Shown here: positions 1 through 64,000 of the stretch, piece by piece
Layout: every line of letters starts with the position of its first letter
Position numbering within the stretch: the stretch's first letter is position 1
DNA from: Hysterangium stoloniferum
Taxonomy: Eukaryota > Basidiomycota > Agaricomycetes > Hysterangiales > Hysterangiaceae
Direction of reading: 5' to 3'
NCBI GenBank assembly: GCA_015178975.1
Contig: WHVD01000116.1
Coordinates: forward strand, 62,001-126,000
DNA: 64,000 nt
Program-made: the position numbers and the translations under genes
Notes under the pieces: generated by a model
Database searches by the model: none
What the model was told of the DNA's origin: nothing
Seen by the model: only the letters and a program-made list of their open reading frames with translations

Positions 1-2
1 AG

Positions 3-1193
3 GAAGGGAAGGTTGGACGGTTAGAAAAGACACTATATCGAACGATGGATGGGGCAAACAATTGGTGGGGGACATTGGATAAGGAAATGAGTGAGTTAGG
101 CTACTACCGCTCAAAGGCTGATCCGTCAGTGCATTCTTGGCACTCGAATGGCAACACCACTATCACAAGTACCTATACCGATGACACAACTGGGATCTCG
201 TCCTCGAAGGAAGAGGCTGAGTGGGCAAAGGAAGAATTAGGATGGACATACCAAACGAAAGACCTAGGAGACACGAATCTCGTACTAGGGATATGGATCG
301 ATCGAGACAGGGCGCAGGGCACCATTAGAATTTCGCAATGTGCGTACCTAGAACACATCCTCGAACATTTCGGAATGTTAGAATCAAACTCGCGCACAAC
401 ACCGTTACCACCCGGCATTACACTGACCAAGGAACAGGCCCCCCAAACAACTGAGGACTGCGTTTTCATTTCAGACAAACCCTACCGCGAACTATTGGGG
501 TCGATTATGTATGCACAAATAGCGACACGACCAGACCTTTCCTATGCCGTATCAACACTTAGCAAATTCACCTCAAACCCTGGAAAGGCACACTGGAACG
601 CGTTAACGCATGTCCTCCGTTACATCAAGGGGACGCTCGATTACAGTATCACTTACGGGGGTTCACACAAGAACCTCACCCCAATTGGATACATCGACGC
701 AGATTACGCAGGCGACATCGACACGCGTCGGTCATGTTCCGGGTATGTGTTCATACAGGCAGGGGGAACTACTGCTTGGGGCTCAATGTATCAACTGACG
801 GTCGCCCTGTCCACGACAGAAGTGGAATACATGGCCCTTACGCGCGGTATGAAACAGATCCTATGGATGTACTCAGCAATGGACGAAGTGGGGTTCCCAC
901 AACAAAAACCAGTTGTCCTGTATAACAATAACTCGGGTGCAGTCCTACTGACCAAAAACACGAAGCACAATACACGTGTCAAACACATCGACATACGCTA
1001 TCACTATATACCGGAACGTGTGGAGGGAGGAGATATCGAAGTACACCACATCCCATCTAGCAGCAACCTCGCGGATACGTTCACAAAGCCACTGGCCAGA
1101 GTGCTCTTCCACAACATTGTGTCGAACTACGACTCTGCGAGGGCGCACCGAGCCAGGGGGAGTGTTGAAATAGGCTCGTGCGCCCAAGCTTAA
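3..1193 (+). CDS. Ty1/copia polyprotein, C-terminal reverse transcriptase and RNase H (5' end outside window)
   Basis: The frame is open from base 3, so the ATG at 45 is internal and the protein continues upstream of the window. It shows the copia order: end of the palm with the YTDD catalytic box near 175-190, then the DLGDTNLVLGI thumb region, YRELLGSIMYAQIATRPDLSYAV, and an RNase H domain with YIDADYAGD, LSTTEVEYMAL and the closing KHIDIRYHYI and LADTFTKPLAR motifs. These are standard copia signatures. No internal stop is seen over 397 codons, so this is the best preserved retroelement coding region here. A purine-rich tract (AGCCAGGGGGAG) directly precedes the 3' LTR at 1163, so the last codons lie inside the LTR. 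Whether the element is complete cannot be judged from this window. Confidence 0.93.
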   Translation, partial: EGKVGRLEKTLYRTMDGANNWWGTLDKEMSELGYYRSKADPSVHSWHSNGNTTITSTYTDDTTGISSSKEEAEWAKEELGWTYQTKDLGDTNLVLGIWIDRDRAQGTIRISQCAYLEHILEHFGMLESNSRTTPLPPGITLTKEQAPQTTEDCVFISDKPYRELLGSIMYAQIATRPDLSYAVSTLSKFTSNPGKAHWNALTHVLRYIKGTLDYSITYGGSHKNLTPIGYIDADYAGDIDTRRSCSGYVFIQAGGTTAWGSMYQLTVALSTTEVEYMALTRGMKQILWMYSAMDEVGFPQQKPVVLYNNNSGAVLLTKNTKHNTRVKHIDIRYHYIPERVEGGDIEVHHIPSSSNLADTFTKPLARVLFHNIVSNYDSARAHRARGSVEIGSCAQA

Positions 1194-1432
1194 GTTACAC
1201 CCAAGCTTAAGTTTAAACTAACGCAATGTTACAAAATAACACTGTCCCATCCCATATCAAGCTTATATGACAGTGCCAAGCCATACCGTACCTTAGAACA
1301 CATATGTCGTACGTCAACCAAAGTATATTTAACTATGACAGTTACACATCCATACCTCAGTCGAATCACCCTTTACGTGTCGACTGAGGTACGTTATTAT
1401 CTTCTTGATTGTAGCCATAATAGCTTAACAAA
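1163..1432 (+). mobile_element. 3' LTR of the copia element (right end uncertain)
   Basis: The LTR begins TGTTGAAATAGG immediately after a polypurine tract, as in copia elements. No second LTR is available to fix the other end. TTAACA at about 1427-1432 is one candidate. An AT-rich stretch that could hold a promoter lies near 1300-1330. Confidence 0.55.
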
Positions 1433-1512
1433 AGCATTCCATAGTATATTTGTTATAGGTAACAAATATAGTCGAATCACCCTTTACGTGTCGACTGAGT
1501 ATATTTGTTATA
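1358..1512. repeat. Pair of hairpin-forming repeats
   Basis: A 30-base motif running from AGTCGAATCACC to GTGTCGACT occurs at about 1359-1387 and again at 1470-1498. Each copy has inverted ends (AGTCGA and TCGACT). The second copy is framed by another inverted pair, TAACAAATATA on the left and TATATTTGTTA on the right. TATATTTGTTA / TAACAAATATA also pair around 1445-1470. The region can therefore fold into several alternative hairpins. Confidence 0.7.
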
Positions 1513-1559
1513 TGACCAACAGGATAATTTTCAGAATAGCAAATATTCGACATGGTAGA

Positions 1560-3180
1560 TGGGACAAGAGAAATAGTTGGGCCTGCTCAGGTCAGGTCAC
1601 GGAAGGAAATAAGTGTACAGATCGGCTGGTTGATTGAAACCCCTACTCTTGGCGCTAATACTCATGCTGTGGGAAAGCAGCACAGCAAATGGTTCTAGGT
1701 TGGGAGTCTGCGACACGTTCCTTGAGGAAATTACAAACCCTCCAGCTCAAATTGTTGAGATATATTGCTCAGAGTATGACATAGCCTTTAAGGGTGGCAA
1801 GGGTACTATTGGAACAATGCAGTTGCTGTTGTTCCGGGAACCGGAATATTTATATTCTAAACAGTGAATTTAGTAGCAGTAGTTAGTTGTATTCTTCAAG
1901 GAAATTTATCATCCCCTTCATCCGCATGAACACCTGCGGTATATTTTCGACAGGAATAATTTCAATTAATGTCAATCTGCAACTATATTCATTGAAGAAA
2001 AAGGGAAGATGAAGAACAAGACCAAATGATATCCCAATGTTCTCCAGAACTGGCATACCCAACTCATGTGGCGTAAGGAAGCCTGATGGATGATGAACTT
2101 GAGGGCTGTGACAGAAACATGGGCTTGAATATATCATTAAGTCAGGCCTCGGCGCTAGACCCCAGTCATAATTCCGACAGAATTTCGAAATCATTTGGCT
2201 TCGGGGGTGAATAAGGATATTTAAATCATTTTTGTATTAAGGCCAATTTGCAATGGTGTTCATTAAAGGGGGTTCTCTTTTGGTTCTCCAGGCCACGTGT
2301 ACCCGATTGATATGGCGTGAGGAATGGGCAGCAGCCCAATGGCCTAATCCCACTGATGGACTATCAACTCGAGCCCCAAAAAACTCCTTGACACTTGTAC
2401 AATCAATTACAATGATATAGGACTTCCCCGATAGACCACATGACACTCATATCTCAGAGTCGCAAGGGTGGAACAAGCACCATTCAGATGCCATCACAGA
2501 GATATCTTTGGGGATCTAAAACGTTATAAAAACTGCTCCCACTCAGTCTCAGTGTAGATTAAATTGTTATCAACCACCTTAGGCGTAGAAACAAAGAACA
2601 GTGAGTTATGAGAATTTCACCTTTGTCCTAGTGTACAAGGAGTATTTCTTAGAATTAACAATACATGCACATGGATCTCTCAATGGAAGAGAAAGACTCC
2701 TATACTACAGTACTGCAATGAATCGAGTTGTCCCTCGAGCGCGAGTGTAAGTATCCGCTCCATCTCCTTGGCAGTTCAATATAGCTAATGTTCCTCCAGT
2801 AAGTACCACATGCTCCAAAGAAGCCAGCGAGAATGAAGTAGTACCAAGTTGCTCAGGCAACCCACCGTTTTATATTTCTGAACCATGTACTGTACCAATT
2901 ATGCTGTTCTACTCCCCTTCCTTTCCTGTAACACTCAACCCTGTTAGTTGTTCAGACCCATATGTACTCATATGTACTTACCGTAGCATTATCTGTGTGT
3001 TGGAAATCTACCACCGCTGCTCAGTTGAGTTTGAGTCCGAGTCTGAGTTTGACCACTCCTGGAGACTCTATCTCTATCTATCTTATGTTATAACACTAGT
3101 ATCTGCATCCCCTATCGTAATTTATGAGATTTATGCTTTCTGACTTCCTATTGTCTGATTGAATGCTAAATTTTAGTCCA
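1560..3180. other. No gene recognised
   Basis: Only short frames occur. Two minus-strand frames at 1883-2194 and 2237-2446 have plausible composition and could be decayed exons of one gene, but I recognise no motif and see no convincing splice sites. Nothing else is supported. Confidence 0.4.
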
Positions 3181-3184
3181 AGAC

Positions 3185-4022
3185 TTGCCTAACTCTGCGG
3201 ATGCAATTGTGAAGCGCACACCATTTTCCTCAGCCAAACTGCCTACATCAACAAGAAATGTTGATTTGGCATCTCCGAAGTGTAGCTCAGTCACAACTCT
3301 GCTTCTTGTTTCTCATGACCTCACTCTTGCTCTATCTGAATCACCAAAAATTGAAGAAGAGTGTACAGAGTACACTGCTTATGCTGGTAACAATCTTCAT
3401 TTCTTGCAGATCATTAGGTCAATTCTATATCCAAAGTCGATAAGACCTCATATTCAATTGTCTTTCAGTCTCTTTGGTCTCTTTGGTGGAAACACTAGGA
3501 AGGCTCATCGCCAAGCAGTAGAGTATATTGTTCACTACTTGCAGGGAAGGGCTGAGGACTTCAAGTTGAAGCTAGGTCGACATGCAACGGCTGCAATTCA
3601 CCTTGTCCATTGGACTGATTCGACATTCACATCATTATATCGTAGATTTATTAATTTGTGACACTGGTAATGTAGTATATTGGCCCCCGAAAAAGTAACT
3701 GACTGTTGCATTTTCAGCTGTCGAAGCTGAGTTACATTGCTGCATTAAGAGCTACACAGCAGATTATTTGGTAATGCTACCGTTTGGGAGACATGGGGTA
3801 TCCACAATTATCAGCAACAATATTGAATGTAGACAACCATGGTTGAATTACACTCATTAGAAACCCTATCAAAAATCCTTGTGCCAATCCCATCGACATC
3901 CGCCACTACTTGATCCATAAATGAGTCCCGAACGATGGGCTGGAACACGTCTCTACAACAGATACGCTTGCGAATATATTCATCAAGGCACTTCTGAGAC
4001 AGAGCTTCTAAAGGTTAAGATA
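3185..4022 (+). pseudogene. Decayed Ty1/copia RNase H region
   Basis: The frame from 3185 to 3661 contains HRQAVEYIVHYLQGRAEDFKL followed by a degraded acidic HWTDST, corresponding to copia H.xA..R.LRYLKGT and the YADSDWAG box. After a stop and frame changes, the sequence from about 3718 reads AVEAELHCCIKS (copia ..TEAEYxAL..). At 3820-4015 it reads weakly as LDN..ITLI.NP, then IDIRHYLIHK and DTLANIFIKAL, the usual end of copia RNase H. The order is right, but stops and frameshifts make it nonfunctional. No LTR could be tied to it. Confidence 0.7.
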
Positions 4023-5147
4023 GTTGAAATCGAACCTTGAAACTCAGAAGGGTAGACACCCTCCTTTCGCGAGATCCTTATTTACTAGTCGGTATAAAAG
4101 CTTACTGTAGATCTAGGGAGTCTAGGAAGTCTAGATAGTGGGTGTAGACATTCCCACCTCCCTAGTGTACATTCTACCAAAAGGGATATTTGTATTTGTT
4201 GTCAAAACGCTGCTGGTCATGGAATGGGTTCGGAGAATATTGAGTACCTCGCTGAGTGGGAGTGTGGGAAATGGAAGCCGGGTTCCATCGACACCCTTCC
4301 ACTCATATAAACCTACATACTCATTAAGGTCGTATCAGTGCAGACTGTACATTATATTACATGCGACAGACGCGACGCACCCAATACTGACGTAGGAAAG
4401 CGATCTCAACATATTTTTTTCAAAACCGAGAAGAAAGAAAGGCATATTATCACTCCAAAAAATTGATTAGGTGAGTTACCAAATGACATGCTGCTAGCAT
4501 CATCGTCAACTTGTGAAATTCACCACATTTTCCCAGTCTATTTACAACGTAGCTGCCCCAATTATAGAGCATTGGCTTAGGGTTTAGGGTTTACAGTTTT
4601 TATGCACTTTCGAGGGTCAATAAAAATATCTTGATGGTGGTATTCATAAGCATGACTAACATACGACAACAGGAAGAAGCTTAAAATTCAGTTGGCATCG
4701 ATCACCCAGAAGATATCATTATCTATTCGTGCCTGAATGGGGCCTATTGCACTCTTGCTACCCGTCAATATGACTCATTAATTTTTTTTGGTGGAAAGAC
4801 AGTCATTTCTTGCCATTGACGTGACAAGAATTGCCTGCTATCGATAAGCTGATTAAGGCTGAGTCAATCCTCCATCAACAGGATTTGGCTATTGGGCTCC
4901 TGTCTATTCCCCACGCCACATCCATTCGGTTTTAATGGATGTTTGCCTTCACATGATGTTTCACCACGTCGCACATGCGCTGCCTCTTTCCCCTGAATGT
5001 CGTTGAAAACGTGTACTGAAATTTTTTTGAAAAGTTTTAACAACAACATAAAAGTTTTTTGCCTTTTTCAGATTGTATAAACCCCAGTGATACCTAATGC
5101 GAATTTGTGTTGGGGGTTTGGGGTCCCAAATTGCCTGTCTAATATAC
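4023..5147. other. No gene recognised
   Basis: AT-rich sequence with no supported coding frame. Two TTTAGGG units sit at about 4576-4594. They are too few to be called a telomeric relic. Confidence 0.4.
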
Positions 5148-5149
5148 AT

Positions 5150-6149
5150 GTAAGGTAGGCGTCACTTTAGTTCAGCACCTTATGTAATCATATTACTAAG
5201 CGCCAAGAGTGGCCAAATTTGCGAATCAAATTTTTGAAAATTTTATTATTAAGTCAAAAAATGAATTGGAGGGTCACTATACAGAGAGTTCTTGAATCTC
5301 TGGGTAATAATCTCTAGGATTTTCATCATTTTCATCATCTGAGTCCAAATCAGGAGCAAGATCTGGTAGAGGTTCTTCCTCAAAGTCATCAAAAAAGCCC
5401 ACCAAGGTGAGAGATCCATCTTCTTCATCCACAATAAATGCTTTCTCATACATCCTTTCATTGCTTTGATCTAGATTGAGAGAAACTGGTTTGCAATTAA
5501 AGTCATCATCATCTGGGACATCCTTGATTGTCACTGAGGGCTTTTTTGTGCCTTGGATCCAAGGTTTTTGATGTGAGATTGTGCAGCTTTAGACTTCTGA
5601 GGCATGGTAGTAGAACTGTGCAACTGCGTGTTTGCTACTGTGCTGCTTATGTAATGTGGCCTGTGATCAAGTGCACAGCTTACTGCACAAGTACATGTGC
5701 AACTATACCCTCTTTTTCTTAGGAGAATTTTTATGTAAGTAATATAGGTACATATATTTGAATTTAATACAACCATGTACTAATTTAATACAGTTTTCTT
5801 TTCCAATTTTAGGCCTTGAAACAAGGCTGCCCAATATATCACATGATGATTATGTAAGTGGCCAATACTGACACTGTCGAAATTTTGAAAATCTCAGAAT
5901 TACATGGAAATGCATTTTTAAGCATTCAGAGACTCAAAAAAAAAGTCAAAATTCGTAAGTCCTACTACTTGGCAAGGGTGAATTATCTTTCAAGTTTTAA
6001 ACCTGAGAACTGGAGGAATGGATCCCAACTCCACTTCCCTGGGCTTTAATTACAGATTATCTATGTTGTGGAAGCACAGAAAGGAGTGCGAGCAGGTCAC
6101 TCTTTTGCTTACATAAACAGGTGCCAAACTAAAGTGACGCCTACCTTAC
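5150..6149 (-). mobile_element. Non-autonomous 1000-bp DNA transposon with 30-bp TIRs
   Basis: The left end begins GTAAGGTAGGCGTCACTTTA and the right end is its reverse complement. Over 30 bases the two ends differ at only two positions. The flanks read AT at 5148-5149 and 6150-6151, a possible 2-bp target duplication. Inside is only a short acidic protein fragment on the minus strand and AT-rich filler, so the copy cannot encode a full transposase. The superfamily cannot be fixed from the ends alone. Confidence 0.8.
5277..5605 (-). pseudogene. N-terminal fragment of a putative transposase inside the 1000-bp TIR element
   Basis: The fragment starts at an ATG on the minus strand (MPQKSKAAQSHIKNLGSK) and stops after about 24 codons. 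A second frame then continues with an acidic tail rich in D and E (5534 down to 5277). The switch lies at a run of six A at about 5546-5551. One missing A there would explain it. Short basic N-termini followed by acidic tracts are common on mushroom DDE transposases, but no catalytic domain is present. Function is inferred only from its position between TIRs. Confidence 0.5.
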
Positions 6150-6290
6150 ATCCTTCGTTTTCCCACGGAATGAACACTAGCGCCAAAAACAGGCTCCAAA
6201 CCAACCACTGAGTCACGAGTCACGATCCACAGGCTTGCTTCTGTGACCTAGACTGATCAAGAGCTACTGTTGATATTTTTCCGTCGAACC

Positions 6291-8464
6291 ATGTCGAACA
6301 TTTGCCATAAGGGAAATTCTCCTATCGGTCACTACGATACACACCACACGAGAGAAGACATGAACATGCAGTTTGCCTCCAAGGCCACTGTTGTCATAAG
6401 CCTCTTTGAAAATAATTTCAAAGTCCATCAAGCATCCTTTCAAGCATATCGCTCATGGAATGATGATAGAACAGCCATTTTGAGGACTAATTATGGGTTA
6501 ATCGTGGGTGTTTTTGATGGTATGTGCACATAGCGACTCGTTTTGCCACACCAGTTTGTTGAAATAAGGAATGACGCCAGGTCATTATGATGGCATGGTA
6601 TCAGAATATGCCTCTAAAAATCTAATGAAAGAAGTTGACAGGCAGATCTCTGCTGTAATTGCCGAGGGTCCAACCACGCTCCACAATATTATTCCCACTT
6701 GTCTTGTCCACACCATTCAGGAGTTTGATGCAACACTTCATCAAACTATGATCGAAAAAATGCATGCAATGGATTCAAAGTCATGGAGTGAATGGACCAA
6801 GGATGATATCCTGCGTTTTTTGGAAATGTGTTACGACCATGTCGCAACCCTATCAGTCCCAAGGTTATCGCCACTTATCAACATTTTCAAGTCACCACTT
6901 CGGAAACCATTGGCCCCCAAAGCTGACATATGTTTTCGCGATGATCAAACTTTGTTTACACCTACGTCAAAATAACTCATATTGTCTGGTTAAACTTTTG
7001 ATATGTCCCTTTTATTATGTTGATCCGTTCAATCCTATGTTTCACATATGTCTATCTATATTTGTAGTCCTTGAACTATTTCCTTTTATCGTAATTCTGC
7101 TCTCGGTTATCATCGGCCTCCGAACTAATCATAAACTTCCCATTCCTAGTCAAGCTTATTGTTAATACCGTTTTCTGCCCTTCTCCCCGTTAGTATTTTC
7201 TAGATGTCTGTTACTTGTATATGAACCCGCTGTAGTTGTAGTTACTAGGCAATCAGAATATCGACTTAGAATACCCTCATACATCTGTAACAGTCTCATA
7301 CTAAGAATCCCCCCATCTGCCTTCGCGTGCGCTCACCCACTCCCAGCCCCAACCCCTTGGCCTGACGCTCGACTTGTTCTTCGGTCCCAATCGGTATCTC
7401 GCTGAAAGGAACTCTTTAGGATTAGTCTTCGTCTGTCTGAACTCTAAGGACACCCTACGGATATTTGCGAGGGCGCAGCACATAAGCTGAAGCCAAGTCC
7501 TTCCGATCGGTCCCTGTCGGCCACCGACATTAGTCAGTTTTCAGTTCTTAACAAAATGGGGGGAATGAACGAGCATGATCCTTATCCCATTATGAGGTGT
7601 GCCTGTGCTGGATCGACTGCTTTAATTGCCATCATTATATTAGCAAGGGATCATACTGATGAGCCTAATATGTGGGTTGCTTCCCTTGGGGACTCTGAAG
7701 GATGTGAGTCTTGTCTTCTTTCAATGGGGTGGTGTGTAACATCGTCCTTGGTAGTTCTCGGTCGCATTGTTGACAGTAGTTGGACTGCCACCCCTTTAAA
7801 TGATTTGCACAATATGCACAACCCCGCTGAAGTTCAATGTCTTCAGGAAGAACATCCTGACGAGGATGATCTAATTATAGACCATCGGACCAAGGGTTCA
7901 CTTGGGGTCACACGAGGTAAGCATGCAACGGCAACATGCTACTGGACTAGATCCATATGACACGTTTTAGCACTTGGGGATGCAATTCTCAAGGTCCCTA
8001 TTGATCTCGCCAAGGTCCTAAGCATCATGTGGGACTGTCCAGTTCATCCTGACAAGACTGATCGGTGGGGACAACAAAGGCATGCACCTCCTTATATCTC
8101 TTCGATGCCTTCTGTCACGCATTTCTCTATCCAAAAAGGAGATATGCTTGTTTTTTCCTCAGATGGATTGCGATCCTCACTTACGGAGAAAGGAGTACCT
8201 GACCATGACATAGGGGAGATGATCATGTCTATCACTGGCATGGATTTTCTGGATGCTGAAGCTTTGATATCGTATGAAAAGGCCATAGGCCATCATTCCT
8301 TTATACCTTCTGTAGACATTGATAATGTCGCGGATAGAGTGATTTGGAACGTATTGTTCGGTATGGATAATGATTGTATGGCCAGGGAAACTATGGCCAA
8401 GATGAACAGCCATGGTCAGTATTTATGGGATGACATATCCCTAGTTGTTGTTCATCTTACATAA
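6291..8464 (+). pseudogene. PP2C-type Ser/Thr protein phosphatase gene, split by a solo LTR
   Basis: PPM/PP2C enzymes are metal-dependent phosphatases. The exons carry the family blocks in order: LIVGVFDG, then HYDG after an intron at 6520-6580 (GTATGT..CAG), CAGSTALIA, WVASLGDSEG, VTRALGDAILK across an intron at 7917-7970, DMLVFSSDGL, and a final DDISLVVV before the stop at 8464. A further intron is likely near 7704-7776, but its length leaves a one-base phase problem. The start is the ATG at 6291. The coding exon is broken at 6828 by a 725-bp LTR. Joining across one copy of the target duplication restores the frame exactly (LRFLEM to GGMNEH). The rest of the gene is well kept, so the insertion looks fairly recent. 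It may be a true host gene or a member of an expanded family. Confidence 0.85.
6829..7553 (+). mobile_element. Solo LTR inserted in the PP2C coding exon
   Basis: The element starts TGTTACGAC and ends TTCTTAACA. It is flanked by a perfect 5-bp duplication AAATG (6824-6828 and 7554-7558). It contains the core CATAAGCTGAAGCCAAGTCC at about 7481-7500, which recurs in four other LTRs of this window. No internal retroelement genes are present, so it is a solo LTR. Confidence 0.93.
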
Positions 8465-8545
8465 TTTACTTTTTATATGTAATAAATAGTCAGTCTTTAC
8501 TGTTTGAAGTAAAACTTACAAAAATCTTCCATTTATATAATAAAT

Positions 8546-9050
8546 CTACCCAAAACAATCAATTAACACACTTACCAAAGACGAATATACTTTATAAAAG
8601 CTTAAGGTAAGCTCTAAATGATACCTATTGCAGAGGGTAGGGCCACCACCACCTTTCAAGATAGACTCATCCAAATTAACACCCAGTGATGTAAATGCAA
8701 GTGCATTATTATAGGCATGAATATTCTTGAGAAATTCCCTGCCATTCTCCAGGAGAGACCTTAGAGTCTGAGGGACTGGTTCAAGTATTGGAAGAGACAC
8801 CTTTCTTGTCCTGCAACACTTGCCAAATTTTGGATGTGTCTTAGAGCTATTTGAGATATCCTGATCCATGCAGTGTAAAGCTTCACAGTCTTAACACTGT
8901 ATATCCATATGTCCCAAATCATGTCTTAGAAACCTGTCCTCCACAACTGGTTGCCATCCAATGGGTAATTGTGGAATGGGAAGTGGCAGTAGAGACATGA
9001 CTTCAGGCTGTGGAATGGCTGCATGGCAGTAGTTAAATAGGCCAAAAACA
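8546..9050 (-). pseudogene. Helitron N-terminal region, fragment
   Basis: Reading down the minus strand, the sequence gives RHDLGHMDIQC, CEALH, SKTHPKFGKCC, then LPQTL..LL-type residues, and finally YNNALAFTSLGVNLDE followed by GGGGPT. This is the region ahead of the Helitron Rep domain in fungal Helitrons (Cys-rich finger, then the NALAFTSLGV block). It then breaks off at about 8546. The Rep and helicase parts are absent, so the fragment cannot transpose. Confidence 0.75.
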
Positions 9051-9099
9051 CAAAAATAAATATTAAATAATTTTGAGCTAAGGAACAGCACCCAAAATA

Positions 9100-9800
9100 A
9101 TATACCAAAAGATTTCTCAAAGGGGAAAGAATGGGTGACAAGGCAAAAAGGTGGCAGAAAGAGGCCAACTATTATAAAATAATTTATTTTAATTTATTAA
9201 ACAAACCAAAAAAATAATCAAAGGCCAGGACTCACCTTGTGCCTTACAAAGAACTCAACAGCAGATGGGGAATATAGAAATTGAGCAGGGAGAGATAGAG
9301 GTGAAAGGATTGAAGCAAAATATACTAAAATAAGCATAGAAAAAGGTATTAAATATTGTATAGCAATGTAAACAGATCATAAACACACCTGAAGACAGTA
9401 TATATCCTTCAGAGAGTCTATTCCCAAATTTAGAGCCAGAGAGAAGTGCAGAAAAAGGCCAATTCTGACTGCATATATATTATTTAATTATTAAAAGGAG
9501 CAGAAATTAATCAAAAGCCAAGACTCACCTCGTACCTTAAGAAAACAGCCAAAAGATGAGGGATAATACACCAATTGAGAAGTGAAAGGTAGATAGAGAG
9601 GGATTGAAGCAAAAGATATTAAAATGGCCTAAAAAAGCATAGAAAAAGAGATTAAATATTATATAGCAGTGTAAATAGATCACAAACACACCTGAAGACA
9701 GTGTATGTATATCCTTCAGAGAGTCTATTTCCAAATTCAGAGCCAGAGAAAAGTGTGGAAAGAGACCAATTATGGCTGCATACATATTATTTAATTATTA
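9100..9800. repeat. Tandem duplication of about 300 bp upstream of the Helitron fragment
   Basis: Two units (about 9200-9494 and 9495-9800) align over most of their length, with a third partial unit at 9100-9195. Landmarks recur about 293-303 bases apart: GACTCACCT at 9229 and about 9523, and ACACCTGAAGACAGT at about 9385 and 9688. On the minus strand both landmarks read as splice donors (AGGTGAG and AGGTGTG). The unit therefore looks like an exon with its flanking introns copied in tandem. Confidence 0.75.
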
Positions 9801-10799
9801 AAAAAGCAAAATTATAATACAATAAATACAGGACTCAACTGCCTTTAATGAGGAACTAATACCTTATGGAATTAGTTCATCCAATCACCACACCTATATC
9901 TTCCATTCCAAGCTCTCTAAAAATACCCACTGACCAGTCCTTCTATAGGCCAATCAGGGGCTATATAATTAACATTTCTCTGATCCTTTTAATTGGCCCC
10001 ATTGGCTTTGAGGTGTGTGACAGCAAATTGTCTCTTTTTGAATTTTGACTGATTTATTTGTTATAAACTGTTGGTATTTTTTGGTAGTTTTGTTAAAGTA
10101 GATTAGGGAGGTGAAGCTCTGAATATTTGATCGACTTTCCTAGGCATTCCAGTGAGTTATTAATTTTTGCTTTCTTAAAAATTTTTAATACATTTCTGTC
10201 TCTTTTTTTACTATTTCTGGCCCAGTTCAGGGCTCTCATATCCTCATAACATATGTACAGGGCTATTCACAGGGCTTATTCAGGTGAGTTTTGTTTTATT
10301 TTGATCATGTTTTTCTTTTTTTTCTTTCTTTTTTTTATATTTTTTAATGTTTTTTTTTTAGGAGACCTTCTGATCCTTTGGTTGGTAGTTCATATATGAT
10401 GATATGCTTGTTATTCTAAGCAAATCTTCTTTTTTCAATGTATTTTCTTATTATTCTGTCACTTTTTTAGGTTCTTTTACTCATTGCAGATAGGTAAGAG
10501 ATGATACAGTTATTATTTTATCTTTCCAATGCTTTTGGACTAGGCTAAGAATATCAGACATGTTCCAAGTGAGTATTTAAATGATATCTTCATATTTGGC
10601 ATGTTTTTTGATACCTGGAACTCCTCAAATGCAATTCACAAGGGATTTTATAAAGGTATGTTTACAACCTTTTCTATGGTTACTTGGTATTGACTAAGTA
10701 TTATCAGGTTTCACTTTGTTGCCTATTGGTGGCTTGGATGGTAATGTAAGTCTATCATATTTTCCATTCAATGCTTAATCTATCCACTATTTTAGAGAC
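9801..10799. other. AT-rich region without a supported gene
   Basis: Poly-T and TTTTTTAG tracts at 10310-10490 resemble intron 3' ends. The sequence just downstream is Helitron coding, so small upstream exons are possible, but none can be proved. Confidence 0.35.
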
Positions 10800-11453
10800 C
10801 TACCTTCTGAACTTTCTACACCTGAATGCAATCAGCAGAATGTATATCCTGAGAACCATCAGCAGCATTTGGTGATGACCCCACATACTGAGCATCACCT
10901 GAGACATAGTGGTGTTTCTCAGCAGAATACTATTCTTGCTCCTATACCATTTCTCTTCCCCCTCCTGCTAATCCTCCACCTAGAAATCAGCAGGATCCAT
11001 TTGCTATTGTTGGATCATCATGTAATACAGATGGTCCAGTTAATCCTCTGGCTATCAATCAGCAGGATCTATTTGCTGTTGCTGGATCATCACATAATAT
11101 AGATGGTCCTACTCTTACTCATGACACTGCTGTAGCTAATATATGTGCATAATTGGCAGATGGACCACAGATTGCATCATCATCTACTGCATTGCAGCAT
11201 CCTGTTGCAATGGGCAGAAGGGAAGTAAGAGACTTATTTGATCAGGCTGCTAAGGTCCCTGCACCTTCCCTCTTGATTATAGAAGGTTATGGGGGGGGAA
11301 TGTAGCTCCACCTCTTCCTAAATTGTCACCTCATATTGGCAGAAGTGCAGTCACTGATTTACAAGTTCAGGCAGCTGCCCTTCCATTACAACAGGCACCT
11401 TCCCAGAATCCTCAGATTATTCCTGCTCCTCAGATCTTACCTTTAGATCATGC

Positions 11454-11895
11454 TTGTTACAACCAGAAAACCTGCCGACTCCAGGCACTACCCTGTATGC
11501 ACCCATGCACCAGTTATCAGTTCACCGGAACACCCACTGGGACCCAGACAGTCACTGGAATACCTACTGGGACCCACACATGTTGTACCTGTCTATCTCT
11601 GACCCTGTCCCATGCATCAGTCACTGGACTCCACTTGGAAAACCCATCAGCTCTCTAACTGAGCCCCATTCCCATTATGGTCAAATGAGCTGTCACATTT
11701 TGGACTCTGCTCCCGCCCCATGCTGTATGGTCTAACAACCTTTCAGACTCCACCCCCATTCCATTCTGCTCCTAACACCTAATTTGGTGTTTACTTATCT
11801 CATTTCATGATTACTAGTTTGGAATTCATTATTACTGGATTGGGTATAACTATAACATACATTCCACAGTCTATATAGTCTGGCAGATGTTGTAT
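11454..11895 (+). mobile_element. LTR D, left part (interrupted LTR)
   Basis: It starts TGTTACAACCAG and matches the beginning of the LTR at 37134, including the blocks CCAGGCACTA, CATCAGTCACTGGACT and ACACC.AATTTGGTGTTTAC. It breaks at 11895 where a 1572-bp element was inserted and resumes at 13473. Many positions read CA or TG where the 37134 copy has CG, so it is an old copy. Confidence 0.85.
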
Positions 11896-12479
11896 TGTGA
11901 TGTATTAGCCTTATTTTAATACTATTTTCCGAAAAAGGAGTCCAATGCTCTATCAAAATGTGCAAATACTCAATTCACTGCAAGGTAAAATAATTTAAGT
12001 ATTTGATATTAATCAGTGGCAGCCTAAATAGACTTAGAACCCCTGAAGTCAAGAGTTTACTTGAATATGTGCACCCTACTTCGCAAAGAAGGTTTTGAGA
12101 GCTGCTTGTGCAAGCTTGTTCTTTTTCTGTAAAAACACTACTAAAATATGAATAACAATTCACTGATTCCGAAACTAGATTCGCCTTCGATTCTAGCTAG
12201 TTTATATATATTTTATACTATTTATCAAACAGTAAAAATATTTATAAACAGGTCAAAAGATTAGATATAGAATAAAACACTATTTGGCTAATATATGCTT
12301 TATTTACACTAACCTACAGGGTCTACTGTGATACTAACTTATCAGGATCTTAATGTAGTCTTAAGGATTCTGCAAGAATATTCTCAGTATTTATTTATGT
12401 CAAAAACCGGGTAGAAATTAGAATATATGTATTTCTAATCTCAATATAACCTAAAATATTTATTACTTTAACTGATAAC

Positions 12480-12720
12480 CAACAACTCAACTAGAGGTGG
12501 ATTAGTAATAAAGGATAGCCAGCTACTCAACTAAGAGGTGGCAAAAGAGGAACAAGTTGTTTGTCAGAAGCTCAACTAGAGGTGACAAGGGGGTAGGATT
12601 ATTACCAGAAGCTCAACTAGAGGTGGCAAAGGGATCCTGAGATAGCTTAGGTCAGCAGCTCAACTAGAGGTGACTAAGTGTTTGTATTTATTTATCCAAC
12701 AGCCCAACTAGGGGTGGAAT
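12480..12720 (+). repeat. Interspersed array of a CTCAACTAGAGGTG motif
   Basis: About six copies of CTCAACTAGAGGTG (with small variants such as CCCAACTAGGGGTG) are spaced 40-50 bases apart within the nested 1572-bp element. The spacers are not well conserved. Confidence 0.8.
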
Positions 12721-13026
12721 ATAACTGCTGATGCAGTGGCACACTGATGTGGTGTAGTAAATGGGTTAAAATAAGTTATATTTCAGTGGTGGAGCAGAGC
12801 TCCTTATATACAGTAAAATCTGAGACATGGGAGAATGTTCTAGCTACTTGTTTTACCTATTTTTAGCTATTTTACCTGGAATCTGCTGGAATATTCCAGG
12901 AGTTTCTGCTACTTTCCATTGTAGCATATATGCTGATGTAATGTTCTCGCGCGTCGCGAAGTTGCTGATTTCGTGCGTGCGCTGATTACATAATTTTCCC
13001 GCGCGTGTCGCGTTTGTGACAAGTCG

Positions 13027-13210
13027 TCGCATTTTGTGACGACGGTCACTTGTTGTGACGACAGTCACCGTTGTGACGACAGTCACTTGTTGTGACGACA
13101 GTCACTTGTTGTGACGACAGTCACTTGTTGTGACGACAGTCACTTGTTGTGACGACAGTCACCGTTGTGACGAAGGTCACCATTGTGACGAATGTCACCA
13201 TTGTGACGAA
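13027..13210. repeat. 19-bp palindromic minisatellite
   Basis: About ten units of TTGTGACGACAGTCAC with a variable three-base linker (TTG or CG). Each unit contains the inverted pair GTGAC/GTCAC. The right-hand units carry GAAGGTCAC and GAATGTCAC variants. It lies inside the nested 1572-bp element, next to CG-rich sequence with CGCGCG motifs. Confidence 0.9.
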
Positions 13211-13472
13211 CATTCCCGCGCGTTGTGCAATAAGCGCCAGAAGGCCGACTTCGAAGATTTTTAGTTAAAAAAGAATAAACAGTAGAATTTCGATAGTTCT
13301 CCCAAATTAAATCATAAAAATATGAAATAAATTGTAAAAATCAGGTTAAATTCAGGAGAATATTGTACAATAATTTCGTCGCAATATAAGTACATTTGAA
13401 CTTGTTTTTATCAATTTGTTTAGGGGGAGATTGGTTAAAAATCGGAAAAACCTAAAAATACATAACATGTAT

Positions 13473-13540
13473 ATACAATCCAGTCAGAAAATCAACTTAG
13501 ATTCCCCCTGGTAATGTCAGTACATTTCTGCTCTATTCCT
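13473..13540 (+). mobile_element. LTR D, right part (truncated)
   Basis: The sequence ATACAATCCAGTCAG followed by TTAGATTCCCCC continues LTR D after the 1572-bp insert and matches the LTRs at 14314, 37134 and 48295. Homology fades at about 13540, so the promoter half with the shared TATAAGC core is missing. Confidence 0.75.
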
Positions 13541-14313
13541 CCTATTGTTCCTATACCAATGGATGAGGATGCATTACCATTCCCACATATTCCTGAGTCT
13601 ATTGAACCTGTTCCACCACCTCGAAACCAATCGAATTTTACTCAATAAAGTCAAATAAACAATTGAAGAATATTCAACAATATCAAATATGGATGCCTCG
13701 TTTGATGAAGTATTCATTCACCCTGTTGATAAAGCATGAGGAAAATATAAAACACAGAGACTCATGAAGAATTAAGTTGAAGAAGGTCTCAGAAAAGTTC
13801 AACCATTATATAATACAGTTAATAATATAATTATGGTACAGGTTTTCTGACTGACTTCCCTCATCCCTATCATTGCCCTTTTATACTATATATCATTTCC
13901 TTATGAGAATAATATAATATCAAAGTGAAATCATCAATGATGTCAAACAGAGACAAGTTGAAGATATTTGAGATTGTCAAAGAATAGTCAAGTTGGAAGT
14001 CGAGTCAGAAATCAAATTGAAAAGTCAAAGGAATATCAAAGAAATATTGAAGGAAAGTCAAATTAAATATTATCAGAATTTGAACTTGTATGTTCATGAC
14101 ACACCTCCTGGCCCCTGGCCAGGTGTTCAATTGATGAGGACAATGTGCAGATAGAAACACATTATCTGGAAACAATGACTGTAAAGTGTTCCAAATGCAA
14201 TGTACTACATTAAATGGTAGAGTGTTACTTTTATTGATAGACAGGACATTGTGCTTAATTATCAGGGTGGAGGATTTAGAAGAATTGTTGAAACTAATTA
14301 TTTATAGGCCCCA

Positions 14314-15119
14314 TGTTAGGGTACGTACACGGCAGGTTTCTGGAGAAACCCATGGAATATCTGGTAGGACTTGGCTTCAGCTTATAGGCTGCACCCTTGC
14401 AAGATCATGTTGTCCAATTTCAGACAGGTGGACGGGAATCCTGGGGAGTCCAGGTGGGGTTTGTGGGTAGAGAGGTTGTAGGTTGGAGGTCGTGGGTTGG
14501 AGGTCATGAGTCGAGATAAATGAGAGAGATAGATGTGCTGGAGCCCGTGGGCTCTGACTAGCATGAGCGGTGTAATTCAAGTAGGAGTTTAGAGCAGAAA
14601 ATGTATTAGATTACTGGGGGGAATCTAAGCCAATTTTCTGACTGGATTGTATGTACAACATCTGCCAGACTAAATAGACCATGGAATGAATGACATACCA
14701 AATCCAGTAATAATGAAACGAAACTAGCAAAACATAAAACGAGAATAGTAAACACCAAATTTGGTGTTAGGAACAGGATGAAATGGAGCAGAGTCCGAAT
14801 AATGACAAATCATAAACCATAATGGGAAACAGAGCGGGAACAGAGTCCGAATTGTGACAGGTCATTTGACTAAAATGGGAACAGGGCTCTGTTAGAGGGA
14901 TGATGGGTTTTACGAGTAGGGTCCAGTGACTGACACGCGGGGCGAGGTTGGACATAGACAGGGGTGGAGTCCAGTGGGTTTTCTGGTGACTGAAACACAA
15001 CGTAACGAAGTCGAACATAGACAAGTCTGACATACGGAGTCCAGTGGGAATTCCAGTAAACTGACAATGGGTGCGTATAAGTTAGTGCCCAGAGTCCGGT
15101 GGGAATTCCAGTCGTAACA
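14314..15119 (-). mobile_element. LTR A, solo LTR inserted in the Helitron gene
   Basis: On the minus strand it runs from TGTTACGACTGGAATTCC to ACCCTAACA. The perfect target duplication CCCCA lies at 14309-14313 and 15120-15124. It is closely related to the LTRs at 37134 and 48295 and carries the GGACTTGGCTTCAGCTTATAGG core (plus-strand view) at 14367-14392. No internal genes adjoin it, so it is a solo LTR. Confidence 0.94.
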
Positions 15120-17264
15120 CCCCACTTCATTATGTGCTTTTCTTTAAGAGAAGACCAAGACTGGAGCTGGGATATTCCCTATGCAAATGAACCACTCCCT
15201 GCTGAGATAGCCCCAGTCCCAATAGCCATTGAGGAGATTGATCCAGAGTCATAAGTCCTTGAACCATCTTCTAAGGAGATAGTACCCAACTTGCCAGAGG
15301 AGGCTATTCCTAAATCTGAAGTGGTTCCCCAAGTTGTACTGTACCTCTCCCACCTGAGCAAATAGATATACCAGTTGATGATACTATGCCACCTCCTGAT
15401 CCAGCTATGAAGCAGGATGGGATGTAAGGAATTACTGAAGAACTTGAACCTGAACAAGCTGAACAAGTGATAGTGGATAGGCAGAAGAAGAAAAAGCAGA
15501 CAAAAGTCTCCTAGATAAGATATTATGCTTATCAACTCTTTCAAAGAATTGGTGAAGCAACAACAATTCTGAGGGATGGAAAACTACTTCAGCAATACAT
15601 TGTTGATTCATGGGCAGTAGCAGAGCAAAGCAAGTTATTATGGATAACACTCAATCCAGGCACTTTATGGGTTGCAATGTATTATCGGGTGGTTGATGCC
15701 TTCACAGTACAGAATAATACCCAGCATGCTGAGTATGAAATTGGAAGTAGATTTATACTGCCAGGAATCTTTTAAGGTAGCAGTTGGGATATGATGGAAA
15801 TTTGCAAAATTCACTGGCTATATCATGCAAGTATGGCAATACAAGCATGTTTATTACTATAACAGCCAATCCCAAATGGAGGGAAATAACTGAAGCACTT
15901 CTTCCTGGGAAAACTGCAGTTGGTTGTTCAGATCCTATCATGTCATGTGTTTTTGCATTGAAAAGGCACACTTGCTTCACCTCATTATAAAGAAAAATAT
16001 CCTTGGCAGAACAGTTGTCTGTGTCCATACCATTGAATTTCAGAAGTGTGGACTACCTCAAATACATCATTCATATGATTTGAAAGAGGGGAAAAACTTT
16101 GGACTCCTGCAGAAATTGATTCTATGATATCTGGCAGAGTTTCCAGATCAAGAGAAGTACCCAAAGCTTTATGAGTTGGTATCTGAGCTCATGCCTCATG
16201 TCTGTGGTGAAATATGTATCAAAGATAACAAGTGCACAAAGTATTTTCCCAAGCTCTTTCATGAATCTACAAGTATTCATGAAGATGGCTATTCAATGTA
16301 CTGCCATAGAAATGATGGCAGACCACATAAAGTCAGAGGTCATGATCTGGACAATTGAAATGTTGTCCCTTACTGTGCTACCCTTCTTCTCATTCTGGGA
16401 TGTCATATCAATGTTAAGATGACTTTTAATATACAAAGGACATGATTTTACAATGATGGAGTTTGGAAAGAACCAGGATGAAATTCAGCAATATATTGAT
16501 GCCCACTAAATCAGTGTACATGAAGCCTTGTGGAGACTTTTAGAAAATGAGATACATACCTGCCATCATTGCCCTCTCTGCATTTAGAGAATAAACAGTT
16601 AGTTATCCTTGTTAGCATGGAGGGTCCGGAATAGGCTTGGATGGTGCCTATCATTCCAAGACCAAGTTGATGATATACTTTGAGGCCAATGATAAAAATG
16701 AAGCAGCGCTTAATGGTCAAGCAGCCAATTCAATTCACTATGTCGAGTTTCCATCATTTTTCACATGGAATTCAAAAAGAAAAAAACAGAAAATGGAATA
16801 CAAGGAAAAGGGTTTTTGCCATTGGATGTAGTCATATTGTAGGACCCTCAAGTGGCCCAAGGTTCTTCTTTATGTACTTTGCTCACAGTTGTCAAGGAGG
16901 AAACTTCTTTTGAAGATCTCAGGACCTATGAAGAACAGGTCTATTCTTTATTTCAACCAACCTGCATGGCACATGGTCTACTTGAAGATCATAAAGAATA
17001 GAAGTTGTGTCTTTGAGAGGCAAAGGCTATGCAGACTGGATCTCAATTATGGAGACTGTTTGCTACTATTATTGACCAATGCTTTCCTTCTGATCCAGCT
17101 GCACTTTGGTATGAATTCAAAACAGACATTTGTGATGACTTGAAATACATTCTTGAGACACATCTGATGAGACAGTGCATGACTTTGGCCTCTTTAAGGT
17201 TAATGAAATTCTTCATACAAGTGGGAAACCACTCTCAGAGTACCCTAATGCCTCAATATACAGA

Positions 17265-17375
17265 GCCATGGTGAAATGTACAATTTCCGTAAGACACACC
17301 CTGCCAGAAACAACGGACATATTATCTCACAAGGGAAGTCATGTGCCATCTGTGCAAAGGCGTGATCCAATTGAG
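17265..17375 (+). repeat. Dispersed coding-like repeat, copy 1
   Basis: This stretch matches the reverse complement of 28680-28815. Both can be read as AxVxCxISVRHxxPExTDI followed by a SHK motif. The protein is unknown to me. The copy here follows the broken end of the Helitron gene. Confidence 0.65.
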
Positions 17376-17434
17376 GAGTGATATATCTGGGGATATTACA
17401 TTAGTGGGTAATGATGAAAACAAGGAGGATACAA

Positions 17435-18036
17435 TCACTGTTCTAGCGTAGCACATGGCTCTATAGGCAACAAAGTCATGTACGGTAAGATGGACCCAAT
17501 GATGGGGAGACCACCAGGGGTGAGGGTTTCAATGGAACCTATTGAAGGAAGCCACACGTTGAAAATTCCAACGAAGGACGTAGCGAGAGATTTCACAAAG
17601 GTGATATGCCAGTGGAGACGTGAGTTGCCATTCAAATCAATCAAGGTGGGTATATTTACTCTGTCGTCCCTGGCGATTTTGGCCAAGGCATCCATTTATT
17701 CTCACCATAGAGCCGATTCATGATCATGAATGGCGCACCAACAGTTTTTTTGAATTCGAAATTGCACACAAGTACACATGGTGCTGGAACCTGGGGACTG
17801 ACACGGTGCAGAAGCTTAAGGACCGCCACTTCACGTGATATTTTCTCCACAGCCCAACTAGATGATATGACATCAGCCTTGAAGTTCCATTGAATTCTGG
17901 CAACTAGAGGAGGGCCTGTTCCCATCTCTACTCGTACACCTTGGGAAGCGCGGGTAAGTGGGATTGGGGGTATTAACATAGTGCGCACAACTTCCCTACC
18001 AAGTAAATTGTACACTCTTTCGTTAAGAGGCTGCAT
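17435..18036 (-). pseudogene. Aminoglycoside phosphotransferase (APH)-like kinase gene, truncated
   Basis: The minus-strand frame starting at 18036 contains PPLVARIQWNF (ATP-binding lysine-type strand seen as VARI), SREVAVLKLLHR, and QVPAPCVLVCNF, followed by VGAPFMIMNRLYGE. These correspond to the REVATMRFLR, PVPEVY and GAPYIxMERxPG blocks of fungal APH/choline-kinase-fold proteins. A frame change near 17700 leads into a second frame with SLATSFVGIFNVWLPSIGSI, matching the helix ending in IGSL. The catalytic HGD loop and later parts are missing. The 5' end abuts the 282-bp repeat at 18063. Expression is unlikely. Confidence 0.6.
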
Positions 18037-18062
18037 ATCAATATCCTCCTGTTTGTATCCAG

Positions 18063-18344
18063 CACTGGAGGCATCCCAAGATTTTTGGAGTTGGAAAACC
18101 TTCAGAAAATCTTGTTATTTGGCCAAAATTTCTAAGTGTTTTGTGAATTGAAAAACTCTTTGAAAATTCTGAGTTTTAGTAGGTTTTTCTGAGGCCAAAA
18201 ATTGGATCTGAAAATTCTAAAAATTTGCATCAGGAAATTATGAGGAAATATTGTTGGAAATAGCCTATTCTGTATGGATTTTCTGAATAAGAAAACTTTT
18301 AGAAAACCCTGTATTTTGTTAGGATTTTTCCACCTAACAAAATC
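18063..18344 (+). repeat. 282-bp dispersed repeat R, copy 1
   Basis: It runs from CACTGGAGGCATCCCAAG to CCACCTAACAAAATC. A full-length inverted copy lies at 57636-57917 and a partial copy at 31331-31449. Both full copies have the same length and sharp edges, with unrelated flanks. I see no TIRs or coding capacity. Confidence 0.9.
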
Positions 18345-18685
18345 CTATGAAAACTGTAATAATGTGCCTAGAGAAATCAATTGAAAACCACATATTTCTA
18401 CTTAATTTTGCCTCTGAGAGAATTCAGTGAAAACTATGGTTCTCTGCCTGAAAAAATATTGAGCCAAGACAAAGTTTTTTTAATGTTTTGTCAAGGGGAA
18501 AACCATGATGAAGTTTACAATTTAATTATACATAAAATCATTGAATAATTAGATATTTCAACAAAATTTTCCTTGGTCATAAACACTATGGAAATGCAAA
18601 AAATCTGTTTGTGAAATCATGAAGAAATTGATGATTTTCCATGAGTTTCTTAGAGGTTTTTCAAGGGGAGAAACCCTGAACCGAT
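18345..18685. other. AT-rich sequence with recurring GAAAACC-like motifs
   Basis: Motifs such as GAAAACTGT, GAAAACCACA, GAAAACTAT and GGAAAACC recur every 40-70 bases after repeat R. They may be degraded further units of R or a related repeat. No gene is seen. Confidence 0.4.
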
Positions 18686-18689
18686 GTTT

Positions 18690-19240
18690 TGCAATTCAGC
18701 AGGATTCGCAAATATTCGAAAGGATACAGTGCGATTCAGTGTGATTCGCAAATCTTTGAAAAGATACAGTGTGATTCATTACAATTCACAAGTGTTCGGG
18801 AATATTCAATGCGATTTGCAAGTTTTCAGGAGGCTAGAGTGCAACTCTTTTAGACTTTTTGCAACTATTCTAGACTTTTTGTGACTATTCTAGACTCTTT
18901 GTGATTGTTTGCGACTCTGATAGACTCTTTGCGACTCTTTTGGACTTTTTGCAACACTTTTGGACTCTTTGCGACTCTTTTAGACTCTTTGTGACTCTTA
19001 TAGACTCGTTACGACTGTTATAGACTCTTTGCAACTGTTATAGACTCTTTGTGACTCATGACTCTTTGCAACTTTTTTAGACTCTTTGCAACTTTTTGTG
19101 TCTTTGAAAAGTTGCAAAGTCGCACAAAGTCACAAAGTGTCACATAAAGTTACAAAGTCGCACAAAGTCACAAAGTGTCGCACAAAGTCGCAAAGTATCG
19201 CAAAAAGTCATGGTGCAAAAAGTTGCAAAAGTGTCACAAA
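18690..19240. repeat. Minisatellite array built on GACTCTTTGCGACTCTTTTA and AAAGTCGCACAAAGT
   Basis: From about 18840 to 19090 a roughly 20-base unit (GACTCTTTGYGACTCTTWTA) is repeated. From 19110 to 19240 the array switches to AAAGTCRCACAAAGTCRCAAAGTGTC, which is related to the reverse complement of the first unit. The head (18690-18835) holds a diverged GATTCGCAAATATTCG repeat. The array borders the GC-rich gene on one side. A second array is on the other side at 21241. Confidence 0.9.
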
Positions 19241-19244
19241 TCAT

Positions 19245-19880
19245 AGCACAGTGTCTTCACACAATAATAATCTATGTAAAAAGCCTCCAAAATTTCTATT
19301 ATACTCTTTTCTCTATGACCACAAACAATGATACACTATACACACAGCACATGGACAAAGGGAGGAACAAAACGCATCACTATCAATTATATAGATAATG
19401 TATGTTAAGAAGAAGCTGCAGCAAACCTGATATACAGTAGGAGGTACACATCGCATGTGAATCTGAAGCTGGGGGATGATGGCATGGAACCAGAAAATGG
19501 GGCTTGGGGCAGGCAGTATCCAAGATGGCGGCAGCGGCAGGGGGCAGGCTGGGGTGATGGTGGGTAGGTACAGGTAGTTGAGTATCGATACCAGTATCAT
19601 CAGGTGCAGGATATAAACGAGACATTGGTTATATTAAGTAGAATATACTTTTTACTTGTATAAATCTTGAAAGCTGGCACAGTGCTGGCCGGGGCGGGGT
19701 GACAAGGTGGGGAGAGGTGGTGTGGGCGTGATGGTGTGATATAATATGCTGAGCAAGAAAAAGGGAATCCAACTCCAAGTCTAGCTAGAGAGGATAGCAA
19801 TAGAAGTGGGGGGGATAACCAAAGGGAGCCGGCCAGAGGAGACGATGGCGAAACATGATCACTCATCCATCCTATTCATA
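19245..19880. other. No gene recognised
   Basis: This sequence separates the minisatellite from the GC-rich gene. Short frames on both strands have no recognisable motif. Confidence 0.4.
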
Positions 19881-20291
19881 TCTACATTTTCATTGTCCGC
19901 ATACTGCTCCACAGACTGCCATGCTGCACATTTGTGGGGGACAGCGCAAGCGTGGTCCCTGGGCCCGACGGGTGCTGGTACGACTGGCGCGTCGTCAACG
20001 TGTGCGGGTGATGCGAGCCAGTATACGACATGTGGTGCGAGTCACACGCCTCCCCGTGAGAAATGGCCCGGCCCCACCTGATCCGCCCCCCGCTGCACCA
20101 CTTGAGCTGGTCGTGGTGGTTCTCGGTGAGCCCCCAGGGCCCTGCGGGAAAAACGGCTCCGTAGCGTCCCAAGCCCCAGTGTGCCACCCCCACCCCCTCT
20201 GCCACTGCCGCCCCTACTCCAGTTCCCTGCACCACTGCCGCCGCTCCTGCCCAGGCTGCCGTATCTGCTCCTGCCGTTCCCCGCAGTGCCG

Positions 20292-21182
20292 CTACCAAGC
20301 CCAGGCAGGAAGCCCCCAAAGTCCGTGCTCGAGCTGGTCCCGTCGGACCAGTTCTGCGCATGGTATGGGGGTGCGTGCCGCCGTGCGCGATCGCGTGCAG
20401 CGTGTCGTAGGCCCATTCCCGTGTCCATGTCCATCACTGCCGCCACCATGCAGCCCATGCCCGTGCCCGTGCCCATGTCCCTGTCCATGGTCGTGTGGCC
20501 CATACCCGTGTCCTTGCGGCCTGTGGGGCCGGTGACTGCCGTGCGTGTGCCCCAGCTTGGGAAAGGCGGGGTGCCATGTCACGGCAGGGGGGAAGTGGTT
20601 GTCGGGGTCTGCGTGGACGGTGGGTCCATTCAGCGCGGGCACGGCATCGGCGTAGTGGCTGCTGCTGGAGTAGTAGGCCGTGGCGAGCCCGTAGGGGAGG
20701 TGGTAGGGTGTGCCATCAATGGGGGAGACGCTGTCAAACTCATCGGCGGGGCAGTCATGTGGTGAGATGGAGGTGTCATAGGGCGAGGCATCGGTGCGGC
20801 GCTTCTTGCAGCTGTTGTTGGGGCAGGGGCGGTAGATGCGGTAGTGCTCTGCATGAGGTTTCCGGTGGGCGGGTGGGATATGTGGGATAACAATGGGGGG
20901 GCGGACTACCAGGTTGGGTTTGAGCGCGCCAAGGGAGAGAGGGCGGGGGACCTGCGGCTGGGGGCTGGAGAAAGCGAGTGTCACGGTCACTGTTGTGGAC
21001 GACAGGCAACATAAACTCCCCCCGTGGAGGCTGAGAAGTCTCCCCCACACACTCCGTGACTCTGACTCAGATGCCGACTTTGACAATGATTCGTTAACGG
21101 GCAAGGACAAGGACAAGTTGTCCCCGGCAGAACCGGAACCCACGCTCGCCTCGCCTCTCGCTGCACGGTATGATTTCCACAC
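20292..21182 (-). CDS. Uncharacterised GC-rich gene, His/Gly-rich protein (longer copy)
   Basis: A 296-codon frame starts at the ATG at 21182. The N-terminus is Ser-rich. The middle contains IYRPCPNNSCKKRRTDASPY, DEFDSVSPIDGTPYHLPYGL and ATAYYSSSSHYADAVPAL. The C-terminal part is a GHGHGHG-rich tract. The segment 27318-27962 keeps the same frame and nearly the same protein, with changes that are mostly conservative. This supports translation in this frame. A second open minus-strand frame (20503-20042, with APPYHAQNWSDG and DFGGFLPGLGSG) follows the His/Gly tract. It may be a downstream exon. The base composition is far richer in G+C than the surroundings, and minisatellites flank it on both sides. 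Function is unknown. It could be a captured host gene. Confidence 0.5.
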   Translation of the reverse strand: MWKSYRAARGEASVGSGSAGDNLSLSLPVNESLSKSASESESRSVWGRLLSLHGGSLCCLSSTTVTVTLAFSSPQPQVPRPLSLGALKPNLVVRPPIVIPHIPPAHRKPHAEHYRIYRPCPNNSCKKRRTDASPYDTSISPHDCPADEFDSVSPIDGTPYHLPYGLATAYYSSSSHYADAVPALNGPTVHADPDNHFPPAVTWHPAFPKLGHTHGSHRPHRPQGHGYGPHDHGQGHGHGHGHGLHGGGSDGHGHGNGPTTRCTRSRTAARTPIPCAELVRRDQLEHGLWGLPAWAW

Positions 21183-21240
21183 TAGCTTGAAGGGAAATAC
21201 AACATGGACATCTTGAGCCCAAGTTTGGGACCCACCCCCG

Positions 21241-22020
21241 CACCCAAAAAGTCACAAAGAGTCTACATGAGTCACAAAGAGTCTATAACAGTTGCAAAGA
21301 GTCTATAACAGTTGTAACAAGTCTATAAGAGTTGCAAAAAGTCCAAAAGAGTCGCAAACAGTCCAAAAGAGTCGCAAACAGTCCAAAAGAGTCGCAAACA
21401 GTCTATCAGAATTGCAAACAGTCACAAATAATCACAAAGAGTCTAGAATAGATAGTTGCAAAAACTCTAAATTGGGAGGATTGAGTGCAATTCCCAAATA
21501 TTCGAGAGGCTACAGTGGGATTCATTGCGACTCTTTTAGACTTTTTGTGACTCTTTTAGACTTTTTGCAACTCTTTTAGACTCTTTTAGATTGTTTGTGG
21601 CTCTTTTAGTCAAAGTGTCGCAAAAAGTCACACAAAGTCGCAAAGTGTCACACAAAGTTGCAAAGTGTCACACAAAGTTGCAAAGTGTCACACAAAGTTG
21701 CAAAGTGTCACACAAAGTTGCAAAGTGTCACACAAAGTTGCAAAGTGTCACACAAAGTTGCAAAGTGTCACAAAAAGTCACAAAGTCCCACGAAGTCACA
21801 AAATGTCAAGTCGCCAAAAGTCGCAAAAAGTCACAAGAGTTCAAAAAGTCACAGAGTCACACAAAGTCTCAAAGTGTCATGAAAAGTTGCAAAGTGTCAC
21901 ACTACAAAAAGTCGCAAAGTCGCACAAAGTCGCAAAGTCACAAAAAGTCACCGAGTTCAAACAGTCACAGAGTCACACAAAGTCTCAAAAGTCACAAAGA
22001 GTCACAAAAATTCATATCAC
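21241..22020. repeat. Minisatellite arrays with polarity switches
   Basis: From 21245 to 21440 the unit is AAAGAGTCTATAACAGTTGC-like, the reverse complement of the 18840 unit. Around 21525-21610 the forward GACTCTTTTAGACTTTTTG unit returns. From 21610 to 21780 there are about seven near-perfect 20-base copies of GTCACACAAAGTTGCAAAGT. Looser AAAGTCACAAAGTC units continue to 22020. Frames through it encode only repetitive K/S/V/T peptides and are not genes. Confidence 0.93.
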
Positions 22021-22539
22021 ACACCTCCAGCATTGACTGACTATCTCAGACTGACAATTAAAGAGAGCTGCATGGTTGGGTAAGGTACCGTGTCCCAACT
22101 GTATCAGGTCTATTTTCTTTTTGAATTTTGAATTTTGAATTTAGGTTTGAGATTAGCGCTAGTGCCATGGGGATACGTCAGCCCCATGCTTGCCATTTTG
22201 GGTAAGCCAGCCATTCCCAGCCAGGTCAAGTTCAACGAAAAGAACCTGTACACTGGTCAGGTCCCCCCCCAGTGTAGATCCATATGTCCCACTGCACTCA
22301 CTGCCATTAAATACATGAAACACATTACTGCAGTAACTGTAATTTGGCAGTTTAAAATAAAATTAGGGAATTTACTAGTACTTTCTACAAAATTCGGAGC
22401 CTAAAAATTAAATTATGTGATAGTAAATATATATGTAATTTGTAGGTTCAATGAGCTTATAAATTTTAGGGCCCCATTTACCTGAAGGTATGTTCTCATA
22501 CTATATTATGCAACACTGTCGAATTTGCCATTTACTGAT

Positions 22540-24726
22540 AGATATAGGTGATCTTGCAGAATTCCTGACTCAGCGTACATTAGACTTTGAAGAGACTGCA
22601 TCGAAGCATCGTTTGCATAAGCCACTGCCCCCAAATGATAGCCTTCTCAAAGGATATGAAGTGTGCGAGAAGACTCGGGCTTTGAAAAAGCAAAAAAGAG
22701 GAAATAATTAATATTAGATATTCACTTGCTCAGATCATCCTGGGCAAAAATAAACCTGTACAGGTTTGTATATTTAGTTGTATTTTTCATATTAAGATTA
22801 AATAATTGTCTGGTGACTGCAGATTTCACTACCAATGCAGAAAGAGCCTTTTGATGTACAGGATGATGCTAATGAAGTTATTGACAAAATCCTGTCAAAT
22901 GGGAAAAATTATTATGATCACTACAGTAACTGTGATATTAAATTGATATGGGACCGGTAAGGATATTATTTATACATGAAAAAACTGCACTAATTTATTG
23001 TGTAGGGAAAGAGTTATTTTCATTGTTGTAAATGGAACAAACTTGCAGGACCATAACTTTGTGGATGTTGATGTGATAAAAGCTTGGTGGGAAAAGCATT
23101 GGTGAATGGCGGACAGATCTAATAAATTGAGACTTCCTTTCAGTTAAAGATGTCAAGAAAAATGATCTCACACTTCAATTACGATTGCATGAAGATATGC
23201 CCATAGTGAGTCATTGTGATTGAATTGCAGTTACAGTTATATTTATATAAATCACAGATCAGTGACGAAGAGCTAAATACTAGTGGTAGAATGGATAATA
23301 ATAAGAAAATAACTAGAGCAAATGGTATTAGAAGCCTTAGCAAGCCTTGGAGCGAAGTGTAAGAATGCCTCTTCCGAAAAGGGTCAGTTTTGAATTTTTA
23401 CATATATTTGTATATTTTATTATGCTTATAAATTAATCTAAAGAAGCAGGTACAATGGATAATACATGGCCTAACAAACATTATATCAGTGCATATATTA
23501 GCCGCTATGCAACTGTAAATGTGGTATACATGGCCTATAAATTCCAAAGGATTAAAGTATCAGTCAATCCATGTACTTGTGACATTGAGATTACAGAAAG
23601 TGACGACATGGAGACAGTTCTTGTACAGAAGAATTGGCGAGAGCACATAGGATGTGGTGGACGGAGGGGTGGATATTTGGGCTATGGACTTTATAAATAT
23701 GCTTTTGAGGTATGCTTAAATCATACATATCATGTGGTGTGATATATAACAGTTTCTTTCATTCACAGGGAAAAATCCAAGAAAAAGATTTTACACTCTT
23801 CGAGTGGAAGGAAGTTTGTTGCCAGTTCAACAAGGAGAATTTCAACAAGTTGGGATCAGAATTGGTACTTTTAGCCTGGGGTGAATACTTTGCTGAGTCG
23901 TTCAATGAACGGATTAGATCTAGCGGTGTCAAAAATATACCTAGTGAGTTAAATTCTCAACAATAATAAATTAAGATTAATCTTTAATGGTTTAAATTAC
24001 AATCTTTAATGGTTTAAATTACAGTGCTTAGGTGGAATACAAAGGATACTTTCATTGGGAAATTGGTAGATGAAGTAAAAGACGCTACAGATTCATCTCA
24101 AAATTCTAGCCCGGTTGAGCCCAGTATATGATGGAATGCATTCCTGGCAGCACCATTGCTACCCAAGCCAACACGAGAGGCCAAATTCTCTGGGAATGAA
24201 CAGGCTGGAAGTAACACAGATAGGCTTGGGATGTGGCTTGGGATGTGTGTTGATGCTTTTGCCCATCACACTGTGATTGATTCTGTTGGTGAGTTTTTAT
24301 TTGCTGACTTGCAAGGTAAGTCCTAATGTAATTTGAAATGATTGTTATTCACCGCTGAATTTGTAGGATTTATCTATGGAAATAATACGGTGGTCCTATT
24401 TGACCCTCAAGCACACAGGTACATATTTTCCGATAGTCTTATCAATAGATATACTAATATGATTCTGAAGTTTTGATCAAACAAGTGGTCCATGGGATAA
24501 AGGTGCGCATGCTATCCAGAATTTCCTCAATACACACAAATGCAATGATATTTGTCATAGCATTGGGCTTGATAATATCCGTGTCAAAGTCCCTCCTCCC
24601 CAGAAAAGGGATATGGATTGTCATAGAGTTGGTACAACATGCCCTCAAGGCTCATCTACCTTCGAAAAGCTTATCTCCCCTGTGTATGAGGAAGCTGCGC
24701 AACAGGCAGCCATTGATCTTGATTGA
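22540..24726 (+). pseudogene. Alpha-kinase (MHCK/EF2K family) gene inside the TIR element, one premature stop
   Basis: Alpha-kinases are atypical Ser/Thr kinases. Upstream exons give an uncharacterised N-terminus (EFLTQRTLDFEETASKHRLH at about 22560). The kinase exons are 23449-23709, 23769-23943, 24025-24315, 24367-24418 and 24486-24726, with clean GT..AG introns and matching phases. Blocks seen: GGRRGGYLGYGLYKYAFEGKI (N-lobe), LVLLAWGEYFAESFNERI, MLRWNTKDTFIGKLVDE, AAPLLPKPTREAKFSGN-type residues, then FAHHTVIDSVGEFLFADLQG with the diagnostic DLQG, and VVLFDPQAH. The last exon ends with the zinc module HSGPWDKGAHAIQNFL, HKCNDICHSIGL. A TGA at 24129-24131 (before WNAF, probably from CGA) interrupts it, so this copy is likely inactive. 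N-terminal exon borders are uncertain. Confidence 0.8.
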
Positions 24727-24845
24727 TTGAACAGAATTTTAGCTATTTTCTTGATCTTCAAAGCATAAAACTTAACTCCCATTTACAACATCTATTAGAA
24801 TATGCATTTATAATAAAAGTAGTTTTGATTTTTTCTTTTTAATAA

Positions 24846-26283
24846 TTACATGTGTGGCAACATTGCCTCAAAAACGGCCCAGACATTGTGCAGATTTAAC
24901 TCATTGACATGTAATGTCTCATATACTTTGGCCGCATGCTTTTCATATTCAACACTCACAAACCGCAAAAGGTTCTCCCCTCCTAGCTCTTCCTTCAACC
25001 GACAGACTATATCCCGATCTACAGGGTGCAAGAGATTGTCAGCACCAAGATCTTTATATGTAGCGAGTGCAACGTTAGGTGACATCCCAGATGGCAGAAT
25101 CTTACGCTTGTCCTTCCGAACCCGATGGTTATTAAACTGGTCCCGTAACTGGTCCAGCTCCTGTTGAATGAGCTTTGGCCATAACCAGCATACCAATTCA
25201 CTGTGATGTATCAGTACTAATAGTAAGATTATGAAGGGGAAATGACTTACTGGTGGTGTACATTCATTGGATTATAAATGGGAATGATCAAACATCAGTA
25301 GAAAAGTATAAGATATATATAGATATTACGGTACCTTAAAGCATTTGCGATACCAAACACTCTGCCAGTCTCACTCCCACAGTCTGTTGTTGTCTGAACA
25401 GGCATACCTGTATTCACTCAGTACCAGGAAGGTCAAAAGGCAAAAGACTTACTGCCCATCTTCTCAATCAAGCTTAGATATAAATATGCGATGGCTATCT
25501 TCAAGCGATTGTTTGGGAGCACCCAAATCCCCAACCATGCCCCTGACCATACGTCTCGTATTGCCCAAAGTGGGAAACCGATTGCCGCTAGTTTATCATG
25601 ACCATCCCCACTCCATTCTTGATGAGGGCCTAACAGGATGAGCGGCGAACGGTTTATTTTTCTCATGCCAGGTTGTCTAATCACAAAGCCGGCTGGGTCT
25701 TGAAGTCGCATAGTTGATGTAACAAAACTCCTAAGAATAGTTATCAATTAAAAACATGAAGTGAATCGCAATATATGTACTTACCTTGTCAAGTTAATCC
25801 CAGTCCTTGCAGCCATTGCTTCCTTCACCACCCGTGGTCCTTGTTGACTTGTAGGATCCTGAGCCATTTGGTCGAGAACAAGCTGCTGCTTCACAGTATT
25901 CGGAAGATGCTTTGTTGTAGCCACACTACCTTGTAAGCCAAGCTGAGTATGACAGCGAGCAATAGTTGCTTCACTAATAAAAGTAAAAACTGAGGATCAA
26001 AAATATAGAGCATGAAAGAAATAGACATACCTTATCTGGATCCCATACTCTGCAAGAAATAGCTTGCTGAGTTCTTTACGGTTGGTAATGCCACGTCGGT
26101 GGTATTCAATAATACATTGCTTTATGTTTTCATCGTCAGAGGATGCTATGAGTAGTTATTTGAAAGAAAAAAATTAACAGTGATTATATCACAAAGACAG
26201 TGGAAGATAACTCACGGCAGTGCCTGTATTGATTGGATCCCATAGGATTGCAATTGTAGTGCATGCTAGGCTGAGATTGCATA
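24846..26283 (-). pseudogene. DDE integrase-core (rve-type) transposase gene of the TIR element
   Basis: Exons on the minus strand are: a short first exon near 26283-26216, then 26145-26031, 25973-25785, 25730-25453, 25407-25335 and 25200-24846. Introns have GT..AG and phases that join well (IQI|SEATIARCH, LTR|SFVTSTM, MGS|MPVQTTTDCGSE). The order is an HTH-like start (CIIEYHRRGITNRKELSKL), a second HTH (TIARCHTQLGLQGS), LVLDQMAQDP, and then the catalytic core: GPHQEWSGDGHDKL with the first Asp, TTTDCGSETGRV with the second Asp, and the C-terminal ELVCWLWPKLIQQELDQLR. In this mushroom family 60-70 residues with the catalytic Glu normally lie between ANALR and the WLWPKLI block. Here they are replaced by an intron-like 134-base gap. 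The copy is probably inactive. It shares only the element, not a promoter, with the kinase. Confidence 0.82.
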
Positions 26284-26319
26284 GATTCGGTATCTGGCAT
26301 CACCAGTGATATTGAGCAG

Positions 26320-26540
26320 CGGCAATGATGATAGTGAGCAGCGGTGGAGATGATAGTGAGGGGCCACGATGGCAATATTGGACAGCGGCAGTGATGGTGC
26401 AGCAGTGGAGATGATAGTAATGGGCCACAATGGCAATATTGGATGGTGGCAGTAATGATAGTGAGCAGCGGTGGAGATGATAGTGAGGGGCCACAACGGC
26501 AATAGTGGACAGTGGCAGCGAGAGCGACAATGATAGTGAG
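26320..26540. repeat. 62-66-bp minisatellite near the right end of the TIR element
   Basis: Three to four units of GAGCAGCGGTGGAGATGATA, followed by GTGAGGGGCCACRAYGGCAA, start at about 26336, 26398 and 26463. They lie between the right TIR and the first exon of the transposase gene. Confidence 0.85.
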
Positions 26541-26703
26541 TGACGATGAGGAGCAATAGTTGTGAAGACTTCCCCAAAACGGGCAGTTAGGGCTGACCGT
26601 AACATAGCTGACACATCTGCTTGGCACTCTTGAAACGCTAATCTCGAACCACAAATTCAAAATTCAAAAGAGAAAATAGACCTGATACAGTTGGGACACC
26701 GTA

Positions 26704-27225
26704 GTAAGGGGAGAGTGTTAGCTCTCCATGTGTGCATGGGAAGACTCACCGCTCGGGAGGGCAGGCATTCATGATGCATTTACAGCTCTCGTTTTGTGCA
26801 ATCCGAAACTATGACAAAATACTACACACAGAGGAAGTAACATTACTACCATTACCTAAAGTAAGAGGGTAGGGTGGGTGGGTAAAACTAAATTGTAAAG
26901 AATGTAGAGAAAACTCAGATGAAGAATTGCGAAACAAGAACGGACAGTGTATCAATGACGTTGTCATACAGGGAGAAAAGGCGTGAGAGTCCTATATACA
27001 CTCAGCTGAACATTGAGTGCCAAACTAATCCCGGCAGGCTAGGGATCATGTGGCACTTGACACTAAAACCCCAGTATCACCAAGTGATAGTTCCCCAGTC
27101 AAAAAACTGGCAAAATATTTCTGCTGTGAAAGCTGGCTCTCTGAGATGGACTCTGATGAACATGGGGAGCTAGAGTACTCCACCTGGCAGGTATGATTTT
27201 AGTCATACTGACACTATTGCATGGT
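26704..27225. other. No gene recognised
   Basis: Flanking sequence right of the TIR element. No supported feature is seen. Confidence 0.4.
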
Positions 27226-27312
27226 TTGCAACTTTTTGCAACTTTTTGCAACTTTGCGACTTTGTGTGACATTTTGTGACTTTCTGGGACTTTGCAACTT
27301 TTTGTACTTTGT
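27226..27312. repeat. Short minisatellite (GCAACTTTTTGCAACTTTGCGAC)
   Basis: GCAACTTTTT and GACTTTGTGTGAC units match the reverse complement of the array at 21610-22020. The array directly precedes the second copy of the GC-rich gene. Confidence 0.85.
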
Positions 27313-27317
27313 GACCA

Positions 27318-27962
27318 ACTCCAAGTACCCCGATACATCTACCGCCCCCGCCCCAACAACAGCTGCAAGAAGCGCTGCACCGATGCCTCGCCCTACGACA
27401 CCTCCATCTCACCGCACGACTTCCCCGCCGATGAGTTCAGCAGCGTCTCCCCCGTCGATAGCACACCCTACCGCCTCCCCTATGGGCTCGCCACGGCCTA
27501 CTACTCCAGCAGCAGCCACTACGCCGATGCCGTGCCCGCACTGAACAGGCCCGCCATCCACGCGGACCCCGACAACCACTTCCCCCCCGCCGCGACATGG
27601 CACCCCGCCTTTCCCAAGCTGGGGCACACGCATGGCGGTCACCGGCCCCACGGGCCGCAAGGAAACGGGTACGGGCCGCAAGGACACGGGTATGGGCCGC
27701 ACGGCCATGGACAGGGACATGGGCACGGGCCACACGGTGGTGGCAGTGATGGACATGGACACGGGAACGGGCCTACGACACACTGCATGCAATCGCACAC
27801 GGCGGCGCGCACCCCCATACCACGTGCAGAACTGGTCTGACAAGACCAGCTCGAGCGCAGACTTTGGGGGCTTCCCGCCTGGGCTTGGTAGTGGCGCCGT
27901 GGGGAACGGCGGGAGCAGATATGGCAGGAGCGGTGGCAGTGGTGTGGGGAACAGGAGTTCTG
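27318..27962 (+). pseudogene. Partial second copy of the GC-rich His/Gly-rich gene
   Basis: From about 27330 the sequence encodes IYRPRPNNSCKKRCTDASPY, DEFSSVSPVDSTPYRLPYGL, ATAYYSSSSHYADAVPAL, a GPHGHGQGHGHG tract and an end in TPIPRAELV. It aligns in frame with the gene at 20292-21182 but lacks its first about 110 residues and its downstream part. Homology stops abruptly at about 27962. It lies in the opposite orientation to the first copy and 6.5 kb away. Composition and the adjoining minisatellite are shared with that copy. Confidence 0.6.
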
Positions 27963-28189
27963 TAAGGGCGACTCTCTAGACCACACTGACTTGCACTACA
28001 ACTGAGTTGGGGCACTAGCAGAGGGAATCCGAAGAGAAAAGTCTAAGGAATCCTCGGCTAGCGAGTGACTAACTAAAGGTGCAGCTGAGTTTGAAAATGT
28101 GATCTGGAGGTGGGTGATAACGATGGATCTCATGCAATATCATTTTGGGCTTACACGTACCCTAGATACATTCTTCTCTTCCTGATTGT

Positions 28190-28620
28190 CTAGGGGCAAC
28201 CTTTCCGGAATTCATACATTACGATGCCGCTTATGACCCTAAATATGGAATACAACATCGTTTAATGCCGACTAAAGAGTGCTGGCCATTGGAGGATGAA
28301 ACTGCTACCTTAAGAAATTTGTTTTGAAAAGTAAGCTGAGTTGTTTAAGCATACACATGTAGGCTACTAGCGCATTATCATCCGACTTCGTGCGGGCCCT
28401 GTACACAGGGAAATGGTTGTGTCGGCTTTCTGAACTTGTGTCATGTAGTACTTCGTCTACAGAAGGAATGCAGGCTTTGTTTAAGTGGGAACAGGAAATG
28501 ACACAAAGAAGGGCACCAAAAAATTGAACACGATCCTCGGTCTTCCTATCAGGCTGGCTATGGGATTTATTATTTGATGTTCGGAGCTGCATTCCCTCAC
28601 TTGAATTCTGTATCTAATTT
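28190..28620 (+). pseudogene. Unidentified gene fragment
   Basis: The frame ATFPEFIHYDAAYDPKYGIQ continues as HRLMPTKECWPLED from 28200 to 28330. After a noncoding-like gap, QAGYGIYYLMFGAAFPHLN appears at 28545-28605. An acceptor-like CTAG precedes the first part. The composition looks like real protein, but I recognise no family and the exon joins are not proved. Confidence 0.3.
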
Positions 28621-28679
28621 TTTTTTTTTCATTTGCAAACATTTCTTAGATACACGAGTTTTGCTTCCACCTCGCCCAA

Positions 28680-28815
28680 TTATCACCCATTTAGATTTGA
28701 AGCACAGATGGCACATGACTTCCTTGTGAGATATGTCTGTCATTTCTGGAAAGATGTGCCTTACTGAAATTGCACATTGCACCATTCTCCGAAACACTAA
28801 GAGGTGGCCAGACAA
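28680..28815 (-). repeat. Dispersed coding-like repeat, copy 2
   Basis: Minus-strand reading is RRMVQCAISVRHIFPEMTDI then SHKEVMCHLC. It is homologous to 17265-17375. It borders the unidentified fragment at 28190-28620. Confidence 0.6.
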
Positions 28816-29232
28816 TAATGCATGTGTTGCCAGGTGGATATGAGTGACCGATATATGTAGTTGTGGTATGACTATATTTTTATTTATTCACCCTTTCGTT
28901 TGAAATTCCGACCCTATGTTACTAATCCTATTGGCTTCAGGAACAGTTGAAATCTTGGTATTGAGGTCCTGTTCAGGAAGGTGATCAATAAAGGTTGTGT
29001 TGCCAAAATGGCAGCATGCTCACGATTCTTCTGAGATGAGACCCTCAAGTATTCATATACATAACATAGATAATATACTTATCCAAATACGTGACCCTTG
29101 TTTCGGGACAGCATGTCTGATCCCTTTCAGAGACAGTTGGAAACCCAAGGATGGGTGGGGAATAAGATGCGGGTATTGTAACCATTTAGATCGTTGAAAT
29201 TGTTTACTTCTGTACAGTGTGTCATCCAGTGA

Positions 29233-29673
29233 TGTTGTATGATTTACCGGAACAATGTGTGTTAAAGTTAATTGCGGAATTGTAAATACAACTCTCAGTG
29301 AATGATAGATCTTCCTCAGATATGTAATGTTATATACTTAAATATATCTGAAATAATAATCAGTAAACTACTACTGTGAAGTAAGGGATATACATATGCA
29401 TATTGATCAGTGCATGATACACCTTCCCTGAGAGGCTACACAGTCAGTTGTCATTCCACATGAAGTATTTATAACTGGTCTCAACTGTCCACCATGTAGT
29501 TGTCTGAGTTTGATCACTAGAAGTGATCAGTCTGTGTTTGTGTCTGCATGGTAGTCCATTTGTCCATTAGAGTCACTAGTCTGTGGCCAAATCCCTTTCT
29601 ATTCCAATCATTCAAATACCTCAGTGTGTTACAGCTTTTGTAAAGTAGCTGATATCATCCAAATACTTCAACA
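29233..29673 (-). mobile_element. Copia 3' LTR
   Basis: On the minus strand it begins TGTTGAAGTATTTGG right after the purine tract TTAAGGGAGGG and can end at CATACAACA (29233). Its length of 441 bp is usual for copia LTRs. The remnant coding sequence upstream on the same strand supports the assignment. Confidence 0.75.
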
Positions 29674-29689
29674 CCCTCCCTTAAGTGGA

Positions 29690-30125
29690 ACACAGTCCAG
29701 CCAGATAAGAGAAATATTTGACCTTTGATCAAATCAGTGTCTTTATGAATATATCAGTGGGACCTTTGTTGGTATATATAGAGTGGATTGAAATAAGCTG
29801 TGTGAATCACATGATATCATACAGTATGTATATCTGCTTTATTTGAGTATGGTGTTCATCATTCTTGATGATTGAGATTGCACACTGGTTATCACAGTCA
29901 ACTGTGATCATGTGGGTGAGTTTAGCATCTATTGAGATGGTCTCATTGTAATCAGCTCCCTCTGGTTGTGAAAATCCTTGTGTGATGAACCTAGTTCTGT
30001 AGTTAGTATCTAATTGTGGGACTATACTTGGGAAGCATAATGATCCTACTATCAATAGCATTCACATTTTTTGGTGACTCTATAAGTTTCCAAGTGCCAT
30101 GTTTCACCTCTTCAATATAAATTGG
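29690..30125 (-). pseudogene. Copia polyprotein remnant with an internal deletion
   Basis: From high to low coordinates, the minus strand reads EVKHGTWKLIESPKNVNAI (start of the copia RT domain), then RFITQGFSQPEGADYNETIS. It then jumps directly to DCDNQCAISIIKNDEHHTQIK, the DNQSAI..NP..H.RTKHI box near the end of RNase H. About 350 codons between these are lost. The LTR at 29233-29673 follows directly. Confidence 0.8.
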
Positions 30126-30339
30126 TGGATTGCCAAGTTCTCACACTACTGGAGAGCTCTTGGACTCATACCACCACTACAATGGACTTTCCCATGGTCC
30201 CAAAGGTGAGCAACAAGGGAACGTTATAAGTTGCATCTGGGATATATATAGCTCTAACCTCCACAGAAAACCTCTACTCAATTCCAAATCACCTTCCCTC
30301 ATATTTTCACTATGACCCCAAAGCCCAAACAGCCTAACT

Positions 30340-31325
30340 ATGCCAACTCAAACCCAAGCCCACTTCCTACCACAAGATAAAGGAGATCCACTAACAATTC
30401 TCCCTGAAAAAGGAATTTCCAAAGACAATAAGAGAGACCTCAAAACTCTGACTGTGGCAATTTGGTCTATGTATTATCCCCCTTGGGATCAAACTATACA
30501 ATTAAAAAATCAGGTGCCAAACAACTAACGGCTATCCCTTACACATCACATCAAAACAGCCTGGTGGAAAAACAAGGCAGTAACTATCATCTTCCTCAAC
30601 ATCACCAATGTGTTCCCAAATGCAGTGACAGACCATCTACTGCTAAATGTGAAGAAGCTTAGGTACTGATTAGAAATAATCAACTTCTACCATGCTCTAC
30701 TCTCAGACTATAGTATCTACCTCAGCTTCAACAACTTTGTCTTGGCCACCATTAACATTGACAATGGCCTCAGCCAAGGTGAAATGCCATCCATGATACT
30801 CTACCTCATCTACAACTATAGTCTAGTACTCATCCCACAAGGACCAAATGAGAATGGTGGAGCCTTCAGTTCCAACCAGCTCATCAAATGCATTGAACAT
30901 GTACATCTATGGGGAGTCATTATTGACCAAAACCTATGATGGTATCACCATGTTGAGAAAGCAGTGGCAGCAGGCACCAAACTACTTCTAATGCTAAATC
31001 AACTCCCCAGACCCTCATTTGGTCTAATACATACATTACCTATACACCTCCATGATACAACCAAATATTGAGTATGGACTACCCATCCCAATCAGGAAAG
31101 GCAACACTTGAAACACTGAATCAGTTGGCTATACAAAACACATAGAAAAGATATAGAGACTTGTCTGTAAGCTAATAACTAGACCCTTCAGATGCACCAT
31201 GACTGATTTCACAGAAGTCCATGCCTTTATGCCACCAGTCCAGATACATCTTGAAGAGACCTGCCATTATATAGCCCTACCTATGTTTGGCCACCCTCCC
31301 ATCAGCCACATTTTGTTAACTGAAA
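30340..31325 (+). pseudogene. LINE (non-LTR retrotransposon) reverse transcriptase remnant
   Basis: The coding trace contains FLNITNVFPNAVTDHLLLNV (RT motif with the first Asp lost), INIDNGLSQGEMPSMILYLI (GLPQGSPLSP-like RT block), and a C-terminal trace WGVIIDQNL..HVEKAVAAGTK, TMTDFTEVHAF, as in basidiomycete LINEs where LGVxxDxxLxWxxHIE is followed by an ITG..RTTxxxxLxxxAxLxP block. The YADD box is not seen. Stops and frameshifts are frequent, and endonuclease motifs are absent. The dead copy ends at repeat R (31331). Confidence 0.7.
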
Positions 31326-31330
31326 AAAAT

Positions 31331-31449
31331 TTGAATATTTTGAGTTTTAGTAGGTTTTTCTGAGGCTAAAATTGTATTCTGAACACCCTAAAAATTTGCA
31401 TCAGGAAATTCTGAGGAAGTATTGTTGGAAATAGCCTATTTTTTATGGA
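31331..31449 (+). repeat. Repeat R, partial copy
   Basis: It matches the middle 120 bases of the 282-bp repeat at 18063, through GAGTTTTAGTAGGTTTTTCT and TTGTTGGAAATAGCCTATT. Confidence 0.85.
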
Positions 31450-32780
31450 TATAATGTATTGACTGTCAAAGTACAATACAAATGTGTATAAAGTAGTAGT
31501 GCTGTCAGAAACTGTACAGTTGCCAGGGGTTACTAGAATAAAGGAAAGTGGAATTGACCTTAACAGAAAAGTCCCCAGTGAAGTAAACTAGATAAATTAA
31601 AGTAAAGATAAGAGATGGTTCATAAGAAGAGATAGAAGAATGTGAGGAGTGTAATTGTTGATAAGTGAGTTTGGAAAATGAACTCTAAACTTTGACTGTA
31701 AAAGTACAGAGCTAAGAGTAAGATGCTCAGGTTCAAGTATGGCCATTTGAAATGGCTGAGATGATACCCCAATCATGGCTTGCAGTGGACACTCAAAGAA
31801 GAGCAGTAAGGAGGATAGAGGGAGTGGGGAACCCCACCTCCATTATCTCATCAGAAGGATAGAAATGGACTGATTTTCCAGATACTAACATTAGCAATAA
31901 TAGAATGCCCTGTGTCATAATGGTTGGTAACAAGAGTCAGAAGAAAAAGAAAGTAGCCACATTCTACAATTGGGAGCTCATCAGAAGGATTAAACTCTAA
32001 GAGATTACCCTAACATGAGGGGATGGAAATGAGCTATCCCCAAGGCTTATCCATAGTGTGGTCCCATCAAGCAAGAAGACCTATATCCAATGAGGCTGGT
32101 AGGCTCTTCATCTGACTCAGATGAGAGTGATACATATGTATTGTAAATACAATGATGTAATGTATTACAACCCAGTTCAAATATTCACTTTGGATATGGT
32201 TTATTTTCTGTCTGACTTAATTTAACTTAGATTTCATTCCAGCTCTAGTCCTACTTTATGTATACTACATCTCTCTGGACCCAGACCTGTCCTTGGGTCC
32301 AAAAACACACTAAATCCCTGTCCATCTGAAATTAGGAAACTGACATTTCTGCATGGTAGCACATAAGCATAGTGTGCCCAAGCAGGGGCAAAGGCTAAGA
32401 TATCAGATCTAACCCCATTGTTAAGAACTAACTCAAGGGGGTTAGTATGTAAATAACTGGCAATGCCAGCTGGCTTAAGACAAGTAGATCAAGGCTTTAG
32501 GTTATCTATTGCACCCTCACACAGAATCCAGAAATCAATATCAAAGAGGTGAGTGGAAATGGAAATGGAATATGTATCCAAACTAAATAGATATCCAGAA
32601 TATATAGGACCCTTCAATGTGAGGTAACAGTATAAACAGACTCATATAGAAGGAATAGAAGAGCAATGTGCAATGGAACAACTGAATGTCAAAAGGTTAT
32701 ACCAAAGTAGACATTTGTTTTAAAACACTGCATATACACATTGTGGGCTGTTTTGTACTGTACTACCTTTGTTTTGTTTT
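31450..32780. other. No gene recognised
   Basis: No supported coding frame. The stretch near 31765-31790 (GATACCCCAATCATGGCTTG) resembles 51780-51800 (GATACCCCAATCACAACTTA), which suggests a diverged dispersed repeat. Confidence 0.4.
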
Positions 32781-32799
32781 GTCAAGGGGGGGGGCATTC

Positions 32800-33000
32800 A
32801 GTCGAGGTTTTGAATGAAACTCACCCAACACTTGATTGGACTTTTTACCACTGCTTTAGTAGGGATATGGAGACATATATTTGTATATTTTGTATACATA
32901 TGTGGCATTTTTTGGTTTATGGCTCTATTTTTGTATGTATGTATCTATGTATGGTCTGGCTGCAATTACAATTTGAAGATTAAAAAGTAGTGGTCCTGAT
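32800..33000 (+). repeat. Diverged repeat shared with 61790-61950
   Basis: Both places show GGATATGGA.ACATAT.TTTGTATATTTT followed by a TTTATGG.T..ATTTTTGTA stretch and TTACAATTTGAAGA or similar. Alignment by eye is loose but collinear over about 150 bases. The nature is unknown, possibly the tail of a retroelement LTR. Confidence 0.5.
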
Positions 33001-33328
33001 GTTTTAAAATCAATCAAGTCATGCACAATTGTTTCAAAAATAAAGATGGTCACACTGGTGGGTGACATGAAAAATATTCAGGTAGGTGTCCTAGAATTGA
33101 GCCAAGGCTCATGGTAAAGATATGATACTGTTATTTACTAAATACTTTATTGTCAACTTAGTGGGTAAGCCTTTCACTTATATATATCATAATATTTTCT
33201 AGAAGGAAGTAAATAATAGGTTTGGTGACAATATTTTTGAATGATGGATTATGGGCCTACCATTCATTACCATTTCTATTTTTCTATTTTCTTTCTATTT
33301 TTCCATCCATTTCATTAATTTCTAGCCA

Positions 33329-33938
33329 TTATATATTGTGTGAGTTCAAACACCACACATGATGCATGATATGGGTCAAATGTTTGGTGTTTAGACCACC
33401 AAGCAATTGAAACTCTACAGAGTGTTTTATAATCTGGTTCAACATCCTGAAAATGTCCTGAATATCAGGCAATTTCTTCCATTTACTCAAGTGCTCATTA
33501 TTATATAGATATACCAAGTGCCAGGTAATCAAATAGAGAGATGTCATACTTTCAATGGCAAACCTTTGATCTTTTGGTCTATTGGCATCAACTTGTCTAT
33601 GGTGTTGCAGCTGTTAAAATAAAATATAGAAGCTCCGAGTGAATTATAAGAGCAGTATATAAATTTCATTTGTGTATATATCTTCTAGTATGATTAGGCA
33701 AATGAATAAGTAGATACACACTGGGCTACTTATATATATCTGCTAAACAATAGAATACTAAATGGGGCAACAAACGAGATGGACCAAAGGGAATAAAGAA
33801 ACAATAATGCTTGTATTCCAACAATGGCATAGCCAGCTTGCCTAGAATGTGGATGCAGTTTGCTTCAGTTTGTTGGTTAATGCCATGGGACAGTAGGAGA
33901 CAATGCATTACTTGGAAATTGTAGGTGGTATTGACCAA
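33329..33938 (-). other. Possible decayed gene of unknown family
   Basis: Two minus-strand frames (33938-33726 and about 33620-33329) have protein-like composition: GKLAMPLLEYKHYCFFIPFG in the first, HLSKWKKLPDIQDIFRMLNQ in the second. They may be exons of one gene with an intron around 33640-33720. I recognise no family. Confidence 0.25.
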
Positions 33939-34319
33939 ATATACTTGTACATATGTTAAAAATAATGCTCACTCTAAACACAAGAAACAAGAATTATACC
34001 TCTATGTTAAACAGACCAGTGTCACTAAACCTACCATAGTGTTCGACATCCTGACATGAAGTCAACAGAATAAATACTACTACCTTCATTTTATTCACAG
34101 GTATGAATGAAATTAAATATGGGAATTTTGGTGTCAGCCAATGCTATCCTATTGCAATCCCAGACTAGCTTTGTCCCTGATTCTCAGCCCTCCAATTATA
34201 GCCCTTTCCAACCAGCTCTGCCATGTTTTGGGACTCTTTGTAATTCTTTGAACACATAAATACAAGTCTATTTTGTATTACATATATGAAAATCATTCCA
34301 TAATGCAAATTGATAGGTT

Positions 34320-34781
34320 CCCAGAGGCAGGGATTATATTAGAAAATTGAAATATCTGAGAACAGATCATCACAATATATAGATCAATCCACCTTAGTCC
34401 AAATGCAAATCTGGGTTTATCCTGATAAATCCACTATACTACAAATGCAAATTTGGTTGTGTTCTAATGAATCCATATTAGTTCAAATGCAAACCTGGTT
34501 TCATCATGATAAATCTATTAGAACAAATGAGTAGAAAGCTGAAGATCATCCAGAACATTGTGAGGAATGAGATAAAAGCAAGCTGTAAGATTACTTTCCC
34601 ATAGTGGTGTGATGAAGTGCTGGGTGCTTGTCTAAGTGCCCAGGTTCCTGGGAACCTATATAGTTTCCTAACTGGGTAATTCACTACTGCACCTACAGTT
34701 CTGGGAAAAATACTACAAATATCAGAAGAATACAGGGTAGCATCATATAACATCATAAAGCTATAATATCATACTCTAACA
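34320..34781 (-). mobile_element. Copia-like 3' LTR (far end uncertain) with internal tandem repeat
   Basis: On the minus strand TGTTAGAGTATGATATTATA begins directly after the purine tract AGGTGGGAG. Upstream (34785-34880) the minus strand encodes LQEYLRLMLELGW, a plausible end of copia RNase H. Inside, three 48-50-base units around CAAATGCAAATCTGG occur at about 34400-34520. Confidence 0.6.
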
Positions 34782-35351
34782 CTCCCACCTGATGTGACAG
34801 CTCCATCCCAATTCCAGCATCAACCTTAAATATTCCTGTAAGCTATGTTGTGCTATGCTGTACTGTATGCACACAAAATACCTAGTGTGAAGAGATGTGT
34901 AAATCTGATGGTCTATTATAGAGACTATAGATTCTTGATATATATATACAGAGGATATGCAACTAACACTGGATGTGGAATATAGGGAATGTCGTGAACG
35001 AAGAGAATAAAGAGAACAATAGACTTTTGGACAAAACACAACCATATAGTATTTGATCAATAAGGAGACAATGGAATCAAAGGCATGTCATTCAAGAACT
35101 TGAGGCAATGGGATGAAACATGTGGTGTCATACATATTAATGACACAATCACAATAGGTTTGATTCCCTATCAAGATGCATTTTGGGAAGATAAAGAAAG
35201 GTTCAGATGAAGGGTATGCTTTTACCACAATTTCATTGTGGTAAAACACTCCTGTTATTTTATTTATATTTTACACATTTTATTCATATTTTTCTATCCT
35301 TTATATTCTTTGAATATTGCACCATTTCATTAGTTCGAAGCTCTGTGTATA

Positions 35352-36931
35352 CAGTGGCTTCCAAAACTGTCCCAATGTTTTCGTAATTCTTAATAAATGC
35401 TTTATAACCTACCAAATAAATTTTTTAAAATAGTGAAATTATTCTCATATATACCTTAGCATACTAGCTTTGATATACCCAAATATTACATAATATAGAT
35501 GGATATTGGTGTCACAGTGAATATTTAAAAATGAACAATCCTTGGGACAGTTTTGCAACCCTCTCTTTTCATACATTTCATTATATCATATTATATTCTA
35601 GAGGGCCAGGAAAATTACAGGAAAGGAAAATTCACGTGATATCTATTTGATGTTCTAATTAATATGTGATATGAAATGTCACATTTCAACTATCATTCTT
35701 ATCATGAAAGCTATTTCCCCTTTCAAAAGAGAACAAGCCATCTCCCTCCTAAAAAATGGACTCTCCAATAGGAATGTAGCCTCTACAACAGGTCTTAGCA
35801 AATCTACTATCAGTAGAATTCCTCAGGAGATAGAGATAGACAAAGAAAACCTGAAAGGAGGATGTCCATCCAAGCATTCTCCTACTGACCAAAGGAGGAT
35901 CATATATCAAATCACCCAAACTAGATAATGCTGTCCAGGCCACACACTACATTAATTCCATCAATAAATATCAAGTCTCACCCAAAATAGTCAGAAGGAC
36001 CTTGAAACAGCATGGTTTCAAAGCTGTAGTCAATGCAAAAAGACCTTTGCTCAAGGCTCAACATAGAAAGGCCAGGTTAAGCTTTGCCCTCAAGTACCAA
36101 AACTGGACTGTGGATGATCAGAAAAGGGTCTTGTGGTCTGATGAGACCAATATCAATAAGATTGGGTCAGATGGACATCAATATGTGTTGAAGAAAGCTG
36201 GAGAACCACTTTCTGATAGGAAAACCCAACTTACAGTCAAGTATGGAGGTGGAGATATCATGGTGTAGGGCTGTATGGGTGGAATGGAGTGGGAATGCTT
36301 GCAGAGATTGAAGGAAGGATGGATTCTGCACAATATGTGGAGATCCTGGCTCAGCATTTGTCCCAGAGCATTGAAGATTTGGATATTCCAGCAGATGAGG
36401 CCATTTTCCAGCAGGAATGGCACAAAAATGGTTTTTTGAAAATCATATTCAGGTCTTAGACTGGACAGCACAGTCTCCTGACCTGAATCCCATAGAACAT
36501 CTTTGATTCCACCTGAAGAAACAGCTCCAGAAATATCCTTCACCATTAAAGGGAGTTTAGGGGTTATAGGAGAGGGTGGAAGTGGAATGGGCAAAGATTG
36601 AGCCTCAGAAGTGTCAGAAACTGATTGAAAATATGCCCAGAAGACTTGATGCTGTAATAAAGCCTAAGGAAGGCCATACAAAGTACTAGAATAACAAGAT
36701 ATCTGATTCAAAAAGGGTGGTTGCAAAACTGTCCCAATGATTGGTCATTTTTAAATATTCACTGTGACACCAATATCCATCTATATTATGTAATATTTGG
36801 GCATATCAACGCTAGTATGCTAAGGTATGTATATGAGAGAATAATTTCACTATTTTAGAAAATTTATTTGGTAGGTTATACAGCATTTATTGAGAATTAC
36901 CACAACATTGGGACAGTTTTGGAAGCCACTG
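35352..36931 (+). mobile_element. Tc1/mariner element 1 (1580 bp, long TIRs)
   Basis: Ends are CAGTGGCTTCCAAAACTGTC and its complement. The TIRs are about 210-220 bases long (35352-35567 and 36720-36931). TA flanks the left end (35350-35351). The right flank is TC, so the target duplication has decayed. The Tc1 transposase remnant lies between the TIRs in the plus orientation. Confidence 0.9.
35704..36689 (+). pseudogene. Tc1-like DD34E transposase, decayed
   Basis: The N-terminus holds the paired HTH (FKREQAISLLKNGLSNRNVA, GLSKSTISRI). After a frameshift near 35925 comes QHGFKAVVNAKRPLLKAQHR, then VLWSDETNINKIGSDG with the first Asp. The second Asp region is damaged (FQQEW where FQQDN is usual). 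The DLNPIEHL box with Glu is present but followed by a stop. At least four in-frame stops are seen. It ends around KYx-stop at 36689. Confidence 0.88.
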
Positions 36932-37133
36932 TCCTTGTAGGTGCACTCGGCACCAAATAGAACTCAGACACACTTTTATGCAAGCACCACCACTCATAAG
37001 ACACAAGCTAGGTCTACAGCAAGCAGTGATCAGGGTAATGTGTCAGCTACCACATAGGTAGCATTATCTGAGCTAGCGAACACTTCTGGCCTCGAACTAT
37101 AACAGTCAAGGCCTCCACTCAAATCATCCTTCT

Positions 37134-37973
37134 TGTTACGACTGGACAATCCCGCCGGACTCCAGGCACTAACCCGTACGCCCCCACGTGCTACAAGCAC
37201 CAATCGTCTGTTTATAGGATTTCCTGCCTGGACTCCGTTACATCAAGACTCATTACGTTCGACCTCATTACGACACATATCAGTCACTGGACTTCCCCTG
37301 GACTCCGTCTCTGTCTATGTCCGTCTTCGTCCCACGCATCAGTCACCGGTCCCCGCTTAGAATCCCGTCACCGCTCTAATCGAGCCCCGTTCCCGTTTTA
37401 GTCAAATGACCTGTCACGATTTAGGACTCCGCTCCCACTCCATTTCCCGTTATGGGTTATGCTTTGTCACGATTCGGACTCCGCTCCATTCCGTTCCGTT
37501 CCTAACACCAATTTGGTGTTTACTATTCCCGTTTCATGTTTTGTTAGTTTCATTTCATTATTACTGGACTTGGTATGTCATGCATTCCACAGTCTATATG
37601 AACTGGAAGATGTTGTACATACAATCCAGTCAGAAAATTAGCTTAGATTCCCCCCAGTAATCTAATAATATTTTCCGCTCTAAAACCTTACTCAATTCAC
37701 ATCGCTCACACTAGTCGGAGCCCACGGGCTCCGGCACATCTATCTCTCTCAACCAATTCGACTCACGACCCACAACCTCCGACTTACGACCCACAACCCC
37801 CGACTTACGACCTACGACCCATGAACCCCGCCCAGACTCCCCAGGATCCCCATCCGTCTGTTTGAAATTGGACAACACGATCTAGTGAGGGCACAGCCTA
37901 TAAGCTGAAGCCAAGTCCTACCGGATATCCCACGGGTTTCTCCGGAAACCCGGCCTGTGTGTGTATCCTAACA
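37134..37973 (+). mobile_element. LTR C, solo LTR (CpG-rich copy)
   Basis: It starts TGTTACGACTGG and ends GTATCCTAACA. Flanks are CTTCT (37129-37133) and CTTTT (37974-37978), a target duplication with one C-to-T change. It keeps many CG dinucleotides lost in the LTRs at 11454, 14314 and 48295. The core GCCTATAAGCTGAAGCCAAG is at 37896-37915. This is probably the youngest copy of this family here. Confidence 0.9.
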
Positions 37974-38418
37974 CTTTTTCCCATTCTACTCATTTCTTTG
38001 TATATAGAATGGTCAGAACTTCCACCACTCTTCACAGTTAGAGTTACTTAGACTCAAAGTGTAGTGTCAATAGTAAGCTTGAGGGTAATCATTGACCCTT
38101 GACCTTTATGGTGTGAGGTCAATGGAAGAGTTGAAGGATGTTGACATGTGGATGCTATCTGTGACAGCAGATACAATGCCTAAACACCAACTTGCACAAT
38201 ATTACACATTGGGATTTCTAGGTAAAAAGGTTTGTCTATAGTGTCTAGTGTACCCACAAGTATACATAACACTTCAAGCTAAATATGGTCTAAGATATTT
38301 GAGGACTATCTTAGTTGAAATGTATAAAATAAAAAAACAGTATAATTTAGAATTAAATATTAAATATCCCAGGGTGAAGGAGGAAGCATAAGAGAAAATT
38401 ATACTGTCCCCTTTACAT

Positions 38419-38535
38419 GGCCTGATACAGGGTTTAAGATCACCAGACATGTAATCTAGACATGGTGGTCACTGCTTCAAATCCAGCTCAGGTCCACTTT
38501 TCACCTTACTTATGTAATCATTCATGGTAGTAACT
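38419..38535 (+). ncRNA. tRNA-Thr-like SINE, copy 1 (damaged)
   Basis: GGCCTGATA is followed directly by CAGGGTTTAAGA. The GCTC of box A is missing. ACATGTAATC and the box B-like GCTTCAAATCC follow. The tail CTTTTCACC.TACTTATGTAATC is shared with the copy 260 bases downstream. Confidence 0.75.
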
Positions 38536-38681
38536 CAGGGCCTATGAGATGCTTACCTATCCCATTCAACCATTTAGATGGAAGTGTTGGATGAGTAATG
38601 GTTGACCCTGGATAAAAGGAGTATCTTACTAATGGCTAACCATCTCAGTAATGACTAGGTTGTAACAGGACTACTCTTAAT

Positions 38682-38800
38682 GGCCTGATAGCTCAGGGTT
38701 TAAGAGCACTAGACATGTAATCCAGACATAGTGGTTACTGGTTCAAATCCAGCTCAAGCCAATACTTTTCACCCTACTTATGTAATCTTTCATTCTATAG
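38682..38800 (+). ncRNA. tRNA-Thr-like SINE, copy 2
   Basis: The head folds like a tRNA. The acceptor GGCCTGA pairs with TCAAGCC in 6 of 7 positions. Box A is TAGCTCAGGGTTTAAGAG, the anticodon loop CATGTAA contains TGT, and box B GGTTCAAATCC is perfect. Base 33 is A instead of the invariant T, and the variable loop is too long, so it is not a functional tRNA. The tail matches copy 1. Confidence 0.8.
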
Positions 38801-39107
38801 TAAGATATCCAAACTTTCCTTTTTCCATGACATCATAAGATTTCAAATCACTTAGAGGTCTAAGTAGAAATACACTCACTCGTTGCTGGCCGCGTGATAA
38901 CTGGTTGTCCCTTTCTATCACATTCGAGCCGGTGTTCAAACCTTTAGGGGAGCGTTTTTCGGATATATTTTGCGTTGATAGACCAAAACTGGCTGCACGC
39001 CCTTCATCACGACAACCGCCCGTTATTTTACACAAGCAACCTTGAGAGATTACATTAATGTTATCTAGTTTGTAAAACTTCCACACATGAACACCATCAT
39101 CGGACAC
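38790..39107 (-). CDS. Small hypothetical ORF next to the SINEs
   Basis: A 105-codon frame begins at an ATG at 39107 and ends close to the SINE tail. Composition is protein-like (VHVWKFYKLDNINVI). No family is recognised. It could be the first exon of a truncated gene. Confidence 0.3.
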   Translation of the reverse strand: MSDDGVHVWKFYKLDNINVISQGCLCKITGGCRDEGRAASFGLSTQNISEKRSPKGLNTGSNVIERDNQLSRGQQRVSVFLLRPLSDLKSYDVMEKGKFGYLTIE

Positions 39108-39700
39108 AATGAATAATCCACCTTACTGTAACTAGTCGATTTCTTTCAATTTTTTTCAAAATGTCAGCTGTTCACGTCGTGTGGCAAGCAGCAACCAATA
39201 AAACACCAGTTCCTGACATTCATATGAAGCACGTCATTTAAATTGCATGCACTCTATGAAGTCACGTTACTAAGTCGCGACCGTTTACTTAACATGCCTT
39301 ATCACGGATATACACTATTTCCAACTATGCTTCCCACCTCATATTGTCGATGCTCATGTACATTCTAGTCGTTACATTGACTAACCAACCTGATTAGAGG
39401 CGAGCGATGTAGGGTCTTGGGACAGAACGCTTATTGTATTATTTCCGGACAGAAACGCAAGACAAATGGCGTTTGCTGATTGCCGACCACCATCCAGGCT
39501 TCTATCAGTGACATATTCGAAATATTAGCCTCCAGGTGCCCTGAAATTAAATAATCCCATTACCTCAATGGAAAAGAGCGTCCAAAATGGGCCCCATTCG
39601 GCGCCCGTGGCTTTCAGAGAACTGCGAACAATATATAAAATACATCTGCGACATCGCCCTACTACTTGTCATCACCCCCTCCTGTTACCAAGAACGCAAT

Positions 39701-40725
39701 ATGAAGACTTCGCCATCGTACTCCTCATCCCCAAATGGTCGGTCGACACCCCCCACTCCAGAACCCCCAGTTACTACTCCTGTGCTCCCGACCTTACCAG
39801 AGACTGAACAGCGTGGCTCCGAATCTTCCCTGGATTGGTCGGACTGGGGATTGGACGATTCCAATTATACCTCGTATCTTCCACGAGGTGAAGAAGATTC
39901 GGTGGATATTTTTCGTGAGTTGGTCGAGTCTTGCAATGTCCATAACCATATTTAGTTGTGCATTTAGGTTACTTGAACTTGGCGATGATAGAGTCATCAC
40001 CGGCGTTCCTGTGGAACGCTTGCGCCGATACTCCAATCATCGAGCGATCCGATCATGCTAAGAACTCATGCCCACCTCGGCAGACCGCTCAGCCCAACCC
40101 TTCTCCAAACGGAGCTCATATACCGATCAAGCCCTACAACTCAAAGAGAAAAAGGGTGGATGACTATCCTGAGTCTGAGCGGTCAAAGCGAAAAAAGACG
40201 GCAGATGCGCTCACTCCACAGCAACATCAAGTAACACACGTGGTTACTCCACCTCGTTCCGCCTCTCCAAATCGCGATGCGGTTTGGTGGTCTTCTGGTC
40301 CTCCCCGTCGACAGGCAGCAATAGCAGCCGATGATGCTCTGAGGCAATATCGCACTGAGCTTGTGCCGCATTCTGGGCCCTCCGATGCTCGCTCGTACCA
40401 ACCAGCTTCCAGAGCTGGAAAACGACAACGTATTGATGATAATGGTCCTTCCTCCCGACAAGCTGGACCAGAATCTCTGCGGAATAAACGGCCAAAAATC
40501 TGCACTAAGGAGACGCAACGCCCTCAGGAGCGCCATGAAAAGCGGCGTCTCATGTGTAGCGTTTGCATAAGAAGTTTTAGTAGGGAAAGCGATTTGTCTC
40601 GTCACCTAACAACAACAAAGCGACACAAGGACCATGCCGATTGTTTTTGTTCGTTTCCCGGATGTAACGTGACATTCTCTCGCAAAGACGCATTTCAGAG
40701 GCATTGGAATAACTGCCACGGATAG
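39701..40725 (+). CDS. C2H2 zinc-finger protein, putative transcription factor
   Basis: Two exons: 39701-39914 and 39968-40725, joined across a 53-nt intron with GTGAGT, a CCATAAC-like branch site and TTTAG. The joined frame gives 323 residues. Residues 1-70 are Ser/Pro/Thr-rich and acidic. The middle has basic stretches (SKRKRVDD, SKRKKTAD) suitable as nuclear signals. Two C2H2 fingers sit at the C-terminus: CSVCIRSFSRESDLSRHL with H..H after TTTKRHKDH, and CSFPGCNVTFSRKDAFQRHW ending in NNCH. DNA binding is inferred. An upstream in-frame ATG at 39587 would add 38 residues. The ATG at 39701 is preferred because the extension is hydrophobic and unlike the rest. No stops or frameshifts are present, so this is probably a live host gene. 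Confidence 0.85.
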
Positions 40726-42502
40726 TTTAAAGTAACATCTGCGACGTGCGGTCCGTGGAAGTAGTTCAGATCAATCCAGTGGATTGTTGGTACGTTGAAT
40801 TTTCATCCGGTGTCTCTTATATTTCAACTTACATCCATTTTCCATCAAGACAATCAACTCACACCATCACACGGCCTCAAGAATCTATGCTTCCTGTCAT
40901 TCATACATGTAGATACCTATTCCTCATTTTGTATTTTTTTTTGTTTCCTCACATTTTATCATCATTTCCCTTGTACCTTGGTACATAGTCTATTTACATC
41001 CATCTAAAATTAAAATGCACTGAACGCCTCCAGTGAGAATATAAACTCGATTTATAACAACGGTAGCGTCTGTTTCCACGCAAGAACATCTGGACTGAAA
41101 GCTTCTGAAGCGAACTAGGGCCGTTTTTCCATTAGGGTGAAACATCACGACACTCTGGAAATCTATCGTTAAAAATAGTAGTCTCTATACTTCATTCTTT
41201 TCATTGTAATAAGTATCGGTCAACATCCTGTATATTGTATATGACATAACATTTACCCTTTAAAAAAACTGATTGGCGAACCTATGGAGATAGACTTTCG
41301 GACGATCGATATACGTATAATTAAGGCTGGGCGTGGCCGATTAAATGCGGGATCGCCCAGTTTAAGCTTTGGAGCCCGGATCTAGAAGTCCAAAGAACTC
41401 TGAGATGCTTCTTCTGGCGTTTTGATGGCGCTTAATGTGACATGCTGGGTGTCTGATAGATGGCTATTGGTTGGTATATTTGGAACATTTTTGAAGATAG
41501 ATAGAATTTCGGTCATCGGAAGCCGTGCCTGCGAAATGTGTGTGACTCATGTAGTAGTATAGCGGATTTTCGGACGTCTCAGGGTTTATAATATTTTTAA
41601 TGGTTCAGTCCGCCTACTGAGTATTGATAGCCCTCCTCTCAGAATTTATTTTGAGGAATAAAACTCTTCCTTATATTTAGCCTGGCTTCTACTTCTACAC
41701 GATATATTACGGCGTGATCATAATCCCGTGGGGCTTAGAGCGCCATCAAAAGGTACGAGATCGCCAGTAGGCTCAAACAGGGGTATAAATGACTTGAATG
41801 ACTTCGCCGAATCAATGAAGGATAGTACATATTAGGTTCCATACTGTAGTGGTAGATAAATACACAGAGATCATACCTCAGGGTAAGTAGATCCGTTGAA
41901 TGGCTTTCGGCTATTTACTCTCCTCCCCTCCTGCCTTCGGGCTGGTGTAGCGTCGGCAATATTAACTGCGTACACATGACATCTCCCACACGATATCAAG
42001 TGAAGCGGAAATTAATGGTGGAAGCTCTATGCAATCACGGCGCTATGACGTCGAGCAGGTCAGCACTGTGGGGACCCCGGCCGATGCCTTTTCCTAGTCG
42101 ATATTGGCGGATACACCAGACATAATACAATGTACGCAGCAAAACATACTATTAGTAGATTGCACTACTGAGTCAATTCCATCGCCGCTTTGTTAAGTAT
42201 ATGCACTTTGTATATCAGTTGAGCGGATTTATTCAAAACATTATGGTCTGCAACGTATTATTCAATTGCTGAAGAACCCCAAGGTCGAAGGTAAAGTGGG
42301 ATGTGTTATCACACCATGGGGTTAACCTCCCATGGTAGAATGATGGAATGTGACTAAGGAGAAGAGTTTCTGACATCGGCTGGGGGAAAGGCTAGCCACC
42401 TTTCAAGAAGGAATGCGAACTAATTCTCATCAGAATCCCATACACAGTGTATATCTACGGGAAACCACACTCGTACGATATGGATGCCCTTCGGGGAATG
42501 AC
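40726..42502. other. Intergenic region of the host island
   Basis: Unique-looking sequence without supported coding frame or recognised repeat. It probably holds the 3' UTR of the C2H2 gene. No tRNA or known ncRNA pattern was found. Confidence 0.45.
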
Positions 42503-42856
42503 CTAGGATCTGGCCGGAACAATTGCGATAAACCACTTCTTGTACGGGGAAGCTGGCGTACGTTTGAATACGAGGAGCTTCTGAAACAAGTCCTTCTGTC
42601 GTTGATCCTCCAGAGCGGCATCACGAGCAAATTCGCCAGTATCACGAGTCCGATCATTGTTGCTTGACTTGTCGCGAGACGACGTTTCTGGCGACGTAGG
42701 GTGAGGAGTAGGATTGACAACAATGACAATAGGGAAGGATTTACGGGGAGTGGACGTCGCAGAAGTTAAAGCAGAAGTCGTCATGACTGGACTACCCGAA
42801 CTACCTGAAACAACCGACGACAGCGACCAAGGAGGTTCAAAAATCTTGGGTGTCAT
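42503..42856 (-). CDS. Small hypothetical protein, divergent from the DUF3295-like gene
   Basis: From the ATG at 42856 the minus strand codes 117 residues, Ser/Thr/Pro-rich first (LSSVVSGSSGSPVMTTSALT), then charged (RDAALEDQRQKDLFQKLLVF). The start lies 127 bases from the next gene on the plus strand, a shared promoter region. No known domain. It may be incomplete. Confidence 0.35.
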   Translation of the reverse strand: MTPKIFEPPWSLSSVVSGSSGSPVMTTSALTSATSTPRKSFPIVIVVNPTPHPTSPETSSRDKSSNNDRTRDTGEFARDAALEDQRQKDLFQKLLVFKRTPASPYKKWFIAIVPARS

Positions 42857-42982
42857 AAGTATATAGTTTACTTGGACAGAAGCTGGAGCCACCTGCTGCT
42901 TCCCCGATGACACACACCCCCGGCTTAATCCGGTCTCCCTCACGGCTGCAGTCAACTTTCAAGCGTAAAATCGAAAACGGAC

Positions 42983-43624
42983 GTGTCTGAAATGGTAAAT
43001 AGCCAAAGGTCAAACACCCCACAGCGAAGTGGGTACCGACCAAGAGTGAAGCCTGCTGACCAGATAGAAGAATTGGATTCTGAAGATGAGGATCCCGAGG
43101 ACGTGATTCAAACATCACGTAGCATCGCTGAGAGACGACTCGCTGCGTTAGTAGGCGCACGCGCACGCGGTATGAAATCGGTGTCGCAACCCCGAAAGCC
43201 GTCGCCAGCGCAGATGGGAACTGAGCGTGCAGATGCTGCACCGCTGCGCAGCCTATCGCACGAACGGCAACGGCAACTATTCCCGTCACAATACACCCAT
43301 TCGATCGCCACGGACAGTATTACGAAACATCATTTCTAAGGAGTTGGATGAGGATCTTCAACAGAATTTAGTCTGGGAACGATCTCAGAATCAGGTGCAG
43401 GGGCGACCTCCTCGAGCACCTGGATCAATCTTTCCCGGCCCGTGGCGTGCATTAAATCCATTAAGGTCCGATGAGAATGCAGACTCTCAAGTGGCCAGCA
43501 CTACTGACCGGTCATTTTCAACGGAGCGTACGAAGAGCTGGGCTGGGGATTACCATGCTTGGGGATGTACGTTGATGGTGATTTGCTTAAGATGTATCGC
43601 ATACTGACCGGATACACAGGGTAA
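42983..43624 (+). CDS. DUF3295-type protein (areA GATA-like family)
   Basis: The C-terminal block is characteristic of fungal DUF3295 proteins: RTVLRNIISKELDEDLQQNL then VWERSQNQ, then TERTKSWAGDYHAWGW. The frame covering 43227-43566 ends in TGGGGAT and an intron at 43567-43619 (GTACGT..ACACAG). The last exon contributes only GG and TAA, giving the typical terminal G-W-stop. The N-terminal part (from the ATG at 42983, acidic EELDSEDEDPEDV) lies in another frame. An unrecognised intron or a one-base change near 43230-43330 must join them. Family members are regulators of nutrient and stress responses in yeasts. The role here is unknown. Confidence 0.6.
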
Positions 43625-44226
43625 AGGATTGGTTTTGTTAGCCACGCTAGTTATAAAGTGTGCGATTTTTCCAATGAATCCACGCCGCCATGTCCTCTCA
43701 TCTTGCACCATCATGTCCTTGTGTGACAAAGCCGTGACCGTGTCGCATCCGCCAAGTATACGTTTAGCGACGTCTTGCTTTTTACGGTCATGCTTTCTAA
43801 CGGTTGCACATCGTTCACATTGATGGCTTGTGACAAGCACCATCCCATGCCTGTTTCTCACTGCATTTTGAGAGTCTGCTCGTGTTGTGGTCCTCGTTGT
43901 TTTTCCATTAAACGTGCTCGCTGACCACATGAGAAGCTGGAATAGATTCTGATTTTATGAGTGTGACGGCGGAAACTGCTGGGGCGGGCATTGGATATTT
44001 TGTTTCACACGAGACAACCTTTTCGTCTGTTGCATTAATTTTGCCATAATATTTTCCGTCTAATAAGGGTGCGCTTTAAATTAATTTTTGATTAGTTGAT
44101 GAGAAAATCGAGAAATTGTGACGATATATATATCGGGTCACCATTTCCTGGACCCGTTGCTCTTAAGTTCTTCCTGAGCGACAACACATCATCGAAAAAC
44201 GCCATATTTAATCCCTGAAGGACCTC
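43625..44226. other. No gene recognised
   Basis: A minus-strand frame at 43550-43930 overlaps the end of the DUF3295-type gene and is not supported. The rest is AT-rich spacer. Confidence 0.4.
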
Positions 44227-44348
44227 AGTCCACATCCTATTGTAGTCCACATCCTATTGTAGTCCACATCCTATTGTTGTCCACATCCTATTGTTTTCCA
44301 CATCCCATTGTAGTCCACATCCAATTGTTGCTCTCATCCCATTTTTCT
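44227..44348. repeat. 17-bp minisatellite TCCACATCCTATTGTAG
   Basis: Six to seven units with small changes (TTGTTG, TTGTTT, CCCATTG). It lies between the host island and the multidomain gene on the minus strand. Confidence 0.92.
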
Positions 44349-44413
44349 CCACTAGTATATATTATGTACATGTGGATTTCAATACAGTAGTGGTTTATTC
44401 CTTATCACTCATT

Positions 44414-47400
44414 CTAGTGTCTGTCTGCACCTGCAGCAGATACTTGTCTTACACAGCTGGCAGGCCCTGCTGCTTTTGAAGTTTCAAACATTTCATGTTC
44501 AAGTAATTCTTCCCTTCTAACTTGTTTTGGTGTCTTCACCAGCTTGTTAAGTAATGGAAGATGAGGTTTCAGAAGAGCATCAAATATTGGAGATGAGGGA
44601 TAATGAAGGTAATCCAAGATCATGTCATCCTCCTGTGATAATGAGCACACCAAATCCCATTTTCCCAACTATAAAGTCAAACTTCAGTTATGTTAATAAC
44701 TACAAATACCTTGAAATAGCTTACTCTAATTTTCCATCTGTACTTCTGGTCCCTCCACAAGGAGTCAATAACATCATGTTCTGGAATCCATGACTCTGTT
44801 GGAGATAGATTATGATAGTGATTGTGTTGCCACCATTTCACATGCCATATTTTCGGATCAGAGTCATGATCAAGTCAAATTAGCTGCACAGGATAGTAAT
44901 ACTTCCCATGTTGAACAAGGGCACCCAATCGAGGTCTAAATATAATTAATATGCATTAAGACAATCAAAGGTGAAATTTGATTTGGAAACTTACAAGAGG
45001 CACTTGTGAAAAGGTTGAGTTGCATGGTTATTTAGCTGTTGAGTTCTTGAGCTATTTAAAACACATCTGTAAGAGGTTATCCAAATATCAAAACAAGTTT
45101 ACATACCATTCTGATCGAGGTCACAATGCTAGTTAAATTTGAACTATATCACATTCATCACAAATGAATGGTCTATTCCCAAGGTTACTAGCTCTTCCTT
45201 CACGTTGACAAGCAATATGAGACCAATTATGGCATTCATCACAGTGAATGTAGTCATTGGTAAATCCCTGAGCTTCTTCCTCATTACCATCACCAGTATG
45301 TCCACAATAACATGAGATTGGAAATAGTGAAGCATTAGAACTTATCCCAGTAATCTCAGGTATTGGAGATAAGGCAGGTGTAGACACAGGTTTTGGAAGT
45401 CTTTTGGACTTTGTTTTGTGAATGACTACCTGGCCTTCACTATCAGACTCTACTCTTTGAGGGTATCTTTGAGGATGTTTCTGTTGGGAATAGAATGCCT
45501 CATCATCCTCATCAGTTTGGATTAATATATGAGATTGCTTGCTACTTTGTCTCTTGAGTATGCTAGGTGCATTTGGAGTGATTTGAATTTGCTTTGGAGT
45601 CACATGAGAAATGTCTTCTGGTGATATACAAATATAATCTTGAATATCCAGCCTACTGGGGTTTGTAAGCCAAAATCATTCCTCTGATGGAAATAGAGAA
45701 AAGATAGTAGGATTTAGAGTGGCTTGAGGCAGTGTTGGTGAAGAATTGTAATTTACAAGAATATGGTGTTCAGCCAAGACTTTTTTTTGTATTTTCTGAA
45801 ACTCTTCCTGAGCTTTAATTCCACCTTGTAACATATATCTACCAGCACTAGTATATGAAGATGGGCCTGAAACTGTCTGAATCTTCTCTTCAAGGTGTTG
45901 TGATATAGTACCTTTTTGTATTTTTACTGAGGATCCTGAATGATGTAAACCATCATGCTCATAGATAGCTTTGCCATTATAGATCCTTGATGTAAAGTGT
46001 TGAATAGATGGTGAATAGATGGCTTTGCTTACAAGGTTGTAGTGGAGACCTTCAAGATGGCTTGAATTCTGAAATAATTTAAACTTTTCAGGCAGACACC
46101 ATGTCTTTGTCAAGTCCTCATAATCTAGAGACAAAATAAGCATAATGGGAATGTGTATCCAGATTTCCATTATAGAGGGTGTACTCTTGCATATCTGTTC
46201 ACCTTTGCACTTTTTCCAACAAGCTTCTATATTATCTGAGCTTGGAAGAACCTGTGTGTATAACCATGATTGTAAATTGCCATTTTCCATCTGGTAGTGT
46301 TTGAGTTGAAGGTAGTGAATTGTTCATGTCTTGGCAGGCTGGTAAGTTGATAATAGACCTCTTGCTGGGTTTCACAAGAGAAGAGTGGGATTATTTGGAC
46401 TTCAAGAAATGAGAGTGTTGTATTATCATAAGAATGGGTATGAAACTGTTGAATAGCCCTCTCAAACCAACCCATGAGAACATCAGGCTCGTTAATTGCT
46501 TTTATAAACCCCTTTTGAAAGAGTTGTTCACATAATTGATCACATTTGGCACAAATTAATATGCTTTCTTGGCCATTGAATACTTCACCAACAGTAATTA
46601 AACACTCTTCAAAAATATGGTATAAAAATGAGAGTAATAACTGAGCATCCAGTTGTGAAATATTTTGACATAATGCTGGCCAATGGTGATCAACTGCCTG
46701 GTATGTATATGAGTTCAAGTGAAGTATCCAACCAACAAGAGTTTTTCTTCCATTTGTATCCTGGAATAAAGACAGATATCTTTTTCTTACTTTTGGTACC
46801 AAGAATCAGAGTCTTAGCAGTATCTGATGGATGACCATCATTTTGAAATCTTTTAAAATTTGGATTTTGGTGGACTTTAGTTTGTCCTAACTGATGAGCA
46901 TTCTTAGTCCAAGGTTTTATAGTCCCATATGCCACTGGTATCCCTGATTGCTTGGCAATACCCTGCATCACCCTGCATCTCTAGAAGATTCACAAATGAA
47001 AATAATCCTTCTAGACCTTCCATAAGTCCCAAATTGTGACCAAGCCCACTGTATAGTCTAAAATACATGGCTTTCTAAGCATTTGTAGTATCTGGTAGTT
47101 GCTTCCAGAGATCTTCTTTCATGGTTCAAAATGGCTTAAAAAGCATTTGGGAAGTTCTGTCCTGCTGCCACCAATCCATCCAGTTTTTAATACCTGGAAA
47201 GTCACGTATAAGTGCTGCAGAATGTGCTTTAAAGGCCTCTGCATTGATAGCCTCTAACAAACCTAGAGCACATGACTCAAAAATGTCCTGTAACTGGGGC
47301 TGTACTACACCACTAATCTTTTTGAGACGGGTGATGCCAGTATGAAAATGCTGATAGCATCCTTTCCAAAGTGGGTTTGCTGCCTTAGTTAATTCCTCAT

Positions 47401-48210
47401 TATTTGGTGTATTGCCCTCTATAGTAGACCAAAACTGAACAAAGGCCTCCACAAAGCCATTTGCCTGAGCTTGACTGAAATAAACAACATATGGAAACAT
47501 TTCATCAGTTAATTGGTGTCCCTGCTTCTGTCATTGAGAGGCAATGCTCTGAAACAGCATTAGAAAGTGTATTTTGTAATGATTGGAAGTGGTGCCATTA
47601 GCTGTTGAGAAGAGAACTGGAACCCAACAAGAAAGATGTCAAGAATATACAGATGATACTATAAGTACCCAATCACCCATTCTCCAATAGCCATGTGCAG
47701 CATCAGAGACAGATCCATGGACAGCATCATACTGGACAACATCTAGCATTATTTGTAGCTCCATGCAAGAAGTTTGAAGTACAAGGATTGTAGTTGGGCC
47801 AACCTCACTATAATGTAAAAAATCAGGATGATGAGATCCAAACTCAGCTAGCTGTTCCAATGCTGATTCTGTAGTCCCTCCAATAATCTTATTTCCCTTG
47901 TAAACAATTTTCTTCTCATACTGAACATGATCAACATTTAATAGAACTGGAGATATCTCTGTGACAGATTTACCTGGACCAGAAAATCCAAGAATACTAA
48001 CAGCTAATTGTAGTGAGCCCATTTTTGGATGTTCCTGAAATATTTTGTGGAGCTGAAAGCATTCATGAGAAAGAAGATGGAGTTTATGGGTGGGTCATTG
48101 GTGACGATGTGTCCCACCATTGTGATACATAATCCCATTCTTATAATGAATAATCTTGGACAATATATTGCATGTCACATGATGTAAATTCCATCCACAA
48201 TCACAACCAT
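44414..48210 (-). pseudogene. Multidomain transposon gene: zinc finger, MULE-like core, ubiquitin-protease-like, PHD-like finger
   Basis: Reading from 48210 downward: a WRKY/GCM1-like finger CDCGWNLHHVTC..NGIMYHNGGTHRH (48205-48100); a MULE-like core with VLLNVDHVQYEKK and VVQYDAVHGSVSDAAHGYW (48022-47639); a helical block with FVEAFVQFW, KGCYQHFHTGITR and FPGIKNWMDWW (47500-47126); PDTTNA..MYFRLYSGLGHN; then IPGYKWKKNSCWLDTSLELIY, a USP-like Cys box (46780-46700); AIYEHDGLHHSGSSVK, a possible His box (about 45950); a Cys-rich finger CYCGHTG..CDECHNWSHIAC..CDEC (45320-45140). After introns come WHVKWWQHNHYH (about 44860) and LGKWDLVCSLSQEDD to 44414. I remember this layout from uncharacterised mushroom proteins but cannot cite one. 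Numerous stops and frame changes make it dead. The product was probably a transposase with its own deubiquitinase-like activity, an inference from motifs only. Confidence 0.65.
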
Positions 48211-48294
48211 GGTTTAATTGCTTTTGAATACCAGCATCTCTGGTCTGAGGCCGAATGACAATATCACAGTCAGAATTTTTGCAATGTATGATAC

Positions 48295-49113
48295 TGTTAG
48301 GTTATGTACACAGTGGGTTTCCGGCGAAACCTGCGGGAAATCCAGTAGGACTTGGCTTCAGCTTATAGGCTGCACCCTCTCGAGATCATGTTGTCCAATT
48401 TCAGACAGGTGGACAGGAATCCCAGGGAGTCTGGGCAGGATTAATGGGTCGAGGGGTCATGGGTCGGGGGTCATGGGTCGAGAGGTTGGGGAGTCGAGAT
48501 AAATAAGAGATAGATGCGTCGGAGCCCATGTGCTCCAACTAGCGAGAGCAGTGTAATTCAAGGAGAAGTTTAGAGTGGAAAATGTATTAGATTACTGGGG
48601 GGAATCTAAGCCAATTTTCTGACTGGATTGTATATACAACATCTGCCAGACTATATACACCGTGGAATGAATAACATACCAAATCCAGTAATGATGAAAT
48701 GAAACTAGCAAAACATAAAATGAGAATAGTAAACACCAAATTTGGTGTTAGGAATGGGATGGAACGGAGCAGAGTCCAAATTGTGACAAATCATAAACCA
48801 TAATGGGAAACAGAGCAGGAGCGGAGTCCAAATCATGACAGATAATTTGACTAAAATGGGAATGGGGCTCAATTAGAGAGATGACAGGTTTAGTGGGGTC
48901 CAGTGACTGATGTGTGGGATAAGGTCAGACATAGACAGGGACAGAGTCCGGTGGGTATTTTGGTGACTGATACATGATGTAACGAAGTTCAATGTGGACA
49001 AGTCTGATGTACGGAGTCCAGTGGGAATTCCAGTAAACTGACAATTGGTGTGTATAGGGTGTGGGTGCATATAAGTTAGTGTCCGGATTCTGGCAGGAAT
49101 TCCAGTCATAACA
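48295..49113 (-). mobile_element. LTR B, 3' LTR of a chromovirus
   Basis: On the minus strand it begins TGTTATGACTGG right after the purine tract ATAAAGGGAGGGTAC and ends AACCTAACA. It is closely related to LTR A and LTR C. The outer flank (GATAC) does not match GTACC at the inner edge, as expected when the inner edge is the element body. It belongs with the integrase at 50495-51418 on the same strand. Confidence 0.88.
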
Positions 49114-49323
49114 GTACCCTCCCTTTATGCCGAAGTCCCAAAGAGGCTCTAGACCTTGAGAAGGTTCTTGTCAGCTACATGCATGTGTCAAAATTCATGT
49201 CAGTTACATGTATGTGTCAAAGAGTCATGTGATCTGGAAGGTAAGGTTCAGATGTGACGAGCCTATATAAAAATTTGAAAAAATGAAATTTCTTCTTCTT
49301 TATTTCCCCCATCTTCACCAAAA

Positions 49324-50286
49324 ATGGGTCCAAAGCGAACACCAAGAAGACCAATGCTGACCACCGGGCACTCCATGGGCACTCCCTATCGGATGCAGCT
49401 CAGTGCAGCCCAAATTCTGGCACAGTGAGAAGAACAGCACTGACAATGTGAAGAGGCAGAAAAGGAGGCGAGGGAGGTTGAGGAGGCCCTGGACAGGGAG
49501 TACCAGGTGGCATTGTCCACAGAGGAAGAGGCTGAGAGGCAGAGGAAGAGAGATGAGGAGGAGGCTGCACGGGTGGCCGCAGAAAAAGCCCGGGTGGCTG
49601 TCGACAGGGCCATGGTTGCCACGGGAAAAGTACATTCCATCGTTCTACATGACGACTTAACTAACTCTGGCATTTTCAGTGGAAGGCAGCAGAGGTCGAG
49701 TCCGAGTCCGAGGGGGAGCCAGAGAGCCCCCAGAAGGTAAGTCTCGGGTCCATGGAACATTCCAGGGAACTACCCACATCAACGGTAGGCAAAGAAGGTG
49801 GTACCAGTCCACCTACCAACACAGAATGACCTGTGGTGTTCCGGTTGTAATGACCAGAACACTGAGTGCAATCGGAAGTCTGGGTGGGGACTGGGCTGCT
49901 ATCAGTGCACACACCTCAAGGTAAGGTGCTCGCTCGTCCACGAGCAACCCACAGGCTCCGGGGCACTGGACATTAGCAGGACAGATGGGAGGTCTGGATT
50001 GGACAATGTTTTGGGGCAGATCGCCGAGGGCATCAAGGCCCAAAATGAGTTGCTTAGGAAGAGCAACAAGGTGCAGGTGGTGGTGGCAAATGAACTCCAC
50101 AGGCTCCGCTCAGAGTTTTGGAAATGCCTGGTGGAGTTTGGCAGCTACATCTATGAAGAGCAGCAGGTCAGAAGTTCCGAGGATGCCGGTTCAGATGAGG
50201 ATGGGGTTCCCACAGAGGTAGTGGAGCCCCCTCAGGAGATGAATGAGGTGGGGAAAAAACACAGTCCCATAAATGTAGATGAATAA
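49324..50286 (+). pseudogene. Spliced Cys-rich coiled-coil gene antisense inside the chromovirus
   Basis: Three exons: 49324-49629, 49680-49736 and 49789-50286. Introns of 50 and 52 nt have GT..AG ends. The first has a CTAAC branch site. All phases match, giving 286 codons. The N-terminus is basic (MGPKRTPRRP), followed by a long Glu/Ala/Arg coiled coil and an acidic stretch. The third exon holds CSGCNDQNTECNRKSGWGLG then CYQCTHLKVRCS, a six-Cys cluster resembling those beside transposons in mushrooms. It ends INVDE. A TATATAAA box lies about 60 bases upstream (49264). Codons 35 and 40 are TGA where CGA fits the surrounding frame, so this copy is inactivated. It lies on the strand opposite the retroelement, between integrase and 3' LTR. 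Confidence 0.72.
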
Positions 50287-50494
50287 AGTAATAAATGTTT
50301 AATAATTTCTTTTGTTGAAAATAAAAGTAAAGCGTGAAAAAACATAAAAATCAAAGTCTAAGGGGAATCCACTTGGAGGACTTGAAAACATGTCAGAACC
50401 TGTAAAAGCAAAGAGAGACATAGGGCAACAGGGAATAATGAAAATGAGTCCAAACATAACATGGGGTCCATGGAGTGTGGTCAGAGAGAAGATA

Positions 50495-51418
50495 GTGGTC
50501 CAGGTTTGATTGGGTACACTGTATGAAAGTCAGCAACAATTTCTGTGGCATTACTGAGTTCTGTGGCCAAAATCCATGAAGTTTCTTCATTGGTGCCCTC
50601 GTAACCCACCCACTTGACCAAGTAAAGCAGTTTAAAAGTGTGTCAACACTTGTCAATTTTTGAATCTAAAATTTGTGAGATTTCAAACTTGGGTTCTCCG
50701 TCAATAATGACCAGAAGAGGTGGAGATTGTGTGGGCAGAGGGGAGATTTTGTTCTGGATGTACTGTAATATTTGGATTATATCCTTTATTTGCAAAGAAT
50801 GGGGAAATGCCAGTAGTGGCTGAGGGTGCATTGTTGTAAGCAAATTCTGTAAGTGGTAACAAGGATTTCCAATTGTCCTGTTAATAATTAATTGCAATAT
50901 ACATGGAGATATTGTTCCAATGTCTGGTTGACACGTTCAGTTTGTCCGTCGCCTTCTGGGTGATGTCCAGACATGAAATGTAGTTTCATGTCCAAGGATT
51001 TCACAAGGGATCTAAAGAAGTGAGATATGAACTCTGATCCTCGGTCAGAAGTTATGTGGGATGGAACTCTGTGCTTGGAAAATACATGGATAATAAAAAG
51101 TACCACTAACTGCATGGACGTAATTGTATCATGTGTAGGGATGAATATACCTTGTTTTGAGAATCTGTCAACAATGACTAGAATAGGGGAAAAGCCTTCG
51201 GAATCTGGTAGGTGTCCAATGAAATCCATAGAGATAGAATTCCACAGATGTTCCAGTACTGGGAGTTGTTTCAAAAGGCTGTATAGCCTGTGTCACTGAG
51301 ATTTCGAGCGGGGACCAGTAGTGCAAGATTTACAATAGTGCTTAACGAATCCATAGAGTCCAGGCCAAGTATCTTCTCTTCTTATTAATGATAGAGTTTT
51401 GTTGTACCTGAAGTGCAA
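50495..51418 (-). pseudogene. Ty3/gypsy chromovirus integrase with chromodomain (3' half of pol)
   Basis: On the minus strand: HFRYNKTLSLIRREDTWPGL, YCKSCTT (remains of the HHCC zinc finger), WNSISMDFIGHLP with the first Asp, HITSDRGSEFISHFF with the second Asp, HHPEGDGQTERVNQTLEQYL with the Glu. Then after a frame change NAPSATTGISPFFANKGYNP. A chromodomain closes it: EPKFEISQILDSKI, LLYLVKWVGYEGTNEETSWI and FHTVYPIKPGP. Protease, RT and RNase H are missing. A stop TAA occurs where CAA is expected (YCNYQQDNW). No complete reading frame remains. Confidence 0.92.
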
Positions 51419-51889
51419 AGAGTGGTGGAAGTTCTAACTGTTCTATATATGAAGAATATCGACTGTTTAGGTATGACACGAAGATGTATTGACTATCTAA
51501 GTCTAATACAGACCGAATGCATATTGACTGTTTAGTTCAATATGGTCGAGTGAAATAGCTATTTAAAGCAGAATAGAGAGCTAAAACGAATAAGGAGAAT
51601 CGACTGTGAAGTATGATTATGAGTGACTGCTCGAGTGTACAAGAGAATAACGAGAGAGTCAAATAACAGAGTAGCACGAATGTAGTCTGCATGGATTGAG
51701 ATAAAGGTGGAGTTTTGACTAGTATAGTTTGAAACTCTGATCGCGTAAATAGTCAAAGCCTGTCTGTGACGGATGAGACGATACCCCAATCACAACTTAC
51801 AGGACACTAACTGGTGTCTGGGTAAGTCATGGTTGCGGGGTAAAAAGTGTCTGAGTTCTAACTACGGGTGTTACTTCTATGTGGACAAC
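51419..51889. other. No gene recognised
   Basis: Junction between the truncated chromovirus and the tandem array. The GATACCCCAATCAC motif at about 51780 is shared with 31767. Confidence 0.4.
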
Positions 51890-52550
51890 TCAATAAGTGC
51901 ATATCAGGTGCTTAGTAGCTGCCAGAGAAATATCAAGAACCTCATCTGTGTGACCAACTCTAGAATAATCAAGTGCTGTGGGGCTACCCTAAAAACCTCA
52001 GGAATCACCACTAAGCACTCCCATAATCTGCATGACATGGGTGGTGCATATATGTAAACAATCTCACTAATCACCTCTTGTGAGAAACCCTATAGTGTGC
52101 ATATCAGATGCTACTTGGCTTCCCTAAGAGTCTCAAGAATAATCACTGTGAGAGCACTCCTATAATCTGTGTATCATGGTCTGTGTATATATCTACCCAA
52201 GGAATCTCAAGGATCACCTCTGTGCGAACAACTCTAGACTGGGCATATTAGTTTCTATGTAACTACCCTAGGAATCTCAGGAATCCTCTCTATGTAAGTC
52301 AGTCACAAATGTCAATAACCACCACTGTGTGATCACATACATTTTCTCATGCACTATGAATCTACCTTAGGAATCTCAGGAATCATCTCAGTGTGGGAAC
52401 CCACATAGTCTGTATATCATGTCCTGTGTATGTGCACTAATAATCTCAAGAATTACCTTTGTGTGAATACCTCTATAATTTGCATATCACTTACTGTGCA
52501 TCTACTCTAACAATCTCAAGAATCACCTCTGTGTGAGCATCCTAAATACT
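51890..52550. repeat. Degenerate 75-bp tandem array
   Basis: About eight units resemble CCTAGGAATCTCAGGAATCA followed by CCTCTGTGTGAGCAACTCTA and TAATCTGCATATCA. Units differ by 20-30% and have lost register in places. Confidence 0.85.
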
Positions 52551-52989
52551 GACCCCATGTCCATCAGTTAATACACACAATCCTAAGATTACTTATAGTA
52601 TATACCCCTCCCAAGGCATAATATAATGGTTGCATGGTATTATGTATCTTCCAGATTCTACTTCACAAACAGTACGAAGTTATTTGCTGGAATAAAGTCA
52701 ATCAGGAAGACACCATATGTGCCATTGAATAGGTAATAATGAGGCAGAAAGAGAAAGGTGTGACATATGCAAAATAGGAACCCCAGGAGAGAAGGCACTC
52801 AAAGGATTAAAATATTCAAAATCCATAGGCTCCGTTCATTTTATTTCTCTATTATTGTGAGATCTAATTTGTCCTCTACATTTACCCTCACAGTAAAACC
52901 ACTCAGGGTATCTCACAGAATGGATTACACCTGCTATCAGTGTTGGTATTCAAAAGCTTGGCAAATGCATTCTGAGATTTATGCCCCTT
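52551..52989. other. No gene recognised
   Basis: Spacer between the tandem array and the kinase fragment. Confidence 0.35.
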
Positions 52990-53278
52990 CCGGCTAGTGT
53001 GTGTAAGTTCACTTTTTATCACTGGAAATGCTGGCCATGAATGCTTGCTAGCTCTTTGGCAAGACTTAATAGAAACCTTTAGCCACCTTTTCCAAATGGG
53101 GATAGGGCATCGGGATGTGCCTTGGCAGAACATCCTCCATGTACCCAACTCAAAGGACAATCTTGTCTGTCCGACTCATCATCGTGTTTATGAATGGCGT
53201 ATAGTGGATTTTTATCTTATGGTTACATTTGTCCTTGATGAGGGGTTGTTGCTTAGTTGGGACACCCATTTCTTATAA
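52990..53278 (+). pseudogene. Protein kinase fragment (FunK1-like)
   Basis: The frame contains FQMGIGHRDVPWQNILHVP, which has the catalytic loop HRDxxxxN, followed by VYEWRIVDFYLMV at the place of DFG (fungal FunK1-type kinases often have IDFDLA). The upstream helix ALWQDLIETFSHLFQ also fits. The N-lobe and most of the C-lobe are missing, so it is a fragment. A short in-frame upstream exon is not excluded. Confidence 0.5.
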
Positions 53279-55479
53279 GATATGTGTTGAAAGCTGGAGT
53301 ATAATGTTGGGGATGTCAACTAGGAAGGTTATGATGATGGCAGTGGTGATGGTTGCATGACGAGTGGTAAATGGTGGTGATGGTGGGAGCATTTCACGAA
53401 TACAATGTCCAGTAACACTACTTTTAGAAGTCCTTAGCAGTCAGCTCTCCTAAACCTTTTTACTGGATTGACCACGGATGTCGACTATTCACCAGCTCCA
53501 CACTTGGAATTTTCATTAGCAATGCAATCCATTGAATCAATTGATCGTAAATTGTCAGGACATATATATTAATTGTAAATGTCGCATTTGGGTTCAGCAG
53601 TCTTGGTGGTTGATTCTGAGCTGTCATCTCCATTCTCCTCAAGGTGTTCTGGACTCCTATCAGCCCTCTGAAAGGTTCCATCATTCTGGGCACATCACTT
53701 TCTGAGCATTTCGGGTTGGATTTGAAATAAAAGAAAAGACTTGATTCTGATATTCTAAATGGAGGTGACCATTTAGGAAATTGCCATCAAAGGAACAGAC
53801 ACGTTGTCTAGATCTGACCTCAATTATTAACCTTTCTGAATTGCTACAACCTCAGTGTGTCTTGTGGAGTATGTCTGTGGAGTGGTTACAAAGCAGTGGA
53901 AAGGTTAGACAAATACAGCAGTTGTTGTCGGCACAGGCATGTATTTTCTTTCTTGGAACATTGTAGTACTAGCATAGAGCTCAGGATCACGCTGAAATGA
54001 AGTGAATGAATTGTATGCTCCTACCATGTGATACAACTCAATGCAATGGGAAGCTTCTTGCACAATCGTGTGGGAGGGCAAATGAAGATGCCTTTCTGCA
54101 CTTTATTTTGCTGTTCTGAAAGACCTCAATGGGACAGATGTTACCCCAGCATCAGGACCTGTAATCCCAGCCACATAAAATAGAATTTCATCACCAGACA
54201 AATGTGGGCTTAATAGTACTCACATCACCACATATCAAATATGCACAGGGTAAGTGATCTTCCCTACAAGAAGAATCTGTCACTTATTCAGGGCTGAATA
54301 TGTACCCCACTATGCTGTTTGTACTCAGACGGTGCATGTGGGTCTTCGGTTGATAATCTGCTGAATGGACCAACAGAGATTGATTGCATTCAGCACACAG
54401 CCACTTCAAGGGATTCGACAAATAATCACTCTTGTATGCCGCCTAATGTGTGTTTTTCATAGGCCTTACAACCATTGGCACTTGCAGGCTCATCCAAGCA
54501 AAGTTGGAGTCACACCGGCAGTGGAAAGCATACAAACCACATCCAATGTATTATCTTTATTGACTTTCCAAATCCTATTTATAATAAACAATTGATGAAA
54601 GGTTGATGATAGAACACCATGTGTTGAGGGAAAGCAATGTCCCCAAGTTGATATATGTACAGTGGTACAATTTGTAAAATTGATTCCAATACTCAAACCC
54701 GCACGGGAGTCACACCCAGATTAATGCAAACATGTCAGCTCGGAACCAAACAGTTTCAGCGAGAAAAAATGTTGAATAGAATGAATAGCAAATATTAATG
54801 TGGGTAAAACACGTGGCAGCAAGACTAATTGGACCCAGTGACTCAATTTGAAAAAGATTTACAATTAACACCAAAGCTTGCCTTACAGCGTGCCCATAAT
54901 GAGGAATTGATAGTTGTATTAATGTAGGCCCGATGTGCAATGTCAACATCATGCATGGTCAGTCTCTATGACTGTTGTTCACTGTCTGGATAGCCATTGA
55001 CAGTTCCAGCTGGTTCAAATAAATTATTCCCAGACTTTCCATTCCCCACTGGTTTAAACTCTCAAAAGGTAACAATACACCATATTAATACTTAGTGTGG
55101 TTGATTAATATTAAAGTTGTGGGACAGGAGGGTTTGTGATACAGCAGAGCAAGGTGATGAATACAATGACAGGTCAAAAGCTGTGACTCAACATGCAATG
55201 AGTATTATGCTTATTTCCTAGTTCTCAAAGAGAATGAAGCCAAATCAGTTTTTTATACCCAATGCTATTCCCACAGTACATTAGTGGATGCATGGCTGGT
55301 GACAGGACAATCAACCAGGGCTACACGAAGATCTCTACAACCAGGTCATTAATACATTTACAAGGGAGGATACTGATATAAATGCCAAATACATTAGTTA
55401 GAAGATGATCCTCCCTGCTACCTTTACTGGAGGCTCAAAAGATATGAGGCAAGACTGTAAAACTCAATACAGAGAAATA
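53279..55479. other. No gene recognised
   Basis: Only short frames without family motifs. Base composition is mixed, without clear repeats. Confidence 0.4.
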
Positions 55480-55484
55480 GAATG

Positions 55485-56542
55485 TGTTAAGTTCCCGAAC
55501 AAAGCTCCACGGATAGGCCCGCGGAGGTTTCCGGTAACTATTCCGAACACACACTTGCGCTTCCGGGAAATAGTCCCACGGAGTCCCCGGGCAATAGGTC
55601 CCGGGAAAGTTCCGGGGATTATTAGTACAGGGAACGGCGATATCAGAATAATTACCAGAAAGATATGGTGAACGACTGAGATGGACTTGGCTTCAGCTTA
55701 TAGGCTGCGCCCTCGTACACTCATTCGGGTGTCCATATTTCGAGCTGACAGAATGCATACAGAAAGATATAGATTCCGGAGTTCCCGTGGGAGTTCCGGG
55801 AATCGAGTGTGCAGACAGACAAGAGGACTAGAGACTGTTCAAGGATCAAACTTGTTCGGGGGAAAACTAGTTCGAGATTGAAACTGGATTCTAAATACAT
55901 GAACATAGCAGACTTATATAGACTGTGAAATGTAATAATACCAAATCTGGTATTAATGAGAGGCAGAACTATTAAACATAAAACAAAACAGGTAAATACT
56001 AAACTGGGAATTAGGGACGGAATGGAACGGGAGCGGAGAACGAATCATGACAGATCATTTAACCATAACTGGAGCGGGGCTCAGTTAGAGGGGTTCCGGA
56101 AGTCCGGTCGGAGTCCGGTGACTTGGTGCACAAGATAATGTCGGGTATAGACAGGCTTGATGTGCAGGAGGTCCGGTGGAGTCCGGTGGGTTTTCCAATG
56201 ACTGGTGTGTGAGACGGAGAGACAGATAACAGGAGTGGGGTTCTATGCTCTGTTAGAGGGGTTCCAGGAGTCCGGTCGGAGTCCGGTGACTGGTACATAA
56301 GACACAGAGTGTCGGGTGTACATAGAGTGGAGTCCGGAGTCCGGAGGAGTCCGAGGACTGGTGTATGAGACATGGAGGGTTAGGTGCAGACAGGTGGGGT
56401 GCGTACAGAGAGTCAGGCATAAACAAGTTGACATGCAGGCTCCCGTGGGAACTCCGGTTGTTACTATACAATATAGAGGGTCGGGAGCATGTAGGACGGG
56501 GTCCGGGGGCCCGGAGGCCGGCGGGTTTTCCGGTTCCTGACA
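55485..56542 (-). mobile_element. LTR E, 1058-bp solo LTR
   Basis: On the minus strand it starts TGTCAGGAACCGG and ends GGAACTTAACA. The perfect 5-bp duplication GAATG flanks it (55480-55484 and 56543-56547). It contains the GGACTTGGCTTCAGCTTATAGG core at 55683-55704 and many GTCCGGT and GTTCCGG motifs, including an internal duplication of about 150-190 bases (the GGGGTTCC..GAGTCCGGTGACT module at about 56089 and 56258). Its CG content is high, so it is fairly young. Confidence 0.94.
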
Positions 56543-56547
56543 GAATG

Positions 56548-57140
56548 ATACAAAACATGGCAGAATTCCAAAATAGAATAAAAAACAATGGTCGAGGTGT
56601 GAGATGTAGAAAATAAGTAATGGATCAACAAATGATGAATATACAGATTACACAAAATAATAGTAATTCAAAGGAAAAGTGAATCCCACAAATAAATGAG
56701 ACAGGCATTAGCAGAGAGCCATTGCAATGGTAATGGAAAAGTGTGACCCAGAAAGGAATTAGTTTGAGTATCAGTTGTCAGGACACCATCATTGGAGATG
56801 CTGGTGTCAGAGGCACCAGATGGCAGGTCACCAGAAAGGTGAAGGGTTTGAAAGAATATTATTTGACAGATCAATTTGAGAGTCTTGTTGATGCTGACAT
56901 GAACAGATATTGGTTCCTCTACCACTCCCATCGTCCTTAGTGCCAGCATCTGGGTTCTTGAAAACATTGGCTATCAGAGCGGCACCCACTTTTAACCTCA
57001 CATTATTACTATCAATTGGAGTACCCAGGGAAGAATTCAGATTCACATTGATTGTGTGGTTTATTTAGTTTTTCCTATATCATATCTGCGATGATAATGA
57101 TACAGTTTTTAAAAATGCACTAGAATATCACCACAACACC
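56548..57140. other. No gene recognised
   Basis: A minus-strand frame at 56668-57046 (NVRLKVGAALIANVFKNPDA) has protein-like parts but no known motif. Confidence 0.35.
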
Positions 57141-57635
57141 ATGACAAGCATATCCCACCCACTCTCCCTCCTCTCCATTTCAAACCCTACCCCAACAACC
57201 AAGCCTACATCCAAATTATTCTTGTCAATCCTCGAAACAAGCACAGACAAAGACACAGACAAAGGACAGAGCCACACAGTCACCCTCCTGCCCACATCCC
57301 AACCACAGCCACAACCCGAGTCCCCACGAACAATATATGAACCCCACTCCAGCCACTAGACCCATGTCCATACACCTCAAACAGTGGGACTCCAACTCAT
57401 TCAGCGAGATACATGGACGCAGACCGATTATGCCCTTCTCAATCCTCCATGTCTGGTGCTGGCATCAGTGTGGGATCTGCATCTGGATCTGTGGCAGGCT
57501 GGAGTGGAGGCCTGGGCCTAGGTATTCACGTAAATATCCAATTAAGCAACCATTTACGACTCAAGCTCCATAATCTCCCTGAAGAGAGGGACCATTGTAA
57601 GTCGACAGTGCTACCCATGTCATTATTCAGGATGA
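57141..57635 (+). other. Possible gag-like N-terminus, broken
   Basis: Frames here are Ser/Thr/Pro-rich, then ADRLCPSQSSMSGAGI. They precede repeat R and the zinc knuckle at 57950 and might belong to the same gag. The link is only positional. Confidence 0.25.
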
Positions 57636-57917
57636 GATTTTGTTAGGTGGAAAAGTCCTAATAAAATACAGGGTTTTCTAAAAGTTTTCTTATTCAGAAA
57701 ATCCATAAAGAATAGGCTATTTCCAACAATATTTCCTCATAATTTCCTGATGCAAATTTTTAGAATTTTCAGATCCAATTTTTGGCCTCAGAAAAACCTA
57801 CTAAAACTCAGAATTTTCAAAGAGTTTTTCAATTCACAAAACACTTAGAAAATTTGGCCAAATAACAAGATTTTCTGAAGGTTTTCCAATTCCAAAAATC
57901 TTGGGATGCCTCCAGTG
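57636..57917 (-). repeat. 282-bp dispersed repeat R, copy 2 (inverted)
   Basis: Reverse complement of 18063-18344 over its whole length, with the same ends. It interrupts the gag-like sequence. Confidence 0.92.
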
Positions 57918-58034
57918 ATAGCGAAAGGCCACAGAGATCCACTGAGAATATCGAATGCTGGAACTGTGGAAGGAAGGGTCACTTTGCAGCCGACGCAGGT
58001 GAAGAGTCCGCAGGTGCAGACTCAAGGGCTTGTA
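57918..58034 (+). pseudogene. Gag zinc-knuckle fragment, split by Tc1 element 2
   Basis: The frame reads STENIECWNCGRKGHFAADAG, a CCHC zinc knuckle whose last Cys is replaced. It continues DSRAC and is cut by the Tc1 insertion at the TA of 58033-58034. After the element, 59651-59710 continues open (CKERDGGRGRDTRARRRGL), a basic gag-like tail. The frame joins across a single TA. Confidence 0.6.
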
Positions 58035-59648
58035 CAGTGATCTCAAAAACTCTTTCCATGTTGACCCAAAATGCAGTGTGTGAATAACACTGCCTTACAG
58101 TGTGGGGATTACACTTAGCTTTGGTGGAGTCATACATAGTACATCCTCTTGGCTACAATATTGCGCCCTGGGGGACGTGATTCTGATCACAGGGTATAGA
58201 GATATGATTAATTTAAAACAGCAATACCATGGAAAGGGTTTTTGCACTTTTGAACTGAACAGGGTATTTACATATTATCAGTACTTGGTATAACCACCTT
58301 TTGCTTTAAGCACTGCCTGAACCCTTCTAGGCATGCTTTCAATCAATTTCTGACACTCCTCAACTGGTATTCTATCTCACTCCACTTGAATCCTTTCCCA
58401 CAATTTATGAATTCCATTGGGGGGGTTTTCATGCTCTGCAAGCCTTCTCTTGAGACAACCCCAGAGATGTTCAATAGGATTCAGGTCTGGGGGCTGTGCA
58501 GGCCAAACCATAGTCCTGAATTCTTGCTCTTCTAGCCAGTTCTTGACCAGCCTGCAGGTATGCTTAGGGTCATTATCTTGCTGAAAGATGATGTCAGAAG
58601 GATTGAGACCATAATACTCCAGGGTTTGCTAGAGCTCATCCTTCAAAATTTGAAGATAGAGGTCTCTATCCATCCTACCATCAATCTTGCTAGCAAATCC
58701 AACTCCCTCCCAAGTCATACAACCCCACATCATAAGAGAACCTCGTCCAAACTTCAGAGTTCCCTCTACCAGCCTATCATTAAGGCCTTCACCTGCCCTT
58801 TTCCATGCCCATTTACATCCATCTGACCCTAGGCGATTGAGATTGATTTTGGTTTCATCAGACCATATAACCTTCTTCCAGTCCTCCATAGTCCAATCCT
58901 TGTGAGCATAGGCAAAGTCCAAGCGAGCTTTGTGATGCCTAGTGGAAAGAAGGGGGCGTTTTGACTTGACCACAGCCTTCATACCAGCTTTCTTCAAGTG
59001 GAGGCGAACTGTACTGGCAGAGAGGGGCTGGTTGATAATGTTGGTAAGGGTTTTGGTCACTTGGCATTTTCAGCTTTGCCAGAGGTGATGAGATGCTGAG
59101 CATGTCAAATATTTGTAGGAGAAAGCTTTGAGGGACAACACCCAACAGCTTTGGGAAGGAGAGAACAATGTTTGGACTGAAGTTTGGATATGGCAGATGG
59201 GCTAACACCAGTTCTCTTGGCAATAGCTTCACCAGAGTGGGCAGAATCAAGCAAGGTATTTTGTTGAGTAAGAGAGAGGGATCTGACCATGATGGTGGTT
59301 AGGAATCAAGAAGTGTGGAAGTGTGAGAACTTTTTTAAACTCAGACATACTATTTACATGTATATATCTATTTGTACCAACAAATAATAGCCATTATTCT
59401 ATGATTTGACTGAGATCCTAGTCATCAGTTCAAAAGTGCAAAAACCCTTTCTATGGTATTGCTGTTTTAAATTAATCGTATCTCTACACCCTGTGATTGG
59501 AATCACGTGGCCCAGGGAGCAATACTGTAGCCAAGAGGATGTACTATGTATGACTCCACCAAAGCTAAGTGTAATTCCCACACTGTAAGGCGGTGTTCTT
59601 CAAACACTGCATTTGGGGACAATATGGAAAGAGTTTTTGAGGTCACTG
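58035..59648 (-). mobile_element. Tc1/mariner element 2 (1614 bp, 228-bp TIRs, intact TA duplication)
   Basis: Both ends are CAGTGATCTCAAAAACTC or its near complement (CAGTGACCTCAAAAACTC on the right). The TA duplication is intact (58033-58034 and 59649-59650). The inverted ends stay alignable over about 228 bases (58035-58262 and 59421-59648). Insertion is between two halves of an open gag-like frame. Confidence 0.95.
58278..59290 (-). pseudogene. Tc1-like DD34E transposase of element 2
   Basis: From 59290: VRSLSLTQQNTLLDSAHSGE and TGVSPSAISKLQ (HTH), a break near 59060-59110, then the long frame with LHLKKAGMKAVVKSKRPLLS and KVIWSDETKINLNRLGSDG (first Asp). A stop at 58629 follows LKDEL. 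After it FQQDNDPKHT (second Asp), PPDLNPIEHLWG (Glu) and RVQAVLKAKGGYTKY end at 58278. All three catalytic residues remain. Only about three lesions break the frame, so it is younger than element 1. Confidence 0.93.
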
Positions 59649-60737
59649 TATGTGCAAGGAAAGGGACGGAGGCAGGGGCAGGGACACGAGGGCAAGAAGA
59701 AGAGGTTTGACTTTCAAGTGGGAGAGTTGCACCAAGGTGTGTGTTCATTGTTGATATTTTCTGTTGTTTATTTACATACAGACATTTAAACCACGTCCAG
59801 GGCCACCTGAGGCATCTCGTCAAAAAATGCTGGGAACACCCCACACTTGTGTGAAGCAAGCACGTTCCTCCCATTAAAGCGTCAGCAGGTGAAGCTCCTC
59901 CAGGTGAGCCATTTTGTTTGGCTCTATTTGTATCTCAGCACAGCGCACTAAAGAGCCTTCCTTGCCACCAATCTCACCAGGCCGCAGCCATCCTCTCCCT
60001 TCCTGAAGACAGGTCCCTCTGGCTCTCAGACCTCTTTGGCAGACTCCTCCCCATCCTGGGGTCACTTCCTATGTATTAAGCCTCGTTGAATAATGCCAGG
60101 AACATTAATACTCATAATAATGCTAATGTCTATCCTGGCGTGACACTATCAGGGTGGGATGGTGGGGGATGAGTAGGTAATGGTTATGGAGGTTTGTGAA
60201 CTGTGGGTGAGTATTGGTCTGATGTGAAGTGGAGACTGGTGTGAGAGGTTCACATTCCTAAGAAGTTACGAGTTGAGCATTAGTGTGCGTATAATGTAGG
60301 GGGTGTGCACGTGTGCACTGTTCATGGACCACCTTTTGTCCTCATTCCTTTGCTGTCCTCTCTGGTTCTCCCCCTCTTTCTCTGACATCATGATTCTTTG
60401 TTAAACTGCATATGCGCAGTGTCAGGTGGATTTTGTGAGGTATCAGCATTACCTCATGATGTTCTCTTAATTTTCTTTGAATTACTTAATATTTTCTCAA
60501 ATTTTTATTGTATTTTTTTACTATGTTTATTGTGAAAAATAGGCCTTATTCCTTTTAACTTCACATAAATAATAGCATATATGGACTCATATTATGCTAT
60601 TATTACTTAATTAATTTATTATAATTTTTAACTAATTATGGATATTTTATTTCCTTAGGTATTACTGCCCGGCACATTGCCTTGCTTGTATGTGTGCATT
60701 TGGGCGTCACATGACACATTACCTAATCCGGCTCATA

Positions 60738-60778
60738 CAGTCACACGAGTGACTGTAACACTAGTCACTCGAGTGACT
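60738..60778. repeat. Nested palindromes AGTCACTCGAGTGACT
   Basis: CAGTCACACGAGTGACTG (60738-60755, one mismatched pair) is followed by the perfect 16-base palindrome AGTCACTCGAGTGACT (60763-60778). Related GTCACACAAGTC and GTGACT words continue to 60830. Confidence 0.85.
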
Positions 60779-61789
60779 TATTAGATAAGCCTCCAGTGTC
60801 GGGATGTCACACAAGTCATGGATGTGACTACCCGAGTCATTAATTGATTCCGCCAACTCATTGTTTCCTTCTGTCCCAGGACCACGGCCTTGAACCTTCA
60901 TGTTCAAGCAAGAGGTTAGAACCCTTGTCTCAGAGAGGGGAATCATGTGATAAATAAAAGGTAAATAATCAGTAGAATATGAGGTCATTATGATCTACCT
61001 AGTGACCCCATAAACTAAATAATTAGCTAATCATTTAGTTTCCAAAATGTATATAAGGAGGGCCAAGTTTCCAATAAAATCATCTATCTCACACACATTT
61101 TACTGCACAGCTCAGAAGCCTATCTAATCATCCTAAGGACAATAATAGCCTTAGTCTGATACACTAACTGCAAGCACCTTCACTTGCAGAATCTTGAATC
61201 TTTGTCCAACTCTTGAACTTAGCTAATCATCTAAGTTCCCCCAGCCTCACAGCTACCCTTTAGGCTTATTAATTACATCATAAACCTAATAAGTATCCTT
61301 ACTGAAATCCCTGCCAATACTAGATTACTCAAGGCCCAGCCCTAAGTTTATTGAATTAATCAAGTACAAGCACTCAGATAATCCAATACAAATTATTTTC
61401 TCTATTAATAAATTATTTAACACCTTGTTAAATAACTATTAATACTTACAAATAAGCATACAAGAATCCGAAGCTTTATATCAAGTCTCTGCTAAGTTCC
61501 TGTGCATATACTCAGCTTCTAGCCCCTATTCTCAAGGAATAGTTCTTTTATTGCTAAAGAGTCATACACAGTTCTATTGAACCTTTCAATAATCAAAATA
61601 AGCATTGATTTGAGTTGTTTAAGCTTAATAGCGCAGCTCATTAATCTATCAGTATTTAAATTACTGGACCTTTGCTTGTTTTATTGTTGAAGCTTTGTGA
61701 CACTATAGCATATATTGAGCTATCTAAGAGAATCCCCTGAATACATTACAGCTTTGTACTACCTCTTTTTCCACTTGTTTTATCATGGG

Positions 61790-61950
61790 GGTACCCTACC
61801 GAGTTTTTCCACGGATATGGACAGACATATCTTTGTATATTTTATAAACATATTTTATTATTATTGATTTATGGGTTTAATTTTTGTACATGTCTATTCT
61901 ATCAATGACTGTAATTGAAATTTGAAGAGTAAGAAGTTTGCGTCGACTGC
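61790..61950 (+). repeat. Diverged repeat shared with 32800-33000
   Basis: Collinear with the sequence described at 32800, including GGATATGGACAGACATAT and TTGTATATTTTATAAACATA. The degree of identity needs an alignment. Confidence 0.5.
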
Positions 61951-63399
61951 CAGCACACCTTGACATGTTCAATGTTTTTGAATAATAGCGTTTTCGTCTC
62001 GTGGAAGTCTAAATAATGAAGTTCAGTAAAGACCTGGTGTCGCTGTGAGGGGCATATTTAAGGCATGTGGTGGTGCAGGTTTATCACAAAAAGAAAATGC
62101 TTTCCTCAAAGAAATTTTGGGTTGAATTTTTCAAAAGGTAATTTCTTCCACACCAGCAACAATCTCGAGAAGGTCAAAGTATTGAAAAACTGTGATGTGT
62201 ATAATCATATCATATAATAGCTGCTATGAAAGATACACTTCACTGGATCTAATTTGCTCTCCCCTGTGGAGATGAAGCAGTGATGGGGTATCACAAGCTG
62301 TACATCCCGCCAATCGAAAAATATTCGAGGTGTTGGCATAGTCTCCAATAAAGCCAATCCAGGTGTTTTAAAATATCCACATCTATCTAGTGGTGAATGG
62401 TACGATCTAGGTGAATGCTTGATAATAGACACGTGACCTCTTAGATATTGATGACAAGATCACCGTGTAGGGAGTCTCACTCCCTTACACCTCCCAGGCA
62501 CTCAAATATCGACTGTCCCCAGTCAATCTCCATGTTATGTTGCTGTGACAATGGAACTGCTCCAATCATGCATTGAAGTCCTCGAAAAACCAGAAATCAG
62601 TTTGTACACATCTTCCCCCATTAAGATACTTTGCGCTTACAGCACAAAGTACCTTACACTATGTTGAATGAATTCAAATCCATTCCCTTTATAATGGTAT
62701 GCAAATAATATTACACAGAAAACTGTTACTAAGAAAGGACACAAAGACTTTAGAGGAGAACAACCAAAAAAAAAAAATTGACTCAATCAAGTATATATTG
62801 ATATTCTTTGACATACAAGTAATATTTCATCTGATTTAGTCCATCAGGCAATAACAGTCTGGAGATAGGGAAATATTGATGTTTATCCTGCATCTGACAA
62901 AAGTCATTCAAACAATTATTTGTCGATTCTCCTTTTGGAATAAAATGTAGTGGTAGGTCATGATAGTTCTGGTTAAGTTTCTGAATGAAATGAAGTTAAA
63001 TTATATTAACTATTTTTGAAAAGTCAAATATATTCCATAAAATACATCTTATCCTAAAGATTAGGTCATAGCCAAAATCATCTTGTTTAACCATGACATT
63101 TCTATACATTTTAAATGTGAGGGTTACTAATACAAGTCATATTCCCACAAACCTCCATCTTTACACAGTGGTATCTATTCTGAGACTGTGATATTAAAAA
63201 ATAATCATGGGAAATAGTTCTCCACATTATATCTTACAAAATTCACAGTCATTTAAATGATTCCATTGTATATAATTTCCTTCCTTTATGGATTTCTGGT
63301 GTGAAATATTATTGGAGATTTTTCATCCTACAGTTTTCTTTATTAAGTGAAACTACCTACATATTGTTAGTATGTTGAACCAAATAAAAATTTCTTCAG

Positions 63400-64000
63400 A
63401 TTGACAGATCCATTCCAAAGGAATACATATGTATAGCCAACTGGCTGGCCAACAATTCCCTAGCCACTGCACTTATCACCTCTACCATTGAGGCTTCCGA
63501 CCAAGAATATCTCGATCACAAACTGGGTGTGAAGACATATTGGGAGACTATCCAACAATGACACCAAAGTGAGGGCCCAATTCGACAAGTACAGCTCTTG
63601 CAAGAATCCCTCACTACCTGTTGTGCTCACACTACACCCCTACCATTACTGCTGAAAAGGTCTGTTCCCTCATTGATTGAGCCTACAAAATGGGTGATAT
63701 TTCCAAAGACCTTTTGAAATGTATCACCCTCCTGGGGTCTCTTGGCAATGACTTCAGCAATGTGCACTCCATTATTACTTGGGCTATCTCCACCTCTACC
63801 AATTCTACCGCATTCATGTCTACCCACCTCCATGCCTATTTGGACAATGAGCAGAACCTCCTTAATTCTGACACAGTGCAACATACCAATTTGATCACTC
63901 TGTCCACTCAAAACCCCTTGAAGTCCCCCTCAGTTATCTGCTCCAATTGCAAACACAGCTATCATGAGGTGGAGTTCTGTATCCAACCTGGTGGGGGCAT
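63400..64000 (+). pseudogene. Copia Gag, continuing beyond the window
   Basis: The reading frame contains NSLATALITSTIEASDQEYL, KTYWETIQQ, SEGPIRQVQLLQESL (the Gag_UBN2 pattern W..L...y...s..R...L...L..L), AYKMGDISKDLLKCITLLGS, then the zinc knuckle CSNCKHSYHEVEFC (CX2CX4HX4C) and QPGGG, typical of basidiomycete copia elements. One stop (after IQQ) and TGA before AYKMG mark decay. Pol would lie downstream, outside the window. Confidence 0.8.

Follow-up and report, generated by a model that had tools for sequence, protein, structure and literature searches.

The 64,000-nt stretch of Hysterangium stoloniferum DNA analyzed here (the window) contains an alpha-kinase-like gene between a pair of terminal inverted repeats (TIRs), and the question raised by this locus is whether the gene belongs to a transposon or was trapped in one by chance. 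The initial annotation had recognized a multi-exon alpha-kinase (+ strand) and an integrase-like transposase (− strand) lying tail to tail within one TIR pair, an arrangement that our analysis confirmed. Very probably, the element is a DDE cut-and-paste transposon that belongs to the IS3EU superfamily and has a fixed layout, its transposase and kinase-like gene being co-inherited and kept by purifying selection.

Boundaries and target site of the element

An inverted-repeat search identified two TIR arms of 52 nt that are 85% complementary (Table 1). The ends had originally been placed at 22088 and 26701 with TA as the target duplication, but the true ends lie slightly further out and are flanked by a perfect 6-bp target site duplication (TSD), GTAAGG on both sides. 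The left terminus reads TACCG and the right TACGG, the pair being summarized as TACCG...CGGTA. Two-TIR copies elsewhere in the genome also had TA at both ends, mostly as TACGG, TATGG or TACAG. TSDs were exact in six of nine such copies (one of 6 bp and five of 5 bp), had one mismatch in two and were absent from one. The expectation that empty sites would exist was correct for two insertions, for which element-free sites were found; in all four element-free copies fetched for the window insertion the site consisted of one such 6-mer, GTAGGG, and not of a single TA. The empty-site search for a further insertion (C203) returned no match spanning the joint. The 5–6-bp TSDs, together with the empty sites, rule out TA as a target duplication and assign it to the element's own ends. 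Since the genome contains 82 occurrences of a 27-nt TIR pattern (≤3 mismatches) and none of its reversed control, the repeat is not a chance pattern.

Table 1. Features of the element, in window coordinates.
Feature	Position	Strand	Length or basis
Complete IS3EU-type element, decayed copy	22086..26703		4618 bp; TIRs, TSD, copies elsewhere in genome
Left TSD copy, GTAAGG	22080..22085		Read from sequence
Left TIR, starts TACCGTGTCCC	22086..22137	+	52 nt; inverted-repeat search
Deletion point, ~331 bp of other copies absent	22446..22447		Comparison with copies
Alpha-kinase-like gene, seven exon pieces recognized	22817..24726	+	Profile match; pieces matched in other copies; splice sites approximate
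Kinase exon pieces 1–4	22817-22957, 23458-23709, 23769-23942, 24027-24128	+	
Premature in-frame stop, TGA	24129..24131	+	Comparison with other loci
Kinase exon pieces 5–6	24132-24314, 24369-24416	+	
Kinase seventh piece, open frame	24469-24723 (matched 24481-24603)	+	
IS3EU-type transposase (HTH + integrase core)	24849..26155	−	Pieces, relatives with PF24764, fold of relative P0008; splice sites approximate
Transposase pieces	26155-26033, 25975-25784, 25729-25454, 25408-25334, 25205-24858	−	
Deletion point, ~154 bp of other copies absent	25280..25281	−	Comparison with copies
Right TIR, ends GGGACACCGTA	26652..26703	−	52 nt; inverted-repeat search
Right TSD copy, GTAAGG	26704..26709		Read from sequence

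The two genes of the window copy

The joined exon pieces of the window kinase, with the stop omitted, matched PF02816 with an E-value of 6.6e-13 and 49.6 bits against a curated cut-off of 21.3. For the kinase family of the element, the alpha-kinase fold covers the whole domain. The DLQG and HxCxxxC (zinc module) motifs noted previously were both found, as was the stop, which is a TGA. The corresponding codon is a sense codon in nine of 11 other loci (CGA in six; CAA, CGC and CAC in one each), and the remaining two, C180-2 and C111, have TGA at the same position. The ~331 bp absent near the left end encodes two CxxC...CxxC pairs in other copies, which we read as a zinc-finger-like N-terminus of the kinase. 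A 12-bp tandem duplication near 24209 likewise sets the window copy apart from the others. Only 119 bp separate the stop codons of the two genes.

The window transposase matched PF24764 with an E-value of 0.055, below the cut-off, whereas relatives passed it, P0008 among them. The predicted structure of P0008 (pLDDT 88.6) matched TnsB, retroviral integrases, IstA and MuA; when solved structures were searched by sequence with the transposase profile, the best E-value was 0.74. Residues D162, D221 and E264 were invariant over 38 transposase relatives and are, by inference, the catalytic triad. An exon containing HNTTIERGW, present in 12 other loci, is encoded in the ~154 bp missing from the window copy and presumably carried the third catalytic residue (Glu). 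The window copy is thus dead for both genes, having a stop in its kinase and lacking both the N-terminal Cys-pair exons and the exon with the presumed Glu.

Copies across the genome

Nine long TIR-bounded elements were identified in the genome, a minimum number, and all nine contain both genes tail to tail. The other seven of the 16 TIR pairs enclose short elements (0.4–2.1 kb) without a kinase match; five contain a transposase fragment and two contain neither gene. TIRs enclosing the transposase alone had been named as grounds for regarding the kinase as trapped, and such pairs exist as far as fragments go, but no complete transposase without a kinase was found among the 16. Among the matches listed, nine of ten PF02816 matches lay within 3.3 kb of a match to this transposase, in keeping with the proposal that transposition multiplies the kinase. 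Because the genome profile and locus searches scored the best candidates only, all locus counts are minimum values, and absence of a kinase match is no proof that the gene is absent.

The gene-proximity count comprised 52 places out of 147 listed rows. Among the matches listed, 29 of 46 transposase clusters, several of them tiny matches, had no kinase match within 10 kb. Of those that were fetched, one (C535) combined all six transposase pieces with a right TIR but lacked a kinase match and, over 8.5 kb, a left TIR; another (C107) retained a right TIR and transposase pieces a–c. We read both as truncated copies. Two further loci, L031 and L032, were considered as independent transposase-only elements and rejected, as they are 99.4% identical over 4 kb, flanks included, contain pieces a–c only and represent a duplicated composite fragment. 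L031 also has stretches that were read by eye as a Copia RT and a CK1-like kinase. Conversely, four of 22 listed kinase loci had no transposase match within 10 kb: C256 is a contig end belonging to the C68a insertion, at C111 the transposase that should lie between the right TIR and the kinase is gone, and C301 and C58:188955 are small fragments 12 and 43 kb away. Relatives P0004–P0006, P0128 and P0129, from Ramaria, Gautieria and Suillus, were compared as proteins, and a search of IMG/VR yielded no confirmed relative of the kinase or the transposase.

Co-divergence and selection

Divergence of the kinase and that of the transposase were strongly correlated (r = 0.996 over eight copies). Between subfamilies, dN/dS was ~0.17 for the kinase, at a dS of ~0.75, and ~0.10 for the transposase. 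Within subfamilies A, A2 and B, respectively, omega was 0.36–1.02, 0.32–1.20 and 0.58 in the kinase and 0.78–1.83, 0.72–1.42 and 0.79 in the transposase, as for decaying copies. The omega analysis used 11 of 20 units, in pairs of ≥60 codons, and the correlation used eight of those 11. Because the two genes diverged in step and the kinase was under purifying selection between subfamilies, we consider the kinase a gene of the element and not trapped cargo; chance trapping is ruled out by the presence of the kinase in all nine long elements and by its divergence history in common with the transposase. The kinase-like gene, which in full-length form opens with two zinc-finger-like Cys-pair motifs, travels with the element and has been co-inherited with the transposase across the divergence of subfamilies; each inserted copy then decays, mainly by CpG-to-TpG change.

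What the protein does for the element is a separate matter. It may help the element in trans; the partner that it binds or modifies would be either the transposase or some host factor controlling transposition or silencing. We give such help about an even chance. The kinase would be dispensable in cis, because seven of the 16 TIR pairs have no match to it, and help in trans would explain both its conservation and the possible mobility of short kinase-less derivatives.

Is the kinase-like protein catalytic?

A competent alpha-kinase has a Lys and a Glu in its ATP site, a metal-binding D/Q and zinc ligands. In the protein encoded by the element, the zinc ligands (H336, H392, C394 and C398) and Q352, the Q of DLQG, were invariant in six relatives, and the D of DLQG was replaced by N in one protein (P0003). 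At what we take to be the ATP-site Lys strand, placed by its usual motif, all six relatives that cover the position have A[LIV]F. When P0128 is aligned to the Entamoeba kinase 4kuj, a Thr stands in place of the EPYLSG Glu. An alpha-kinase that does not adjoin this transposase (C146) retains VIVK and EEV. The ATP-site Lys and Glu thus appear to be replaced, which makes kinase activity doubtful even though the zinc module is retained, and the view that the gene evolved as a real kinase is weakened accordingly. In this respect, and in its N-terminal Cys pairs, the protein differs from TRPM7, MHCK A, eEF2K, ALPK1 and 4kuj.

These substitutions would suit a pseudokinase whose alpha-kinase fold partners the transposase in a structural or nucleotide-independent role, a serious possibility that in our estimate falls somewhat short of even. 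Against it, the Lys position depends on that motif and on a model of low N-lobe confidence, MAFFT aligns the VIVK of C146 to a different strand, and the zinc ligands and Q are invariant. The P0002 model was weak overall (mean pLDDT 53.5).

Relation to IS3EU elements and to silencing

The termini and gene order, and less clearly the TSD, fit the IS3EU superfamily: the element has TA..TA ends, TIRs longer than 30 bp and, in its relative P0008, an integrase-like RNase H fold. IS3EU/GingerRoot elements likewise have TA..TA termini and a DDD/E integrase-like core, with TSDs described as usually 6 bp (PMC10045372), whereas five of the six exact TSDs here are of 5 bp; the main text of that paper does not contain the word "kinase". 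IS3EU families of Pucciniales are described with TIRs >30 bp, TAYGG..CCRTA termini and 6-bp TSDs (Kojima, 2025; PMC12730594); the present copies differ in their mostly 5-bp TSDs and in their host, which belongs to the Phallomycetidae. The initial annotation knew of no description of the pairing, but a transposase/alpha-kinase pairing is already reported for IS3EU in other fungi. For TET-bearing IS3EU elements of Pucciniales and Tuber indicum, Kojima (2025; PMC12730594) reports transposase and alpha-kinase genes in opposite orientation, separated by a TET/JBP gene. The opposite orientation is the same here, while no TET/JBP gene lies in the short interval between the stops. A genome search for PF12851 (TET/JBP) matched nothing, and its positive controls were likewise without a match. 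Styx of Zymoseptoria is another fungal TIR element with extra coding sequences that its authors link to IS3EU; its second ancestral protein is not stated to be a kinase in the passages of that paper cited here (PMC10853768).

Escape from silencing has been proposed for the TET/JBP genes of fungal transposons, including IS3EU (Kojima, 2025; PMC12730594), and by analogy the kinase-like protein could be their counterpart and counter silencing through host methylation or chromatin. Among the C/G positions of four copies, C-to-T or G-to-A singletons affected 70 of 150 within CpG and 39 of 1623 elsewhere, the pattern expected of methylated elements. CpG observed/expected was 0.40–0.52 in the elements, a depletion that does not exceed that of the window as a whole (0.47), and TET-bearing elements are described as retaining the kinase too (PMC12730594), so that neither gene simply replaces the other; we regard a counter-silencing role as rather unlikely. 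It and the pseudokinase reading both concern the proposed trans role and are compatible with it.

Finally, it is improbable that the kinase is a passenger captured once from the host and copied along with no function for the element. In favor of a passenger, there are short TIR-bounded derivatives with no match to it, many of its copies contain stops, and captured genes, TET/JBP among them, occur in other superfamilies of DNA transposons (PMC12730594); an omega well below 1 between subfamilies and its presence in all nine long elements speak against this, and a single recent capture leaves the published pairing in rusts and Tuber (PMC12730594) unexplained.

Implications for alpha-kinase expansion

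Alpha-kinases have been called highly expanded in rusts (PMC4469406), and PF02816 appears in a published domain table (PMC5295586). Because nine of the ten matches listed here adjoin an IS3EU-type transposase, counts of alpha-kinase genes can measure transposon copy number. To the published pairing, the element kinase described here adds evidence of selection, of divergence in step with the transposase and of occurrence without TET in the element; the last makes the role of the kinase separable from the TET/JBP counter-silencing idea, and both become testable. We tentatively offer a broader and more speculative reading, in which transposase and Cys-pair/alpha-kinase form an ancient, obligate IS3EU core across Dikarya, the lineage-specific alpha-kinase expansions of rusts and some mushrooms consist mostly of IS3EU copies, and the kinase-like protein, its ATP site altered, serves transposition as an accessory factor. 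If such a two-gene core is real, the kinase-like protein would be a new kind of transposon helper.

Ends and insertion sites of the element

The genome searched (111 Mb, 554 contigs) is very probably that of the false truffle Hysterangium stoloniferum (Agaricomycetes, Phallomycetidae). The arms of the IS3EU-type element in the window are 52 nt long and 85% complementary, and GTAAGG is found on either side of it. A query made of its joined flanks, scored for the best 40 of 258 candidates, returned at least 59 matches to element-free copies of the site. Four of these were fetched, on contigs C19, C527, C9 and C1; all were uninterrupted and carried a single GTAGGG, one base off GTAAGG. Two fetched empty sites of the C90 copy (C90:850331 and C124:809930) held a single CTAGG or TTAGG, and the same genome search for the C203 copy gave no match across the joint. 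Among nine copies with two terminal inverted repeats (TIRs), target duplications were exact in six (6 bp in the window; 5 bp each in C74, C90, C180-2, C486b and C532), had one mismatch in two (C68a and C203) and were absent in C180-1, whose left end abuts a remnant of another element. The initial annotation had taken TA as the target duplication and had proposed a check for element-free sites. Such sites were seen for the window and C90 insertions, and their single GTAGGG, CTAGG or TTAGG, together with the flanking duplications, assigns TA to the element as its outermost dinucleotide; the earlier reading was therefore wrong.

Because the flanks of the window insertion match many places in the genome, this copy sits within another repeat family. 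It is surrounded at a distance by long inverted repeats of 354 nt (91%) and 228 nt (86%), at window 20256-20838 and 27336-27927, and dense arrays of AGTCACAAAG-like units with a 10-bp period, some in inverted order, occupy 21227-21990.

Coordinates of the window element, its premature stop and short TIR-bounded derivatives
Feature	Location	Strand	Remarks
IS3EU-type element, window copy	22086-26703		first bases TACCGTGTCCC, last bases GGGACACCGTA
Premature stop TGA, kinase	24129-24131	+	
Short derivative	C179:468211-469544		
Short derivative	C507:112339-113692		
Short derivative	C523:151551-152916		
Short derivative	C301:623052-624561		
Short derivative	C548:246089-248159		

Long copies hold both genes between the same TIRs

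With up to three mismatches allowed, the TIR pattern occurred 82 times in the genome and its reversed control not once. Inverted pairs 0.2-10 kb apart gave 16 distinct elements when alternative ends (C180, C290 and C301) were counted once. Both genes were matched between these TIRs in all nine elements of 4.6-7.3 kb; the seven of 0.4-2.1 kb had a transposase fragment (5/7) or no match (2/7), and in none was the kinase matched. A transposase match lay within 3.3 kb of 18 of 22 kinase loci, whereas sequence within 10 kb of such a match makes up 0.8% of the genome. TIRs were examined at some, not every, kinase locus. Nine of the ten PF02816 matches fell at kinase loci near a transposase, the tenth (C146) being a different alpha-kinase, and the same search of 14 control genomes gave no match in any. 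Since the genome searches score best candidates only, all these counts of loci are lower bounds.

C68a, C68b and C256 have flanks in common and are one insertion, duplicated. The short derivatives of 1.3-2.1 kb matched the transposase alone, in its N-terminal part. At C180:63670-77207, two elements are adjacent and one of them directly adjoins an end of a third IS3EU remnant, which suggests insertion into related elements. Loci L023 and L028 (C1:1388845 and C121:86245) hold two TIR ends on separate contigs; given their nearly identical flank, these resemble a single insertion within duplicated sequence. Stretches resembling a Copia RT and a CK1-like kinase are joined to a truncated IS3EU end in a 4-kb composite fragment, 99.4% identical on two contigs (L031/L032; C512:416000-420000 and C517:123000-127000); other contigs have similar transposase fragments, which may be further copies of it.

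Selection and shared history of the two genes

Exon pieces from 11 of 20 units were compared codon by codon among subfamilies A (window, C68a, C74, C180-1), A2 (C180-2, C203, C90, C486a, C111) and B (C486b, C532). By a simple counting method that takes no account of CpG bias, omega within subfamilies was as for decaying copies (kinase and transposase, respectively: A, 0.36-1.02 and 0.78-1.83; A2, 0.32-1.20 and 0.72-1.42; B, 0.58 and 0.79). Between A and A2 it was 0.19-0.53 and 0.13-0.38, and between B and all others 0.14-0.24 and 0.06-0.18, with similar dS for both genes in the latter (0.59-0.85 and 0.73-1.13). In all 14 comparisons that were bootstrapped, the values stayed below 1. Kinase and transposase distances among eight copies were correlated (r = 0.996), a value attained in 26 of 40320 relabellings.

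State of the window copy and mode of decay

The codon at the window kinase's premature stop was sense in 9 of 11 other loci checked (CGA in six; CAA, CGC and CAC in one each) and TGA in C180-2 and C111. The window copy also lacks ~331 bp coding for two CxxC...CxxC pairs; twelve other loci have the first pair, truncated in one and with a stop in four, and eleven have the second. A further ~154 bp are missing from the transposase, coding for the exon that carries HNTTIERGW and the presumed third catalytic residue; twelve other loci have this exon (D for E in one, stops within the match in two). With these lesions, both genes of the window copy are dead. In at least one other copy the matched pieces of both genes are free of stops, though an array of 24-bp units breaks its last transposase piece. 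At L029 (3153-3508), a 24-bp unit is repeated ~12 times inside the C486 copy's last transposase piece.

In the four A copies, C-to-T or G-to-A singletons occurred at 70 of 150 CpG positions and at 39 of the 1623 C or G positions outside CpG, a pattern consistent with methylation-driven CpG mutation. Overall CpG depletion was alike in the elements (0.40-0.52) and the whole window (0.47).

Discussion

The element has inserted with a short target duplication, its genes have moved and been inherited together under selection on both, and its copies have later decayed. The transposase would work on the TIRs in the manner of other DDE enzymes, and the kinase-like protein may be a helper in trans, phosphorylating its targets if ATP binding is retained and otherwise serving as a scaffold. 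In view of the CpG decay and of the TET genes that relatives carry, it may also have a part in silencing.

IS3EU elements in general end in TA..TA, and their duplications are usually 6 bp (PMC10045372); the ends here are alike, and the duplication is 6 bp in the window and mostly 5 bp in other copies. An alpha-kinase gene in opposite orientation to the transposase is reported for TET-bearing IS3EU of Pucciniales and Tuber indicum, and the Pucciniales families have 6-bp duplications and ends TAYGG..CCRTA (Kojima, 2025; PMC12730594). The transposase/alpha-kinase pairing, of which the initial annotation knew no description, is therefore already in print. Rust alpha-kinases are described as highly expanded (PMC4469406), and PF02816 is entered in a domain table (PMC5295586). 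Within the accessible parts of the literature searched, we found neither an account of Agaricomycete IS3EU elements that carry the kinase but no TET nor a selection test on the IS3EU kinase.

Of the proposed kinase-carrying transposon, the kinase's membership of the element stands, on the long copies and on selection, but its catalysis is in doubt. To the published pairing, our analysis adds a well-supported further case, in which the target duplication has been corrected, the kinase is directly shown to be an element gene, and catalysis is doubtful.
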